Shown here: one piece after another, positions 1 through 64,000 of the stretch
How the letters are laid out: each line of letters opens with the position of its first letter
How positions within the stretch are numbered: the first letter of the stretch is position 1
NCBI GenBank assembly: GCA_022511345.1
Contig: JAFLRR010000004.1
Coordinates: forward strand, 62,001-126,000
Length of the DNA: 64,000 nt
Direction: 5' to 3'
From: Alistipes sp.
GTDB lineage: Bacteria > Bacteroidota > Bacteroidia > Bacteroidales > Rikenellaceae
Made by a program: the position numbers and the translations under genes
Notes under the pieces: generated by a model
What the model was told of the DNA's origin: nothing
The model's database searches: none
What the model saw: the letters and a program-made list of their open reading frames with translations, nothing else

Positions 1-2
1 AG

Positions 3-92
3 AGCAGAGCCGAAATCTTCGGGCTATGCCGAGACGAGAAAACGACCGTTGAAAACGAACGGAAAATTGTAGCCTATGTCAGCGAAAAATGA
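3..92 (+). CDS. C-terminal fragment of an unidentified ORF cut by the window start
   Basis: Frame 3 reads SRAEIFGLCRDEKTTVENERKIVAYVSEK* from the window edge; protein-like composition, no family recognised. Confidence 0.25.
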   Translation, partial: SRAEIFGLCRDEKTTVENERKIVAYVSEK

Positions 93-130
93 CAGGGCGA
101 CAGTCGTCAGGGTTTCACTTTCTTCCGAGG

Positions 131-1417
131 TTATTTATGAGTTACATTCCAAGGGAAAGTATAAATAGCGTCGTTTATATTGATATTAATATGCATAACT
201 ATGCCTTTTCGCCGTTGAATATGGATATATCCTGATATTGTTTCTCCGGGATATATTGTTGTCTTTTTTAGATAGCCTTCATCCTTTGCAGCTCTTTCCG
301 ATAATAATGCGTTATCGTACGCAGCTATTCTATTACTTGCTATAATTTGAGCTTGGTATGCAGCGGCTCCATTATAAGTGGTTGTTGTCGATGTTGAGTG
401 ACCATAATATGACGAGTTCCCAGAATAACTTCCATAGGCATATCCGCCACTGCCATATGCCGAAGCACTGCCATAACTAGAGGAGAATCCACTATATGAT
501 GAATTCGTGGTGGAACTTGAGTACCCGGCATTAGATGCTGCCATACCCTCTGCGAATGCATTAAGAGCCATTGCCCAATTTTGTCGTCTACGCACCTTTT
601 TCATATATTCATCTGCAGAAAATACTTTTAGCTCAAATTCTTGTCCATTTGCATCCAATAATGATGCAGTAATCTTTTCTGGTTCAAAGTCGATAGGAAA
701 CATCGAATTGTTTGCTATTATGATTGGTATCTGGAAATACTTTCCATAATCTCGCACTTGATTATTAGTCATACCTATCATTATGCCATTTTTATTATAA
801 TATGGCCATTCTTCTCCATTCTTATACTCAGTTAGTTTTTCATTTAAGGATGGAGATTCATATATGGGCTGTTTGGTGATAAAGTTTATTTTACTACAAA
901 ATCCATCTTTATTAGAAACTATATAATAATTGTGGATTGGCTCTCCATTCCTATATTCAATTTGTATACATATGTCCCCATTTTCAGAGAACTCTGTATA
1001 AACACCTTCTAACTTATCATCTTTAAAATAGGCGTGTAAAGAAATAAGTCCATCTTCCTTATATCTTGTATATTCACCATCTTGCTTGCCATTAGTCCTA
1101 AAACCTTTCTGTTCAATATTTCCAGACTTATAGTAATTGGTGAACTCTCCATCAAATACTGATTTTGAATCATCGTATTTGTCTATGGTAATGTAATATC
1201 CCTCCGATTGTAATTCCCCTGTAATATAATAATCACGGAATGGTTTTCTAAAATTACTATCATTTGATTCCGAGACGATACGATAGTATGTGGCAAATGC
1301 TTTTACCTCGACACCCTTCCAGTCTTTATTATAATACAGAGTGTCAACTCGCATTTGTGCAAAACTAGGAGTCGATGTTATCACCCCCAAAACTAGTAGC
1401 GTAAGATTCTTTCTCAT
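131..1417 (-). CDS. Secreted MORN_2/YwqK-like repeat protein with Ser/Tyr/Gly-rich low-complexity region
   Basis: 428 aa ORF; signal peptide MRKNLTLLVLGVITSTPSFAQ; repeats such as GEFTNYYKSGNIEQKG / GEYTRYKEDGLIS / GVYTEFSENGDI; low GC compared with the rest of the window. Confidence 0.7.
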   Translation of the reverse strand: MRKNLTLLVLGVITSTPSFAQMRVDTLYYNKDWKGVEVKAFATYYRIVSESNDSNFRKPFRDYYITGELQSEGYYITIDKYDDSKSVFDGEFTNYYKSGNIEQKGFRTNGKQDGEYTRYKEDGLISLHAYFKDDKLEGVYTEFSENGDICIQIEYRNGEPIHNYYIVSNKDGFCSKINFITKQPIYESPSLNEKLTEYKNGEEWPYYNKNGIMIGMTNNQVRDYGKYFQIPIIIANNSMFPIDFEPEKITASLLDANGQEFELKVFSADEYMKKVRRRQNWAMALNAFAEGMAASNAGYSSSTTNSSYSGFSSSYGSASAYGSGGYAYGSYSGNSSYYGHSTSTTTTYNGAAAYQAQIIASNRIAAYDNALLSERAAKDEGYLKKTTIYPGETISGYIHIQRRKGIVMHINININDAIYTFPWNVTHK

Positions 1418-1444
1418 TTTTAATACTCTTTATACCCTTTGCTG

Positions 1445-1670
1445 CCATGAGAGCTTATTATTCACGAAAGCGTGGAGCTGTATGCCGCATCTTTGAATGA
1501 AGGTCCTGAGAAAACCTTTGTGTACGGATGTGATATAGCAGTCCACGCCGATGCGTGAGAACCACTATGCTATCCTTGTACACGTTTGAAAGTCTCTCAG
1601 GTTTTCATTCGCAAGAGATAAGCATAACGCTTCTTTATGTCTTTTGGGTAGAGTCGTTCTCTATCCATTT
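1445..1670. ncRNA. Putative structured RNA (long imperfect hairpin); 6S-like identity is only a hypothesis
   Basis: Arms ~1493-1542 and ~1562-1612 are imperfect inverted repeats (ttgaatgaaggtcctgagaaaacctttgtgtacggatgtgatatagcagt against the complement of the downstream arm), flanked by further pairing (aagcgt 1468 with acgctt 1627) and a small hairpin gggtagag-tcgtt-ctctatcc at 1646-1666. Confidence 0.4.
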
Positions 1671-1700
1671 ATAAAGGTAATAAAAAGTTTTTGAAAATAT

Positions 1701-2138
1701 GATATCGACTATTTGCAGTTGGTGAGTGTGTCGCCCGAAGAGCGGCGCTATGGCAACCGTGAACGCGAGGTTGCGGAGATTAGCCGTGCGGCCAAACTGC
1801 TGGCCAAGGAACTGGATATTCCCGTTGTGCTGCTGGCTCAGTTGTCGCGTAAGGTGGAGGAACGTGCGGACAAGACGTCGTTGCTGTCGGACTTGCGTGA
1901 GTCGGGCGCGATAGAGCAGGACGCCGATATGGTAATCTTCATCGACCGACCGGCTGTGTATGGCATCGAATCCTTTGATGGCGGACGGTACGGCACTATA
2001 TTCTCGCAGGGCGTGGGTCGCTTAACAATAGCCAAAAACCGCGAGGGCACGACCGGCTACATTCCCTTTCGCCATAACGAGAGCCTGACCGTTATCTCGG
2101 ACTACACTGTCCAGACAAGTAACACGGAAATCGGGTAA
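1701..2138 (+). pseudogene. 5'-truncated DnaB-type replicative helicase, C-terminal part only
   Basis: Homology begins at the Walker B region (DIDYLQL) and continues ...LLAQLSRKVEERADKTSLLSDLRESGAIEQDADMVIFIDRP...VGRLTIAKNREGTTGYIPFRHNESLTVI; in-frame stop just upstream at 1692 and no N-terminal half. Confidence 0.75.
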
Positions 2139-2664
2139 CGACCGTACATCGGATATGCCTCTGCTTGCAGTTTGAGTGGCATTTCTCCCTGCGGCGGCAG
2201 CTGTATGGGGGATTAGGCTACCCCGACCATCGTTGGGTTGTACAACAGGCAAGCCTGCGTCAGCAGGTCAAGTGGCACGGCACAGAGCCGTGCAGAGCCG
2301 AAAGTATCGCGCCGTTGCCGGTGCGATTTTCTGCATAGGGAGGTGCGGTCGGCACTCCGTCCCGATGCGAAGCGCGGAACTTCCTGCGGGCGATAACAGG
2401 TTGTCGCCCCTCTTCCCTCATCTCGGAAACCTTTGGCGTAGCCAATGTGTTTGCCACCCAGATAAGCGAGTGTAACAGTTGCCCGCCCGGCGGACTATCT
2501 GCTGCTGAACGCGCAAAAAATTTCCCGATAGGGGACTGCCAAAACAAAAAATGATGGCTGTTGAAAATTTTTTTCTGCCTGCCGAAATGGGACAAAATAG
2601 GCATAAAAACGGCAGAGGGTTAAAGCAAAGTTGTGTCGAAATTGTGTACCGGCGGAAAAACAAA

Positions 2665-2692
2665 CAAGCACCTACATCGCTGTAAGTGCTTG
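2665..2692 (-). terminator. Hairpin downstream of tRNA-Val
   Basis: caagcacctaca-tcgc-tgtaagtgcttg, 12-bp stem with one wobble, T-rich on the minus strand. Confidence 0.5.
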
Positions 2693-2702
2693 ATTTTCAG
2701 TG

Positions 2703-2777
2703 TGGGAGCTGAGGGATTCGAACCCCCGACCCTCTGCTTGTAAGGCAGACGCTCTGAACCAGCTGAGCTAAGCTCCC
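2703..2777 (-). tRNA. tRNA-Val(TAC)
   Basis: Minus strand gggagcttagctcagctggttcagagc gtctgccttacaagcagag ggtcgggggttcgaatccctcagctccca; cloverleaf, anticodon TAC. Confidence 0.93.
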
Positions 2778-2950
2778 TAATCTTAAAAATGGCTCGGGAC
2801 TGCAAAGGTAATACTTTTTTGCCTATTTGCAAATTTTATGTCACCTTTATCGCATCTTTTTTGCAACACCCTCGAAACTGACCTTCGCACTTGCGTGCCG
2901 CCGCAGCCTCTTCGTCGCCCGGATGCCGATATGCAACCCTCGCACAAAAG

Positions 2951-3024
2951 CGCCTGAACAAGGACTTGAACCTAGGACCCCATGATTAACAGTCATGTGC
3001 TCTAACCGACTGAGCTATTCAGGC
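2951..3024 (-). tRNA. tRNA-Asn(GTT)
   Basis: Minus strand gcctgaatagctcagtcggttagagcacatgactgttaatcatggggtcctaggttcaagtccttgttcaggcg; anticodon GTT. Confidence 0.93.
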
Positions 3025-3127
3025 TTTTACAACCGATGTCTACCGGTTTCGGAGTGCAAATATATAGCAAAAATTGATTCCTGCAAAATTATTGAAGCTT
3101 TTTTTCCAAAAAAAATGTACCTTTACA

Positions 3128-4222
3128 ATGCCTATGAAACTCGTTAGATTATTTTTATCGCTGGCTCTCACGCTGTTATCGGCAGCCTCGCTGCGAGCCG
3201 GTGAAGACGGACCGCTCAGATTCGACTCACCGGCCCACGATTTCGGCACCATACGCGAGCAGGACGGCAGGGTTTCGCACACCTTTCGATTCGTCAACAC
3301 GGGCGACTCCCCCGCTGTCATCACGGCAGTCGAGACCTCGTGCGGGTGCACCGTGGCGGACTTCTCCAAGCGGCCCGTTATGCCCGGCCAGAGCGGCGAG
3401 ATAACCATAACCTACGACCCAGAAAACCGCCCCGGCGTCTTCACGCGCGATGTAGACGTCTACACCGCCGACCGCCGACGTGCGGCGCGGCTGCGCATCG
3501 AGGGCAGCGTCGAGCCGCGCCCCAGAAGCATCGAGGAGACCTATCCGGTGGATGCCGGTGCCGGACTGAGGCTCACGGCTACATTCATACCATTCAGCTA
3601 CGTGTCGCACGGCATGCCCAAACAGAGCTACATTGGCTGCATAAACACATCCGACAAACCCGTGCGTCTGGCAGTGAAGATTGTCAAGGGCAGCGGCCTG
3701 ATGTCCGTCGTGGCGCCCGCAAGACTCGAGCCGGGACAAAGGGCCGAAATAGGGTTCATATATTCGGTTGCCGAGGGCTCCGACATATACCGCACGGCCG
3801 GCGATGCGGCTGAGATTTCAGTCGACGGACAGCGGCTCAAGACCCGCATTTCGACCGATGCCATAATCGTCGGCAACTACGACCCCGAGGCCGCTTTTCC
3901 TGCTCCGCAGGCGCATGTGAGCAAGAACAACGCTAATTTCGGGACGGTAAAACGCTCGTCCGGCGTGCGCCGCATACCCGTAAAGATAGCCAACAACGGC
4001 GGCGAGCCGCTGCGTATCGACGGTTTCGAGACCCAGGGAGCCGTGTCGCTGTCGCTCAGGCGCGGCACCATAGTCGACAGCGGCGAGGATCTCTCGTTCG
4101 ACATAATCCTTCGCCCGTCGGCTGCGCAGTACGGATTCCTGTCGCAGCGAATCCGTCTCTTCACCAACGACCCGGTGCGGCCCATGCGGCAGATACATGT
4201 CACGGCCGCCATAGAAGATTAA
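3128..4222 (+). CDS. DUF1573 domain-containing protein
   Basis: Signal peptide; FDSPAHDFGTIREQDGRVSHTFRFVNTGDSPAVITAVETSCGCTVADFSKRPVMPGQSGEITITYDP is typical of DUF1573; ORF track starts at 3074 but M at 3128 fits the signal peptide. Confidence 0.85.
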   Translation: MPMKLVRLFLSLALTLLSAASLRAGEDGPLRFDSPAHDFGTIREQDGRVSHTFRFVNTGDSPAVITAVETSCGCTVADFSKRPVMPGQSGEITITYDPENRPGVFTRDVDVYTADRRRAARLRIEGSVEPRPRSIEETYPVDAGAGLRLTATFIPFSYVSHGMPKQSYIGCINTSDKPVRLAVKIVKGSGLMSVVAPARLEPGQRAEIGFIYSVAEGSDIYRTAGDAAEISVDGQRLKTRISTDAIIVGNYDPEAAFPAPQAHVSKNNANFGTVKRSSGVRRIPVKIANNGGEPLRIDGFETQGAVSLSLRRGTIVDSGEDLSFDIILRPSAAQYGFLSQRIRLFTNDPVRPMRQIHVTAAIED

Positions 4223-4237
4223 CCGTTTAGACCCATC

Positions 4238-4855
4238 ATGAATATCTCAACTGACGACCTCGACACTGCCGTGCGGAATCTCACCGCCAAAGGCTACCGC
4301 GCAGCCCGCTTCGCGACCATGGCCGAAGCCGTGGACTACATCGACTCGTGCATCGACGGCCGCAGCGTCGCTTTCGGCGGCTCGGTGACGCTGCTCGACG
4401 CTGGACTCTTCGACCGTATTGCCAGCCACAACACCGTTTTGTGGCACTGGAAAGAGGAGCGCCTCACGCGCGAGGAGCTCGAGGCCGAGGTCCGGAAGGC
4501 AGACATATATATATCGTCCGTCAACGCCCTGACGCTTGGCGGCGAGATAGTCAACATCGACGGCGTGGGCAACCGCACCTCGGCCATAGAGCACGGACAC
4601 GGCAAGGTATTCCTGCTTGCGGGCCGCAACAAGCTCACCGCCGACATCGACCGGGCCGTACACCGCGCCCGCAACGTGGCCGCACCGCTCAATGCCCGCC
4701 GTCTTGGCAAGCGCACTCCCTGCGCCGCAAAGGCCGACAGATGCTACGACTGCGACTCTCCGGAGAGAATCTGCCGCATACTCTCCATCCTGTGGCGCTG
4801 CCCCATGCGTGCGCAGATAGAGGTTCTGCTAGTGGACGAGGATGCGGGATGTTAA
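4238..4855 (+). CDS. LUD domain-containing (LutC/YkgG-like) protein
   Basis: GRSVAFGGSVTLLDAGLFDRI ... ADIYISSVNALTLGGEIVNIDGVGNRTSAIEHGHGKVFLLAGRNKL. Confidence 0.82.
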   Translation: MNISTDDLDTAVRNLTAKGYRAARFATMAEAVDYIDSCIDGRSVAFGGSVTLLDAGLFDRIASHNTVLWHWKEERLTREELEAEVRKADIYISSVNALTLGGEIVNIDGVGNRTSAIEHGHGKVFLLAGRNKLTADIDRAVHRARNVAAPLNARRLGKRTPCAAKADRCYDCDSPERICRILSILWRCPMRAQIEVLLVDEDAGC

Positions 4856-4906
4856 TTGACCAAGTCACTCATTCTTCATATATTTGCAGAAAGATTTACA
4901 GAGATT

Positions 4907-5791
4907 ATGTACAGAATAGTCGAAAAGAGATTGCTCGCCGAGGGTATCTGCCTCATGCGGGTCGAGGCCCCGAGAGTCGCCGCTTCGGCGCTGCCGGGCC
5001 AGTTCGTCATGGTACGCGCCGATGAGAAGGGCGAGCGCATACCGCTCACCGTCGCCGACTACGACACCGTGCAGGGCACCGTGACCATCGTCACGCAGGC
5101 CATAGGAGTCTCCACACGCAAGATATGCGCCCTGAATGTCGGAGAATCGCTCGCCGACTTCGCCGGACCTCTGGGCCGTCCGTCCGATTTCGTTCACGAA
5201 ACCGACGAAGCGCTGCGCGGCAGGCGTTATCTCTTCGTTGCGGGCGGCGTAGGCACTGCGCCGGTCTATCCGCAGGTCAAGTGGCTGCATGAGCATGGCG
5301 CCAGTGTCGATGTCATCATAGGCGCCAAGAGCTCGCAGATGCTGATTTACACGGATGAGATGCGCGCCGTGGCCGACAACCTCTACATCGCCACCGACGA
5401 CGGCAGCGAGGGTTTCCGCGGCCTGGTCACCGACCTTATCAAGGAGCTTGTCGAGGTGCGGGCCGAGAGATACGACGAGTGCGTGGCCATAGGCCCCATG
5501 ATAATGATGAAGTTCGTGGCCCGCACCACAAAGGCCTATTCGCTCAAGACCACCGTGTCGCTCAACGCGCTGATGGTCGACGGTACGGGCATGTGCGGCG
5601 CCTGTCGCGTCACGGTCGGCGGCAGGACACGCTTCACGTGCGTCGACGGTCCCGAGTTCGACGCCCACGAGGTCGACTTCGACGAGGCCATGCGCCGGCA
5701 GGGCATGTACCGCACGCTCGAGGAGCGTGCCAATGCCATTGCTGCCGAGCGGGCCGCCGGCCACGTCTGCCGCATAGGACTGGATAAATGA
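4907..5791 (+). CDS. Sulfide/dihydroorotate dehydrogenase-like FAD/NAD-binding protein (NfnA-like)
   Basis: MYRIVEKRLLAEGICLMRVEAPRVAASALPGQFVMV; GGVGTAPVYPQVKWL; C-terminal GTGMCGACRVTVGGRTRFTCVDGPEFDAHEVDFDE. Confidence 0.85.
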   Translation: MYRIVEKRLLAEGICLMRVEAPRVAASALPGQFVMVRADEKGERIPLTVADYDTVQGTVTIVTQAIGVSTRKICALNVGESLADFAGPLGRPSDFVHETDEALRGRRYLFVAGGVGTAPVYPQVKWLHEHGASVDVIIGAKSSQMLIYTDEMRAVADNLYIATDDGSEGFRGLVTDLIKELVEVRAERYDECVAIGPMIMMKFVARTTKAYSLKTTVSLNALMVDGTGMCGACRVTVGGRTRFTCVDGPEFDAHEVDFDEAMRRQGMYRTLEERANAIAAERAAGHVCRIGLDK

Positions 5792-5866
5792 TAAATTAAT
5801 AATTAGTAATGGGTAATTATTTTTGATTTCTCATTGCTAATTGCTAATTGTTAATTACTAATTTTA
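5791..5866. repeat. AT-rich period-8 repeat (AATTGCTA family)
   Basis: ...tcattgctaattgctaattgttaattactaatttt between two co-directional genes; related tracts at 59217 and 60127. Confidence 0.7.
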
Positions 5867-5872
5867 GACATT

Positions 5873-7270
5873 ATGGCTAATAGGATACCGCGCGTACCGG
5901 TACGCGAACAGAACCCGCAGGTGCGGGCCGCAAACTTTGAAGAGGTCTGCCTGGGCTACAGCGCCGACGAGGCGCAACTCGAAGCCTCGCGCTGTCTCGA
6001 CTGCAAGAATCCGCGCTGCGTGGCCGCCTGCCCCGTGGGCATCCGCATACCAGACTTCATCCGCGAGGTGCTGCACGGCAACATTCAGGCTGCAGCCGAC
6101 ATAATACACCTCGACTCGTCGCTGCCGAGCGTCTGCGGACGCGTATGCCCGCAGGAGACGCAGTGCGAGGGTTCGTGCATACTCGGCATCAAAGGCGAGC
6201 CGGTAGCTATCGGCAAGCTTGAGCGTTTCGTGGGCGACCAGGCCCTCGACAGCGGCATGACTCCCGCAGCAGCTCCGCGCAACGGCCGCAAGGTGGCGGT
6301 TATAGGCAGTGGCCCGGCAGGTCTGGCCTGCGCCTCGGACCTGGCACGCTGGGGCTACGACGTGAAGATATTCGAGGCGCTGCACCGTGCCGGCGGAGTG
6401 CTGGTTTACGGCATCCCCGAATTCCGCCTGCCCAAGGAGCGAATCGTCCGCCGCGAAATAGACAATGTGCTGCACTTAGGCGTCGAAATCGAGACCGACG
6501 TCATAGCCGGCCGCACCGTAACAATCGACCAGCTGCTCGACAGCGAGGGCTACGACGCCGTCTTCATCGGCTCGGGAGCCGGACTGCCCCGCTTCATGGG
6601 CATCGAGGGCGAGAATCTGAACGGCGTAATCTCGGCCAACGAGTTCCTCACGCGCGTGAACCTCATGCATGCCCACGACGACGAGTACGACACGCCCGTC
6701 TTCCGCGGCCGCCGCACGGTGGTAGTCGGCGGAGGCAACGTGGCCATGGATGCCGTGCGCACGGCCAAGCGTCTCGGCTCCGAGGCCGTGATAGTCTACC
6801 GCCGCTCGGAGAAGGAGCTTCCGGCCCGCGAGGAGGAGGTGCACCACGCCAGGGAGGAGGGCATCGAGTTCCGCATGCTGACCAATCCCGTGCGCGTCAT
6901 AGGCGACGACAAGGGCTCGGTGCGCGCCGTCGAGTGCGTGGAGATGACTCTCGGCGAGCCCGACGCCAGCGGACGCCGCTCGCCCGTAGTCAAGGAGGGC
7001 TCCGAGTTCGAAATCGAGTGCGACGTGGTAATCATGGCTCTCGGCACCTCGCCCAACCCGCTGATCGTCTCCACCACCGAGGGCCTCGACGCCGACAGCC
7101 GCGGGCGCATCACGGCCGACGACAACGGCACGACAAGCCGCGAAGGCGTATTCGCCGGCGGCGATGCCGTGACGGGTGCCGCCACGGTCATTCTGGCCAT
7201 GGGTGCGGGCCGCAAGGCTGCAAAGGCCATAGACGAATATGTAAGGGCTAAATACGCCGCCAAGGCCTGA
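5873..7270 (+). CDS. gltA: NADPH-dependent glutamate synthase small-subunit-like oxidoreductase (GltA/NfnB-like)
   Basis: CLDCKNPRCVAACPVGIRIPDFI; VCPQETQCEGSCILGIKGEPVAIGKLERFV; VIGSGPAGLACASDLARWGYDVKIFEA. Confidence 0.9.
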   Translation: MANRIPRVPVREQNPQVRAANFEEVCLGYSADEAQLEASRCLDCKNPRCVAACPVGIRIPDFIREVLHGNIQAAADIIHLDSSLPSVCGRVCPQETQCEGSCILGIKGEPVAIGKLERFVGDQALDSGMTPAAAPRNGRKVAVIGSGPAGLACASDLARWGYDVKIFEALHRAGGVLVYGIPEFRLPKERIVRREIDNVLHLGVEIETDVIAGRTVTIDQLLDSEGYDAVFIGSGAGLPRFMGIEGENLNGVISANEFLTRVNLMHAHDDEYDTPVFRGRRTVVVGGGNVAMDAVRTAKRLGSEAVIVYRRSEKELPAREEEVHHAREEGIEFRMLTNPVRVIGDDKGSVRAVECVEMTLGEPDASGRRSPVVKEGSEFEIECDVVIMALGTSPNPLIVSTTEGLDADSRGRITADDNGTTSREGVFAGGDAVTGAATVILAMGAGRKAAKAIDEYVRAKYAAKA

Positions 7271-7271
7271 C

Positions 7272-7826
7272 ATGACGAGCATACGGATTTTAGCCGCGAC
7301 ACTGGCCGCCGCACTCATCTCGTGCGGCGGCGAAACGCACCGTTTCACCGGCATTGTCGGCAGCACTGCCGACGGCATGTTGACGGTCGACAATCCCGTA
7401 AAGGAGATCACGGCGACATTCTCCGTCGCCGGCATCGGCTGCCGTGAAGAGATCATTGCCGGGGCGCCCGTCACCGTCGAATACCGCGGACGTCTCGACA
7501 GCAGCCCCGAGGCTGTCAGAGTCGACTGCGATGCTACATTCGCCCTGGCTGCAGGCCGCTGGGTCATGGAGGACCCGATAAATCCCGCCTCAAATATCGG
7601 CGCAGAGCTGCGGAACGACTATTCGGCCGCATCCATCAACATGTCCACGCTGAAATTCATCCGCTGGAGTCTCATCGGCGACACGGGCCGCATCCGCCTC
7701 TATGCCATGAGTCTCGGCAACGGCACCATGTGCGAAGTCAGCTACAAGGCGACCATAAGCCGAACCGGCGACCGTCCTACCATGGAGATTGAGGGCACCG
7801 GATGGGTGCTCCGCAAAGAAGAATAA
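7272..7826 (+). CDS. Lipocalin-like lipoprotein
   Basis: Lipobox LISCGG; PVKEITATFSVAG ... NMSTLKFIRWSLIGDTGRIRLYAMSLGNGTMCEVSYKATI; 2 nt after the upstream stop. Confidence 0.6.
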   Translation: MTSIRILAATLAAALISCGGETHRFTGIVGSTADGMLTVDNPVKEITATFSVAGIGCREEIIAGAPVTVEYRGRLDSSPEAVRVDCDATFALAAGRWVMEDPINPASNIGAELRNDYSAASINMSTLKFIRWSLIGDTGRIRLYAMSLGNGTMCEVSYKATISRTGDRPTMEIEGTGWVLRKEE

Positions 7827-7830
7827 CGAT

Positions 7831-8874
7831 TTACATCTGACGGCGGATAGACTCCTCGTGAATAATCCGCAATATCTCGCGCACGAACTTCACATCCAGT
7901 CCGAGCTTCAGTCCGTGTGCCGAGCGCGACGAAAGAAGCTCGTCATAGCGCTCCGGCTGCAGGATTTTTATGCCGTGCCGGCGCTTGTACTCGCCAATGC
8001 GCCCCGAGACCTCCATGCGGCGCGAGAGAAGCGCCAGCAGTTCATCGTCCAGAGAGTCAATCTCGGCACGCATCTCGGTTATCGGCATGTCGTCGCGCGA
8101 CTCGCCGCGCACCTTGAGCGTCGAGGTCAGGCGCAGCAGTTCGTCGGGCGTAAGCTGCTGTGCGGCGTCGCTCAGCGCTTCGCCGGGCGATATGTGCGAC
8201 TCGATAATCAGACCGTCGAATCCCAGGTCCAGGGCCTGCTGCGACAGCTGAGCCACAGCCTCGCGCCGGCCCCCTATATGGCTGGGGTCGCAAAGCACCG
8301 GCAGCGACGGATAGCGGCGGCGCAGCATCACGGGCACCGACCAGTGCGGGTCGTTGCGGTATATGCCCGTCTCGTAGAGCGAGAAACCGCGGTGCACGGC
8401 CGCCAGACGACGTATTCCGCGGTTGTAGATTCTCTCCAGCGCCCCCGACCACAGCTCCAGGTCTGGACTCACCGGATTTTTGACCAGCACGGCGGCATCG
8501 CTGCCCGAAAGCGCATCGGCTATCTCCTGCACGGCAAAGGGGCTCGACGAGGTGCGCGCCCCGAGCCAGAGGATGTCTATGCCCGCCTTCAGCGCCAGCT
8601 CGGCATGGCGTCCCGTAGCCACCTCCGTAGCGATATACATGCCCGTCGTGCGGCGCACCTCGGCCAGCCAGCCGAGGGCCTGTTCACCGGCGCCTTCGAA
8701 ACCTCCGGGTTTGGTGCGCGGCTTCCACACGCCGGCGCGGAAGATGCGCACGCCGCCGGCCGCAAGCGCCGCAGCGGTCTGCATCACCTGACGGCGGCTC
8801 TCGGCACTGCACGGGCCGGCTATGATTATCGGGCCTGCGGTGTACGAATCCAGCAGAGGTTTGAGGTCTTCCAT
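7831..8874 (-). CDS. Bifunctional 3-deoxy-7-phosphoheptulonate synthase / chorismate mutase (type II)
   Basis: IIIAGPCSAESRRQVMQTAAALAAGGVRIFRAGVWKPRTKPGGFEGAGEQALGWLAEV; C-terminal chorismate mutase MRAEIDSLDDELLALLSRRMEVSGRIGEYKR. Confidence 0.93.
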   Translation of the reverse strand: MEDLKPLLDSYTAGPIIIAGPCSAESRRQVMQTAAALAAGGVRIFRAGVWKPRTKPGGFEGAGEQALGWLAEVRRTTGMYIATEVATGRHAELALKAGIDILWLGARTSSSPFAVQEIADALSGSDAAVLVKNPVSPDLELWSGALERIYNRGIRRLAAVHRGFSLYETGIYRNDPHWSVPVMLRRRYPSLPVLCDPSHIGGRREAVAQLSQQALDLGFDGLIIESHISPGEALSDAAQQLTPDELLRLTSTLKVRGESRDDMPITEMRAEIDSLDDELLALLSRRMEVSGRIGEYKRRHGIKILQPERYDELLSSRSAHGLKLGLDVKFVREILRIIHEESIRRQM

Positions 8875-8918
8875 CGAAAAAGTGGCTTTATGGCTGCTGC
8901 AAAGTTACTATATTAATT

Positions 8919-10055
8919 TCAAAACAGCGATTCGCATCCGCGCAGGAAGTCGGTCAGCGGACCGGTATATCTCCTGCGGCGGTAGAGCTGGTCGCGCAGC
9001 ACGGGACGGAATCCAGCCTCGACTATTGCGCGGCACATGCCCTCGGCATCGAAGCGGTTGCGGGCGCCGGCCGACGAGACGACATTCTCCTCGATCATTA
9101 TCGAGCCCATGTCGTTGGCGCCGCCGTGCAGCGCCTGCTGCGCCACCTCCTTGCCCACGGTAAGCCACGAGGCCTGTATGTTGCGGATGTTGAAGAGCAG
9201 CAGACGGCTCATGGCAATCACGCGCAGATACCCCTCTGCCGGCACTTCGACTATGCCCTCCCGCTCGAGTTCGGTGCCGGCCGAACGGAATATCCACGGA
9301 ATGAAGGCCGTGAAACCGTAGTGCCCCTCAGGCACACGCGCCTGCAGGTCGCGGATGGTCAGGATATGCTCCATGCGCTGGCGCGGAGTCTCCAGGTGGC
9401 CGTACATCATCGTCGCCGTGGTGGGTATGTTCATCATGTGAGCCTCGTGCATCACCCGGCACCACTCTCCGGCCGAGGGTTTGGCCGGCGATATTTTCCG
9501 CCGCACATCCTCGGCGAGAATCTCGGCGCCGGCACCCGGCAGCGAGTCCAGGCCGGCATCTCTGAGACGGTGCAGCACTTCTGCCGTAGAGATTCCGCTT
9601 ATGCGCGCTATGTGAGAGACCTCGGGAGCACCGAGAGCATTGAGCCGCAGCGAGGGACACATATCCTTGAGCATGCGCAGCAGCTCCTCGTAAAACTCTA
9701 TCTTAAGGTCGGGATGAAGTCCGCCCTGCAGCAGCAGCTGGTCGCCGCCCGCAGCGAGCATCTCGTCGATTTTGCGGCGGTACTCGTCGGCCGTGGTTAT
9801 ATAGGCGCGCTCCTTCTGGTGGGGCTTGCAGTGGAAGTTGCAGAAACGGCAGCCCGAAATGCAGACGTTGGTTATGTTGACATTGCGGTCTATCTGCCAC
9901 GTCACCTCCTCCGGAGCGTCGACCGCCTCGCGGCGCATCTGGTCGGCAGCCTGCACAAGCTCCCCGACGGGAACCGTCTCATAGAGCGCCATCGCCTGGT
10001 CAATCGACAGAGGCTCGCGCCGCAGCGCCTCGCACAACAGTTTATCGGTATTCAT
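8919..10055 (-). CDS. mqnC: Radical SAM cyclic dehypoxanthinyl futalosine synthase (MqnC-type)
   Basis: TWQIDRNVNITNVCISGCRFCNFHC (CxxxCxxC), LLLQGGLHPDLKIEFYEELL, YGFTAFIPWIF, NIQASWLTVGKEVAQQALHGGANDMGSIMIEENVVSSAG. Confidence 0.83.
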   Translation of the reverse strand: MNTDKLLCEALRREPLSIDQAMALYETVPVGELVQAADQMRREAVDAPEEVTWQIDRNVNITNVCISGCRFCNFHCKPHQKERAYITTADEYRRKIDEMLAAGGDQLLLQGGLHPDLKIEFYEELLRMLKDMCPSLRLNALGAPEVSHIARISGISTAEVLHRLRDAGLDSLPGAGAEILAEDVRRKISPAKPSAGEWCRVMHEAHMMNIPTTATMMYGHLETPRQRMEHILTIRDLQARVPEGHYGFTAFIPWIFRSAGTELEREGIVEVPAEGYLRVIAMSRLLLFNIRNIQASWLTVGKEVAQQALHGGANDMGSIMIEENVVSSAGARNRFDAEGMCRAIVEAGFRPVLRDQLYRRRRYTGPLTDFLRGCESLF

Positions 10056-10057
10056 AA

Positions 10058-12214
10058 TCACAGAAATTCAACTATTTCGAAGTCGAGCTGCCGGTGCTGA
10101 AGGTCTGCCCTGCGCACCTCGATGAGCACTCTGTCGCCCAATGTGAACGTGCGGCCCGTGCGGGCGCCGAATATCTCGTAGCGGCGCTCGTCGAACTGCC
10201 AGAAGTCGCCCTCGACATCGCGCAGCATGGCCACGCCCTCGACGCACGAATCGTCCAGCTCTACATACACGCCCCAGTCGGCCAGACCAGATATGTGGCC
10301 CTCGAACCGGCATCCTATCTTGTCGGACATGTACTCGACAATCTTGTACTTTACCGAAGCCCGCTCGGCCTCGGCGGCTATCGTCTCGCGCTCGGAGCAG
10401 TGTACGCACAGCGCTTCCAGCTCCTCGCGTGCCGCAGAGCTGCCGCCGGCCAGATAGTGCGCCAGCAGGCGGTGCACCATCATGTCGGGATAGCGGCGTA
10501 TGGGCGACGTGAAGTGCGTATAGCAGTCGAAGGCCAGGCCGTAGTGGCCTATGTTGTCGGTCGAATAGCATGCCTTGGCCATGGAACGTATGGCCATCAC
10601 TGTCACGGCATTCTCCTCGTCGCGGCCCTTCAGCTTGTCGAACACTGCATTCATCTCTCGGGCCACGGCGCGGCCCGACTGGGCCTTGAACTCCAGGCCG
10701 AAGCGCGTGACGAAGCTGCGGAATCGCGACAGCTTCTCCTCGTCGGGATTGTCGTGCACGCGGTAGACCATCGTGCGTGCCGCAGAGCGACCCGACCCCG
10801 TGCGCCGGCGGCCGCAGAACTCCGCCACGCGGCGGTTGGCCAGCAGCATGAACTCCTCGATGAGCTGGTTCGACTCTTTCTGTTCCTTGAAATATATGCC
10901 CGTGGGATGTCCGGCGGCGTCGAGCTCGAACTTGGCCTCGGAGCGCGCGAAGGCCACGGCGCCGTGGCGGAAACGTTCGCGGCGCAAGCCCTGCGCAAGC
11001 CTGTGGAGCGTGAGAATCTCCACGGCGAAGTCGCCCTCGCCGGTTTCGATGATGCGCTGCGCCTCGGCATAGTCGAAGCGGCGGTCGGAGTATATCACCG
11101 TGCGGCCGAACCACTCGTCGAGAATCTCCAGCTTCTCGTTTATCGTGAACACAGCCGAAAAACAGAGGCTCTCCTCATGCGGACGCAGCGAGCATAGCTC
11201 GTTCGACAGCCTCTCGGGCAGCATCGGCACCGTGCGGTCGACCAGATACACCGACGTGCCGCGCATCTGGGCCTCCCTGTCCAGCAGCGAGCCGGGCCGC
11301 ACGTAGTGCGTCACGTCGGCTATGTGCACGCCCACCTCCCACACTCCGTCGCCGACGCTGCGCAGCGACAGAGCATCGTCGAAGTCCTTGGCATCTGTGG
11401 GGTCTATGGTGAATGTGGTCACCGGCCTGAAGTCGCGGCGCGAGGCGTACTCCTTCTCGGAGATTCCGGCCGGAATCTCCGCCGCGGCGCGCTCCGTATC
11501 CTCGTCGAAACTGTAAGGCAGGTCGTATTCAGCAAGTATGGCGTGCATCTCCGTATCGTTGTCGCCGGGTCGGCCCAGCAGCTCGACAAGCTCGCCCACG
11601 GGGCGGTTCGAGCCTTTCGGCCAGTCGGTTATGCGCACCGACACCTTGTCGCCGTCCTTTATCTCAGGATACTTTTTCTTGGACAGATATATGTCCGTGG
11701 CCAGCTTGCGCGAAAGCGGACGTATGAACATCGTGCGACCGTCGACCTCGGCGATGCCCACATACGGATGCGGACTGCGCGAGACAATCGCCGTCACCTC
11801 GCCGTCGGGAGCACCCGAGCGGGTGCGTCCGCGAACCACATAGCGCACCGTGTCTCCGTCGAGCGCATTCATCGAGTTGCGGCGGTCGATATGCACGCTC
11901 TGGCCGTCGCCTTCGCAGAGCACGAAGATCGAGCCGTTGTGCGATGCCTCGACGCGGCCTTCGTACTCGGGCAGATTGGCCCGCGCTATGCGGTACTTGC
12001 CGTGGCCGGCAATCTCTACGGCACCCGAATCCATGAGCGTGTCGAGTATCTCGCGCATCATGTTGCGGCCCTGCCGTGAGGCGTCGCCCGAGGCGACCGA
12101 AAGGTGCTTAAGAGTAAATTTTTTGTCGGGGAACTGATTCATCAGCTCCATTACGAATGCCGCGCGCTCGTCGGGCGTGGGCACATATTTTCCTTTTCTA
12201 CTTTTTCTGCTCAT
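10058..12214 (-). CDS. rnr: Ribonuclease R
   Basis: TIDPTDAKDFDDALSLRSVGDGVWEVGVHIADVTHYVRPGSLLDREAQMRGTSVYLVDRTVPMLPERLSNELCSL; C-terminal S1-like domain; start moved to MSRKSRKGKYVP. Confidence 0.95.
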   Translation of the reverse strand: MSRKSRKGKYVPTPDERAAFVMELMNQFPDKKFTLKHLSVASGDASRQGRNMMREILDTLMDSGAVEIAGHGKYRIARANLPEYEGRVEASHNGSIFVLCEGDGQSVHIDRRNSMNALDGDTVRYVVRGRTRSGAPDGEVTAIVSRSPHPYVGIAEVDGRTMFIRPLSRKLATDIYLSKKKYPEIKDGDKVSVRITDWPKGSNRPVGELVELLGRPGDNDTEMHAILAEYDLPYSFDEDTERAAAEIPAGISEKEYASRRDFRPVTTFTIDPTDAKDFDDALSLRSVGDGVWEVGVHIADVTHYVRPGSLLDREAQMRGTSVYLVDRTVPMLPERLSNELCSLRPHEESLCFSAVFTINEKLEILDEWFGRTVIYSDRRFDYAEAQRIIETGEGDFAVEILTLHRLAQGLRRERFRHGAVAFARSEAKFELDAAGHPTGIYFKEQKESNQLIEEFMLLANRRVAEFCGRRRTGSGRSAARTMVYRVHDNPDEEKLSRFRSFVTRFGLEFKAQSGRAVAREMNAVFDKLKGRDEENAVTVMAIRSMAKACYSTDNIGHYGLAFDCYTHFTSPIRRYPDMMVHRLLAHYLAGGSSAAREELEALCVHCSERETIAAEAERASVKYKIVEYMSDKIGCRFEGHISGLADWGVYVELDDSCVEGVAMLRDVEGDFWQFDERRYEIFGARTGRTFTLGDRVLIEVRRADLQHRQLDFEIVEFL

Positions 12215-13325
12215 AATCGGCAACTTTACATGCCAGTGCATACATGAACTCCACACCCGCGCCTATGGCCCGCTCGTCGGGGTTGAACTCCGGAGCATGC
12301 AGACGTCCGGCAGCGGCGCCGACGCCTATGCGGTAAAAAAGCGACGGATAGCGCTGCGTGTAGAATCCGAAATCCTCGGCCGTGGGCCTCAGCTCGAGCT
12401 TCACGGCCGAAAACATTTTCCGCGCGAGCTCCTCGGCCGTGCGGGTCAGATGCGTATCGTTCACCACGCACGGGTAGCCGCGGCGTATGTCGACCGCGGT
12501 CTCGACGCCATATTTTTCCGACAGTCTGCTGGCTGCCTCCTTTATGCTCCGGTGCGTATCCTGACGCACCTGCTCGCTGAATGTGCGCATCGTGCCCTCG
12601 AGGCAGACCTCATCGGGCACCACATTCGTAGCCCCGTCGGCCACCACCCTGCCTATGGATAGTATCAGTTCCGGAGCATTGAGCGCCAGCAGCGCCGTGA
12701 CTAACTCGGCCTGCGCAGCCACCGGGTCGCGCAGAGCCCCGCGCATGGCGGCATGTCCTCCGCGGCCGCGGAGTGTGAATCGCAGCTCATCGTTGGAGGC
12801 CATATACTTGCCCTCGCGGAATCCGAACACTCCCGTTTCGAGCGCAGGGTCGACATGCTCCCCTATCACCGCCCGAACATCATATCCGTCGAACGGATTC
12901 TCCTCCAGCACCTTCGACGCGCCGCCCGGGATGCACTCCTCGCCCGGCTGAAACAATCCGAATACCGTGCCGCCGAACGAACGGTCGGCATTGAGCCGCT
13001 GCAGCACTCCGAACAGCACCGCTGCATGCATGTCATGCCCGCAGGCGTGCATCACGCCCTCATTGCACGAGGCGAACTCCAGCCCCGTATTCTCATGTAC
13101 GGGCAGAGCATCCGTGTCGGCCCGCAGCACCACGGCGCGCTTCAACTCGCCGCGGCCTTCGATTCGGGCCAGCACACCCGTGCCGGCCACCGTGCGGTGC
13201 TCTATGCCGCATGCGCCGAGCGCCTCCGATATGAAGCGTGCCGTCATGTGCTCGGCAAACGACAGCTCGGGATTGCGGTGCAGATGCCTGCGGAACTCTT
13301 CGGGGGTCATACTTTGCAAATTCAA
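12198..13325 (-). CDS. M20 family metallopeptidase/amidohydrolase
   Basis: FRRHLHRNPELSFAEHMTARFI; VVLRADTDALPVHENTGLEFASCNEGVMHACGHDMHAAVL. Confidence 0.92.
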   Translation of the reverse strand: MNLQSMTPEEFRRHLHRNPELSFAEHMTARFISEALGACGIEHRTVAGTGVLARIEGRGELKRAVVLRADTDALPVHENTGLEFASCNEGVMHACGHDMHAAVLFGVLQRLNADRSFGGTVFGLFQPGEECIPGGASKVLEENPFDGYDVRAVIGEHVDPALETGVFGFREGKYMASNDELRFTLRGRGGHAAMRGALRDPVAAQAELVTALLALNAPELILSIGRVVADGATNVVPDEVCLEGTMRTFSEQVRQDTHRSIKEAASRLSEKYGVETAVDIRRGYPCVVNDTHLTRTAEELARKMFSAVKLELRPTAEDFGFYTQRYPSLFYRIGVGAAAGRLHAPEFNPDERAIGAGVEFMYALACKVADYEQKK

Positions 13326-13401
13326 ATTTTTCCTGTCAAAATATAAAATCGACTCTCCTTCTGCGGCCGAGAATCTTCATTCCCGGACGAAGCGAGGTCT
13401 G

Positions 13402-14367
13402 TCAAAAGACGTTTTTGGCTATCCGGGCTATGTTCTCCGTCTTGCTCATGGTGTAGAAGTGGATGACGGGCACGCCGGCCTGCTTGAGCTCGCGCGCCTG
13501 CATCGTCGACCACTCGATTCCCACCTCGCGCACCTTCGCAGCATCGTCGCCGCACTGCTCCACGGCCCGGCGAAGCTCGTCGGGGATGAATGTCGAGAAT
13601 ACGGCCGGCAGCGTCTTCAGATGCCGCGGCGAGACCAGCGGCTTCAGGCCCGGGATTATCGGCACCTCGATGCCCGCCTCGCGGCAGCGGCGCACGTAGT
13701 CGAAGAAACGCGCATTGTCGAAGAACATCTGCGTGACGATGTAGTCGGCGCCGGCATCGACCTTCTCCTTCAGACGGACTATGTCATCCTCGGGCGAGAG
13801 CGCGTCGGCATGGGTCTCGGGATATCCGGCCACGCCTATCGAGAAGCGCGAGTGGTGGCATACGTCGACCTCGCCGTCGACGAACTCGCCGCGGTTCATG
13901 GCTGCAATCTGGCGCACGAGCTCCACGGCGTGGGAGTGTCCCTGAGGATGGGGCATGAACATGCGTTCGTTCTGCGAAGCGTCGCCGCGCAGCGCCAGCA
14001 CGTTGTGCAGACCCAGGAAATCCATGTCTATCAGCGCATCCTCGATGTCGTAGCGCGACAGTCCGCCGCAGATGAGATGCGGCACGGCGTCTATGCGGTA
14101 ACGGTTCTGTATGGCTGCCGATATTCCCACCGTACCCGGACGGCGGCGCACCGTGTGCCACTCGCTGCGGCCGTCGGACGAAATGGTCTGCTTGAGGCTC
14201 TCGCGGTGGAAGGTCACGTTTATGTATGCGGGGTCGAACTCCGCCACGTTGTCCACGGCGGCAAAGACCCCTTTGGTGCCGTCGCCCTTCAGCGGCGGCA
14301 GCAGCTCGAATGCAAAACGCGTCGTGCGTCGTGCCAGAGCGTCGTTTATTGTTGTCAGTACATTCAT
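13402..14367 (-). CDS. metF: Methylenetetrahydrofolate reductase
   Basis: RFAFELLPPLKGDGT; GDASQNERMF; GVAGYPETH; DAGADYIVTQMFFDNARFFDYVRRCREAGIEVPIIPGLKPL. Confidence 0.93.
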   Translation of the reverse strand: MNVLTTINDALARRTTRFAFELLPPLKGDGTKGVFAAVDNVAEFDPAYINVTFHRESLKQTISSDGRSEWHTVRRRPGTVGISAAIQNRYRIDAVPHLICGGLSRYDIEDALIDMDFLGLHNVLALRGDASQNERMFMPHPQGHSHAVELVRQIAAMNRGEFVDGEVDVCHHSRFSIGVAGYPETHADALSPEDDIVRLKEKVDAGADYIVTQMFFDNARFFDYVRRCREAGIEVPIIPGLKPLVSPRHLKTLPAVFSTFIPDELRRAVEQCGDDAAKVREVGIEWSTMQARELKQAGVPVIHFYTMSKTENIARIAKNVF

Positions 14368-14372
14368 TCTCT

Positions 14373-17300
14373 TTACACATTGTCGGGCAGAAGCCGTCTA
14401 ATCTCCTCCTCCGTCACATTGCGGCGGCGGGCATAGTCGGCAATCTGGTCGTCGCCCATGCGGCCCACGCTGAAATATTCGGCATCCGAAAACATCATTC
14501 CGCACAGCGCCTCGCCTGGGTCTATCATGCAGTTGTCCGTCAGACGCATCGACGTGAGGGCCTCGACGCCCAGGAGCGAAAACAGGTCGCGCTTGAGCGC
14601 ATGGTCGGGCGACGCGGGATAGCCGAAAGCCATGCGCAGACCGCGGTATCTGCCGCGCACCGCATCCTGCGGCGAGGGCCGCTCGCCCGTCTCGTATCCC
14701 CACATCTCGCGGCGCACGAACGAGTGCACCGCCTCGGCGAAGGCCTCCGTGAGGCGGTCGGCCAGCAGCTTGGACATTATGGCCGAGTAGTCGTCGCCGT
14801 CGGCGCGGAATCTCTCCGACAGCTCTTTCAGCCCCACGCCCGCCGTCAGCGCGAACAGGCACACATGGTCGCCCTCTGCGGCCAGGAAATCCGACAGGCA
14901 GCGGAATCCGCCGTCGGGAGTCTGCGAGCGCAGCATGGGCAGTATGTGCTGCCGCCCCTTGGCATCGGTTATCACTATGTCGTCGCCGCGGCCCGCAGCG
15001 GGGAATATGCCTGCCACGCCCTGAAGCGTCAGCAGCCTGCCCTCGCGTATTTTAGCCAGCAACGCCTGCGCGTCGTCGAAGAGTTTGCGGGCTTCGGCGC
15101 CGTAGCGCTCGCTATCGAATATCTCGGGATAGCGCCCCTTGACGCCCCACGAGGGGAAGAAGAAGTTCCAGTCGATGTATGGCTCCACATCCTGTATGTC
15201 GTAATCCGGGAAGACTATCTTTCCGGTGTGCAGCGGCACCGCTGCAGCAGCGCTCTTTCGGCTGCCGCGTGCACGGGCATCGGCCAGCGGCACTATGCTG
15301 CGCAGCATCTGCGAACGGTCGTAGTCGCTGCGCAGGCGCTCCTGCCCGTCCCTCACGCCGGCTATGTACTCCTCGCGGCGCGGCGAGGTCAACTCGGCCA
15401 GAATGCGGCTGTTGCTGCCGGCGTCGGCAGAGTGAATCACGGCGCCCGAGTATGCCGGAGCTATCTTCACGGCCGTATGCACCGCCGAGGTGGTCGCTCC
15501 GCCTATTATAATCGGTATCTGCAGCCCTCGGCGCTCGAACTCCTCGCAGACGTGTATCATCTCGTCGAGCGAGGGCGTTATCAGGCCGCTGAGCATCACG
15601 GCATCGACGCCGCGCGCGACAGCCTCGTCGGCTATGCGCTGCGCCTCGACCATCACCCCCAGGTCGTCGACCCTGAAGCCGTTGCACGCGGCCACCACGG
15701 CCACTATGTTCTTGCCTATGTCGTGCACGTCGCCCTTGACCGTTGCAATCAGCACACGGCCGGCGGCCGGCGCATCGCCTGCGCCCTGTTCTATATATGG
15801 AGTCAGGGCCGCCACGGCGCGCTTCATCACGCGTGCCGTCTTGACCACCTGCGGCAGGAACATCTTTCCCTCGCCGAACAGGCGCCCCACCCTGTCCATG
15901 GCCGGCATGAGCATCTGCTCGATTACGGCCATCGGGTCGCCCTTCAGGCGGTAGGCCTCGAGGGCATCGTCGGCTATGAAGTCCGATATGCCGCGCATCA
16001 TGGCATCCCCGATGCGCTCCTCGAGAGGCATCGTCTGCCTGTCGACTGGAGCGGCCGGAGCGGCACTGTCGTCGCGTTTCATCTTCTGCGCATACTCCGA
16101 CAGCCGCTCCGAGGCATCCTCGCGGCGGCAGAGTATCAGATCCTCGACGCGCTCCAGCAGCTCGGGCTCGATTTGCGTGTATATCTGCAACATCTGCGGA
16201 TTCACTATGGCCATGTCCATACCCGCCGCAATGGCATGGTACAGGAATGCCGAGTGCATCGCCTCGCGCACGGGATTGTTGCCGCGGAATGCGAACGACA
16301 GGTTGCTCACTCCGCCCGAGACCTTGGCATGCGGAAGATTCTGCTTGATCCAGCGCGTGGCCTCGATAAATGCCAGGGCATAGCCGTCGTGTTCGGGCAT
16401 TCCGGTGCCGACAGCCAGTATGTTGGGGTCGAAGATTATGTCCTCAGCCGGGAACCCGCTCTCGGTCAGCAGTTTGTAGGCACGCCCGGCCACCTCTATC
16501 TTGCGCTCGTAGGTGTCGGCCTGTCCCCGCTCGTCGAAGAGCATGACCACAGCCGCCGCGCCGTATCTTCTTATCTCCGAGGCAGCCTCCATCATCCGCT
16601 CCTCGCCCTCCTTGAGCGATATGGAGTTCACGATGCACTTGCCCTGCACGACCTGCAGTCCGGCGCGCCACACCTCGCGCTTGGAGGAGTCTATCATAAC
16701 CGGCACGCGCGCTATATCGGGCTCCGAGGCGGTCAGATTCAGGAACTGGCGCATGGCCTGCACTCCGTCTATCATGCCGTCGTCCATGCACACGTCGACA
16801 ATCTGCGCACCGGCCTCGACCTGTGCGCGGGCCACCGACAGAGCCTCCTCATAGTTGCCCTCGCGAATCAGGCGCGCGAATTTCGCCGAGCCGGCCACGT
16901 TTGTGCGCTCGCCGATGTTTATGAAGTTGGCTTCGGGCTCTACGCGCAGCGGCTCCAGGTTGCTCAGCGTCAGCACATGACTTCGTCCGGGCAGCGGCCG
17001 CGGGCGGTAGTCGCCCACGATTTTCGAGAGCTCGAAAATATGCTCTGGAGTGGTTCCGCAGCATCCGCCGACAATGTTCACAAGTCCCTGGCGCATATAC
17101 TCGGCCACATCCGCCGCGAACATCTGCGGCGTCTCGTCATAGCCTCCCATCACATTCGGAAGGCCGGCATTCGGGTGCGCCGACATGCCGAACTCCGAGA
17201 CCGTCGCCAGTCGCTCCAGATAGGGCCGCAGCTGCCGGGCTCCGTAGGCGCAGTTGAATCCTATGGTCAGCGGCTCGGCGTGTGCTATCGAGGCATAGAA

Positions 17301-17987
17301 AGCCTCGACTGTCTGCCCCGAGAGGGTTCGGCCGCTCGCATCGGCCAGCGTGCCCGATATCATCAGCGGTATCCTGGCTCCTCGTTCGCGCCCCACCTCT
17401 GCGGCGGCGTATATGGCAGCCTTGGCGTTGAGCGTGTCGAACACGGTCTCGATAAGTATCAGGTCCGCGCCGCCCTCCATCAGGCCGCGCATCTGCTCGG
17501 CATAGGCCTCGGCCAGCTGTGCGAAGGTCACCTCGCGCGCCGCGGGGTCCGAGACGTCGGCCGACATCGATGCCGTGCGGTTGGTGGGGCCCACCGAGCC
17601 GGCCACGAACCGCGGCTTCGAGGGGTTCTTAAGCGTGAATGCGTCGGCTGCCGCGCGGGCCACCGAAGCCGCCGCTCGCGAAATCTCGCGGGCATGCTCC
17701 GAGAGTCCGTAGTCGGCCAGCGATATGGCGTTGGCGTTGAACGAGTCGGTCTCGATTATGTCGGCGCCGGCCGCAAGATACTTCTCGTGTATCTCGCGCA
17801 CCACCTCGGGTCGCGTCAGCGCCAGCAGGTCGTTGCAGCCCTTGAGCCGTACTCCGTGCGAGGCGAAGCGCTCGCCGCGGTAATCCTCCTCCGAAAGGCC
17901 GTACTGCTGCACCATCGTGCCGAATCCGCCGTCGAGCAGAAGTATTCGTTCGGAGAGTATCGGTTCTATGTCTCTTGTCGGTTTCAC
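14373..17987 (-). CDS. metH: Cobalamin-dependent methionine synthase
   Basis: 1204 aa; ILLLDGGFGTMVQQYGL; NIVGGCCGTTPEHI; FINIGERTNVAGSAKF; VKGDVHDIGKNIVAVV; MLSGLITPSLDEM. Confidence 0.96.
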   Translation of the reverse strand: MKPTRDIEPILSERILLLDGGFGTMVQQYGLSEEDYRGERFASHGVRLKGCNDLLALTRPEVVREIHEKYLAAGADIIETDSFNANAISLADYGLSEHAREISRAAASVARAAADAFTLKNPSKPRFVAGSVGPTNRTASMSADVSDPAAREVTFAQLAEAYAEQMRGLMEGGADLILIETVFDTLNAKAAIYAAAEVGRERGARIPLMISGTLADASGRTLSGQTVEAFYASIAHAEPLTIGFNCAYGARQLRPYLERLATVSEFGMSAHPNAGLPNVMGGYDETPQMFAADVAEYMRQGLVNIVGGCCGTTPEHIFELSKIVGDYRPRPLPGRSHVLTLSNLEPLRVEPEANFINIGERTNVAGSAKFARLIREGNYEEALSVARAQVEAGAQIVDVCMDDGMIDGVQAMRQFLNLTASEPDIARVPVMIDSSKREVWRAGLQVVQGKCIVNSISLKEGEERMMEAASEIRRYGAAAVVMLFDERGQADTYERKIEVAGRAYKLLTESGFPAEDIIFDPNILAVGTGMPEHDGYALAFIEATRWIKQNLPHAKVSGGVSNLSFAFRGNNPVREAMHSAFLYHAIAAGMDMAIVNPQMLQIYTQIEPELLERVEDLILCRREDASERLSEYAQKMKRDDSAAPAAPVDRQTMPLEERIGDAMMRGISDFIADDALEAYRLKGDPMAVIEQMLMPAMDRVGRLFGEGKMFLPQVVKTARVMKRAVAALTPYIEQGAGDAPAAGRVLIATVKGDVHDIGKNIVAVVAACNGFRVDDLGVMVEAQRIADEAVARGVDAVMLSGLITPSLDEMIHVCEEFERRGLQIPIIIGGATTSAVHTAVKIAPAYSGAVIHSADAGSNSRILAELTSPRREEYIAGVRDGQERLRSDYDRSQMLRSIVPLADARARGSRKSAAAAVPLHTGKIVFPDYDIQDVEPYIDWNFFFPSWGVKGRYPEIFDSERYGAEARKLFDDAQALLAKIREGRLLTLQGVAGIFPAAGRGDDIVITDAKGRQHILPMLRSQTPDGGFRCLSDFLAAEGDHVCLFALTAGVGLKELSERFRADGDDYSAIMSKLLADRLTEAFAEAVHSFVRREMWGYETGERPSPQDAVRGRYRGLRMAFGYPASPDHALKRDLFSLLGVEALTSMRLTDNCMIDPGEALCGMMFSDAEYFSVGRMGDDQIADYARRRNVTEEEIRRLLPDNV

Positions 17988-17988
17988 T

Positions 17989-18777
17989 CTATTGTTCGAC
18001 TAATTCAATCTCATAAATCTTACTCCACCGCTTTCCCGTGACCAGTATGCGGCCCGTGTGGCTGTCGTAGGCTATGCCGTTCAGCACGTCGGTCCGGGGC
18101 GTGCGCTCGCTCTCGGGCAGCAGTCCGCGCAGGTCGACCAGACTCTCCACACGCCCGGTGGCGGGGTCTATGACGGCTATCACGTCGGTTGTGTAGATGT
18201 TGGCCCATATGCGCGAATCTATCCACTCCAACTCGTTCAGAAACTCCAGCGGCTCGCCCCTGAGTGTCACCGTCACCGAACTCTCGCGGCGGAATGTCTC
18301 GGGGTCGATGCGGTATATCGACGAGGTGCCGTTGCTCATGTACAGCTTGCTGCCGTCGGTTGTCAACCCCCAACCCTCGCCCGGGTATCGGAACTCGCGC
18401 AGCACGCGTCCCGTGGCCAGGTCGTATACCCGTGCGGTGTTCTGTGTCCAGGTGAGCTGGTAGAGCTTGCCGCCGAGCAGCGTTATGCCCTCGCCGAACT
18501 CGTTGCGCGGCGAGGATGCGAATTTTTCGGTGCGGCCCGTGGTCAGGTCGGTGCTGTATATCGCCGACTCTCCCTCCAGCCCCGTGCCCTCCCACAGTTT
18601 GCCGTCGGCGAACTGCAGTCCCTGCGTGTAGAAGTCGGCCGGGTGGGGATACTCGGCCTTTACGCGGTATGTGTAGCGTTTCGGCTCTGCGGGAGCCGCG
18701 TGCGTCGACGCCTTCCGGCCTCCGCCGCACGAAAGCATGACTGCAGGCAGTAGCAGAGCCGCCAGGAAACGATTCAT
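17989..18777 (-). CDS. Glutaminyl-peptide cyclotransferase-like lipoprotein
   Basis: YPHPADFYTQGLQFADGKLWEGTGLEGESAIYSTDL ... EFLNELEWIDSRIWANIYTTDVIAVIDPATGRV; lipobox MLSCGGG. Confidence 0.87.
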   Translation of the reverse strand: MNRFLAALLLPAVMLSCGGGRKASTHAAPAEPKRYTYRVKAEYPHPADFYTQGLQFADGKLWEGTGLEGESAIYSTDLTTGRTEKFASSPRNEFGEGITLLGGKLYQLTWTQNTARVYDLATGRVLREFRYPGEGWGLTTDGSKLYMSNGTSSIYRIDPETFRRESSVTVTLRGEPLEFLNELEWIDSRIWANIYTTDVIAVIDPATGRVESLVDLRGLLPESERTPRTDVLNGIAYDSHTGRILVTGKRWSKIYEIELVEQ

Positions 18778-18918
18778 ACTCTTTCGTACAGATAATTTAC
18801 GCGACAAAGATACAAAAAACAATTCTTAATTGCAGGTTGAGAATTGCCGATTATTTAGTATCTTTGCAACCCGACCGCGCCGCAATGGCGCGGCATGAAA
18901 CGAATTTATATCGCAAAT

Positions 18919-20244
18919 ATGGAAATAACGAGAGAACAGCGTGCAGAGCACACTTCGCTGCTCACCGTCAAGGTGGGTGAGAGCGACTACGGCGAGGCAG
19001 TCGAGAAGACCCTGCGCAACTACAAGCGCAAGGCCAACATCCCCGGCTTCCGCCCCGGCATGGTCCCCATGGGCATCGTAAAGAAGATGTACGGCAAGAG
19101 CGTCACGGCCGAGGAGTCGTACCGCACGGCGTCGAACGCCGTATTCGAGTATCTCCAGAAGGAGAACATCGACTATCTGGGCGACGTGATTCCGTCGGAG
19201 GAGCAGGGCGACTTCGACTTCGACAACAACACCGAGTTCGAGTTCAAGTTCGAGATAGGCGAGGCTCCCAAGGTCGAGCTCAATCTCTCGGAGAAGGACA
19301 AGGTCGTCTACAACAAAATCAAGGTCGACAAGAAGATGAAGGATGACTACCGCTCCAACTTCCTGCGCCGCTTCGGCCGTCTTGTCGACGCCGACAAGGT
19401 CACTGCCGACGAGGCTCTCTCCGTGACTCTCGACAACGGCGACATACATGTCGACGACGCCTACGTGGGTCTGATTTCGATGAGCGAGGAGGAGCGCAAG
19501 CCCTTCATCGGCAAAAAGGTGGGCTACAAGACCGCAGTGAATATCAACGAGCTGTACAAGAGCGCTTCGCAGCGTGCGGCCATCCTCAAGGTCAAGGAGG
19601 ATGAGTTAGATGGCATCAATCCCGAGTTCACGCTCGAGATAACCAAAATCCGCCGCTTCGCCGAGCCCGAAATCAACGAGGAGTTCTTCAAGATGGCATT
19701 CCCGCAGGGCAACATCGCCGACGCCAAGGCATTCGACGAGTTCATCGAGGCGCAGATTGCTGCCGAGCTCAAGCGCGAGACCGACTACATGTTCACGCTC
19801 CGTCTGCGCGACTACCTGCTCGAGAAGACCTCGCCGGCCATGCCCGTCGAGTTCCTCAAGCGCTGGCTCTACACCATCAACGAGGGCAAGTTCTCGATGG
19901 AGGATATCAACAAGGACTTCGACTCGTTCCTGAAGATGTTCACGTGGAACTACCTGCAGAAGCTCATCATCAAGCAGGAGAGCCTCACCGTCACCGCCGA
20001 CGAGGCTCAGGCCGAGGCCAAGGCTCTGGCGCAGGCTCAGTTCGCACAGTACGGCATGCCGGCCGCTCCCGACGAGATGCTCGCCGGATATGCCGGCCGC
20101 ATCCTCGAGGACAAGGAGCAGGCGCAGAAAATCTACGAGAAGCTCTACGAGACCAAGGTCGTCGAGGCCGTTCGCGCGAAAATCAAGGTGACCGAGAAGG
20201 CCGTATCGGCCGACGAGTTCGCCGAGATGGCCCGCACTCTCTGA
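18919..20244 (+). CDS. tig: Trigger factor
   Basis: YKRKANIPGFRPGMVPMGIVKKMYGKSV; position directly upstream of clpP-clpX. Confidence 0.93.
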   Translation: MEITREQRAEHTSLLTVKVGESDYGEAVEKTLRNYKRKANIPGFRPGMVPMGIVKKMYGKSVTAEESYRTASNAVFEYLQKENIDYLGDVIPSEEQGDFDFDNNTEFEFKFEIGEAPKVELNLSEKDKVVYNKIKVDKKMKDDYRSNFLRRFGRLVDADKVTADEALSVTLDNGDIHVDDAYVGLISMSEEERKPFIGKKVGYKTAVNINELYKSASQRAAILKVKEDELDGINPEFTLEITKIRRFAEPEINEEFFKMAFPQGNIADAKAFDEFIEAQIAAELKRETDYMFTLRLRDYLLEKTSPAMPVEFLKRWLYTINEGKFSMEDINKDFDSFLKMFTWNYLQKLIIKQESLTVTADEAQAEAKALAQAQFAQYGMPAAPDEMLAGYAGRILEDKEQAQKIYEKLYETKVVEAVRAKIKVTEKAVSADEFAEMARTL

Positions 20245-20256
20245 CATACACCGCAT

Positions 20257-20284
20257 CCGGCAGCCCGTGCTTGAGGGCTGCCGG
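20257..20284 (+). terminator. Hairpin downstream of tig
   Basis: ccggcagccc-gtgcttga-gggctgccgg, 10-bp stem; weak T tract. Confidence 0.4.
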
Positions 20285-20429
20285 CATTTCAGCGTAAAGA
20301 GGCCCGAAGCGCCGCATTATTAGGCGTAACGGGCCGAAACGCATCCGGGGGTTCGGTTTTTGCAGCCGGCCCCGCAGCTCCCGCACCGCGCGGGCCGAAG
20401 TAGTAAAAACGGAAAGTGTAAAATCTGCT

Positions 20430-21119
20430 ATGGGTAAAAACGAATTTGAGAAATTCGCCGTCGGGCACTGCGGCATCTCGTCGCACAGACTCTACGACTA
20501 TGCGGCATCGACTCCCGCCGCGGCATACGTCTCGCCGACAATCATCGAGGAGCGCCAGCTCAATGTGGCTGCCATGGATGTATTCTCGAGGCTTATGATG
20601 GACCGCATCATATTCCTCGGAGCCCCCATCTACGACGATGTGGCCAACATCATACAGGCTCAGCTGCTCTTTCTCGAGTCGTCCGACCCCGACAAGGACA
20701 TACAGATATATATCAACTCGCCCGGCGGGTCGGTATCGGCCGGACTGGGCATCTACGACACCATGCAGCTGGTGCGCTGCGACGTGGCCACCATCTGCAC
20801 CGGCCTGGCCGCCTCGATGGGCGCCGTGCTGCTTACGGCCGGCACCGCCGGCAAGCGTTCGGCTCTGCCCCACTCGCGCATCATGATTCACCAGCCGCTC
20901 GGCGGCGCGCAGGGACAGGCTTCGGACATCGAAATCACGGCCCGCGAGATTCTGCGCACCAAGCGTGAGCTCTACGAGATTCTGTCGGCGCATTCGGGCC
21001 GCTCCTACGAGCAGATCGAGCGCGATGCCGACCGCGACCACTGGCTGACCTCAGCCGAAGCCCGCGAATACGGACTCATAGACGAGGTTTTATCGAAACG
21101 TCAAAATACCGAACTCTGA
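20430..21119 (+). CDS. clpP: ATP-dependent Clp protease proteolytic subunit
   Basis: [87 protein letters not shown]. Confidence 0.96.
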
Positions 21120-22390
21120 TGGCCCGCAAACACGACAATAACGGCGGACAGGACCGTCACCGCGGCGGCGACAACTGCTCGTTCTGCAACAAACGCCGCG
21201 CCGACGTCGAACTGATGTTCGCCGCACCCGACGGCGCCAACATCTGCAACGAGTGCGTGGAGCGCGGTCATGCCATCCTCGCCGAGTCGCAGCCCCGCCG
21301 CCAGGCCAAGGGACTCGACTTCAAGGAGCTGCCCAAGCCCAGCCAGATAAAGGAGTTCCTGGACCGCTACGTCATCGGCCAGGACGCCGCCAAGCGCTAC
21401 ATGTCCGTGGCCGTCTACAACCACTACAAGCGACTCTCCCACCGCGCCGACTCCGACGAGGTCGAAATCGACAAGTCGAACATCGTCATCGTAGGCCGCA
21501 CCGGCACGGGCAAGACCCTCATGGCCAAGACCATAGCCCGTCTGCTGTCGGTCCCCTTCACCATCGTCGACGCCACGGTCCTCACCGAGGCCGGCTATGT
21601 CGGCGAGGATGTCGAGAGCATCCTCTCGCGGCTGCTGCAGGTCGCTTCCTACAACGTCGAGGAGGCCGAGCGCGGCATAGTCTTCATCGACGAAATCGAC
21701 AAGATAGCCCGCAAGAGCGACAACCCGAGCATCACGCGCGACGTCTCGGGCGAGGGCGTGCAGCAGGCTCTGCTGAAAATCCTCGAGGGCACCGTGGTCA
21801 ACGTGCCGCCCGAGGGAGGCCGCAAGCATCCCGACCAGAAGTTCGTGAAAATCGACACCAGCAACATACTCTTCATCTGCGGCGGCGCCTTCGACGGCAT
21901 CGAGAAGAAGATTGCGCAGCGCCTGAACACCCGCGTTGTGGGCTACGGACGCGCCGACGACAATCGCACGGCCGTCGACCGCAACAATCTCATGCGCTAC
22001 GTCACCCCGCAGGATCTTAAGTCGTTCGGCCTCATCCCCGAGCTCGTGGGACGACTCCCCGTGCTCACCTACATGGAGCCGCTCTCGCGCCAGGCCCTGC
22101 GCTCGATACTCACCGAGCCCAAGAACGCCATCGTAAGACAGTACGAGGCGCTCTTCAGGATGGACGGCGTGAATCTCGCCTTCGACGACGAGGCCCTCGA
22201 CTTCATCGTCGACAAGGCCGTCGAGTACAAGCTCGGCGCCCGCGGCCTTAGGTCGATATGCGAAGCCGTCATGACCGACGCGATGTACGAGATACCCTCG
22301 TCGGGCTGCAACGAGCTGCGCATAACGGCCGACTACGCTCGCCGCAAAATGGAGAACACCGACTTCGGCGGTCTCAGACGCGTGGGTTAG
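21119..22390 (+). CDS. clpX: ATP-dependent Clp protease ATP-binding subunit ClpX
   Basis: Zinc finger [62 protein letters not shown]; 1-nt overlap (TGATG) with clpP. Confidence 0.96.
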
Positions 22391-22422
22391 CAAAGAAAAG
22401 CAACAATAAAATTATAGTGGTT

Positions 22423-24453
22423 ATGTCTACTAACGAAAAACTTATCAAGGCTGCCGACAACATCCGCATACTGGCGGCCTCGATGGTCGAGAAGGCCAAG
22501 TCGGGACACCCGGGCGGAGCCATGGGCGGCGCCGACTTCATCAATGTGCTCTACGCCGAATTCCTCAACTACGACCCCGAGAATCCGGCATGGCCCTACC
22601 GCGACCGCATGTTCCTCGACCCCGGCCACATGTCGCCGATGCTCTACTCGGTGCTGGCTCTGGCCGGCTTCTACAAGCCCGAGGACCTCGCGCAGTTCCG
22701 CCAGTGGGGAAGCATCACGCCCGGACACCCCGAGGTCGACGTCATGCGCGGCGTCGAGAACACTTCGGGTCCTCTCGGACAGGGTCACGCCATGGCGCTC
22801 GGTGCAGCCATCGCCGAGCGGTTCCTCGTATCGCGTTTCGGCGAGTGGATGGCGCACAAGACCTATGCTTTCATCTCCGACGGCGCCGTGCAGGAGGAGA
22901 TTTCGCAGGGCGTGGGCCGCATCGCCGGCCACCTGGGTCTGCATAACCTTATAATGTATTACGACTCGAACAACATTCAGCTCTCCACGCGCGTGGAGGA
23001 TGTCGACACCGAGGATGTGGCCATGAAGTACCGCGCATGGGGCTGGAATGTGATTGAGATATGCGGCAACGACGTCGACCAGATTCGCACGGCTCTCACC
23101 GCCGCCAATGCCGAGACCGAGCGCCCGACGCTCATCATCGGCCGCTCGGTCATGGGACGCGGCGCCGTTGCAGCCGACGGCCAGAGCTTCGAGAACAAGG
23201 TCTCCACCCACGGACAGCCCCTCTCGGCCGCAGGTGCCGACTGGGCCGCTACGGTCCGCAATCTGGGCGGCGACCCCGAGAATCCGTTCCGCATCTTCGC
23301 CGAGAGCGAGGAGCTCTATGCCGAGCGCGCAGCACAGCTTAAGCGCTACGCCGCCGAGCGCCGCGAGGCCGAGCAGGAGTGGCGCCGTCACAACAGCGCC
23401 GCAGCGCTCAAGCTCGACTCGTTCCTTGAGGGTCGCCTTCCCGACATCGACTACCGCTCCGTCGAGATGAAGGCCGACGGCGCCACGCGCGCAGCTTCGG
23501 CTACCATGCTGGGAGTATACGCCGAGAAGATAGACAACATGATAGTCGCTTCGGCCGACCTCTCTAACTCGGACAAGACCGACGGCTACCTGAAGAAGAC
23601 CACGGCATTCACCCGCGGCGACTTCAGCGGCAAATTCTTCCAGGCGGGAGTCTCCGAGCTGACCATGGCCTGCATCATGAACGGCATGGCGCTGCACGGA
23701 GGCGTGATTCCGGCCTGCGGCACATTCTTCGTCTTCTCCGACTACATGAAGCCGGCAGTGCGTCTGGCAGCCCTCATGCGCCTGCACGTCATATATATAT
23801 GGACTCACGACTCGTTCCGCGTAGGCGAGGACGGACCCACGCACCAGCCCATAGAGCAGGAGGCGCAGATACGTCTGATGGAGCACCTGCGCAACCACCA
23901 CGGCGAGCGTTCGATGGTCGTGCTTCGTCCGGCCGACTCCGAGGAGACGGTGTGGGCGTGGAAGAGCGCCATTGAGGAGCAGCGCCCCGTGGCTCTGATT
24001 CTCTCGCGCCAGAACATCAAGAACCTGCCCACGCTCGCAGGCAGCCGCCGCGAGGAGGCCTCGCAGCTCTCGAAGGGCGGATATGTCGTCGTCGACTCGG
24101 CAAATCCCGACGTGGTTATGATTGCCGACGGTTCGGAGGTCTCGACTCTGGTCGAGGGTGCCGAGCTGCTGGCTGCCGAGGGCGTCAAGGTTCGCATCGT
24201 GAGCATCCCGAGCGAGGGACTGTTCCGCGACCAGCCCGAGTCCTACCAGAAATCGGTTCTTCCGGCCGACACCGTCCGCTATGGCATGACCTCGGGTCTG
24301 CCCGTCAACCTGGCAGGCCTGGTAGGCGAAAACGGCCGCATCCACGGACTGGAGAGCTTCGGCTACTCGGCTCCCTACAAGCGTCTCGACGAGGAGTTCG
24401 GCTACAACGGCCAGACCGTCTTCAACGAGGTCATGGAGCTGCTGGGCAAGTAG
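22423..24453 (+). CDS. tkt: Transketolase
   Basis: KSGHPGGAMGGADFINVLYAEFLNYDPENPAWPYRDRMFLDPGHMSPMLYSVL; IWTHDSFRVGEDGPTHQPIEQ. Confidence 0.96.
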   Translation: MSTNEKLIKAADNIRILAASMVEKAKSGHPGGAMGGADFINVLYAEFLNYDPENPAWPYRDRMFLDPGHMSPMLYSVLALAGFYKPEDLAQFRQWGSITPGHPEVDVMRGVENTSGPLGQGHAMALGAAIAERFLVSRFGEWMAHKTYAFISDGAVQEEISQGVGRIAGHLGLHNLIMYYDSNNIQLSTRVEDVDTEDVAMKYRAWGWNVIEICGNDVDQIRTALTAANAETERPTLIIGRSVMGRGAVAADGQSFENKVSTHGQPLSAAGADWAATVRNLGGDPENPFRIFAESEELYAERAAQLKRYAAERREAEQEWRRHNSAAALKLDSFLEGRLPDIDYRSVEMKADGATRAASATMLGVYAEKIDNMIVASADLSNSDKTDGYLKKTTAFTRGDFSGKFFQAGVSELTMACIMNGMALHGGVIPACGTFFVFSDYMKPAVRLAALMRLHVIYIWTHDSFRVGEDGPTHQPIEQEAQIRLMEHLRNHHGERSMVVLRPADSEETVWAWKSAIEEQRPVALILSRQNIKNLPTLAGSRREEASQLSKGGYVVVDSANPDVVMIADGSEVSTLVEGAELLAAEGVKVRIVSIPSEGLFRDQPESYQKSVLPADTVRYGMTSGLPVNLAGLVGENGRIHGLESFGYSAPYKRLDEEFGYNGQTVFNEVMELLGK

Positions 24454-24471
24454 ACGTCCTGCCCTAATCAA

Positions 24472-24503
24472 AAACGCCGCTTCCCGTAAAGGAGGCGGCG
24501 TTT
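24472..24503. terminator. Bidirectional terminator between convergent tkt and lytic transglycosylase
   Basis: aaacgccgc-...-gcggcgttt perfect stem with A/T flanks. Confidence 0.75.
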
Positions 24504-24528
24504 GTCATTCCAGTCTTGCCAAGCCGTG

Positions 24529-25182
24529 TCAGAGCATCATGTTTTTGTAGCGGTCGTAGCACTCCATCACGCCGTTGACATATGCCAGCGTCTGGCGGCT
24601 GCCCGTAAACCGGCCGCTCAGCACCTCGGGTTTGTCGTAATACTCGGGCTCGGCCTTGAGCTTGAGGTAGCGAGCCACCACCTCCCACGAATTGGGGTTT
24701 TCGCCGGCCTCGCGGGCCAGACGGCGCGCGTCGCGCACATGCCCCACTCCGCTGTTGTATCCGGCCAGCACTATTCCCATGCGGTCGCGCTCCGGAATGC
24801 CTGCCGGTATTCGGAGCATGCGCTCTATCTCGGCGAGCAGACGGGCCGCAAGGCGCACGTTGGTCAGCGGCTCTATTATTTCGGACTCGGGAACGTTGAA
24901 GTGGCGTCCCACCACGGGCATTATCTGCATCAGACCCAAAGCTCCGCGCTGCGATACGATGTCGGCCTCGAAGCGCGACTCGGTGTAGGCTATGGCGCTC
25001 ATCAGCAGCCAGTCGCAGCCCTCTTCGGCACTGGCGGCGCGGAATATGTCGTCGTATGCCGAAATCACTAACTCGCTCTCTGCCATCTCTGCGGCGCCGG
25101 CAAACGCGTTCTGCGTGTCGGCGTTGTCGAATCCCGTAATCACGGCTATGGCCGAGAGTGCGAATATGAATTTTCTCAACAT
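24529..25182 (-). CDS. Lytic transglycosylase (SLT) domain protein
   Basis: WLLMSAIAYTESRFEADIVSQRGALGLMQIMPVVGRHFNV ... LAGYNSGVGHVRDARRLAREAGENPNSWEVV. Confidence 0.87.
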   Translation of the reverse strand: MLRKFIFALSAIAVITGFDNADTQNAFAGAAEMAESELVISAYDDIFRAASAEEGCDWLLMSAIAYTESRFEADIVSQRGALGLMQIMPVVGRHFNVPESEIIEPLTNVRLAARLLAEIERMLRIPAGIPERDRMGIVLAGYNSGVGHVRDARRLAREAGENPNSWEVVARYLKLKAEPEYYDKPEVLSGRFTGSRQTLAYVNGVMECYDRYKNMML

Positions 25183-25206
25183 AAAAAAACTTTTACCCCA
25201 TAAACA

Positions 25207-27351
25207 TCAGTCGTAGAATCCCCATGAAAGACCGATCTTGAACATGCCGGGGTTGAGCGGGTAGTTCGCGGCCGAGAAGTATTCGCCGTTGCCGAACAGT
25301 CCCTTGTTCAGATGCTGGTATTTGAGGATTATGCGCATACGCTTCCACTTTCCGGTTATGAAAAGGTCCACATAGGGATAGTTTCCCGTCTCCACCTCGC
25401 GCTGGTTGTAGAATGACGACAGCGAAGGGTTGTATCCCGGCGCATAGTATTTCGTAGTAAATCGGCCGTCCAGTCCCGTCTGCATTCGCAGCACGTTGCG
25501 CACGGCCCAGAACTCATAGTAGTATGACAGAAATGCGCTGACCGTCGGCACGGGCACCACCTTGGCATCGGTGCTCCACTGCAGCAGCACGCGGTTGTCC
25601 AGATGCAGGCCGCCTATGCGGAAATCCTTGCGGGCATAGATGCTCGTCAGGCTCACCGTTCCGGTGCTCTGCACTGCCGCGGCATTTTCGTCGTAGTATA
25701 TCTTGTTGCGTATCACGCCCTGCTTGGCCGCCAGCTCCAGCGCATAGTCGGGCACCTCGAGCCGCACTTCGAAACGTGTTGAGCTCTCCTTGCCGAAGCT
25801 GTTGTTCCAGATGTAGTGGTTCGAGTAGAGCGACTCCTGCCAGTACGAGGGCGAGATGCTCTCCTGCACGAATCGTCCCGAGAGCCGCAGCGGTTTTCCG
25901 CGCACGAATCCCGTCAGAGCTATGTGTGCGCCTATGCGGTAGTCGCCGCCGCGATAACCCGACGGATAGTACTTCATCTCGGCGCCCCAGTCGACATAGC
26001 GCTTTATTTTTCCCGACACCGAGCCGTATGCATACCAGCTCGTCCGCTTGACGTTCTTCATGCGGCCCGACATATATCCTCCGGGCTCGAACTGCGAATA
26101 TGTGCGCATGTCTATACCCACTCCGCCGTCGAGCGTTCCGATCACGCCGTTTCTGTCCCAGGGCTGCGCCTGCACGAAGAAGCGGTTCGATATGACTCGT
26201 TCGTACAGCGAGTCGCGCGTGCGCTCGGGCGAGATATACCAGTTTTTGTAGTATACGTCCGTCTTGGGTATGAACTCGCCCGTCTGCGGGTCGCGGCCCG
26301 AGCGGTCGTCGGTATAGGTGGCATATACATCGGTGTAGAACTTGCTCCAGGCGTTGTACTCGAACGAGTGGCCGATATATACGGCCGACAGGTCGGCCAG
26401 CGAGAAGTCGCTCGGCGTGACGGCCTGCAGAGGTATTGCCAGCGACTGCTCGATGAAGAATCCGTTGTTGCGATAGATGTTCTGGGCATTTGCGCGCGAC
26501 AGTTTCATCGGCACGCCCGAGGGCATCTCGAATGTCGTGTCCCGCACGGCCCACGGACCCACCACGCCGCCGTTTTCGGCCTGCTCTATGTGGTTGTTGA
26601 AGAATGCCGCATGCACCGAGTATCGTTTGCCCGTGTGCTGAAAAGCCACGGCCACGTTGTGGTTCTTGGTACGCTGTCTGTCATAGAGGCCTCGCGTTCC
26701 GCGAGCCTTGTAGTTGACGTTGAAACCCGTCGTTGGCGATATGTTCTGCGCGTGCGTCAGCTCGAAGTGCTCCTCGCGGTAGCGCTTCTGTCCCGATTCG
26801 AGGTACGTCAGCAGCAGGAATGGCTTCTTGACGTTGTAGAACGGGATATTCTCCATGTTGTAGGTGTAGGCGTCATATGGGTGCGCAAACTCGAAATCGG
26901 TCAACTCGGGACGCTCCAGCGCATCGACAGGCAGCGTCGACTGACCCAGTCCGCCCAGGGTTATGTCGCCCAGCCCGCGCTGGTAATAAGGATAGTCTAT
27001 GTGCCAGTTTGCCAGCGTGGTGTCTATGGGGCCGACATCGACCCGGTTGTAGTCGCGGCTCAACGTCCACTGGAAGTTATGCAGCGCGCGTATCGAGTCG
27101 CTGAAGAAGTACGACTCGAGCGGTTTGCGTATCTTGCGCTCCTTTTTTGTGGTGTCGGGCTTTTCGGCGTCCTGGTCATCTTCGCCTTCGGCGTTGTTTT
27201 CGAACGGGTTGTTTCCGTAGATATCGGTATTTTCACCGCGCTGCTGCGCGCGCTGCAGAGCCTTGGCGTCGAGCTGGGCATGTGCGGCAAAGGGCATCGC
27301 GACGAGGATTATCGCCGCGGCACGTAGCAGTATCTTACAGAACTTGTTCAC
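25207..27351 (-). CDS. Putative outer-membrane porin (Bacteroidetes 'putative porin' family)
   Basis: Large beta-rich protein ending GMFKIGLSWGFYD; signal peptide after probable GTG start (VNKFCKILLRAAAIILVAMPFAAHAQ); ORF track upstream extension is likely artefactual. Confidence 0.75.
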   Translation of the reverse strand: MNKFCKILLRAAAIILVAMPFAAHAQLDAKALQRAQQRGENTDIYGNNPFENNAEGEDDQDAEKPDTTKKERKIRKPLESYFFSDSIRALHNFQWTLSRDYNRVDVGPIDTTLANWHIDYPYYQRGLGDITLGGLGQSTLPVDALERPELTDFEFAHPYDAYTYNMENIPFYNVKKPFLLLTYLESGQKRYREEHFELTHAQNISPTTGFNVNYKARGTRGLYDRQRTKNHNVAVAFQHTGKRYSVHAAFFNNHIEQAENGGVVGPWAVRDTTFEMPSGVPMKLSRANAQNIYRNNGFFIEQSLAIPLQAVTPSDFSLADLSAVYIGHSFEYNAWSKFYTDVYATYTDDRSGRDPQTGEFIPKTDVYYKNWYISPERTRDSLYERVISNRFFVQAQPWDRNGVIGTLDGGVGIDMRTYSQFEPGGYMSGRMKNVKRTSWYAYGSVSGKIKRYVDWGAEMKYYPSGYRGGDYRIGAHIALTGFVRGKPLRLSGRFVQESISPSYWQESLYSNHYIWNNSFGKESSTRFEVRLEVPDYALELAAKQGVIRNKIYYDENAAAVQSTGTVSLTSIYARKDFRIGGLHLDNRVLLQWSTDAKVVPVPTVSAFLSYYYEFWAVRNVLRMQTGLDGRFTTKYYAPGYNPSLSSFYNQREVETGNYPYVDLFITGKWKRMRIILKYQHLNKGLFGNGEYFSAANYPLNPGMFKIGLSWGFYD

Positions 27352-27403
27352 GATAGCTGGCCGCAAATATACTAAAGATTTTGCAAACGGTCTCTCGACC
27401 GGC

Positions 27404-28132
27404 CTAACAATCCTTGGTCTTGTCAGTTTGGCAGAATGCGTGGCGCAGAATCGACATGGCCACATATAAAACGATAATCGCCGTGGGAGAGTATACCGGA
27501 GCGGCGCATATTATCGCCAGACTCGCCGCCAGAAATACGTATCGCAGCTTGTTGTCCTTCCAGCCGAGGTTGTGGAACTTGAGCGAGAACATTCTCACCG
27601 GCACAATCAGCAGCGTGGCCATGACTATTGCCGTGAGCGTCACCGCCTCGAGCGGCACCGTTATTCGTCCGCGCTCGACGAGCATCGCCGCTCCTGCGCA
27701 GAATATGGCGCATGCGGGCGTGGGCAGGCCGCAGAACTCGTCGGTCTGCGTGGTGTCTATGTTGAACTTGGCCAGTCGCAGTGCCGAGAATGCCGCCACT
27801 ATGAATATCAGAAAGCGGCACACGGTCTCCGGCATGTCGCCGTGCACGAGAGCCGGCTGGCAGTGGGCCGACAATCCGAACAGAATCGCCGCGGGTGCGA
27901 AGCCGAACGATATCATGTCCGATAGCGAGTCGAGCTGCACGCCGAATTTGGTGTACTGGTTCATGATTCGCGCCACGGCGCCGTCGGCGAAGTCGAACAC
28001 CGCCGCAGCCACGAGCAGAAAGAAAGCCGCGGTGAAATCGCCGTATACCGCAGCCGCAGTGGCCGCGCACGAGCCGCACAGCAGGTTGCCGAGCGTAACG
28101 AAATTGGGTATAGTAAAGAGTCTTATTTTCAT
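27404..28132 (-). CDS. pssA: CDP-diacylglycerol-serine O-phosphatidyltransferase
   Basis: CDP-alcohol phosphotransferase signature DFADGAVARIMNQYTKFGVQLDSLSDMISFGFAPA. Confidence 0.92.
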   Translation of the reverse strand: MKIRLFTIPNFVTLGNLLCGSCAATAAAVYGDFTAAFFLLVAAAVFDFADGAVARIMNQYTKFGVQLDSLSDMISFGFAPAAILFGLSAHCQPALVHGDMPETVCRFLIFIVAAFSALRLAKFNIDTTQTDEFCGLPTPACAIFCAGAAMLVERGRITVPLEAVTLTAIVMATLLIVPVRMFSLKFHNLGWKDNKLRYVFLAASLAIICAAPVYSPTAIIVLYVAMSILRHAFCQTDKTKDC

Positions 28133-28237
28133 CTTGCGTTAATTTTATCCGTTTTTAACCGGGCAAAGTTACAAATTTATTTTTATCTTTGTAGAGAGGC
28201 GAGCCTTTTGAATAGCGGCCGCCTGCATCAAAGCGCG

Positions 28238-29305
28238 ATGAATACCTATTGCATAATAATGGCCGGCGGCGTCGGAACCCGCTTTTGGCCCAAGAGCCGC
28301 CAGTCGCGGCCCAAACAGTTTCTGGACATACTCGGCACCGGCAAGTCGTTCATACGCCACACCTTCGAGCGTTTCAGCCGCATCATTGCGGCCGAAAACT
28401 TCATCGTGGTTACCAACCGCCGCTACCGCGAGCTCGTTTTGGAGCATCTGCCCGAGCTGACGCCCGAGCAGATTTTGTGCGAGCCTGTCGGCCGCAACAC
28501 TGCGCCCTGCATAGCCTATGCTGCCGGCACGCTGCTGCGCCGCGACCCCGATGCCGCCATGATTGTCACCCCCTCGGACCACATCATCCTCGACGAGGAG
28601 GAGTTCTGCGGCATAATCGGCGAGTGCCTCGACTTCGTGGCCGGCAACAACGCCCTGATGACCGTAGGCATCAAACCCAGCCGCCCCGAGACCGGCTACG
28701 GCTACATCCAGGTCAGCGACCAGAGCCGCATCAGCAAGGTCAAGTCCTTCACCGAGAAGCCCGGCCTCGAGTTGGCCCAGACGTTCGTGCAGTGCGGCGA
28801 GTTTTTCTGGAATTCGGGCATCTTCATCTGGAAGGTGCGCGACATCGCCGATGCCTTTGCAAAATATCTGCCCGAGATTCACTCTCTCTTCAGCGGCATC
28901 GCCTCGGCATTCGGCACCGAGCGCGAGCAGGACGCCGTCGAGCGCGTATTCTCCGAGTGCCACCCCATCTCCATCGACTACGGCGTAATGGAGAAGGCCG
29001 ACAACGTCTATGTCCGCTGCGGCGACTTCGGCTGGAGCGACGTGGGCACGTGGGGCTCGGTCTACACCCTCTCGCGCAAGGACCGCTATGCCAACGCCCG
29101 GCCTGCAAGCGGCTGCTATCTCTACGACTCGCGCAACTGCATCGTCTCGCTGCCCGACGACAAGATAGCCGTCATAAAGGGCCTGAAGGACTACATCGTC
29201 GTCGACACCGACGACGTGCTGATGATATGTCCACGCAGCGACGAGCAGAACATCCGCAAATATATCGACGAAGTGAAGTACAACGACGGCGAGCAGCACA
29301 TTTAG
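28238..29305 (+). CDS. manC: Mannose-1-phosphate guanylyltransferase
   Basis: MNTYCIIMAGGVGTRFWPKSRQSRPKQFLDILG; VTPSDHIILDEEEF; FFWNSGIFIWKV; DFGWSDVGTWGSVY. Confidence 0.92.
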   Translation: MNTYCIIMAGGVGTRFWPKSRQSRPKQFLDILGTGKSFIRHTFERFSRIIAAENFIVVTNRRYRELVLEHLPELTPEQILCEPVGRNTAPCIAYAAGTLLRRDPDAAMIVTPSDHIILDEEEFCGIIGECLDFVAGNNALMTVGIKPSRPETGYGYIQVSDQSRISKVKSFTEKPGLELAQTFVQCGEFFWNSGIFIWKVRDIADAFAKYLPEIHSLFSGIASAFGTEREQDAVERVFSECHPISIDYGVMEKADNVYVRCGDFGWSDVGTWGSVYTLSRKDRYANARPASGCYLYDSRNCIVSLPDDKIAVIKGLKDYIVVDTDDVLMICPRSDEQNIRKYIDEVKYNDGEQHI

Positions 29306-29307
29306 AG

Positions 29308-29889
29308 ATGAAGGCACCGCTGCGCGATGAGACTCTCAGTTTCGAGGGCACAGGTCCGGTGCGGGTGGTCCAGTCGGCCATCGCACGCCGCGTGTCGGTG
29401 TCGGTGCGCGCTTCGGGCGAGGTCAGACTCACCTATCCCCGCGGCGTATCGCGCGCCAGAGCCATCGCCTTTCTCGAGTCGCGCAAGGAGTGGATTGCCG
29501 CCGCATCCAGGCGTCTTGCCGAGCGTACCGCCGCCCGTCCCCGAATCGAGTACACCCCCGAGCGCATCGAGCAGCTGCGCCGCGACGCCCGGGCCGACCT
29601 TCCCGCCAGAACCGCGGCCATAGCCTCGCGCCTGGGCTTCAAATACGGACGCGTCACCGTCCGCGCCGCCCGCACCAAGTGGGGTTCGTGCTCCGCCCGC
29701 AACGATATCTCGCTGAGTCTCTACATGATGCTCCTGCCCGAACATCTGCGCGACTACGTGATAATACACGAGCTCTGCCACACCCGCCACCACAACCACT
29801 CCGCCCGCTTCCACGCTCTTGTCGACCGCTGCCTCGGCGGCCGCGAGAAAGAGCTGGCCCGCGAGTTGCGTGCATATCGCATAATCTGA
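29308..29889 (+). CDS. YgjP-like M48 family metallopeptidase (DUF45)
   Basis: TKWGSCSARNDISLSLYMMLLPEHLRDYVIIHELCHTRHHNHSARFHALVDRCL; the in-track 546 aa ORF is extended in an out-of-frame overlap with manC, real start 29308. Confidence 0.88.
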   Translation: MKAPLRDETLSFEGTGPVRVVQSAIARRVSVSVRASGEVRLTYPRGVSRARAIAFLESRKEWIAAASRRLAERTAARPRIEYTPERIEQLRRDARADLPARTAAIASRLGFKYGRVTVRAARTKWGSCSARNDISLSLYMMLLPEHLRDYVIIHELCHTRHHNHSARFHALVDRCLGGREKELARELRAYRII

Positions 29890-29902
29890 GCCCGAAGCGT
29901 AA

Positions 29903-33319
<3,417 letters not shown>

Positions 33320-33361
33320 CGACTGCGATTCAAAATGTCAAAACTTCAAAAACCATCGATT

Positions 33362-35338
33362 ATGTTAAGACGCATTTTCATACTGCTGACCATCCTGGCA
33401 GCATCGGCTACGGCCCAGGCCGCTCGAAACGAGAAACCGTTCGTCATACCCGAGCTCAAGGAGTGGACCGGCGGCGAGGGCGATTTCACGATAACCTCCT
33501 CCACGCGAATCGTCGTTCCGGCTGACAACCAGCCTCTGCACAACATCGCCGGCATGTTCGCCGACGACCTTCGCAAGATGTTCGGCATCGAGGCGGCCGT
33601 TGTCAGCGGCAAGGCTGCCGACGGCGACATCGTCCTGAGCCTGCGTGCCGACAGCAAGCTCGGCGACGAGGGCTACGAGGTGCGCACCGCACGACGCGCC
33701 GAGCTCACCGCACCCACAGCCACGGGTCTCTACTGGGCTACGCGCACCATACTCCAGATGGCCGAGACCCACGGCAAGAGCGGCAGCCACAGAGCCGTCA
33801 TCCCCCAGGGCAAACTCCGCGACTGGCCCGACTACGCACTGCGCGGCCTGATGCTCGACTGCGGCCGCAAGTTCATCCCCATTGAGTTCCTGCAGGACTA
33901 TGTCGACATCATGTCCTACTACAAGATGAATTTCCTGCAGATACACCTCAACGACAACGGATTCAAGCAGTTCTTCGACAACGACTGGGATAAGACCTAT
34001 GCCGCCTTCCGCCTCGAGTCCGAGACCTTCCCCGGACTGGCTGCCGAGGACGGCCACTACACCAAGGCGGCCTTCCGCGAGCTGCAGAAGCGCGCCGCGC
34101 AGCGCTGCGTCGAGATCATGCCCGAAATCGACATGCCGGCCCATACTCTGGCCTTCGTCCACTACAAACCCGAGCTTGGCAGCGACCAGTACGGCCACGA
34201 CCATCTGGATATCATGAAGCCCGAGACCTACGAGTTCCTCGACGCCCTTTTCGCCGAGTATCTCGAGGGTGACGACCCTGTTTTCGCTGGTCCGCGCGTC
34301 TCGATAGGCACCGACGAGTACTCGAACCGCGACCGCGAGGTTGTCGAGAAGTTCCGCTACCTGACCGACCGCTACATCCGCTACGTCGAGTCGTTCGGCA
34401 AGCAGGCCTGCATCTGGGGCTCGCTGACCCACGCCGCGGGCCAGACTCCCGTCAAGGTCGACAACGTGCTGATGCAGGCGTGGTCCAACGGCTACGCCAA
34501 GCCTCAGGACATGGCCGCACTCGGCTACAAGCTGCTGAGCATCCCCGACGGCCTGGTCTACATCGTTCCTGCCGCCGGCTACTACTATGACTATCTGAAC
34601 ACCAAATACCTCTACGAGGAGTGGACGCCGGCCAACATCAACGGCGTGATCTTCCCCGAGCGCGACCCCGCAATCACGGGAGGCATGTTCGCCGTGTGGA
34701 ACGACCACGTCGGCAACGGCATCTCCACGCGCGACATACACCACCGCGCCTACCCCGCCCTGCAGACCATGGCTGCCAAGTGCTGGGACGGCGTGTCGGT
34801 CACCGTACCTTTCGAGGTCTTCAATCTCCGCCGCCACGAGCTCTCCGAGGCTCCCGCCATCAATCTCATGGGCCGCCATGTGGCCGCAGGAGGCGATGAC
34901 TATACGCCCTTCTGGAGTGTTGAGCGCCTGAATCCAGGCACCGAATACGAATATGAGGATGTAGGCTACGACTACATGGTAACCTTCGACATAGAGTGCG
35001 CCGACGAGGCTCCCGGCACCGAGCTCTTCCGCTCGCGCGACGCCGTCTTCTACCTCTCCGACCCCATCAGCGGCATGCTGGGCTATGCCCGCGACGGCTA
35101 CCTCAACCGTTTCAAGCGCCGCGTCTCGGCCGGCAGGAAGATGACCATATCTATCGAGGGCGACAACCGTTCGACGCGTCTCTACATCGACGGCCGCCTT
35201 GTCGAGGAGCTCGCCCGCGGCCACAAGTGGTACAGCGAGAAGGCCAAGACGGGCTATGTTCCCACGCTCGTATTCCCGCTGCGCCGCACGGGCGACTTCC
35301 GCAGCCGCATCACCAACTTCGAAGTTAAGCAGAAATAA
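33362..35338 (+). CDS. Glycoside hydrolase family 20 beta-N-acetylhexosaminidase
   Basis: RDWPDYALRGLMLDCGRKFIPIEFLQDYVDIMSYYKMNFLQIHLNDNGFKQF; EIMPEIDMPAHTLAFV; VSIGTDEYSN. Confidence 0.9.
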   Translation: MLRRIFILLTILAASATAQAARNEKPFVIPELKEWTGGEGDFTITSSTRIVVPADNQPLHNIAGMFADDLRKMFGIEAAVVSGKAADGDIVLSLRADSKLGDEGYEVRTARRAELTAPTATGLYWATRTILQMAETHGKSGSHRAVIPQGKLRDWPDYALRGLMLDCGRKFIPIEFLQDYVDIMSYYKMNFLQIHLNDNGFKQFFDNDWDKTYAAFRLESETFPGLAAEDGHYTKAAFRELQKRAAQRCVEIMPEIDMPAHTLAFVHYKPELGSDQYGHDHLDIMKPETYEFLDALFAEYLEGDDPVFAGPRVSIGTDEYSNRDREVVEKFRYLTDRYIRYVESFGKQACIWGSLTHAAGQTPVKVDNVLMQAWSNGYAKPQDMAALGYKLLSIPDGLVYIVPAAGYYYDYLNTKYLYEEWTPANINGVIFPERDPAITGGMFAVWNDHVGNGISTRDIHHRAYPALQTMAAKCWDGVSVTVPFEVFNLRRHELSEAPAINLMGRHVAAGGDDYTPFWSVERLNPGTEYEYEDVGYDYMVTFDIECADEAPGTELFRSRDAVFYLSDPISGMLGYARDGYLNRFKRRVSAGRKMTISIEGDNRSTRLYIDGRLVEELARGHKWYSEKAKTGYVPTLVFPLRRTGDFRSRITNFEVKQK

Positions 35339-35347
35339 CGTGGGCCT

Positions 35348-36892
35348 ATGAGAGCGCGATTGATACTGACGGCCGCGGCGCTGCTGATGACGACCGCCGC
35401 ACTGGCCGGCATCGTGAAGGAGATACGGGTCGAGCCGGTCGACAAATTCACCGGGCGCGGCAACCACGGCGAACTGCTGCTGAAGGCGACCGTCGTCGTG
35501 GACGGAATCGCCGGCGGCCAGACGCTGGAGGCGCTGACCGTCTCGACGGCCGGCACCACGTCGTTAGCCGATGTTGGCAGATTCTATGCGATGGTGGAGG
35601 CCGCCGACGGCAAAACCCTGTCGCACAATGAGTTCAAACCCAAAGGCGGCAAGGATGTCCGCATCAGGGTCAACGGTGCGATACCCGCCGAGGGGACGCT
35701 TAAGATACACGTCTATGCCGACGTTGCCGACGATGCGTGCGAGGGCAACCGCATCTCCGCCGAGCTTAAGAGCCTCGAGGTCGGCGGCCGCAAATACACA
35801 CCCTCCTCCAGCGTGGCAGCCTCGCGCGAGATACTTCTCTGCCGCAAGCTGCTGTTCGCTCCCGGCGACTACGGCTCGCGCAACTGGCGCATCCCGGCCC
35901 TGAGGGCTCTGCCCGACGGTTCTCTGCTGGCAGTCAACGACAAGCGCAAGAACAACGAGGGCGACCTTCCGCAGGATATCGACATCGTAGCCCGCCGCAG
36001 CACCGACAACGGCCGCACGTGGAGCGAACCGGTCGACATAGCCGTCGGCCAGGGCTACAAGAAGGGCTTCGGCGACCCGGCCCTGGCAGTCACTGCCGAC
36101 GGCAGCGAGGTGATATGCCTCTTCGTCGGCGGCAACTACCTCTGGAGCTCCACGCCCGACGACCCCACGAGCTCGTACATGTCGCGCAGCCGCGACGGCG
36201 GCCGCACCTGGTCCGCACCCGAAGACATAACCGCCTCGATATGGGGCGCCGAGGCACCCAACCCCGAGTGCCGCAACTACACCTACTCCTTCTTCGGCTC
36301 GGGTAACGGAGTGACCCTCGAACACGGCCCCCACGCCGGACGCATACTCTTCGCCGCGGCCATGGGTCCGGCCCGCAAGCTCGACAATCGTGCCGTCTAC
36401 TCCGACGACAACGGCCGCACGTGGCATGTCTCGGGCCTGGCCTTCGAGGGCGGCGACGAGGCCAAAATCGTCGAGCTGACCGACGGGCGTCTGCTGATGA
36501 GCGTGCGCCGTCAGGGCGAGCGCGGATACAGCATCTCGCACGACGGCGGCCAGACCTGGACCGAGCAGGGAACATGGCCCGGAATATACGCCAACGCCTG
36601 CAACGGCGACATGATTCGCTACCCCGCTGCCGAGGGCACGCTGCTGCTCCATTCGGTTCCCGACAACACTCAGCGCCGCAACGTCTCGGTGTTCCTGAGC
36701 CGCGACGAGGGCCGCACCTGGGGCCAGCCCACGAGCATCTGCCCCTACGAGTCGGTCTACTCCTCGCTGACCGTTCTGCCCGACGGCACCATAGGCATAT
36801 ATATAGAGGAGAACCCGACCAGGGCCGGCTGCGAGCTGTGGTACATGAACGTATCCTGCCAGTGGCTCACCCGCAGCGCAAAAACAGAATAG
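35348..36892 (+). CDS. Exo-alpha-sialidase (GH33, BNR/Asp-box)
   Basis: WRIPALRALPDGSLLAVNDKR (RIP motif) and five Asp-boxes: STDNGRTW, SRDGGRTW, SDDNGRTW, SHDGGQTW, SRDEGRTW; signal peptide. Confidence 0.93.
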   Translation: MRARLILTAAALLMTTAALAGIVKEIRVEPVDKFTGRGNHGELLLKATVVVDGIAGGQTLEALTVSTAGTTSLADVGRFYAMVEAADGKTLSHNEFKPKGGKDVRIRVNGAIPAEGTLKIHVYADVADDACEGNRISAELKSLEVGGRKYTPSSSVAASREILLCRKLLFAPGDYGSRNWRIPALRALPDGSLLAVNDKRKNNEGDLPQDIDIVARRSTDNGRTWSEPVDIAVGQGYKKGFGDPALAVTADGSEVICLFVGGNYLWSSTPDDPTSSYMSRSRDGGRTWSAPEDITASIWGAEAPNPECRNYTYSFFGSGNGVTLEHGPHAGRILFAAAMGPARKLDNRAVYSDDNGRTWHVSGLAFEGGDEAKIVELTDGRLLMSVRRQGERGYSISHDGGQTWTEQGTWPGIYANACNGDMIRYPAAEGTLLLHSVPDNTQRRNVSVFLSRDEGRTWGQPTSICPYESVYSSLTVLPDGTIGIYIEENPTRAGCELWYMNVSCQWLTRSAKTE

Positions 36893-36916
36893 ACTAAAAC
36901 CAATACAAACTGCTTT

Positions 36917-38014
36917 ATGAAAGAAAAACTTCAGCGAATTGCACAGCAGTTCGCAATACAGGGCGCCATCAGCGAGATCGCGCCGCTCGGCGAAGGTTTC
37001 ATCAACGACACCTTCATCGTCCGCACGGGCGAAGGTACGCCCGACTACATCCTTCAGCGCAAGAACAAGGCCATCTTCCCCGACGTTCCTGCCATGATGG
37101 AGAACATCCGCAAGGTCACCGAGCACATCCGCAAGCGCGTTGCTGCTGCCGGCGGCGACCCCGAGCGCGAGGCCATGCGCATCATCCCCACGGCCGAGGG
37201 CAAGTACTACCACGTCGACGAGGATGGCGAGTTCTGGGCCGTCACGGTCTTCATCTCGGGCACCACGGCCTACGACAAGGCCGACACTCCGGCGCTCGCA
37301 CGCAAGGGCGGCGAGGGCATCGGCCGCTTCCAGTCTCAGCTCTCCGACTTCACCGAGCCGCTGGCCGAGACCATCAAGGGTTTCCACAACATACGCCACC
37401 GCTTCGTTCAGTGGGACGCTTCGCTCAAGGCCGACGCAGCAGGCCGCTGCAAGGATTTGGCCGAGGAAATCAGCTGGATTGAGTCGCGCCGCGAGAAGAT
37501 GCTCGACTTCTGGAAGAAGGTCGAGGACGGCGTAATTCCCACCCGCGTAACCCACAACGACACCAAAATCAACAACATCCTCTTCGACGAGCGCGGCGAG
37601 GTGCTCTGCGCCATCGACCTCGACACGGTCATGAACTCTACCTCGCTCAACGACTTCGGCGACGCCATCCGCTCCTACACCAACACCGGTGCCGAGGATG
37701 ACCGCGACCTGTCCAAGGTATCGATGTCGTTCGATATGTTCCGCGCCTACACCGAGGGCTACCTCTCGCAGCGCGCCGGCGAGCTCACGCAGGTCGAGAT
37801 AGACCACCTGGCCTTCTCGGCGCTCTACATCACCTACGAGCAGGTGCTGCGCTTCCTGATGGACTACATCGACGGCGACAAGTACTACAAAATCAAGTAT
37901 CCCGAGCACAACCTCGTGCGCACCCACGCGCAGTATGCGCTTCTGCAGAGCATGGAGAAGCAGTACGACGCCATGTGCGCGGCAGTTGCCGAGATTGCTG
38001 CAGCTGCCAGATAA
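36917..38014 (+). CDS. Aminoglycoside phosphotransferase-fold sugar kinase, possibly N-acetylhexosamine 1-kinase (NahK-like)
   Basis: LGEGFINDTFIVRTGEGTPDYILQRKNKAIFPDVPAMMENIRKV; VTHNDTKINNILFDERGEVLCAIDLDTVM; located after GH2/GH20/GH33. Confidence 0.8.
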   Translation: MKEKLQRIAQQFAIQGAISEIAPLGEGFINDTFIVRTGEGTPDYILQRKNKAIFPDVPAMMENIRKVTEHIRKRVAAAGGDPEREAMRIIPTAEGKYYHVDEDGEFWAVTVFISGTTAYDKADTPALARKGGEGIGRFQSQLSDFTEPLAETIKGFHNIRHRFVQWDASLKADAAGRCKDLAEEISWIESRREKMLDFWKKVEDGVIPTRVTHNDTKINNILFDERGEVLCAIDLDTVMNSTSLNDFGDAIRSYTNTGAEDDRDLSKVSMSFDMFRAYTEGYLSQRAGELTQVEIDHLAFSALYITYEQVLRFLMDYIDGDKYYKIKYPEHNLVRTHAQYALLQSMEKQYDAMCAAVAEIAAAAR

Positions 38015-38034
38015 TCCATCATAAGTGATGCATA

Positions 38035-38073
38035 ACAGACAGCGGGCGGTCCTCGGGGCCGCCCGCTGTCTGT
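38035..38073 (+). terminator. Strong hairpin downstream of the kinase gene
   Basis: acagacagcgggcggtcc-tcgg-ggccgcccgctgtctgt. Confidence 0.7.
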
Positions 38074-38091
38074 TGCTTCCTACACGAAAAA

Positions 38092-38125
38092 AACCGGGCG
38101 GCATCCGCAATGGAGCCGCCCGGTT
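38092..38125 (-). terminator. Terminator of secDF
   Basis: aaccgggcggc-...-gccgcccggtt; on the minus strand followed by a T run (ggtttttttcg). Confidence 0.75.
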
Positions 38126-38141
38126 CTAATTCACTCGCATC

Positions 38142-41090
38142 TTACTTTCTTGCCTTCTTGCCTTTCATCAGGTCATAAGCCACCGGCGTTGCGATGAACA
38201 CCGACGAGCAGGTACCGATGAGCACGCCGCAAATCAGCGCGAAGATAAAGCCGCGGATGGTCTCGCCGCCGAAGCAGAAGATAGCCAGCAGCGTCACGAG
38301 CGTCGTACCCGAGGTGTTTACCGTACGCGAGAGGGTCGAGCTGATAGCGTTGTTGACGTTGTCGCGGAACTCGCGCTTGGGATAGAGACCTATGTACTCG
38401 CGTATACGGTCGAAGATGACCACCGTATCGTTAATCGAGTAACCTATGATAGTCAGAATCGCCGCGATGAATGCCTGGTCGACCTCCAAGTTGAACGGCA
38501 GCAGACCGTAGAATATCGAGAACAGACCGATTACAATCAGCGCGTTCTGCACCAGCGCCAGCGTAGCGCCGATAGCCCACTGCCATCTCTTGAATCGCAG
38601 GGTTATGTAGAGACCGATTGCTATGAGCGAGAATATCACCGCATAGATTGCGTTGTAGGTCATGTCCTTTGCAATCGAGGGACCGATTTTGTCGGCCGAG
38701 ATGATACCGTTCTGGTCATCCTGCGTCGAGCGGAAGTTGTCGAAGGTTATTTCATATGTGTAGAGACCCTTCAGCGCGTTGTAGACAATCTCGTCCACCT
38801 CGGCCGTCGTCTCTTCCGACGTATCGTCGTACTTGTACTGGGTCACGATTCGCATCTGGTTCTCCTGACCGTACTGCTTTACCTCGCAGCTGACGTTTGC
38901 AGCATCGCCGTCTACGAACGCTCCGTCGAGAGCGCCGCGCACCTCATCAGCCGATACGGGTCTGTCGAAGCGAACCACATATGTACGGCCTCCGGTGAAG
39001 TCCACGCCGCGGTTCAGGCCGCGCACTGCGAACGATATGAGCGACAGGACGATCAGCGCGCCCGAGATCATGTATGATACCTTACGCTTTGCGATGAAGT
39101 CGAACTTGACCTTCGAGAGGAAGGTCTCCGACCACTTGCGCGAGAAGGATATCGAGCCCCACTTCTCTACGACCCACTCCAGGAGCAGGCGCGTAACGAA
39201 TATCGAGCACATCAGCGAGGTGATGATACCGATGACCAGTGTGGTAGCGAATCCCTGCACGGGACCGTTGCCGAACACGTAGAGTACTATACCGGTAATG
39301 ATGGTCGTCAGGTTACCGTCGATAATTGCCGAGTATGCATTCGAGAAACCGTCCTTTATGGCCAGAGCTATGCCCTTGCCGCCGCGGAGCTCCTCCTTGA
39401 TGCGTTCATATATAATCACGTTGGCATCGACAGCCATACCCATCGTCAGCACTATACCTGCAATACCGGGCAGCGTCAGCACCGCGCCGAACGACACCAG
39501 GAATCCCATCAGCAGGAACACGTTGGTGATAAGCGCTATATCGGACATCCAGCCGGCCGTCTTGTAGAACAGACCCATGTAGAGGAGCACGAGCAGGAAG
39601 GCTATCGCGAACGAGATCATACCTGCGTTGATTGACTCCTGACCCAGCGAGGGACCTACGACCGTATCCTGAATGATTCGTGCCGGGGCGGGCACCTTGC
39701 CCGACTTGAGCACGTTGGCCAGGTCCTGCGCCTCCTGAATGGTGAAGCTGCCGGATATCTGCGAATTTCCGCCTTCGATTTTGCCTCTTACCACCGGAGC
39801 CGAGTATACATAGCCGTCGAGTACGATGGCGATGCACTTGCCGATGTTCTCGCCCGTCAGACGACCCCACTCGGCGATGCCGTTGGAGTTCATCGACATC
39901 GAAACCTCGGCAGCCGAGCCCTGCTGCGAGTAAGCCTCGCGGGCGTCGGATATCACGCTGCCGTCCAGCGGAGCCTTTCCGTCGGGACGCTCCACGCGAA
40001 TCGAGTAGAGAGCGAAACGTCCGCCCATGTTCTCATCGCCCTTTATACCCCAGATGAAACGTACATCCGAGGGGAAGAGGTCGCGCACGGCGGGAATTGC
40101 CAGATAACGGTTCACGGCAGCCGTGTCGGCAGCACTCGAGGCACCCATCACTGCGCCGCCTGCATACTCCGCACCCAGAATCGAGAGCAGAGGATTGCGC
40201 TCGCGCGAGAGCACATCGGTCTCGGCGGGCTCAACGGTCGCCACCTCGGCAATCAGGCCGTCGCCGGTCTGCTCGCCAACCTCGTCAGTCTGCTCCTCGA
40301 CAGCCTCGTCGAGCAGGTTGCGAACCACGCGGTCAGCCTGCAGCAGCGCCGGGCGAAGCTCTATGCCGTTGTAAGTCGTCCAGAACTCGAGCGACGCGGT
40401 GCCCTGGAGCAGCTTGCGCACACGCTCGGGCTCCTTCACGCCAGGCAGCTCGACCAGAATGCGGTTCGAGTTGGGCAGGCGCTGGATGTTGGGCTGCGTA
40501 ACACCGAAGTGGTCGATACGGCTGCGGATGATGTTGTACGAAGCGGCTATCGCGTCGTCGGTCTCCTTGCGGAGCACCTTCACCACCTCGGCGTCGGTCG
40601 ACTGCGGGGCTATATCCTTGCGGTCGGGGCTCACGAATATGGCAGCCAGGGGCTTGCCTCCCGAGATTCGGGCATAAGCCTCGGCGAAGTCGCCGATATA
40701 GTCGCCGCCCGTTCCGGCCTTCATGCGGGCATTCGCCTCATCCATTGCGGCCGCGAATTCGGGATCGTTGCGGCTGTCGCCTGCCAGCGAGCGAACCACA
40801 TCTTCCACCTGAATCTCGAGCATGACGTTCATACCGCCCTTCAGGTCCAGACCCAGGTTGATCTCTTTCTCTTTGCACTCCTTGTACGTGTAACCCATAT
40901 ACACGGGCACGTTCATCATCGAGTCGAGATAATACTGTTCACGCGAAGCCTGTTCCGCGGGCTCGAAACCTGCGGCATACTTCGCTGCCTTGCGCTCTAC
41001 GCTTTTCGTCTTGAGCGAGAAGGAGAGCTGGTAAACACAAGCGAGGGCGAACACTATCGCCAGCAGCTTGATAAAACCTTTACTTTGCAT
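38142..41090 (-). CDS. secDF: Fused protein translocase SecDF
   Basis: 982 aa; LGLDLKGGMNVMLEIQVEDVV; VELPGVKEPERVRKLLQGTASLEFWTTY; GVDFTGGRTYVVRFDRPV; SINDTVVIFDRIREY. Confidence 0.95.
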   Translation of the reverse strand: MQSKGFIKLLAIVFALACVYQLSFSLKTKSVERKAAKYAAGFEPAEQASREQYYLDSMMNVPVYMGYTYKECKEKEINLGLDLKGGMNVMLEIQVEDVVRSLAGDSRNDPEFAAAMDEANARMKAGTGGDYIGDFAEAYARISGGKPLAAIFVSPDRKDIAPQSTDAEVVKVLRKETDDAIAASYNIIRSRIDHFGVTQPNIQRLPNSNRILVELPGVKEPERVRKLLQGTASLEFWTTYNGIELRPALLQADRVVRNLLDEAVEEQTDEVGEQTGDGLIAEVATVEPAETDVLSRERNPLLSILGAEYAGGAVMGASSAADTAAVNRYLAIPAVRDLFPSDVRFIWGIKGDENMGGRFALYSIRVERPDGKAPLDGSVISDAREAYSQQGSAAEVSMSMNSNGIAEWGRLTGENIGKCIAIVLDGYVYSAPVVRGKIEGGNSQISGSFTIQEAQDLANVLKSGKVPAPARIIQDTVVGPSLGQESINAGMISFAIAFLLVLLYMGLFYKTAGWMSDIALITNVFLLMGFLVSFGAVLTLPGIAGIVLTMGMAVDANVIIYERIKEELRGGKGIALAIKDGFSNAYSAIIDGNLTTIITGIVLYVFGNGPVQGFATTLVIGIITSLMCSIFVTRLLLEWVVEKWGSISFSRKWSETFLSKVKFDFIAKRKVSYMISGALIVLSLISFAVRGLNRGVDFTGGRTYVVRFDRPVSADEVRGALDGAFVDGDAANVSCEVKQYGQENQMRIVTQYKYDDTSEETTAEVDEIVYNALKGLYTYEITFDNFRSTQDDQNGIISADKIGPSIAKDMTYNAIYAVIFSLIAIGLYITLRFKRWQWAIGATLALVQNALIVIGLFSIFYGLLPFNLEVDQAFIAAILTIIGYSINDTVVIFDRIREYIGLYPKREFRDNVNNAISSTLSRTVNTSGTTLVTLLAIFCFGGETIRGFIFALICGVLIGTCSSVFIATPVAYDLMKGKKARK

Positions 41091-41332
41091 TTGAGTTAAA
41101 CTATTTGTTATTCATTACTTTATCCTCAATCACCCGGGCGTCGCCGCCGCATGCTGCGGCCATAACGCGCGGATAGCCTGCAAAAGTACGAATTTTTCGC
41201 GAAAAAACAAGCATTCAGCACCATATTTACGCAATTGCCGGCATCCTGCAGCCGGTGCGGGCCACATACGGCCGGAGCCGGGGCGAGTGAAATCGTCCCG
41301 GCTCCGTCACGTCATACGCAGCTTTTCCGCCG

Positions 41333-41647
41333 CTACTTCTTTGCCGACTCTGCGGGGCTCGCCTTCACGCGCAGCGAGGCCAGACCCTTGATGATGTTCT
41401 CCACCGAGTTCTTCGACTCGTCATAGGTCACCGTCACCAGCTTTGTAGGCACATCCACCTTCACGTCCTTGACGCCCTTGCCCAGCGAAGGCACGTTGTT
41501 CATAATCTTGGCCTTGCAGTGCTCGCAGTCCACGTCGGTGATGAGCACCACGGTCTTCTCACTCTTCTTCTGGGGCTCCTTGGCCTCTGCGCTGCGCACT
41601 CCGGCGAACGCCAGCGCCGCGATAACGCAAACTAAAAACTTTTTCAT
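41333..41647 (-). CDS. Secreted heavy-metal-associated (HMA) domain protein
   Basis: Signal peptide; TDVDCEHCKAKIMNNVPSLGKGVKDVKVDVPTKLVTVTYDESKNSVENIIKGL. Confidence 0.85.
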   Translation of the reverse strand: MKKFLVCVIAALAFAGVRSAEAKEPQKKSEKTVVLITDVDCEHCKAKIMNNVPSLGKGVKDVKVDVPTKLVTVTYDESKNSVENIIKGLASLRVKASPAESAKK

Positions 41648-41660
41648 AGCACTTAATAAA

Positions 41661-41698
41661 TAATTTTGAATTTTGAATTCTGAATTTTGAATTTAATA
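41661..41698. repeat. AT-rich period-8 repeat (AATTTTGA family)
   Basis: taattttgaattttgaattctgaattttgaattt between TonB receptor and HMA genes. Confidence 0.7.
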
Positions 41699-44080
41699 AA
41701 TGTTCAGTCTCAATCCGATATAGAACTTGCGTCCCATCAGCGGTCCCCACACTGCCGACGAGTTGAACGACGGATCGAACGGATTCATCCCCTTCTGGAA
41801 CATCTCGCCGCCAACGGTTATGGGGTCATGCTGCATATAGCCTCCGATGTTTTCGCAACCCACATAGATGTCGAACTTGCCCACCTTGCGGCTCACCTGC
41901 GCATAGAACATCGGATATACCGGCGAATACTTCGCATTGTCTATCTCGCCGTCGAATGCCGGCAGTCGGCTGGGTCCGTTAAGCTGCGCCGTCACGTCGA
42001 ACACCCAACGGCGGAAACGTGTGGCATATTGCAGGTTGAGCAGACCTTTGTAGCGGCTTATGAGCGGGCGCTCCACCGTTATCCGTTCGCTGCCTGCCGC
42101 CGCGCCCTCTCCGCGGTTGAGCGTAATGGCGCTGTCGGTGTAGCGGAACGTGGCGAATATGTCGAACCGCTCTACGGGCGTCCATGTCAGGTCGACCTGG
42201 TAGCTGTTGGTGTACGAGCGTCCGTCGGTGCTGTATATGAACGTGTTGTATACTCCGTATGGTATTCCCGAGCCGTTCTCCTGGTCGACTACCACCTGGT
42301 TGAAGAACTGCGTGCGGAAGAAGTCGAAGCTCAGCGTCGCATCGCCCGGGTTTACCAGTCCGAAGGTCTGCGTCACGCTTCCGCCCCACGTCAGTGCGCG
42401 CTCCTGCAGGTCTATCGCATCCGTTCTGTCGCCCATTACCGAACCTCCGCGGGTGATGAAGCGGCCAGTGGCCAGGATTCCGATGTTGTCCGTAATGGGG
42501 TCGGCATTGCGGTATCCCAATCCGGCCGAGGCGCGCAGCACCGTCGAACGCGTCACGTCCCAGCGCAGGTGTCCGCGCGGGGTGACGAAGAATTTGTCCA
42601 ACCACGAGTTGTAGTCGCCCCGCAGACCCGCCACCAGCGAGAATTTGTCCTTTATGGTGTAGGTGTACTCGGCGAACAGTCCCACCTCTTTTTCACTGTG
42701 CTTCATGTAGTTGCCGAGATTGCCGTTGCCGACGAGTTCGGTCTGCATGTCAGTCGTGAACGAATGGTTGTCGAGTTGCTGGTCGACCTTGCGCCACATT
42801 GCCGAGGCGCCCACAATGAGCGACGAGCGGTATGTGAAGTAGTGGCTGTACATGGCATTCAGAAAGGCCGTGTTTTCGCGCGCGTCGTAGTTGTTCAGCC
42901 CGAAGTACGACCCCAATTTATAGAAGCTGTAATCGGCCACGAACGCCACATTCGAGCGCATCTCGTCCTGCTCCTCCTCGCTGTACACGGCCTGCCCCAC
43001 GGGCACACCCAGTTTGATGTAACCGTTGGCATAAGTGTTTCCTATCTGCGAGCCGTAGAGGCTCTGCGCGAGCATCTTGTCGCGCAGGCTGCCGCGATAG
43101 TCCGTCATGCCGCCCAGCCGGTCTTCGGCCAGCAGTTTCCACCCCCAGCGCAGCTGCATGCCGTTGTCGGCAGCATAGACCCATCGGTTGGCGATGTTGG
43201 CCTGACGCGCCTGCGGCAGGTCGCGGAAACCGTCCTTGTTTTCGTCCCACGAACGGGTGTCCATCGAGCCGTGCAGCAGCACGACGGTCGTCAGCTTGCC
43301 GTCCTTGGTCACGGGCAGCGCCGACGAGATGTTTGCCTCGGGGCGCAGCTCGCTGTCGAAGTAGAGGTTCAGGAAGAATCGCTCCTCGTCCGTCGGTTTG
43401 CGGTGTTCGAGGTTTATCTGCCCCGTTATGGCCTCATGTCCGGCTGTTACCGACGAGATTCCCTTCGACACCTGTATCGAGTTGAGCCACATGCCGGGCG
43501 TGTAGCTCAGGCCGTAGGGGGCGCTCAGTCCGCGCATTATGGGTCGGTTCTCGTCCAGAATCTGGGTGTATGTTCCGGCCAGGCCGAGCATCTTGATTTG
43601 GCGTGCGCCCGATATTGCGTCGCTGTAACCTACCGTCACCGAGGCCGAGTTTTCGAACGACTCGGCCAGGTTGCAGCAGGCCATCTTGCACAATCCGGCG
43701 AACGATATCATCTCGCCCTTCATCAGGCCGTCGCGCTTGACGAAGTTGCCGCTCTGCGAGGTTTCGACCACCACGCTCTCTATATCTATTCCCGCGCCCT
43801 TGAAAAAGTCCGCGCGGTCCACGCCCGGCGCCACCGTCAGCGTGTCGTTCTCATATCCGACATATGCCGCCACCAACCGGTCGTATCCCTTCACTCGGTG
43901 CAGCGTGAACGAGCCGTCGGCCTCCGTGGCCACTCCCACCGTCGTGCCGGCCCAGTATACCGACGCGCCCAGCAGGGGCTCGTTGTCGGCGTCGCGCACC
44001 GTTCCTTTGACATCCTGTGCCGCCGCTGCGGCCGATATTGCCGCAAAGGCGAGAGTCAACAATGATTTTATGATTTTCAT
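41693..44080 (-). CDS. TonB-dependent receptor with carboxypeptidase-like N-terminal domain
   Basis: GTVRDADNEPLLGASVYWAGTTVGVATEADGSFTLHRVKGYDRLVAAYVGYE; plug region IKMLGLAGTYTQILDENRPIMRGLSAPYGLSYTPGMWLNSIQVSKGISSVTAGHEAITGQINLEHRKP. Confidence 0.93.
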   Translation of the reverse strand: MKIIKSLLTLAFAAISAAAAAQDVKGTVRDADNEPLLGASVYWAGTTVGVATEADGSFTLHRVKGYDRLVAAYVGYENDTLTVAPGVDRADFFKGAGIDIESVVVETSQSGNFVKRDGLMKGEMISFAGLCKMACCNLAESFENSASVTVGYSDAISGARQIKMLGLAGTYTQILDENRPIMRGLSAPYGLSYTPGMWLNSIQVSKGISSVTAGHEAITGQINLEHRKPTDEERFFLNLYFDSELRPEANISSALPVTKDGKLTTVVLLHGSMDTRSWDENKDGFRDLPQARQANIANRWVYAADNGMQLRWGWKLLAEDRLGGMTDYRGSLRDKMLAQSLYGSQIGNTYANGYIKLGVPVGQAVYSEEEQDEMRSNVAFVADYSFYKLGSYFGLNNYDARENTAFLNAMYSHYFTYRSSLIVGASAMWRKVDQQLDNHSFTTDMQTELVGNGNLGNYMKHSEKEVGLFAEYTYTIKDKFSLVAGLRGDYNSWLDKFFVTPRGHLRWDVTRSTVLRASAGLGYRNADPITDNIGILATGRFITRGGSVMGDRTDAIDLQERALTWGGSVTQTFGLVNPGDATLSFDFFRTQFFNQVVVDQENGSGIPYGVYNTFIYSTDGRSYTNSYQVDLTWTPVERFDIFATFRYTDSAITLNRGEGAAAGSERITVERPLISRYKGLLNLQYATRFRRWVFDVTAQLNGPSRLPAFDGEIDNAKYSPVYPMFYAQVSRKVGKFDIYVGCENIGGYMQHDPITVGGEMFQKGMNPFDPSFNSSAVWGPLMGRKFYIGLRLNIY

Positions 44081-44149
44081 GTAGATTGCTCCTTAAATAT
44101 ATACGTTCCAAAAAGTTCGGTGACGCCCGTTTCGGGCTCACCTGCCGTT

Positions 44150-44602
44150 TCAGACGTATGCCGGAGGAGCTCGCAGCGCCGTGCTGCTGCGGCCGGGAGC
44201 AGTCAGAGGCCTGCTGCCGCCGTCGTTGCGATATGTGTCGCTGACCGAGAGGGGCTGCAGGGCGCAGTCGCCGGCCGCCGCCAGCGCATCGCCTCCCGGC
44301 GCAGCCGCCCGCACCTGCCAGTCTCGGTCGGTGTCGGCCGTGTAGAGCTGCGTCTGCGTCGAATGGTTGTGACGGCAGCACTCGCCGCCCAACTGTGCGG
44401 ACTCCGCCGCCCCTGCCTGTGCCATGCAGAGGTCTGCCGCATGGCCGTGATGGCAGCATGACGCCTCTGCGCAGTGGTGCAGGCAGGCAGCCGCTGCCGC
44501 ATGCGTGCAGCGGCAGCTCAGCGCCGTGCAGGCGCTGCCAGCCATCGAGAGCACATAAACCGACAGCAGCAGAAAAGCTCCTATTTTGCCTATCGTTTTC
44601 AT
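44150..44602 (-). CDS. Small secreted His/Cys-rich protein, putative metal-binding
   Basis: Signal-like N-terminus then CTALSCRCTHAAAAACLHHCAEASCCHHGHAADLC...CCRHNHST; just upstream of and co-directional with the TonB receptor; C-terminal APPAYV. Confidence 0.65.
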   Translation of the reverse strand: MKTIGKIGAFLLLSVYVLSMAGSACTALSCRCTHAAAAACLHHCAEASCCHHGHAADLCMAQAGAAESAQLGGECCRHNHSTQTQLYTADTDRDWQVRAAAPGGDALAAAGDCALQPLSVSDTYRNDGGSRPLTAPGRSSTALRAPPAYV

Positions 44603-44893
44603 CCTTCGCAAGCAGGCGTCACAAGCCTTCGATGGTGCAAATATAGCAATTTTTTTGCTAAACGGAACATCTCTTCGCCGGCTCCCGCCCGCGGCATCCG
44701 CCTCGGCAGCGCACCGCGCTGCCCGTCAACGAAATATTATTGTCGGCAAATGATAAAAAATATCGATTTTTCGGTGCAATTTTGCAAAAACCTCACTATA
44801 TTTGTCCCAAGTTTGCACATGTACGCGCAACGCGCATGAAAGACATGTGTCGAACAGGGTTGTAAATTGAAATTTAAACATTTTTTAATACTT

Positions 44894-46348
44894 ATGAAAA
44901 AGCATCTTTTCTGGCTTGCTGCCCTTGCATTGGGCATGGCAGCATGTACGACCGACCCCAACGGTCCCGAAGGCCCCAAGGGTCCCGAAGACGACAACAC
45001 GACTCCCGTGGCATCCGCCCAGCTCATCGAGCTCAAGGCCGACCAGAGCCGTCTGCTCACTCCGGGCGCCTCTCTTGCTGCCACCTCTGCAGCTGACGCC
45101 GAGAACAACGGCGCATGGCTCGAAGGTCCTAAATACCTCCAGTCTGTCGAAGGCGGCGAGTCGAAGGACGTATCGCACAAATATTCGGCTACAGGTCTGG
45201 CCTTCAACGGCAACACCCTCTACATCAGCTGGCACTCCAACCGCAAGGCCGACCTCGACGAGGATTCCGAGGACCATCAGCACGGCACCAATGTCGACGG
45301 CGACAGCGAGCCTTCGCTCGACTCGGCCGACGACTGGGGCGGCATCGTCGACGTTATAACCATCGACCCGAGCGACATCACCAAGCTCGAGTGCACCAAG
45401 CTCTACCTGCAGCCCGAGCACAAGTACAACCACGTGCTCTATGCCGACAACAACCTCTACCTGGCTTCGACCAGCTGGTTCGTAGGCGCAGCTCTGCACG
45501 TCATCCCCACCACCGCTACGGGTCTGACCACCTCCGAGGCCGAGCGTTTCAGCCTCACCGGCAACTCGGCCAACTGCGCAGTCAAGGTTGGCGACGAGAT
45601 TGTCACCATCTCGGGCCGCACCGAGGGCGGTCTGAACTGGTTCAACCCCGCAACGGCCGACACCGACCAGTCCAAGGCCAGCGTCAATGCCACCACTGCC
45701 AACTTCGGCGGCAAGCACATCTATGTCGACGGCAACAAGGTCTATACCCTTCGCAACCCCCAGGCTCCCGTAATCGAGGTTTACGACGCCGAGAGCAAAT
45801 CGATCGAGACCTTCGCAACCGTCTCGGGCAATGAGGACGACACCGACTTCGGTCTTCTTCCCATCGACGGCAAGAACGTGCTCGCTGGCGACGAGAACTA
45901 CATCTATGCATGCTGCGGCCAGTACGGTCTGCACATCTACGACAAGGCCACGGGCGAGAAGGTTGCCAGCAGCCACAAGAACATCGCCGAGAACAAGAAC
46001 GCAAAGCCCTGGCAGAAGTACTACACCGCCAACGGCGTCGATGTGGACGACAACTATGTCTACGTAGCCAACGGCGCAGGTCTCGTCATTCTCGAGAAGA
46101 ACTTCGACAACCTGAACCAGTACGGCGGTCTGAAGCTCAAGAAGTACGCTCAGTTCACCGGCACCGTCGACTTCACCTTCAACAACCGCTCGGGCAACGA
46201 CAACACCGAGGAGGGTCAGCTCAAAGAGTCGTCGAACTTCGTCAAGCTCTACACCAACGGCGACAAGCACTACGCATTCGTAGCCTACGGCATGTACGGT
46301 CTGCGTATCTACGACCTCTCGGAGCTCTACCCCGCAGTTGAGGAGTAA
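44894..46348 (+). CDS. Lipoprotein, unrecognised beta-propeller-like family (paralogue of 46788-49436)
   Basis: Lipobox LGMAACTTDPNGPEG; HKYSATGLAFNGNTLYISWHSN...HGTNVDGD...DDWGGIVDVITID...EHKYNHVLYADNNLYLASTSWFVGAALHVIP...ANCAVKVGDEIVTISGRTEGGLNWF. Confidence 0.75.
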   Translation: MKKHLFWLAALALGMAACTTDPNGPEGPKGPEDDNTTPVASAQLIELKADQSRLLTPGASLAATSAADAENNGAWLEGPKYLQSVEGGESKDVSHKYSATGLAFNGNTLYISWHSNRKADLDEDSEDHQHGTNVDGDSEPSLDSADDWGGIVDVITIDPSDITKLECTKLYLQPEHKYNHVLYADNNLYLASTSWFVGAALHVIPTTATGLTTSEAERFSLTGNSANCAVKVGDEIVTISGRTEGGLNWFNPATADTDQSKASVNATTANFGGKHIYVDGNKVYTLRNPQAPVIEVYDAESKSIETFATVSGNEDDTDFGLLPIDGKNVLAGDENYIYACCGQYGLHIYDKATGEKVASSHKNIAENKNAKPWQKYYTANGVDVDDNYVYVANGAGLVILEKNFDNLNQYGGLKLKKYAQFTGTVDFTFNNRSGNDNTEEGQLKESSNFVKLYTNGDKHYAFVAYGMYGLRIYDLSELYPAVEE

Positions 46349-46368
46349 CGCTCCGCCGCTTAAGCGAC

Positions 46369-46403
46369 AAATCCCGCTACTGCAACGTAGCGGGATTTTT
46401 TTT
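46369..46403 (+). terminator. Rho-independent terminator
   Basis: aaatcccgctac-tgcaac-gtagcgggatttttttt. Confidence 0.88.
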
Positions 46404-46432
46404 GCTCCATCTCCCGGCATATCTGCGCCAAT

Positions 46433-46507
<75 letters not shown>

Positions 46508-46611
46508 AGTCTTCAGCCGGCCCTATCGCACCCGCCGCCTGCCCATACTCCCTATCGCGCCGGCATCGCACAGCCTCCACAGCTTCCTTCAGCAGCACCT
46601 CCGCACTACCT

Positions 46612-46646
46612 GCACCTCCCGCACCTCCCGCACCTCCCGCACCTCC
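46612..46646. repeat. (GCACCTCCC)~3.9 tandem repeat
   Basis: gcacctccc gcacctccc gcacctccc gcacctcc. Confidence 0.9.
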
Positions 46647-46742
46647 GCTGCATCCAGCATTGCAGCATCCCCGCCCTGCGCCGCCGCAACACACCGCTCA
46701 CAGCCCAGCCCTGCCATGCCATGCCCTGCGGCCAAAAAGAAA

Positions 46743-46766
46743 GCCGCCGCACCTGAGTGCGACGGC
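46743..46766 (-). terminator. Terminator of 46788-49436
   Basis: Minus strand gccgtcgcac-tcag-gtgcggcggc followed by tttctttttgg. Confidence 0.7.
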
Positions 46767-46787
46767 CCGCTGCAACCCTGCAACATC

Positions 46788-49436
46788 TTATTTCTTTATC
46801 AGCTCGCTGACCGAATATATTCTCATTCCGTACATGCCGTATGCCACGAACACCTTGTCGCCGCGCACGCGCACGAAGTTCGACGACTCCTTCGCCGTGC
46901 CGTCGGGCATCGTGCCGTCCTTCTCCCAGCCGTTGGGATAGACGAAACCCTTGCCGGTGTAAGCCACGTAGCTTACGGTGTGGTACTCCTTGGTCTTCTC
47001 GTCCTGGCTGTCATTCTTGAATACGGCCAGACCGCCGCCCGTAGCCACATATATGTAGCCCTCATCGTCCACATCGACGCAGTTGGCCGACACTTTGCTC
47101 TTGCCGACCCTCTCGCCCGTCTTCCAGTCGAAGACATGCAGACCGTTGCGGCCGCAGCAGATATACACCTTGCCATCCTTCACGACCATTGCGTTCTTGC
47201 CGTCATAGGGCACCAGCGACACTCCCGTCGACAGTTCGCCGACCTGCACGCCGTTGTAGTTGTATGCAGTCACCGTAGCGTTGGTCGTGTCGTGCAGCGC
47301 ATATACATATGTTCCGTCGTCGTATATGAACTTGCCGCCGTAGCCGGCCGTTTTGCTGTTCTTGTACTTCTTGACCTGGCTCGACTCGTCGTCTACCGCA
47401 AACCAGTTCAGACCGCCCTCGGTGCGGCCCGAGATTGTGGCTATGTACTTGTTGTCGATTATCTCCACGCAGTTGGCCGAGTTGCCCGTCAGGTTCACGC
47501 GGTACGCCTGCTTGGTGTCGAACGTCTGCCCCACGCCCGTGTCGGAGGGCACCAGAGGCACCACATGCAGCGCTGCGCCCACATTCCAGCTGGTCGAAGC
47601 CAAGTAGAGCTTTCCGTCGAAGTACTGCACATGGTTGTACTTGTGCTCGGGGTTCCACACCGTGCCGGCTATGTAGAGGTCGGCTCTGTCGGGGTGGTAG
47701 TTGTTTATCTGCACTATGTCGATTATTCCGCCCCAGTCGTCTGAGCCCTCTACCGACGGGCCGCCATATCCGGCCTCATCCTCGCGGTCGGGGTCCATGT
47801 TGGTTCCGTGGTCGTGCTCGAAGCCGTCCTGCGACTCGCCGCCGGGCAGGTTCGAGTGCCAGCAGATATATACATAGTTTCCGTCGAAAGCCAGACTCGT
47901 CGCCGAATACTTGTGCGCTGCGGGCGGCAGAATCTCGTCCTGCGAGGGCGGCTGCTCGCCCCATGTGTAGTTGGCGCGGCAGTCGTTCTCGTCGTTCGAG
48001 CCTATCTGGAAGTCGCCGTCGAATTTTGTCGGGTCGGCCTTTACGCTAATGCTGTATCCGTAGTCGTCGTTGTCGTTGCGGCCTCTGTCGAACACGGTGT
48101 TGTAGCCCTGGTTTGTGTACGACGACTCGTTCGATGCCCAGCCCACATATATCACCGGCTCGGCCGTCACCAGCTCACCCGTTTCGGTCCGTGTTCTCTT
48201 GCCGAATACGGCCAGCTTGTCGTTTGCGGTCTTGGTTCTGAAATATTTGAACACCTTCTCGCTCTCCGAGGGCTGCACACCGGTAATCGAGCCCTGAATA
48301 TATACGGCCGAGTTGCCCTCAGCCACCACGAAGTGACCGTTTACGAACACGTTCTTTCCGGAATTGTTCTTAACCGCCTGGCCGCCTATTACCAGCACGC
48401 CGTTGTTGAGCCAGTATACACCGTTCGAACCGTTCTGGAACTCCACTCCCTGTGTCAGTTCGAGGAAGTAGTTGACATATATCTCCAGCGCATCCTTGTT
48501 GTTGCCGTGAACTACGAATTTGTGGAGTGTGGCGCACTCGTTGAAGTAGAAGCGGGTCGGATTGTCCGTCTTTCCGTTGTCTATCTCCAGGTCTTCGATT
48601 GTCACCGACGAGTCGAACCGGTACTCGCCGTATCGGGCATAGAGCTGGCCCTTGAACTCCACGGGCTGCGAGAACCATAAGTAGGGATAATTGTTATCGA
48701 CGCTGAAGTTGTTCTCGAAAACGGTCTTTCCGCCGAACCAGTACTCGCCGTATGTGAACTGCACGCTGCCCTTGAATGTCGCGTCGGCGTGAATCTCCAC
48801 ATGCGAGGGTTTGTCGTCGCCGTTTGGCGCATTCTGCCATACGCTCAGGTTCAGCGGCTTGGAGTTGTAGTAGTAGAAGTTCACGTTTCCGGCCGGGATG
48901 TTCACATTCTTCGAGTCCGATATCGAGCCCCAGACATAGTATGTCCAGTGTCTTTTCAGCGTAGCCGACTGGTCCCACGAGTCGCTCAGCTCGACATCCG
49001 TTGCCGACGAGAGTATGTAGAGCGTACCTGCCTCCGAGGCGTTGTTACGGTCGTAGTATGAGATTTTCACGCCCGGCTTGGCCACATAGAGCCTCTTCAG
49101 GTTTCCGGCCTGGAACTCATTTCCTTCGGTAGTCGGTTTTATGACCATGGCCTCGACACCGCCCCAGATTCCGTTCTGGTTATATTCGGGAATATCCGTT
49201 ATATCGGGTTCGGCCTCTATCGCGTGCCCGGTGTCGACGGCCTCTACTGCACGCGTGGCGGCATACGCATCCGTGGCCTGACGCGATATGATTCGCGACT
49301 GGTCGACAGGCAGATGCTTGAGCACCTCTTTCGAGGGCGCAACCTCCGGCTTGCCTTTACCTGGTCCCTCTGCCGGGTCGTTCGTACATGCCGACATCAC
49401 CAGAGCCAGCGCGCCCAACAGCAACAACTTCTTCAT
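46788..49436 (-). CDS. Large lipoprotein: long N-terminal beta-rich region plus C-terminal propeller-like domain paralogous to 44894-46348
   Basis: Lipobox LVMSACTNDPAEGP; HKYSATSLAFDGNYVYICWHSNLPGG...HGTNMDPD...DDWGGIIDIVQIN...EHKYNHVQYFDGKLYLASTSWNVGAALHVVPL...ANCVEIIDNKYIATISGRTEGGLNWF. Confidence 0.78.
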   Translation of the reverse strand: MKKLLLLGALALVMSACTNDPAEGPGKGKPEVAPSKEVLKHLPVDQSRIISRQATDAYAATRAVEAVDTGHAIEAEPDITDIPEYNQNGIWGGVEAMVIKPTTEGNEFQAGNLKRLYVAKPGVKISYYDRNNASEAGTLYILSSATDVELSDSWDQSATLKRHWTYYVWGSISDSKNVNIPAGNVNFYYYNSKPLNLSVWQNAPNGDDKPSHVEIHADATFKGSVQFTYGEYWFGGKTVFENNFSVDNNYPYLWFSQPVEFKGQLYARYGEYRFDSSVTIEDLEIDNGKTDNPTRFYFNECATLHKFVVHGNNKDALEIYVNYFLELTQGVEFQNGSNGVYWLNNGVLVIGGQAVKNNSGKNVFVNGHFVVAEGNSAVYIQGSITGVQPSESEKVFKYFRTKTANDKLAVFGKRTRTETGELVTAEPVIYVGWASNESSYTNQGYNTVFDRGRNDNDDYGYSISVKADPTKFDGDFQIGSNDENDCRANYTWGEQPPSQDEILPPAAHKYSATSLAFDGNYVYICWHSNLPGGESQDGFEHDHGTNMDPDREDEAGYGGPSVEGSDDWGGIIDIVQINNYHPDRADLYIAGTVWNPEHKYNHVQYFDGKLYLASTSWNVGAALHVVPLVPSDTGVGQTFDTKQAYRVNLTGNSANCVEIIDNKYIATISGRTEGGLNWFAVDDESSQVKKYKNSKTAGYGGKFIYDDGTYVYALHDTTNATVTAYNYNGVQVGELSTGVSLVPYDGKNAMVVKDGKVYICCGRNGLHVFDWKTGERVGKSKVSANCVDVDDEGYIYVATGGGLAVFKNDSQDEKTKEYHTVSYVAYTGKGFVYPNGWEKDGTMPDGTAKESSNFVRVRGDKVFVAYGMYGMRIYSVSELIKK

Positions 49437-49467
49437 AACCTATAAGTTTTTAATCAAAATATTGCAA

Positions 49468-50784
49468 TCACATTTTCACCACGTCTATGCGCCCGTCGCC
49501 GCACGTCTGCTGCGGCAGGCACCCTTTGACGTCGTACACCACCGCACGGCCGGCGCCGTAGCGGCTGAAATCGAAATCCCTGAACTCGTCGTGCGCCACG
49601 CACAGCGCCATCACGTCATAGGCGTGCTCCTTCAGCTCTTCGCAGCGTGTGCAGACCTTCACTCCGTACAGGTTTTCGGCCTGCGAGGCATCTGCCAGCG
49701 GGTCGTATATCTCCACATGCGTGGTGTATCGTGCCAACAGGCGGTATATGTCAATAACGCGCGTATTGCGTATATCGGGACAGTTCTCCTTGAACGTAAA
49801 TCCGAGCAGCAGTATCTTCGCCCCGGCCGGATCCGCATCCGTGTGCGATGCCAGCGACTGGATGATCTGCTCGGTGACATATCCCGGCATCGAGTTGTTT
49901 ATACCGCGAGCCATCGACATCAGACCGGCCGCTATTCCTTTGCGCGAGGCGAACTCTATCAGGTAGTACGGGTCCACGCCTATGCAGTGGCCTCCGACCA
50001 GCCCCGGGCGGAATCCCAGCGCGTTCCACTTGGTGTTCATCGCCTCGAGCACCTCGTTGAAGTCTATACCGAAGGCATTCATTATCTGTGCCACCTCGTT
50101 CATGAAGGCAATGTTCACGTCGCGCTGCGTATTCTCCACTATCTTCGCGGCCTCGGCCACGCGTATGCTTGGCGCCTGCCATGTCATGCCCTCTCCCAGA
50201 ATCGAGGCGTATACCCTGTCGATGAATGCCGCCACTTCGGGCGTCGAGCCCGACGTGACCTTCACCACGTTGTCGGGCGTATGGAGTCTGTCGCCGGGGT
50301 TGATTCTCTCGGGCGAGTATCCGGCGAAGAAGTCCACGTTGTACTTCAGCCCCGAGGCCGCCTCTATCGCCGGCACGCATATCTCCTCCGTGGCTCCGGG
50401 GTACACCGTCGACTCGAATACCACTATGTCTCCCTTCGAGAGTATGCTGCCCACCTCGCGGCTGGCAGCCTTGATATACGACACGTCAGGCCGGAAGTTC
50501 TTGTCCACGGGCGTGGGCACCACTATTACGTAAAAGTTGCACTGGCGCAAATCCTCCAGAGATGAGGTGAACTCGCTGCCGCGCTGCATCATCTCGCCTA
50601 TGTCGTGGCTGTTCACGTCGCCGCAATGGTCGAATTTCTGTTTGAGTTCGGCTATCCGCGACTCCGACAGGTCGAAACCCACGACCTTGTATTTGCGCGA
50701 GAAGAGGCATGCCATTGGGAATCCGGCATAACCCAGGCCTATAAACCCGACCTTCAGATTCGAGATGTCGTTGTTGTTCAGCAT
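49468..50784 (-). CDS. Nucleotide-sugar dehydrogenase (UDP-GlcNAc/GalNAc 6-dehydrogenase-like, TviB/WbpO type)
   Basis: LKVGFIGLGYAGFPMACLFSRKYKVVGFDLSESRI; FESTVYPGATEEICVP; FRPGLVGGHCIGVDPYYL; ORF-track N-terminal extension rejected, start at MLNNNDISNL. Confidence 0.9.
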   Translation of the reverse strand: MLNNNDISNLKVGFIGLGYAGFPMACLFSRKYKVVGFDLSESRIAELKQKFDHCGDVNSHDIGEMMQRGSEFTSSLEDLRQCNFYVIVVPTPVDKNFRPDVSYIKAASREVGSILSKGDIVVFESTVYPGATEEICVPAIEAASGLKYNVDFFAGYSPERINPGDRLHTPDNVVKVTSGSTPEVAAFIDRVYASILGEGMTWQAPSIRVAEAAKIVENTQRDVNIAFMNEVAQIMNAFGIDFNEVLEAMNTKWNALGFRPGLVGGHCIGVDPYYLIEFASRKGIAAGLMSMARGINNSMPGYVTEQIIQSLASHTDADPAGAKILLLGFTFKENCPDIRNTRVIDIYRLLARYTTHVEIYDPLADASQAENLYGVKVCTRCEELKEHAYDVMALCVAHDEFRDFDFSRYGAGRAVVYDVKGCLPQQTCGDGRIDVVKM

Positions 50785-50896
50785 ATTGTATCGGTCACAA
50801 TGTTGAAACAGCATATTTCGGGCCGACAGCGCCGCAAGCGGTCCGCTGACTTTGCAAATGTAATACAAATTTGTTTATTTGTACACTGTGTCATAA

Positions 50897-52300
50897 TTAT
50901 TTTTGCGATATTTTCTCCGAACCTGCACTCTCCTCGGCCTGGGCCCACACCGAAGTCTTTCTCGGGTTCCATTCGTCGCGGAAAGAGTTGAAAAAGAAGA
51001 ACTCCGTCGTATAGCCTATCATTCGCGTCAGACGCAGGAAATAACCCGTGTAGAATGTCGACAGAGGCAGGTATTTGGCCAGCCGCAGCTCCTCGCGCCG
51101 GCGCTCGGTGACCATCATTATCACGCCGAAGGCCACCAGCGAGAAGCAGAACCTCAGCAGCCACCCAACCACCATTATCTCGAGCAGCCGGTCGGTGTAG
51201 GTGAACAGCAGCGAGAGTATGTAGTAGAACCACATGTAGTTGAACACGCAGTCATAGAGTATGCTCTCCATGTTCGACAGCCAGTTCAGCAGCGACCAGT
51301 TGCGGTTCGGCAGCAGTATGTCTTTGTGCTTGCGCACCCTGAATCGCACCAGCGAACGCGCCCATCGCCGCCGCTGGCGGTACAGCCCGAACCATGTCGT
51401 GGGCACGTTGGTCAGGCATATGGCCTCGTTGGCGAACCATATTTTGTAACCCGCCTTGCGTATTTTCTGCGTTATGTCGCCGTCCAGACCGGGTCCTATG
51501 TCCCACATACCCACCTTCATGAGCGTCTCTCGCTCGAAGGCTCCGAATGCGCCCGATATGATGTGGTATATGCCCAGATGATTGACCACCATGCGGCCCA
51601 CCATGATCGTCTTCAGATACTCGAGCGCCTGCAGCGAGGTGCATATCGTCGCATCGGCATTGCGCACCTTGATGCATCCGCCCACGGCCTTTATTCGGCT
51701 GTCCATGTAGAACGGCAGCAGTACCTTTTCGAGAGCGTCGCGGTCGAGCGACGAGTCCGAGTCCAGATGCACCACATACTTTCCCCTGGCATAGCGGGCT
51801 CCCATGTTCGCCGCACCGGCCTTGCCGCCGCGGTCGTTCAGCCGCAGATAGAGGTCTATGAAGCCGTTCTTCTCCATATCGCGGCAAATCAGCGGCGTGG
51901 CGTCGTCCGAGCCGTCGTCGACCACGATTATCTCGTAGTTGCCGTATGTCTGCTCGCGCAGACTCATGGCCAGCTTGTAGATGTTCTTGCCTTCGTTTCG
52001 TCCCGGCACCAAAATCGACACTAACGGATTCTCCGAGAAGAGCACCATCCGCGCCTGCGTCTCCAGGCGGCGGCGCCGGCGCGTGGTGAGCTTGTACCAC
52101 ACCCCGACGATTATCTCCAGCAGGTAGTACCTCGGAAACTCTATCAGAAACAGATACCAGTATATGTGCAGCAGCGTGTTCATGTCGAGGTTGCGCTTGA
52201 AGCACACCTCGATGTCGTAGTAGAGCTCCATCATGTGGTTCGTGAACCACATGATGCCGCTTCCCGCGGCGTTGAGTATCTCCGAAATGGCATCCATCAC
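50897..52300 (-). CDS. Membrane processive glycosyltransferase family 2 (cellulose/hyaluronan/Alg8-like synthase)
   Basis: VSILVPGRNEGKNIYKLAMSLREQTYGNYEIIVVDDGSDD; VHLDSDSSLDRDAL; GDITQKIRKAGY; YRQRRRWARSL (QxxRW); hydrophobic N- and C-terminal segments. Confidence 0.9.
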   Translation of the reverse strand: MMDAISEILNAAGSGIMWFTNHMMELYYDIEVCFKRNLDMNTLLHIYWYLFLIEFPRYYLLEIIVGVWYKLTTRRRRRLETQARMVLFSENPLVSILVPGRNEGKNIYKLAMSLREQTYGNYEIIVVDDGSDDATPLICRDMEKNGFIDLYLRLNDRGGKAGAANMGARYARGKYVVHLDSDSSLDRDALEKVLLPFYMDSRIKAVGGCIKVRNADATICTSLQALEYLKTIMVGRMVVNHLGIYHIISGAFGAFERETLMKVGMWDIGPGLDGDITQKIRKAGYKIWFANEAICLTNVPTTWFGLYRQRRRWARSLVRFRVRKHKDILLPNRNWSLLNWLSNMESILYDCVFNYMWFYYILSLLFTYTDRLLEIMVVGWLLRFCFSLVAFGVIMMVTERRREELRLAKYLPLSTFYTGYFLRLTRMIGYTTEFFFFNSFRDEWNPRKTSVWAQAEESAGSEKISQK

Positions 52301-52321
52301 CTGCGGCTGTCGTCCCGGCCG

Positions 52322-53863
52322 CTATGCCTCGCCGTGCGGCTCTTCATCGCCCTCTGCGGCGGGTTCGCGGTCGTTGTGCTCCTCCTCGATATACTCGGTC
52401 AGCTGGTTTATGAAGACCTCCGAGTCGTCGTCGTGCATGAGTCTGTAAGTCTTTATCCAGCGCACCATCGACACATCCTCCGAGTCGTCCACATAGTCGC
52501 GGTATATCTGGTCGAGCATTCTCTTTATGCGGTCGTGCTCGGCCTCCATACGATCCTTGTGCACCACCACCAGGATATAGAAGTTACTGTTGAGCGTGGT
52601 AATCTTTATCGTGGTGATTCGCGAGAGCAGCGTGCGCATTGCGTCGAACAGCTGCCAGTTCTCGCGGTCGCCGTCGTAGTGGTAGTGGTAGCGGTATACG
52701 AACAGCACGTTGTCCTCATACGAGTGCAGGTTGTTGAACATCTTTATCGACTCGATGAAGTTCTCGAATGTCGAACGTCCCGAGTAGATGTCGTTGCTCT
52801 CGATCTGGAATATTCCGTCGTCGCCGGCAAAGGCCTCTATACCCTTCTGCGTGAGCTTGTACTCCCACACGTCGATTGGCGCCAGCTCGGCTGGTTCCGA
52901 CTCGTTGCCGCAGTTGGCGCAGCGCACCTTCATGGCCGGCGCCAGGAAGGTGTTTCCGCAGTTGACGGCCTTGTTGTTGCGCCCGTAGGTGGTGTTGTTG
53001 CAGGTGAAAACCGTAGCCGGGCGGTCGTAGTCCACGCCTATATGCCGCAATATCCGCTTGCACTTGGGGCAGCACAGCTGGCCGTCATAGGCGTATGTGG
53101 TCTCGGGCGAGATGTTGGCGCAGCGGAAGTGGTGAATCATCGACTCCTGGTGTATGTTCGAGCTGCCGCACTTGGGGCAGCACTCGATAAAGAGCAGATG
53201 GCTGTTTCCGCAGCTGTGACACACGTGCACGCGGTCGATGAACCGCGAGCGCTCGGCGAATCCCAACTCCTCCAATTTGAGTCCGAATTTCATTCGCTCG
53301 TCATACTGCAGCGTCTCCTGGTTGTCGTATCGTGCCAGATACATCGCCGAATAGCCCTCGGCCAGTCCCCGGATGGTGTGCATCGTGAAGTTGAGCCGTC
53401 CGCGCGATATGTCGAAACGCACCATGTTTGCCAGTATGCGCGAGGTGGTCGAGAGGTCGTTTGTCAGCTCGCGGCTGATGTTGTACTTCTCGATGTTGCC
53501 GTAAATCTCCTCTATGTAGTCCGTGAACCGGTCGTCGGTCGGCGAGTCGCAGAATCCGTCGATGAGGTATGCCGCGAAGTGCATGGCCTCCTCCAGGGCC
53601 GTGGTTGCGAACCGCGGCTTGAGGAAACACTTGTCCACACGCGTGGGCGAGAGCCAGCGCAGCAGCACGCGGTTCTCCTCGTAGTTGTGGTGCACGATGT
53701 TGACGTATATGGCGTCGAAGCTGTCGCTGTCCAACGCGTCGATATTCTCTATCTGCATCGCCTTGTTGACGATCAGAATGCGGCGTCCGCGCGAATTGGT
53801 CACGAAAGTATAGCGGCTGCTCTTGCTCTCCGCATTCTGCGCGCTGTACATTAAATTATCCAT
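52322..53863 (-). CDS. Multi-zinc-ribbon cytoplasmic protein, possibly TackOD1-type, in exopolysaccharide operon
   Basis: CHSCGNSHLLFIECCPKCGSSNIHQESMIHHFRC ... CCPKCKRILRHIGVDYDRPATVFTCNN...NCGNTFLAPAMKVRCANCGNES; no TM segments apparent; start at MDNLMYSAQNAES. Confidence 0.65.
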   Translation of the reverse strand: MDNLMYSAQNAESKSSRYTFVTNSRGRRILIVNKAMQIENIDALDSDSFDAIYVNIVHHNYEENRVLLRWLSPTRVDKCFLKPRFATTALEEAMHFAAYLIDGFCDSPTDDRFTDYIEEIYGNIEKYNISRELTNDLSTTSRILANMVRFDISRGRLNFTMHTIRGLAEGYSAMYLARYDNQETLQYDERMKFGLKLEELGFAERSRFIDRVHVCHSCGNSHLLFIECCPKCGSSNIHQESMIHHFRCANISPETTYAYDGQLCCPKCKRILRHIGVDYDRPATVFTCNNTTYGRNNKAVNCGNTFLAPAMKVRCANCGNESEPAELAPIDVWEYKLTQKGIEAFAGDDGIFQIESNDIYSGRSTFENFIESIKMFNNLHSYEDNVLFVYRYHYHYDGDRENWQLFDAMRTLLSRITTIKITTLNSNFYILVVVHKDRMEAEHDRIKRMLDQIYRDYVDDSEDVSMVRWIKTYRLMHDDDSEVFINQLTEYIEEEHNDREPAAEGDEEPHGEA

Positions 53864-53900
53864 AATCTGCTGCCTCTGCTGTTTGACAATGGGTTGCGCC

Positions 53901-55433
53901 CTATTTCCGCTGCGCCCCGGCCGCCGGGACAAGTATCACGGCATCGGCATAGAGCACCTTGTCCACACCGGGATTCAACGCCACGATATCCTCGATCCTG
54001 ACTCCGTAGGTGCGCGCTATGCCGTACAACGTCTCGCCACTCTTCACCTTGTGGCGCACATAGTCTTTAGTCCCGGCATCCGAGCTCACGCTTCCGCCGG
54101 CCGCGCTATTTTCCGCCCGGCTCCTTTCGGCCGCGCTCTGCGAAGGCTTCGCAGCCTCCCCGGCCTGCTTCTGCGGCAGCGTGTCGCCTGCATCGGCATC
54201 TTCATCATCGCCCTCCGACTCCTCGGGACGGTAGTGGTATCTGTCCGAAGCGTTCTTCTGGCGCATCATGCCCAGGTGATACTTCGACTCCTCGGTCAGG
54301 CCGTCGCGCGTGATGTACCAGTAGTCCGAGCCGTCGTCGCGGCGGCCGTTGTCGTAGTTCTTTATGCGCACCTTCACCGGCACCTTGTCCACCGCCGCCC
54401 ACAGCGGCAGCACCTGGTCTCTGTCGGGCGAGAATACCACCATCACGCTGGTGTAGTTGTGCGAGAGGCTGTTGCGCAGCTCCTCGGGCAGCTCCTCGGT
54501 GCGGGCGCCGAGCAGTTCGACCGTCGCACGGAATCTCACATCGTCGTTGACTATCACCTCGGCCTGGGTGTTGTTGTTCACGCGGCCCATGTAGTATGTG
54601 GGCACGTATGCCACCACCTGCATGTTGCTGCGCTCCAGGCTGACATTCTCCAGCTGCAGCACATGCTCCTCCTTGAACACGCGCGAGAACGGCGTGGCCC
54701 ACAGCTTGGTCACCACGGCCGTGTCCTGCGCAATCTCGTAGCGTATTGCCGACGAGTTGCGCTCGTAGATCTGGCGCAGCACGTAGTCCAGGCCGCCCTG
54801 GTCGTTGGCGAACTCGAGGCTGTACTGGCCGAACTTGTGCACTGCCGACTGGCTTTCGCGGTGTATGCTTCCGTATATTCCGGCCTTCTTGAGGGTGGCG
54901 TTCAGCTGCTCGCGCGTCTCGGCCAGCTGTCTGAGCAGGTCCATCTTGTGCGAGTTCTCGGTCATTCCGAAGCGTATGTTGTTGTCCTCCTTGGCGATTT
55001 GGCTCTCCAGCTCGCGGATTTTGACCCTCAGCACCTCGGCTTCGGCATATGCCATGTTGAGCTGCACTCGGGCGTTGCGGTCGTTGACTATCACGCCGGG
55101 CTCGGAGCTCATGCTTCCCAAACCGAACAGGTTGATGTAGACGAACGAGTAGAGCGTATCGCCGGGGATGACTATGTCGCCCACCTCCGTATACTGGTCG
55201 AAGATATACATATCCTCCACCGCGCGGTAGTCCTTGTACTCGGTCTGAATGTAGCCGTCGAACTCCGTGTAGACCACCTTGCGGAATATGTAGAAACCCA
55301 GCAGAAGCAGCACGACAACCAACACTATCGTGAAGATAATCTGCTGCTTGGCCAGAGCCCTGTTTCGTTCGGTTATTATCCGTTCGATGTTCCGGTTCTC
55401 GTCGTAGTCCGATTTGAAGCTGAATGACTGCAT
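53901..55433 (-). CDS. HlyD-like membrane fusion protein with C-terminal LysM domain
   Basis: N-terminal TM QQIIFTIVLVVVLLLLGFYIF, coiled-coil AEAEVLRVKIRELESQIAKEDNN...LLRQLAETREQLNATL, C-terminal VRHKVKSGETLYGIARTYGVRIEDIVALNPGVDKVLYADAVILVP (LysM). Confidence 0.85.
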   Translation of the reverse strand: MQSFSFKSDYDENRNIERIITERNRALAKQQIIFTIVLVVVLLLLGFYIFRKVVYTEFDGYIQTEYKDYRAVEDMYIFDQYTEVGDIVIPGDTLYSFVYINLFGLGSMSSEPGVIVNDRNARVQLNMAYAEAEVLRVKIRELESQIAKEDNNIRFGMTENSHKMDLLRQLAETREQLNATLKKAGIYGSIHRESQSAVHKFGQYSLEFANDQGGLDYVLRQIYERNSSAIRYEIAQDTAVVTKLWATPFSRVFKEEHVLQLENVSLERSNMQVVAYVPTYYMGRVNNNTQAEVIVNDDVRFRATVELLGARTEELPEELRNSLSHNYTSVMVVFSPDRDQVLPLWAAVDKVPVKVRIKNYDNGRRDDGSDYWYITRDGLTEESKYHLGMMRQKNASDRYHYRPEESEGDDEDADAGDTLPQKQAGEAAKPSQSAAERSRAENSAAGGSVSSDAGTKDYVRHKVKSGETLYGIARTYGVRIEDIVALNPGVDKVLYADAVILVPAAGAQRK

Positions 55434-55500
55434 ATCACATTCAATCCGTTGTCCCCTTGCGCGCGCCCTCCGGTGCCGGTACCGCAGACGCGCCTGCGGT

Positions 55501-56904
55501 TCATTTCATCTCCTGAATTATCAAGTATCGGCTCACGGGCTCGTCGGAGAGATAGCTCTGCAGCTCTATCAGCTGACAGTCGCGCTGATAGGCATATGTC
55601 AGCATCCTCTCCCACGCCTGCAGGTATACGTTGTACTCCTGCAGCCGGTCGATGCGCGAATATTCGCCCGCCACGTTCCGGTAGCCCTCCTTGCGCATGG
55701 CTATGTAGCTCTTCAGGCTGACCATGCGCTCGTATTCGCCGTAAATATTTTCGTTATAGTTCTCTATGTCGCGCAGCAGAGCCGTCACCTCGCGCTCTAT
55801 CTGCTCGCAGGTGCGCTGCTGCTCGATTCGCACCACGCTCTGCTCGGCGCGTATCGCGCGGCGCTTGCGGGCCGTCTCGGCCGATATCGGTATCTTGAAC
55901 GACAGACCCACGTCTATATTGTGCGTGTTGTGCACATTCGGGCGGTTGTAGTACGACACGCGGGCGAATGGCAGGATGTCCATCGTCTGCAGATAGTCGG
56001 TCTTTTTGCGCTGCACGCCAAGCAGTTCCTCGCGCATGGCCAGCTTGCGCACATCGCGGTGCTCCTCGCGGATGTACTGCATGAGCGAAGCCGTGTCGGC
56101 CACCTTGATGTAGGCTATTCCGACATTTGCCGGCAGGGGCGTCACGATCGAATCGGATTTGATGGCTATCAGCTGGCGCTCGACTTCGGCCTGTTCGTTG
56201 ATAACCTTCAGCAGGTCGTCGCTCGAAATCTTGCCGTTGCGCAACAGGTATATCTGCGTCTGCATGAGCAGGCGCAGATTCTCGGCATGCACTCCCAGAA
56301 CCGTCAGCAGACGGCCGTAATAGCGGTAGCGCACCGACCTCTTCTGGCGGAATATGGTTTCGGCCAGAGCGTCGCGCTCGTACTCCAGCTGGCGCAGTTC
56401 GCCCTCGAGCTGCAGCTCGCGAATCTTGGTGGCGCGCTTGTAGAGCGAACTGTGGAATATGTTCCACTCCAGCTCGGCCTGCAGCTTGGCGTTGTATGCC
56501 ACAAGCGGGTCGTCGGGGTCGTAGCTTATCTGATTGCCGGGGCGCACATAGGCCTGGCCGCGGATGTCGAGACCGGTGCGGGCCTTCATCTCGCGAATCT
56601 GCGCATCGACAGCCTCGTCTATGGCCTCGACGCGCTCTTTGACTATGAAATCTATCTCGGCATAGTCCAGCGCCACCGAGGCCAGCGTGTCGGCCGGCAT
56701 GCGGAATACCAGCGAGTCCATCACCTCGAAGCGGCTGTCGTAGCGCTCCAGAATGCGGTTCGTCTCATCCTGACTGTCGAAATCGACGCTCCCGCGCCCC
56801 GGCTGCAGCTCTGTCGAGCCGGTGCGAGCGAGCTGCTGCGCAGCAGCTCCGAACCACATGGTCGCGGACAGCATGGCGAGCATGATATGTAAGCGGCGCG
56901 GCAT
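55501..56904 (-). CDS. TolC-like outer-membrane channel protein
   Basis: Signal peptide; long helical heptad-rich repeats (ATKIRELQLEGELRQLEYERDALAETIFRQKRSVRYRYYGRLLTVLGVHAENLRLLMQTQIYLL), NRPNVHNTHNIDVGLSFKIPISAETARKRRAIRAEQ; adjacent to the HlyD-like gene. Confidence 0.75.
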   Translation of the reverse strand: MPRRLHIMLAMLSATMWFGAAAQQLARTGSTELQPGRGSVDFDSQDETNRILERYDSRFEVMDSLVFRMPADTLASVALDYAEIDFIVKERVEAIDEAVDAQIREMKARTGLDIRGQAYVRPGNQISYDPDDPLVAYNAKLQAELEWNIFHSSLYKRATKIRELQLEGELRQLEYERDALAETIFRQKRSVRYRYYGRLLTVLGVHAENLRLLMQTQIYLLRNGKISSDDLLKVINEQAEVERQLIAIKSDSIVTPLPANVGIAYIKVADTASLMQYIREEHRDVRKLAMREELLGVQRKKTDYLQTMDILPFARVSYYNRPNVHNTHNIDVGLSFKIPISAETARKRRAIRAEQSVVRIEQQRTCEQIEREVTALLRDIENYNENIYGEYERMVSLKSYIAMRKEGYRNVAGEYSRIDRLQEYNVYLQAWERMLTYAYQRDCQLIELQSYLSDEPVSRYLIIQEMK

Positions 56905-56922
56905 TACTATCTGAATTAGCTA

Positions 56923-56953
56923 CAAACGTAGTCATTATTTTCGATAGTACAAA
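56923..56953 (-). promoter_or_regulatory. Bacteroidetes-type promoter of the exopolysaccharide operon (-33 TTTG / -7 TACGTTTG)
   Basis: Minus strand TTTG-[19 nt]-TACGTTTG, spacing matches the Bacteroides consensus TTTG-N19-TAnnTTTG. Confidence 0.75.
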
Positions 56954-57044
56954 ATAAAACATACAGAAATACACTCCGTTGCGACAAAACGGACTCTTTT
57001 CGCACAATCGCGCCCGCAACGGCTGCAGCCGCGGGACGCCGCCG

Positions 57045-57470
57045 TTACAGGATGTCGGGAGTTTCGGCCAGCAGCAGCTCGCGCCAGCTGTCGGGCACGC
57101 GTACGCTCTGCTGAGCCTCGAAGTCGAAGGCCACCATCGTCGAGCGGCTCTCGCTGCAGACCGTCTGGCCGCCGTCGCTCTCGCTGCGCACGATGCGCTG
57201 GAAGAGGGTCATGCTCTTGTTGCCCACGCGCTCGGTCGAGGTCTCGACCGCTATGTCGTCGTCGTAACGTATCTGCGACATGTATGATGTCGAGGTCGAG
57301 ACGGTGACTATGCGCAGGTTGTCGTAGAGTATGTCGTGGCCGAAGGTGCGGCGGTAGTAGTCGGTCTTGCCGGCATCGAAGTACATCTGCTGCGCCACGT
57401 TGTTCACATGGCGGAAGATGTCGATGTCAGAGAATCGTTTCTGTATGGGTGTGAGAGTCTTGCGGGCCAT
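57045..57470 (-). CDS. Acyl-CoA thioesterase (4-hydroxybenzoyl-CoA thioesterase family)
   Basis: QKRFSDIDIFRHVNNVAQQMYFDAGKTDYYRRTFG hot-dog fold signature. Confidence 0.83.
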   Translation of the reverse strand: MARKTLTPIQKRFSDIDIFRHVNNVAQQMYFDAGKTDYYRRTFGHDILYDNLRIVTVSTSTSYMSQIRYDDDIAVETSTERVGNKSMTLFQRIVRSESDGGQTVCSESRSTMVAFDFEAQQSVRVPDSWRELLLAETPDIL

Positions 57471-57474
57471 GGTT

Positions 57475-58035
57475 CTATCTTATGATTTGCACCGACCCGT
57501 CCTCGTCGAAACGCATGATCGAGCTGGGCTTGCGCGTGGGGTGCCCCTCGAAGCGGGGGTTGACAACGAAATCGACGCCATCGACAATCTCGCGCGAGAC
57601 CTCCTGCAGACCCTTGGGCGCAGGCTCGCCCGAGATGTTGGCCGAAGTCGAGACTATCGGCTTGCCGAACTTGCGCAGCAGGCGGCGGCAGAACTCGTGG
57701 TCCGGAACGCGCACGCCCAGAGTGCCCGTGTCGGGTATGAGATTGGCGGCCACGCCCACGGCGCCAGGCAGTATGAGCGTGAGCGGCGAAGTGGCCATCT
57801 CCATCACCTCGTAGGCTATGCCGGGAGCCTTGTCGACATACCTGACCACCATGTCGGCGTCGCGGCACAACACCAGCATCGAGTGTTTGTTCTCGCTGCG
57901 CTTCAGGGCGTAGATGCGGGCCACGGCCTGGGCATCGGTAGCGTCGCAGCCTATGCCCCACACCGTATCGGTCGGATAGAGCAGCAGCCCGCCGCTGCGC
58001 AGCACGCTGACGGCCGATTCAATCTCCTTGTCCAT
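57475..58035 (-). CDS. tsaC: L-threonylcarbamoyladenylate synthase (YrdC/Sua5 family)
   Basis: GGLLLYPTDTVWGIGCDATDAQAVARIYALKRSENKHSMLVL; VRVPDHEFCRRLLRKFGKPIVSTSANISGEPAPK. Confidence 0.92.
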   Translation of the reverse strand: MDKEIESAVSVLRSGGLLLYPTDTVWGIGCDATDAQAVARIYALKRSENKHSMLVLCRDADMVVRYVDKAPGIAYEVMEMATSPLTLILPGAVGVAANLIPDTGTLGVRVPDHEFCRRLLRKFGKPIVSTSANISGEPAPKGLQEVSREIVDGVDFVVNPRFEGHPTRKPSSIMRFDEDGSVQIIR

Positions 58036-58040
58036 GGTTG

Positions 58041-58421
58041 TCAACGGTTTAGAGGCAGCACCTCGATCCAGTAGTCGTCGGGGTCGTTGATGAAATAGAG
58101 GCCCATCTTATGGTTCTCGAAGCACACCCATCCGTTCTGGCGGTGATACTCGCGCACGGCGTCGTAGTCGCCGTCGACACGTATGCAGAGGTGGCTTTCG
58201 TTGTCGCCGAGCTCGTAGGCGCCCTCCTTGTCGCGCAGGTATGTCAGCTCGAGGCGGAAGCCGCTCGCGCCGTCGCCGAGGAATACCAGCTCGAACGAGC
58301 CGTCGGCAGCCTTGCGGCGGTCTATAACTTTCAGGCCCAGGGCCTTGTCGTAGAACTCGATGCTGCGCTCGAGGTTCGTCACGTTGATATTGAAATGGTC
58401 GAATCTGCCCTTTATCTCCAT
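58041..58421 (-). CDS. VOC family (glyoxalase-like) protein
   Basis: FDHFNINVTNLERSIEFYDKALGLKVIDRR ... GLYFINDPDDYWIEVLPLNR. Confidence 0.88.
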   Translation of the reverse strand: MEIKGRFDHFNINVTNLERSIEFYDKALGLKVIDRRKAADGSFELVFLGDGASGFRLELTYLRDKEGAYELGDNESHLCIRVDGDYDAVREYHRQNGWVCFENHKMGLYFINDPDDYWIEVLPLNR

Positions 58422-58505
58422 AAGTCGCAGTGTTTTTGATTATCTACCCGCGAAGTTATGCAAAAAAAGCGAGATTGCGAAATACCGGGGCGTTAAGCAG
58501 CCGTT

Positions 58506-58934
58506 GTGCCGGCGATATTGGCGTTCGTGTGGGGGTTGATATACAAGGACGGATATTCGGACTGGATTGCGATTGTCGTCCTGCTGCTGGCTACCATATA
58601 TTTCATATGCGACGTTCTGCAATATTTCATCGGCGTGGTGAAATACAAGAAGCATATCGAAGTCATCAACAATTTGGTGAATAAGAATGTTCCCGAAAAG
58701 GATATAGCCATAGGCGAATCGGCGGGAAGAAAACGAATCAACGACTTGTCGTTTCGCATATTCATCGTCAAAAGCGCGATACTGGCTATAGTATTCCTGT
58801 TTTTTATAATCATGGTGGGCCGTGCGCTTTTTCAGAGCAACAGCAAAAAAGACATTTCCGAGGTCGAATATGTGGTGCCGACGAGCAGCGAAGCGTTCGT
58901 TTCGGCAGACAGTCTGCACAATTCTCCCCAATAA
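58506..58934 (+). CDS. Small membrane protein of unknown function
   Basis: 142 aa; two hydrophobic segments (IAIVVLLLATIYFICDVLQYFIGVV; SAILAIVFLFFIIMVGRALF). Confidence 0.55.
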   Translation: MPAILAFVWGLIYKDGYSDWIAIVVLLLATIYFICDVLQYFIGVVKYKKHIEVINNLVNKNVPEKDIAIGESAGRKRINDLSFRIFIVKSAILAIVFLFFIIMVGRALFQSNSKKDISEVEYVVPTSSEAFVSADSLHNSPQ

Positions 58935-59049
58935 CACTCCGCAACTGCAGCCGATTCGGCAGATATTTGCGGCAGGAGCGAAAATTTCGGCTGTAGATTT
59001 TGCGGGAAAAGAAAAAAGATTTATCTTTGCACTCGCTTTTCATAAGCAT

Positions 59050-59123
59050 GGCGAGATAGCTCAGCCGGTTAGAGCGCATGATTCATAATCATGAGGTCGA
59101 GAGTTCAAGTCTCTCTCTCGCTA
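59050..59123 (+). tRNA. tRNA-Met(CAT) (or Ile2 if lysidine-modified)
   Basis: ggcgagatagctcagccggttagagcgcatgattcataatcatgaggtcgagagttcaagtctctctctcgcta; anticodon CAT. Confidence 0.9.
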
Positions 59124-59216
59124 CTGAATGAGACGAATGAGAAATCATTCGTCTTTTTCTTTTGCAGCCCACTCGAAATCGAGAATAGGCAATTACGGCG
59201 CTGCTGTGAAGCGCTG

Positions 59217-59243
59217 CAATTGCTAATTGCTAATTGCTAATTC
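59217..59243. repeat. AT-rich period-8 repeat (AATTGCTA family)
   Basis: caattgctaattgctaattgctaattc. Confidence 0.75.
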
Positions 59244-59261
59244 TTGTCTTTGCAACAAAGA

Positions 59262-59651
59262 CAAAAAAAGGTCCACCCGCATATTCGTCCTATGCAGGCA
59301 GACCTGTGGCTGCTGGTATCGATACGTAACGCTCAAAACACGTCTTCTCGCGGCAGCTGTTTCTTAAGCAGCGGCTACACTATTCCCCGACTTCACCAAG
59401 CCTCGCGGCTTCCGTTCACCGAAAGGCAGGCAGGGATGTGCCGAAAAACTTCGTATTCTGTGGCGTGACGCAGCGATGTCCTCGTTTTATGTTTGCGTCC
59501 GAAGTAATTGCGTTTGACGAACTTCTACGTTTTCGTCCGAACGACCGATATCGGTTAAAGCGGCAGTCGTCTATGCATATCCTCTGATGCCGTGCACGGC
59601 GGTCGTTGTTTCTGAATCGTGGGCCCGACAACGACGCAAAGGATAGATTCG
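59262..59651 (-). ncRNA. Unassigned ~390-nt structured ncRNA transcription unit
   Basis: Promoter-like TATATTTG on minus strand (59658-59665); many internal hairpins (gtcgttgt...acaacgac, accgatatcggt); terminates in a 14-bp hairpin ggtctgcctgcata-ggacgaa-tatgcgggtggacc (59270-59304) followed by TTTTTTT; no credible ORF. Confidence 0.6.
59270..59304 (-). terminator. Rho-independent terminator of the ncRNA unit
   Basis: 14 contiguous pairs (incl. G-U) and a T7 run on minus strand. Confidence 0.85.
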
Positions 59652-59970
59652 ACGATGCAAATATACAACAGCGAAGTAGCCTTTGTCAAGAGTTGGGAGC
59701 AAAATTTTTGATTAAAAATTCAAAAATTTTGGAAATAGGTGTTATTTTGTTTGCAGCTGGCGCTGCATTCTTTGTCGCTTTTGGGCGCAAAAGCGACGCA
59801 AAACGCTCCGCAGGGCACAATTTGCGGGTTCGCGTCTTGTCGTCCGGCTCGGAACGCTGCGCGCGTTTGAAAGCTATCAAACGGTCTTCCTCGCTTCTCG
59901 GACGTCTGCGACGCTCACTTCATCCGCAAATTCTGCAATGCGGATTTTCGGTGCGCTGCACAGCAGCGCT

Positions 59971-60006
59971 GTAATTTTGAATCTTGAATTTTGAATTTTG
60001 AATTGC
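59971..60006. repeat. AT-rich period-8 repeat (AATTTTGA family)
   Basis: gtaattttgaatcttgaattttgaattttgaattg. Confidence 0.75.
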
Positions 60007-60126
60007 AAAGCATTGCGGAGCTCTGCGACGAACGTCGCGCGGGCCGAAGCCTCCGCCCAGCGGAGGCCCGCTGAAAACAGCGCTCCTCCGCAGGCTTCTG
60101 CCCGCAAGAGTACACAAAGTCCGAGA

Positions 60127-60161
60127 CAATTGCTAATTCCTAATTGCTAATTTCCAATTAT
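60127..60161. repeat. AT-rich period-8 repeat (AATTGCTA family)
   Basis: caattgctaattcctaattgctaatttccaatta. Confidence 0.75.
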
Positions 60162-60200
60162 TCTGGCATTGCGTTTGATTCTCGGTCAGAAAAAAACGAT

Positions 60201-60869
60201 ATGATTAAACGCAACACTACCGTCGAGGCGATGCGGATACTCACGCCGCTGGCGGCTGTCGTACTGCTGGCCGGTCTGTCGGTCGAGATTATCAGCGGCG
60301 ACAACATTCACTTCACGGGCTGGTATCTCGGCGTGCTGCCGGTGGTATGTCTCGTATTCATCGTCGACTTCTTCGTGGACTGCGCAACCAATCCCGACCC
60401 CGAGCGGCGGTTCTGGAGACACCTGCCATTTCTGCTGCTGTCGATACCCTACCTGAACATAATCCGCATATGCGGCGCCGAGATGACGCGCGCGCAGGCT
60501 ATGGCCGTGGGTCTGGTGACGATGCTGCGGGCATTCATGGCAATGTTCGTGGTGGTCAGGTGGATGGTGCGCGGCAGCGGCCCGCGGAGGCTCTTCTATG
60601 CATACATCTTCACCGTGGCGGTATTCACATATCTCTCGGCGCTGGTGTTCTACGACTACGAGATACACGTAAATCCGCACCTGACATCGTTCGGCAACGC
60701 CGTATGGTGGGCCGGCATGGGTGTCACGACGGTCGGGGCGGCGATATTCCCCGTGACGACCATGGGCAAGATCTTCGCCGTGCTGCTGCCCATGGTGGGA
60801 ATGCTGATGTTCCCGATATTCACGGTCTACGTAACCGACATATACACCAGAAAAAAGGAGCGTTCATAG
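60201..60869 (+). CDS. Ion-channel-like membrane protein with aberrant K+-channel selectivity filter
   Basis: Multiple TM segments; FGNAVWWAGMGVTTVGAAIFPVTTMGKIFAVLLPMVGMLMFPIFTVYVTDIY; start MIKRNTTVEAM. Confidence 0.78.
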   Translation: MIKRNTTVEAMRILTPLAAVVLLAGLSVEIISGDNIHFTGWYLGVLPVVCLVFIVDFFVDCATNPDPERRFWRHLPFLLLSIPYLNIIRICGAEMTRAQAMAVGLVTMLRAFMAMFVVVRWMVRGSGPRRLFYAYIFTVAVFTYLSALVFYDYEIHVNPHLTSFGNAVWWAGMGVTTVGAAIFPVTTMGKIFAVLLPMVGMLMFPIFTVYVTDIYTRKKERS

Positions 60870-60883
60870 CCCGCGGCGAACGA

Positions 60884-60915
60884 AAAAAAGCCTGTGCAAG
60901 TTGCACAGGCTTTTT
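60884..60915. terminator. Bidirectional terminator between channel gene and mscL
   Basis: aaaaaaagcctgtgcaa-gt-tgcacaggcttttt. Confidence 0.88.
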
Positions 60916-60932
60916 CGTCGGAAGGCTCTCGC

Positions 60933-61346
60933 CTACTTCTTCTCCTTGAGCAGGTCGCGAATCTCCGAGAGGAGCTTCTCCTCGGCCGAGGGCTCGGGAG
61001 CGGGTGCCGGTGCGGGCGCCTCTTCCTCCTTCTTCTTCATGCTGTTCATAGCCTTAATCATCAGGAAGATGCAGAAGGCCAGAATGGCGAAGTCGACACA
61101 CGTCTGGATGAAGTTGCCGTAGTTCCACGTGATGTCGGAGGCTCCCTCTTCGGTGGCCTTCTTGAGCACTACGTGCAGCTGCGAGAAGTCGGCGTTGCCG
61201 AGGAATGCGCCGATAGGCGGCATGAGAATGTCGTTGACAAGCGACGATACGATTTTGCCGAACGCGCCGCCGATGATTACGCCGACAGCCATGTCCATCA
61301 CGTTGCCCTTGAGGGCGAACTCCTTGAATTCTTTGAAAAATGCCAT
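60933..61346 (-). CDS. mscL: Large-conductance mechanosensitive channel
   Basis: [47 protein letters not shown]. Confidence 0.96.
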
Positions 61347-61388
61347 AATTTTTAACTGTTTTTATTGTGTAAATCGTTTTGTCCGTTT

Positions 61389-62006
61389 TCAGCGAACCTC
61401 GCGGTCGGGATGCTCGCGCAGGAACTTCTCCCACGACGAACTGCCACGCTTGGAGGCTGCCTTGAGTCCGCCGCCGAGGCCCTTGACCCGCTCGCTGCCC
61501 ATGGCCGAAACGAGCGGTGAGCAGGCCGTGTAGTAGTGGCAGAGCGCCACGGCCATGCCGTCGGTGGCGTCGGCCTTGGACGGCAGCGCCTCGAGCGAAA
61601 GGATGCTCTTGACCATAGCGGCGACCTGCTCCTTGGTGGCCGAGCCGCCGCCAGTAACGGCCTGCTTGATGCGCGTGGGCGCATACTCGCTGACCTTGAG
61701 TCCGCGGCTCAGCGCCGCAGCCATCGCTACGCCCTGCGCGCGCCCCAGCTTGAGCATCGACTGGATGTTCTCGCCGAAGAAGGGAGACTCCAATGCCGCC
61801 TCGCGCGGGCGGTACTCGTCGATGAGCGTGCCGACACGTTCGAAGATGTAGCGCAGCTTGGCATAGGGGTCCGACATGCGGTGCAGGTCTATGGCGCCGA
61901 GAACGACCGACCGCAGAGTGCGGCCGTCGACCTCCAGCACTCCGTAACCGGTGTAGTTGGTTCCGGGGTCGATGCCGATGATTCGGTATGGATGTTCGGC
62001 TGCCAT
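61389..62006 (-). CDS. ruvC: Crossover junction endodeoxyribonuclease RuvC
   Basis: RIIGIDPGTNYTGYGVLEVDG; ALESPFFGENIQSMLKLGRAQGVAMAAA; IKQAVTGGGSATKEQVAAMV; start MAAEHPYR. Confidence 0.94.
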   Translation of the reverse strand: MAAEHPYRIIGIDPGTNYTGYGVLEVDGRTLRSVVLGAIDLHRMSDPYAKLRYIFERVGTLIDEYRPREAALESPFFGENIQSMLKLGRAQGVAMAAALSRGLKVSEYAPTRIKQAVTGGGSATKEQVAAMVKSILSLEALPSKADATDGMAVALCHYYTACSPLVSAMGSERVKGLGGGLKAASKRGSSSWEKFLREHPDREVR

Positions 62007-62029
62007 GGATGATGTCAAGCGATGCTTTA

Positions 62030-63076
62030 TTAGTCGAGCAGCTCGGCCAGCTTCTCGGCTACGGCCTTGCCGCGCAGATTGGTGGCGACGATTTTGCCGG
62101 TCGAGCAATCGACAAGGAAGTTCGACGGAATGGCGCGCACGGCGTAATCCTTGGCCGCCTGATTGTCGAAGCGGCGGAGTTCGCTGACGTGAATCCAATT
62201 CATGCCGCGGTCCTTCACGCAGTTGCGCCAGCGCTCGCCGTCGGTGTCGTGCGAGATGCCGAAAATCTCGAATCCCTTGTCGTGATACTCTGCATAAGCG
62301 TCAATCAGATAGGGCACCTCCATCATGCAGGGGCCGCACCACGATGCCCAGAAGTCCACCAGCACATATTTGTTCTTCGGGTTTTCGACCACCGACGAGA
62401 GCGTCACCGTGTTGCCCTCCATGTCGGGCTGCGAGACCTCGATATAGGGCTGGCCCGGGTCGGATGCGAGTTTGGCCTCGGCGTTGGCGCGGATACCGTC
62501 GACGATTTTGCTATTGCGGACATGTTCGGGGAGGGCCTCGATGGCGGCGAGAGTCTGCGCACCGGTCATCTCATACGACAGCGTGCTGAGATGTGTCGCA
62601 CCGAAGATGTTGTCGTTGTTCTCCTCGAACGATGCCAGCATCAGTGCATCCATCTCGGCGGCGATGGCCTCGCGCTCCTCGGCCGATTTGGAATCGTAGT
62701 AGCGCTGTTCGAGTTCATTCGCCTGCTCCCTGTACTTGACGGCAGCGTCGTTGGCCGGCGTGCCAGTTGCGATTTTGTTGTCGAAATCGACCGTCACTTT
62801 GCCGGCAGGCTCGATGAAGACCAGCATATAACGCGTATCATCTTCGCCGGAGTTGCGCAGCACGACTGCCTCGGAGGTCTCCGACGTGCCTTTGAATACG
62901 AATTTGCCGTTGCGCACCTCAACCGAATCGGTCGCTTGGTCGGGAGACGCATAGTCGCACATGTACATGTACTGGCCGTCGAAATCGGCTGCGGTGCCGG
63001 AGATGGTGTAGGCATTTCTGTTTGTGCAGCTGGCGGTCAGAGCCGCGGCGGCTGCGATGAAGAGGATTTTTTTCAT
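62030..63076 (-). CDS. TlpA/ResA-like thioredoxin-fold lipoprotein with DUF4369-like N-terminus
   Basis: Lipobox TASCTNRNAYTISGTAADFDGQYMYMCDY; KNKYVLVDFWASWCGPCMMEVPYLIDAYAEYHDKGFEIFGIS. Confidence 0.9.
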   Translation of the reverse strand: MKKILFIAAAAALTASCTNRNAYTISGTAADFDGQYMYMCDYASPDQATDSVEVRNGKFVFKGTSETSEAVVLRNSGEDDTRYMLVFIEPAGKVTVDFDNKIATGTPANDAAVKYREQANELEQRYYDSKSAEEREAIAAEMDALMLASFEENNDNIFGATHLSTLSYEMTGAQTLAAIEALPEHVRNSKIVDGIRANAEAKLASDPGQPYIEVSQPDMEGNTVTLSSVVENPKNKYVLVDFWASWCGPCMMEVPYLIDAYAEYHDKGFEIFGISHDTDGERWRNCVKDRGMNWIHVSELRRFDNQAAKDYAVRAIPSNFLVDCSTGKIVATNLRGKAVAEKLAELLD

Positions 63077-63102
63077 GATACGGTTCGTTTTGTCGTTCTT
63101 GA

Positions 63103-64000
63103 TTAATCTATAAGTTCGGCTATTTTGGCGCCCAGGGCCTCACCGCGAAGATTCTTGGCCACGATAAGGCCCGTGGCCGTGTCGATGAGGAAATTCGACG
63201 GGATGCTCTCGACGCCGTAGGCCTCAACTGCCTCCATGCGGCCTTTGCGAGGCTGGAGGACATGCAACCAGTTCATGCCGTGCTCTTTCACGCCGCTGCG
63301 CCACGCATCTTCGCTGCCGTCGAGCGACACGCCGTAGATTTCGAAGCCCTTGCCGTGATATTTGGCGTAGGCCTCCTTGAGGTGGGGAACCTCGCCCATG
63401 CAGGGACCGCACCACGTGGCCCAGAAATCCAGCAGCACATACTTGTTATCGGGATTCCCGACAACCGACGAGAGCGAGAGCGCATTGCCTCCGGTGTCGG
63501 GCAGGACGATATCGATATAGGGGCTGCCGGGCTCGGTGGCCAGCTGCGACTCGGCCTTGGCACGCATGCGGGTCGCCATACGGCTTTTGCGCACAGCTTC
63601 GGGGAAGGCGTCGAGGGCCTGGACAACTTCGGAGGCAGACATCTTGTAGTTGAGGATTTGGAGCATCGAAACTCCGAAGAGGTTGTCGCCGTTCTGCTCC
63701 ATCATGGCGCGCGCATTCTCCTCGGACTCGGATATTATGGCCTGGCGCTGCTCGAGAGTCTCGGCAGCCTGCAAACGGTCGAAGCCTTCATTCTGACGCT
63801 TCATGAAGATGGCATAGGCCTCATTGGAGGGGGTGCCGCTGCTGTAACCAGTCTCGATGTCGGCAGTCACGACGCCCGGCTCGATGAATATCATCTGGAA
63901 GAACTTATCTTCGCCATTGCTCGTCATAGGGCCGCGCAAAACAAGCTCCTCGGGGATTTCGGCCGAGCATTTGAAGGTAAAGCGGCCGTTGTCTATCTTC
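63103..64000 (-). CDS. TlpA/ResA-like thioredoxin-fold protein (5' end beyond window), tandem paralogue
   Basis: NKYVLLDFWATWCGPCMGEVPHLKEAYAKYHGKGFEIYGVS; frame remains open to the window end (KIDNGRFTFKCSAEIPEELVLRGP...). Confidence 0.88.
   Translation of the reverse strand, partial: KIDNGRFTFKCSAEIPEELVLRGPMTSNGEDKFFQMIFIEPGVVTADIETGYSSGTPSNEAYAIFMKRQNEGFDRLQAAETLEQRQAIISESEENARAMMEQNGDNLFGVSMLQILNYKMSASEVVQALDAFPEAVRKSRMATRMRAKAESQLATEPGSPYIDIVLPDTGGNALSLSSVVGNPDNKYVLLDFWATWCGPCMGEVPHLKEAYAKYHGKGFEIYGVSLDGSEDAWRSGVKEHGMNWLHVLQPRKGRMEAVEAYGVESIPSNFLIDTATGLIVAKNLRGEALGAKIAELID

Follow-up and report, generated by a model that had tools for sequence, protein, structure and literature searches.

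The window (the whole 64-kb stretch of Alistipes DNA that was analysed) carries on its minus strand an operon that is likely to encode an Mxd-like, synthase-dependent exopolysaccharide system, in which a TackOD1 zinc-ribbon protein would serve as cytoplasmic control subunit independently of c-di-GMP. The TackOD1 protein most likely controls the GT2 synthase of this system in hosts that apparently lack c-di-GMP; we infer both its contact with the GT2 and the direction of control.

Layout of the operon

A preliminary description of this DNA listed five co-directional genes with short gaps and proposed a self-contained synthesis and export system. All five genes were confirmed as real ORFs on the minus strand (49468-56904), and the cluster does bring together a GT2, an adaptor, a channel and a dehydrogenase in a conserved order. 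A sixth co-directional gene had been overlooked, so that the operon reads, from 5' to 3', TolC-like channel, HlyD-like adaptor, TackOD1 protein, GT2, sugar dehydrogenase and then lipoprotein. The features are as follows.

56923..56953, minus strand: promoter shortly before the TolC-like gene, with the Bacteroidetes consensus TTTG-N19-TAnnTTTG
55501..56904, minus strand: TolC-like outer-membrane channel, 467 aa (PF02321, E 2.9e-6; signal peptide by eye)
53901..55433, minus strand: HlyD/membrane-fusion-type periplasmic adaptor, 510 aa (HlyD_3, E 0.014, sub-threshold)
53925..54053, minus strand: LysM domain at the adaptor C-terminus, residues 461-503 (PF01476, 40.6 bits, E 2.4e-10)
52322..53863, minus strand: TackOD1 zinc-ribbon regulator, 513 aa, likely ATG at 53863 (PF18551)
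53486..53818, minus strand: receiver-like (pseudo-REC) N-terminal domain, residues 16-126 (alignment, REC of relatives, isolated model)
52853..53293, minus strand: TackOD1 zinc core, residues 191-337 (CxxC, CxxC, HHxxC, CxxC and further Cys ligands; PF18551)
52436..52768, minus strand: GGDEF-like C-terminal domain, residues 366-476 (catalytic and I-site motifs lost)
50897..52297, minus strand: membrane GT2 synthase, 466 aa (PF00535, E 2.5e-26; PF13641)
49468..50784, minus strand: TviB/WbpO-type UDP-HexNAc 6-dehydrogenase, likely ATG at 50784 (NF011729, TIGR03026)
46788..49436, minus strand: lipoprotein of 882 aa, encoded by the sixth gene of the operon 31 bp past the end of the dehydrogenase gene (lipobox VMSAC by eye)
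44867..46348, plus strand: paralogous 493-aa lipoprotein, uncertain system member (41% identical to the 882-aa lipoprotein across 452 aa)

The promoter is a perfect match, TTTG-N19-TACGTTTG, and its first base, 56953, is also the end coordinate of the preliminary description. When both strands of the 64-kb window were scanned for the pattern, 5 full matches were found, against 0.2 per shuffle. The 882-aa lipoprotein has an LVIVD/DUF5074-like C-terminal half, and its relatives touch PF16819/PF08309. Of 99 relative loci, 50 contained a member of this lipoprotein family, which frequently adjoined UGD, GT2 or TolC.

Conservation of the gene neighbourhood

In the GTDB representative set, 450 stretches encode relatives of the TackOD1 protein. 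Of the 78 best loci, 72 have HlyD immediately ahead of TackOD1, 69 have a synthase-type GT2 immediately behind it, and 66 have TolC ahead of HlyD. TolC and HlyD were thus conserved together with the GT2 and not apart from it, and the gene set is not a product of chance, because dozens of loci repeat the order TolC-HlyD-TackOD1-GT2. In 46 of these 78 loci a dehydrogenase gene lay no more than about 7 kb away.

The gene set is common to many Bacteroidales, and the operon is carried by, among others, named strains of Segatella, Paraprevotella, Barnesiella and Hallella. The same trio of regulator, GT2 and HlyD also occurs in Balneolaceae, Alphaproteobacteria and Gammaproteobacteria, in genera that include Plesiomonas, Photobacterium, Phyllobacterium, Aminobacter, Palleronia, Roseibium, Methylocystis and M382; some relatives carry a true receiver domain, and Hpt proteins or histidine kinases are frequent neighbours of these. 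A single-sequence genome scan and a scan of viral contigs each gave no match. The weak matches of the genome search (E about 1e-4) whose loci were inspected were rejected as members of the system and taken to be other zinc-ribbon proteins, because they had no GT2, HlyD or TolC neighbours of this type. No Bacteroidota version of the system was found in the literature searched.

Synthase, export path and polymer chemistry

The GT2 carries the motifs DDGSDD, DSDSS, DGD and QRRRW, which correspond to the processive-type D,D,D,QxxRW pattern, and an alignment of 16 relatives contained 86 invariant columns. Hydropathy of the window protein and of the family mean predicted TM segments at residues 49-67, 346-364 and 379-397, flanking the catalytic domain. 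The assignment as a synthase-type GT2, for which synthase topology had been set beforehand as a test, is borne out by QRRRW and by this predicted topology, in a protein less hydrophobic than PgaC. Over 381 aa the GT2 has the core ISGAFGAF/QRxRW in common with the GT2 of Plesiomonas.

The dehydrogenase contains three UDPG_MGDP_dh domains and the motif GGHCIGVDPYYL. Its best score among all subfamilies was with the TviB profile NF011729 (425 bits; TIGR03026, 352 bits), which gave 60 and 129 bits for the other two sugar dehydrogenases of the genome, so that the earlier suggestion of a TviB-like enzyme holds. Strict identity with TviB of the Vi-antigen system was rejected, since 425 bits is under the equivalog cut-off of 592. 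Identity of the GT2 with the PNAG synthase PgaC/IcaA (TIGR03937), its best NCBIfam neighbour, was likewise rejected (163 bits, equivalog cut-off 422); PgaA, PgaB, PgaD and the Vi export genes are absent from the window cluster. The polymer probably contains a HexNAc-uronate.

A dedicated periplasmic bridge and outer-membrane channel stand in one operon with the GT2. One N-terminal TM segment (residues 32-50) was predicted in the HlyD-like adaptor, and in a single comparison the Photobacterium adaptor showed weak similarity to it (E 0.01). The preliminary description saw in the adaptor's LysM a possible peptidoglycan anchor. We rejected LysM as a core anchoring feature, because only 5 of 91 other adaptors compared have it; on these sequences it is an extra domain of close relatives of the window.

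The TackOD1 protein and its domains

The zinc-ribbon protein, placed by the preliminary description where a regulator would be expected, does belong to a regulator family. That description had left it unnamed; we identified it as TackOD1, in a receiver/TackOD1/GGDEF-type architecture, and control through this protein, as had been suggested, is therefore probable. TackOD1 (Thaumarchaeal output domain 1) is an output domain of archaeal response regulators; its function was called obscure in 2018. PF18551 matched with 132.7 bits (gathering cut-off 32, E 1.5e-38), and the AlphaFold2 model of the protein had a mean pLDDT of 86 and a pTM of 0.79. C215, C218, C229, C232, H244, C248, C265, C268, C288, C302 and C315 were invariant in 88 of 88 family members, and C318 was kept in 76.

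In 6 of 20 relatives the N-terminal position is taken by a true REC (PF00072, best E 3.7e-25); the window protein itself gave no PF00072 match. By alignment, the phospho-Asp position is Asn55 in the window and Asp in 6 Balneolaceae relatives; the Asn at this site excludes the window protein from the classical response regulators. The isolated N-terminal model had a pLDDT of 92, and its best Foldseek match had an E of 0.1, with CheY/REC frequent among the weak matches. Profile comparison of the N-terminus of the window clade with REC was not significant (2%).

The C-terminal domain is probably a GGDEF relic. Its model has the order beta-alpha-beta-beta-alpha-beta, weak Foldseek matches include DgcZ, SiaD, DgcR and PelD (best of these, E 0.07), and the homologous position passes the PF00990 cut-off in Plesiomonas and Aeromonas relatives. 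Neither the full nor the N-terminal model gave a Foldseek match below E 0.001 (E 0.005 or worse). The C-terminus of the window clade did not match the E. coli GGDEF (0.1%) or the Balneolaceae domains significantly in profile comparison. A mixed set including environmental Bacteroidales was linked to the Balneolaceae (92%), so that for the window clade homology is transitive at best. The I-site reads RDTD in 4 of 4 Gammaproteobacterial relatives and Thr..Lys in the window (alignment), and motif comparison indicated that neither Arg nor Asp is kept in the window protein or in the aligned gut Bacteroidales relatives.

We then consider the hosts. Of 20 Bacteroidota hosts sampled in domain searches, none had a PilZ or a GGDEF scoring above cut-off, and the controls did match; the window cluster likewise gave no PilZ or GGDEF match above the cut-offs. 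Control by PilZ or GGDEF proteins was rejected on these grounds, as was a BcsA/Alg44-type PilZ-controlled system. A PelD/BcsE-type c-di-GMP receptor, with which the fold is compatible, was rejected because RxxD is absent in the window. The earlier remark that these genes lack a GGDEF domain stands at the profile level only, because the C-terminal domain is probably a GGDEF relic.

Comparison with known systems

The preliminary description compared the cluster with alginate and cellulose systems; the closest described system is instead Shewanella Mxd. MxdABCD of Shewanella oneidensis, a biofilm system studied by experiment that makes a putative EPS for the 3D biofilm, combines the regulator MxdA, which has a degenerated GGDEF domain and binds c-di-GMP and the receiver protein CheY3, with the membrane GT2 MxdB and the efflux-type MxdC, and mxd mutants form no 3D biofilm (PMC7666153, PMC11395469, PMC3409153, PMC3691769). 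As in Mxd, the regulator gene of the window lies directly beside the GT2 gene, together with an HlyD-type adaptor. The Gammaproteobacterial TackOD1-GGDEF-like/GT2/HlyD operons have the same layout as that described for Mxd. Unlike Mxd, the window operon has its own TolC, an adaptor LysM, a sugar dehydrogenase and a lipoprotein. Further differences are the fusion of the receiver-like domain to the window's regulator and the lack of a c-di-GMP I-site motif, in a host where no GGDEF enzymes were found.

Archaeal TackOD1 proteins (PF18551) share the CxxC and HxxC ligands and occur as REC-TackOD1. They are reported in type IV pilus loci and not beside GT2 synthases, whereas the window protein is encoded between adaptor and synthase genes and has a C-terminal GGDEF-like domain. 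E. coli BcsE (degenerate REC-GGDEF) and Pseudomonas PelD (GAF-GGDEF) are likewise cytoplasmic control subunits of EPS synthases with a degenerate GGDEF, and BcsE also has a degenerate receiver; the window protein differs in the zinc-ribbon core between its two domains and in the absence of the c-di-GMP-binding RxxD I-site. In cyanobacteria, a GT2 synthase, an HlyD-like adaptor and TolC (XcsAB-TolC) are proposed as a tripartite EPS exporter, according to a passage of PMC12430437 citing Maeda 2018. XcsA is a cellulose synthase with PilZ, the Xcs genes are scattered in T. vulcanus, and the system has no TackOD1 and no dehydrogenase.

Proposed mechanism and alternatives

In the mechanism that we propose, the inner-membrane GT2 would polymerise and extrude the polysaccharide, the TviB-like dehydrogenase would supply UDP-HexNAc-uronate, the HlyD-type adaptor would span the periplasm, and the TolC-type protein would open the outer membrane. 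For the surface lipoprotein, a role in holding or organising the polymer is probable. The TackOD1 protein would touch the GT2 as its cytoplasmic control subunit, with the zinc-ribbon core as conserved output or docking module and the receiver-like domain as input; the C-terminal domain would be GGDEF-derived, its I-site motif kept in Gammaproteobacteria and lost here. Since the I-site is lost and the hosts are apparently free of c-di-GMP, the synthase would be turned on and off by protein signals, of the receiver/kinase type or another.

It is conceivable, though on balance unlikely, that the TackOD1 protein is no switch and acts as a constitutive zinc-stabilised scaffold or assembly factor, a structural partner for the GT2 or for membrane targeting; the degenerate REC-like and GGDEF-like domains would then survive only as surfaces for contact between proteins. 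Both regulatory domains of the window protein are without catalytic and ligand motifs, no kinase gene adjoins its gene or the operon, the whole host genome has only three HisKA matches, and the degenerate REC-GGDEF tandem of BcsE can serve assembly (PMC7439463). However, relatives with an intact REC, with adjoining Hpt proteins and kinases, or with the I-site RDTD point to signalling. The GGDEF-like fold retained in the model and the I-site motif kept in Gammaproteobacterial relatives would also agree with a protein that still answers a nucleotide second messenger, either c-di-GMP (from an unrecognised enzyme or by uptake) or another cyclic nucleotide bound at the remodelled C-terminal domain. 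This seems very improbable to us, given the 20 hosts without PilZ or a GGDEF above cut-off and the loss of the I-site Arg and Asp.

Most HlyD_3 and TolC proteins serve efflux or type I secretion and the adaptor match is weak, so that the GT2 might make a glycolipid or a short oligosaccharide beside an ordinary TolC/HlyD efflux pump that is a mere neighbour. We judge such non-polymeric export quite improbable: a domain search of the cluster found no ABC, RND or MFS inner-membrane pump, the GT2 is accompanied by the adaptor and the channel at 66-72 of the 78 best loci, it combines a processive-type QxxRW with TM segments predicted before and after the catalytic domain, and Shewanella mxdB mutants lose biofilm structure (PMC3691769).

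The reading of TackOD1 as a synthase control subunit may extend beyond this operon. TackOD1 could be a general module that gates GT2 exopolysaccharide synthases across phyla, with a receiver/kinase or pseudo-receiver input replacing the missing c-di-GMP input in Bacteroidota; this extension is plausible and tentative. If it is true, gut Bacteroidales own a widespread c-di-GMP-independent, synthase-dependent polysaccharide system. Their surface glycans are usually discussed as Wzx/Wzy-type capsules, and a conserved synthase-dependent operon may shape their biofilm and host contact. TackOD1, of obscure function as of 2018, gains a concrete hypothesis in the control of GT2 synthases, and these bacteria offer a natural experiment in synthase control under an apparent absence of the c-di-GMP machinery.

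Operon organization and gene calls

The preliminary description had claimed five co-directional genes with short gaps, and all five were found on the minus strand, with a sixth gene beyond them.

Genes of the operon in transcription order (window positions)
56904-55501, minus, TolC-like; OEP confirmed by Pfam/NCBIfam
55433-53901, minus, HlyD-like adaptor; LysM confirmed by Pfam/NCBIfam
53863-52322, minus, Cys-rich TackOD1 protein; PF18551
52297-50897, minus, GT2; family confirmed by Pfam/NCBIfam
50784-49468, minus, dehydrogenase; three UDPG_MGDP_dh domains (Pfam/NCBIfam)
49436-46788, minus, 882-aa lipoprotein; begins 31 bp past the dehydrogenase

Computed with the ATG starts that we chose as likely, the gaps between the first five genes were 67, 37, 24 and 112 bp, 5' to 3'. 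The HlyD_3 match of the adaptor was under its cut-off (E 0.014), and its assignment therefore relies on position, a single TM and conservation. Positions 56953-56923 match a Bacteroidetes promoter, TTTG-N19-TACGTTTG; full matches in the 64 kb numbered 5 versus 0.2 per shuffle, the others being at 58999-59029 (+), 3057-3087 (-), 2803-2833 (-) and 1360-1391 (-). The 882-aa lipoprotein family was present in 50/99 relative loci, often adjoining the dehydrogenase, GT2 or TolC gene. The two LVIVD/Kelch-like lipoprotein paralogues at 44867-46348 (+) and 46788-49436 (-) are convergent and 41% identical over 452 aa, and only the latter runs in the operon direction.

The TackOD1 protein and its neighbourhood

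The Cys-rich protein, previously called a zinc-ribbon protein, matched PF18551 TackOD1 at 132.7 bits against a cut-off of 32 (Pfam). According to the description of the family (PMC5847659), TackOD1 is an output domain of archaeal response regulators, marked by CxxC/HxxC motifs, with some bacterial members and an 'obscure' function. Ten Cys and H244 were invariant in 88 aligned members, and C318 nearly so. A confident AlphaFold2 model (mean pLDDT 86) has three parts, the zinc core lying between an alpha/beta N-terminal domain and a C-terminal domain of beta-alpha-beta-beta-alpha-beta topology.

TackOD1 scored over cut-off in 4/61 family, 8/296 order and 11/300 phylum genomes, counts that include the window's own genome, and in none of five congeners searched; the cassette is thus patchy. 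A profile-based scan of GTDB representatives gave 450 related stretches. Among the 78 loci with a TackOD1 gene called in the best 80 of these, HlyD was upstream in 72, GT2 downstream in 69, TolC two genes upstream in 66, and a dehydrogenase within about 7 kb in 46. GT2 directly adjoined the TackOD1 gene in all 20 loci read out (L048-L067). The nearest relatives in the best 80 were an Alistipes MAG (66% identity), then Muribaculaceae/Prevotellaceae MAGs and Segatella albensis (52-56%), and more distantly Paraprevotella, Barnesiella and Hallella strains.

Relatives beyond Bacteroidales

The TackOD1-GT2 pair occurs with an adaptor in Balneolaceae genomes (L057-L067; L150), where six TackOD1 members carry an intact receiver including its Asp. 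A small 109-123 aa protein lies there between the adaptor and TackOD1 genes (L058 9947-10276, L064 10646-11005, L066 10384-10755); it is a stand-alone receiver domain in L066 and has no Pfam match in L058 and L064.

The TackOD1-GT2-HlyD trio was also found on plasmid records of Plesiomonas, Photobacterium (two copies), Phyllobacterium, Aminobacter, Rhodobacteraceae M382, Palleronia, Roseibium and Methylocystis, the adaptor in some being annotated as hypothetical or matching weakly. In Palleronia and Roseibium the TackOD1 protein is annotated as a response regulator, and its gene adjoins those of Hpt proteins and histidine kinases. Same-strand histidine kinases occurred in 33/99 locus stretches; as background, 3 HisKA matches were counted in the 1.95-Mb genome of the window alone. 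GGDEF scored over cut-off in the Plesiomonas (41.6 bits) and Aeromonas (35 bits) members, which have lost the catalytic motif, and RDTD, the I-site form RxxD, was retained in all four Gammaproteobacterial sequences. The Plesiomonas shigelloides operon (TackOD1-GGDEF-like/GT2/HlyD; L154 8536-12236), on the 300-kb plasmid p1, adjoins N-acetylmannosamine catabolism genes. The Aeromonas caviae gene (TackOD1-GGDEF-like; L157 8623-10005) is on pKAM345_3, a 29-kb mobilizable plasmid, with neither GT2 nor HlyD annotated within the stretch read.

Degenerate terminal domains in the window protein

In alignment, the window protein has Asn55 where the phospho-Asp is expected, and Thr and Lys at the I-site. 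Direct profile comparison did not significantly link either terminal domain of the gut clade to REC or GGDEF, and REC/CheY and DgcZ/SiaD/PelD structures turned up in Foldseek only as weak matches. Therefore, we call the modelled domains receiver-like and GGDEF-like by their position in the homologous architecture and by fold, not by sequence. Among 20 sampled host genomes, neither PilZ nor GGDEF over cut-off was found, both searches being positive in control genomes; the single weak GGDEF match was the C-terminal domain of a TackOD1 protein itself.

Sugar supply

The best model for the operon dehydrogenase was TviB (NCBIfam), at 425 bits under a cut-off of 592; the genome's TuaD-like and WecC-like paralogues scored 60 and 129 with it. 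The 1.95-Mb genome holds three distinct nucleotide-sugar dehydrogenases.

Nucleotide-sugar dehydrogenases of the window's genome (contig:position)
C19:48213, C7:13619 and C16 (window); TuaD-like, WecC-like and the operon's TviB-like enzyme

The TviB score and the separate paralogues make UDP-GlcNAc or UDP-GalNAc the more likely substrate and favour a polymer that contains an aminouronate. Some relative loci are without a dehydrogenase gene, so this is not a universal feature.

Likeness to Mxd and a proposed control

The system is real and widespread, and it is not ordinary capsule biosynthesis. Alginate, cellulose and PNAG identities were rejected by the tests run. Among described systems it most resembles Shewanella MxdABCD. 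There, MxdA carries a GGDEF domain that has degenerated, and it binds both c-di-GMP and the receiver CheY3; the GT2 is MxdB, MxdC is efflux-component-like, and mxd mutants cannot form three-dimensional biofilm (PMC7666153, PMC11395469, PMC3409153, PMC3691769). From the Gammaproteobacterial operons we infer that MxdA is probably a TackOD1 protein.

We propose that the TackOD1 protein gates GT2. Bacteroidota seem to have lost the c-di-GMP input, and part of the family has a receiver/kinase-type input, either fused or adjacent. The receiver-like domain of the window protein itself is degenerate. This proposal for the role of TackOD1 is testable.

Follow-up and report, generated by a model that had tools for sequence, protein, structure and literature searches.

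The 513-amino acid protein encoded at positions 52322-53863 of the window (the whole 64,000-nucleotide stretch of an Alistipes sp. contig that was analysed) is best read, with a probability of about 0.7, as the cytoplasmic control or adaptor subunit of a dedicated GT2-HlyD-TolC exopolysaccharide synthase. The original prediction had proposed a cytoplasmic regulator or scaffold of the adjacent synthase, and this is strongly supported by a near-obligate adjacency of TackOD1 and GT2 genes across phyla, from which a contact between the two proteins may be predicted. TackOD1 (PF18551) has been described as an output domain whose function is obscure, with a pattern of eleven Cys plus HxxC, and was reported in thaumarchaeal type IV pilus loci and in "some bacteria", also together with REC (Galperin et al. 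2018, PMC5847659). The window protein differs from the proteins of that report in being tied to a GT2-HlyD-TolC polysaccharide operon and in being fused to a dead GGDEF domain. No prior description of such a TackOD1 operon, nor of a link between TackOD1 and polysaccharide synthesis, was found in a search of open-licence literature.

The TackOD1 protein and its operon

The genes of the operon lie on the same strand in the order TolC, HlyD, TackOD1, GT2 and sugar-nucleotide dehydrogenase, followed by a large lipoprotein. The features are:

55501-56904, minus strand: TolC-like outer-membrane factor (OEP; PF02321, 2.9e-6)
53901-55433, minus strand: HlyD-like periplasmic adaptor with one N-terminal TM and a C-terminal LysM (LysM 2.4e-10, HlyD_3 0.014)
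52322-53863, minus strand: TackOD1 protein, 513 aa, N-terminal domain (NTD), TackOD1 and pseudo-GGDEF (ORF, PF18551, AlphaFold model)
53480-53815, minus strand: N-terminal alpha/beta domain, residues 17-128 (secondary structure of AlphaFold model)
52910-53221, minus strand: twelve metal-ligand candidates and HIGVDYD[RK]P loop (alignments of relatives)
52853-53296, minus strand: TackOD1 Pfam match, residues 190-337 (PF18551)
52397-52780, minus strand: C-terminal degenerate GGDEF domain, residues about 362-489 (hhalign via relatives, Foldseek, motif read-out)
50897-52300, minus strand: GT2 polysaccharide synthase, PgaC-like, no PilZ (Pfam GT2 families)
49468-50787, minus strand: nucleotide-sugar 6-dehydrogenase, predicted to supply a uronate donor (PF03721/PF00984/PF03720)
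46788-49436, minus strand: surface lipoprotein (relatives by HMM search; no Pfam family)

The TackOD1 ORF begins with ATG at 53863, ends at 52322 and sits between the HlyD and GT2 genes. It is overlapped by a plus-strand ORF (52166-53854), which is taken as a high-GC3 shadow; relatives conserve the minus-strand protein. The PF18551 match (132.6 bits against a gathering cutoff of 32, E=1.6e-38) turned a tentative TackOD1 assignment into a firm one. Matches to hemerythrin and to other zinc-ribbon families in the Pfam scan all fell under the cutoff, while a sequence search of the PDB returned chance matches only. The expected lack of an obvious TM segment was borne out, the highest 19-residue hydropathy being 1.33. 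An AlphaFold model of the protein has a pLDDT of 87.

Fifteen Cys residues are present in the protein. The four CxxC pairs listed beforehand are all there (C215/C218, C229/C232, C265/C268 and C315/C318). When the sequence was shuffled 20,000 times at constant composition, four such pairs arose just 7 times. That list had overlooked two further ligand pairs, H245xxC248 and C288...C302, the latter a CxxC widened by insertion. The TackOD1 signature (eleven Cys in CxxC motifs plus HxxC) is thus complete. Among 65 aligned proteins C215, C218, C229, C232, H245, C248, C265, C268, C288, C302 and C315 show no variation, and 52 of the proteins retain C318; the loss of Cys pairs in orthologues, which had been named as counting against the prediction, was not seen. 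A HIGVDYD[RK]P loop (residues 274-282) is likewise conserved. The twelve candidate ligands would fit three zinc sites.

The GT2 falls well short of the PgaC poly-GlcNAc synthase model (TIGR03937, 163.2 bits against a cutoff of 422.3). The dehydrogenase passes the general family model TIGR03026 (352 bits, over cutoff), and its best equivalog is TviB, under cutoff; a uronic acid-containing polymer is therefore likely. The N-terminal TM of the HlyD-like adaptor has a hydropathy of 3.15. Its C-terminal LysM is unusual for a periplasmic adaptor and could anchor the machine to peptidoglycan. The lipoprotein is likely an accessory component of the operon. It is related to a second large surface protein (44867-46348, plus strand) that also has no Pfam family, and relatives of both flank the TackOD1 operon in most loci.

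Pairing of TackOD1 with GT2

Of 396 Bacteroidota genomes sampled, 12 had PF18551 above cutoff, as did 8 of 295 genomes of the order. No other genome examined from the same genus gave a TackOD1 match, which suggests horizontal transfer or repeated loss. A scan of genome contigs with the single sequence returned no match, and an alignment-based scan returned 413 relatives.

Protein and Pfam searches that made no use of the GT2 yielded 18 TackOD1 loci, and in all of them the GT2 is the next gene. Of 93 non-duplicate Bacteroidota loci, 86 have TackOD1 directly adjoining GT2; 90 contain HlyD, 84 contain TolC and 50 contain the dehydrogenase. The seven non-adjacent cases comprise four ended by a contig end, one with a 573-nt gap and two true orphans. 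The orphans (L129:7995-10001 and L133:7995-9945) have no GT2, and a single-domain receiver gene directly follows each. The reverse also holds: in 248 Bacteroidota genomes this GT2 subfamily (E<=1e-60) is restricted to TackOD1 loci, and one genome (G303) carries two TackOD1 and two GT2 genes, paired. Distance correlations between the operon genes (0.65-0.90) were left out of the argument because they are inseparable from shared species history. Two records named as Ruminococcus (L083) and Lachnospiraceae (L109) hold Bacteroidota-type operons and are probably mislabelled or mis-binned assemblies.

Outside Bacteroidota, a protein search of plasmids identified TackOD1 in gammaproteobacteria, alphaproteobacteria and haloarchaea. 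TackOD1 followed by GT2, and usually then by HlyD, occurs in Plesiomonas, Photobacterium, Phyllobacterium (two), Aminobacter, Rhodobacteraceae M382, Roseibium, Palleronia and Methylocystis. One small gene separates TackOD1 and GT2 in Alisedimentitalea; in Aeromonas the neighbouring GT2 crosses the record start, with TolC and HlyD coming after it. The Aeromonas set (TackOD1-GT2-TolC-HlyD) is found on the 29-kb Aeromonas caviae plasmid pKAM345_3 (L171/L182), typed as mobilizable. The TackOD1-GT2-HlyD core recurs in alpha- and gammaproteobacteria. Among haloarchaea, a DUF2334 gene lies between TackOD1 and a GT2 in Halorussus, and there is no GT2 near TackOD1 in Haloterrigena and Natronococcus; the haloarchaeal loci with TackOD1 but without GT2 are L178 and L181.

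Flanking domains and the c-di-GMP background

The C-terminal domain, in which no motif had been recognised, turns out to be a degenerate GGDEF domain when approached through relatives. With hhalign, the C-terminal domain of the window group matched that of marine homologues (97%, E=1e-10), and the marine homologues in turn matched true GGDEF domains (97%, E=6.6e-11, over 130 columns; profile of 20 domains). The direct comparison of the window group with GGDEF gave a probability of 0.6% and no match, so the assignment as a dead GGDEF is a transitive one, reached only through relatives. Pfam GGDEF is above cutoff in the Plesiomonas and Aeromonas relatives. Foldseek with a model of the homologue L139 returned many GGDEF structures, PleD among them, with a probability of 1.00, though none below E=0.001. 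The window model gave weak matches (E about 0.1-0.3) to PelD (4euv, 0.72), BcsE (6tj0, 0.75) and diguanylate cyclases, and these stand among other ferredoxin-like folds.

The GGDEF position reads SNFYI in the window protein and the DxD metal-site position FVYRYH, so neither GG[DE]EF nor DxD of an active diguanylate cyclase is present; the catalytic motif is also absent in the relatives read. Homology to a known enzyme family, which had been named as contrary to the original claim, thus extends only to a catalytically dead domain and leaves that claim standing. The I-site position reads TTIK, and the c-di-GMP-binding RxxD motif is gone. An RDTD I-site is retained in the proteins of three gammaproteobacteria, Plesiomonas, Photobacterium and Aeromonas.

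The NTD of the window protein may have a receiver-like fold, a tentative suggestion from the AlphaFold model that found no sequence support in profile comparison. No PF00072 match occurs in the window protein, which hence does not belong among the response regulators. An iterative REC profile did match it; the profile had picked up TackOD1 proteins and was contaminated by them, so these matches were discarded and separate Pfam REC matches were used alone. In the marine REC-bearing loci L045, L050 and L054, a gene of about 110 aa precedes REC-TackOD1. It was considered as a lone receiver and rejected: it has no REC match and aligns with the NTD, and is therefore a split-off counterpart of that domain.

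REC-bearing relatives had not been foreseen. Six marine relatives and two from alphaproteobacteria have an N-terminal REC by Pfam and alignment. In Roseibium and Palleronia the operon is bordered by Hpt and kinase genes, and receiver genes, some with histidine kinases, follow it in Segatella and Bacteroides loci. Short natural forms of TackOD1 without the GGDEF part (L055, L118 and L123) still adjoin GT2; the TackOD1 core is therefore the constant element and the flanks vary. Longer forms, roughly 680-740 aa in size and extended by an additional region at the C-terminus, occur in L116, L119, L121 and L131, where two receiver-domain genes directly follow the dehydrogenase, with a histidine kinase in L116.

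The 29 TackOD1-bearing Bacteroidota genomes contained no GGDEF above cutoff (the sole weak match being the TackOD1 protein itself) and no PilZ. PilZ was also not detected by Pfam scan in the window GT2 or HlyD, and the system is not of the PilZ-controlled kind. The suggestion, offered with a "perhaps", that the protein replaces PilZ-type control is consistent with these counts. GGDEF was found in 108 of 198 control genomes of the phylum, whereas in the order it occurred in just 5 of 149. The lack of c-di-GMP enzymes is thus mostly a property of the lineage, and so it is not evidence for a swap of control.

Proposed role and alternative explanations

Alg8-Alg44 and BcsA are PilZ-controlled GT2 synthases with a cytoplasmic regulatory domain, and Alg44 couples its GT2 synthase to an HlyD-like arm. 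The window system differs from both in lacking PilZ in the GT2, the HlyD and the genome. The mixed-linkage glucan synthase BgsA is also a GT2 under non-PilZ control, in which c-di-GMP is bound by the enzyme's own C-terminal tail (PMC5567048); no TackOD1 is reported for it. Likenesses are also found in BcsE, the c-di-GMP-sensing regulator of cellulose secretion, a multi-domain protein of the cytosol that regulates a GT2 synthase and has a degenerate GGDEF (PMC7439463), and in PelD, which has a degenerate GGDEF within an exopolysaccharide operon (PMC7112168). Unlike the window protein, BcsE has no zinc core, possesses another N-terminal domain and keeps the RxxD I-site. PelD has a cytosolic GAF-GGDEF part, a different synthase set and no TackOD1. 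Streptococcal PelD lost GGDEF where c-di-GMP is absent (PMC7112168). The RxxD of PelD/BcsE-type I-site receptors does not occur in the window protein. On the best reading, the TackOD1 protein would work like PelD and BcsE while being a member of neither, with homology to them only in the dead GGDEF.

In the proposed mechanism, the TackOD1 zinc core would be an output module touching the GT2, and the modules flanking it would be interchangeable inputs. In some lineages this input would be a genuine receiver domain that kinases presumably phosphorylate. In the gammaproteobacteria it would be the RxxD-bearing dead GGDEF, which is predicted to bind c-di-GMP. In the c-di-GMP-free gut Bacteroidota, the alpha/beta NTD and the dead GGDEF without an I-site may serve as a module for protein interaction or for another ligand. 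A change in the input module would be relayed through TackOD1, by which the synthase would be switched on or assembled. The GT2 would then polymerise a probably uronate-containing chain for export via HlyD and TolC.

The main alternative is that the protein is a constitutive assembly or stability scaffold tying GT2 to the HlyD-TolC channel, with no signal input in Bacteroidota. We consider this a substantial possibility that falls somewhat short of even odds. It accords with the presence of TackOD1 in essentially every complete operon, with the loss of the GGDEF signature residues in the window protein and with the sufficiency of core-only forms (L055 and L123). However, above-cutoff Pfam REC and neighbouring phosphorelay genes in several lineages, together with the RxxD-bearing GGDEF of gammaproteobacteria, speak against it and point towards regulation within the TackOD1 family.

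Binding of another nucleotide, such as c-di-AMP or a nucleotide sugar, to the dead GGDEF or NTD as the signal in Bacteroidota is unlikely. The same genome encodes a c-di-AMP cyclase (PF02457), as do 11 of 13 tested genomes, while GGDEF is absent; but the enzyme is common among bacteria at large (11 of 14 control genomes) and is missing from two genomes with the TackOD1 system (G164 and G409), and no binding motif was found. We think it quite improbable that synthesis is gated by zinc ribbons acting as sensors of redox or metal state: the eleven conserved Cys and one His could be read in this way, yet three structural zinc sites would accommodate the ligands, C318 is not conserved in 13 of the 65 sequences, and the recurring neighbours are signalling rather than redox genes. 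A nucleic-acid-binding regulator of the operon is very improbable, for although zinc ribbons are common in nucleic-acid-binding proteins and REC-wHTH-TackOD1 is known in archaea (PMC5847659), the Pfam scan of the window protein gave no HTH match, the place beside GT2 is kept across phyla, and BcsE and PelD offer a precedent for a synthase regulator.

As a control or adaptor subunit of the synthase, the protein gives TackOD1, a domain of obscure function, a concrete and testable partner and role. There is about an even chance that TackOD1 marks a class of synthase-dependent polysaccharide secretion system not recognised before, spread over Bacteroidota, Proteobacteria and perhaps archaea. In such systems a single zinc output module would couple exchangeable inputs (phosphorelay, c-di-GMP or, in gut bacteria without c-di-GMP, another ligand) to a GT2. 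The analysis also identifies an operon for a secreted polymer in common lineages of the gut, namely Alistipes, Segatella (including S. copri), Muribaculaceae, Paraprevotella and Barnesiella, and provides a case of a c-di-GMP-type regulatory domain retained in bacteria without c-di-GMP enzymes.
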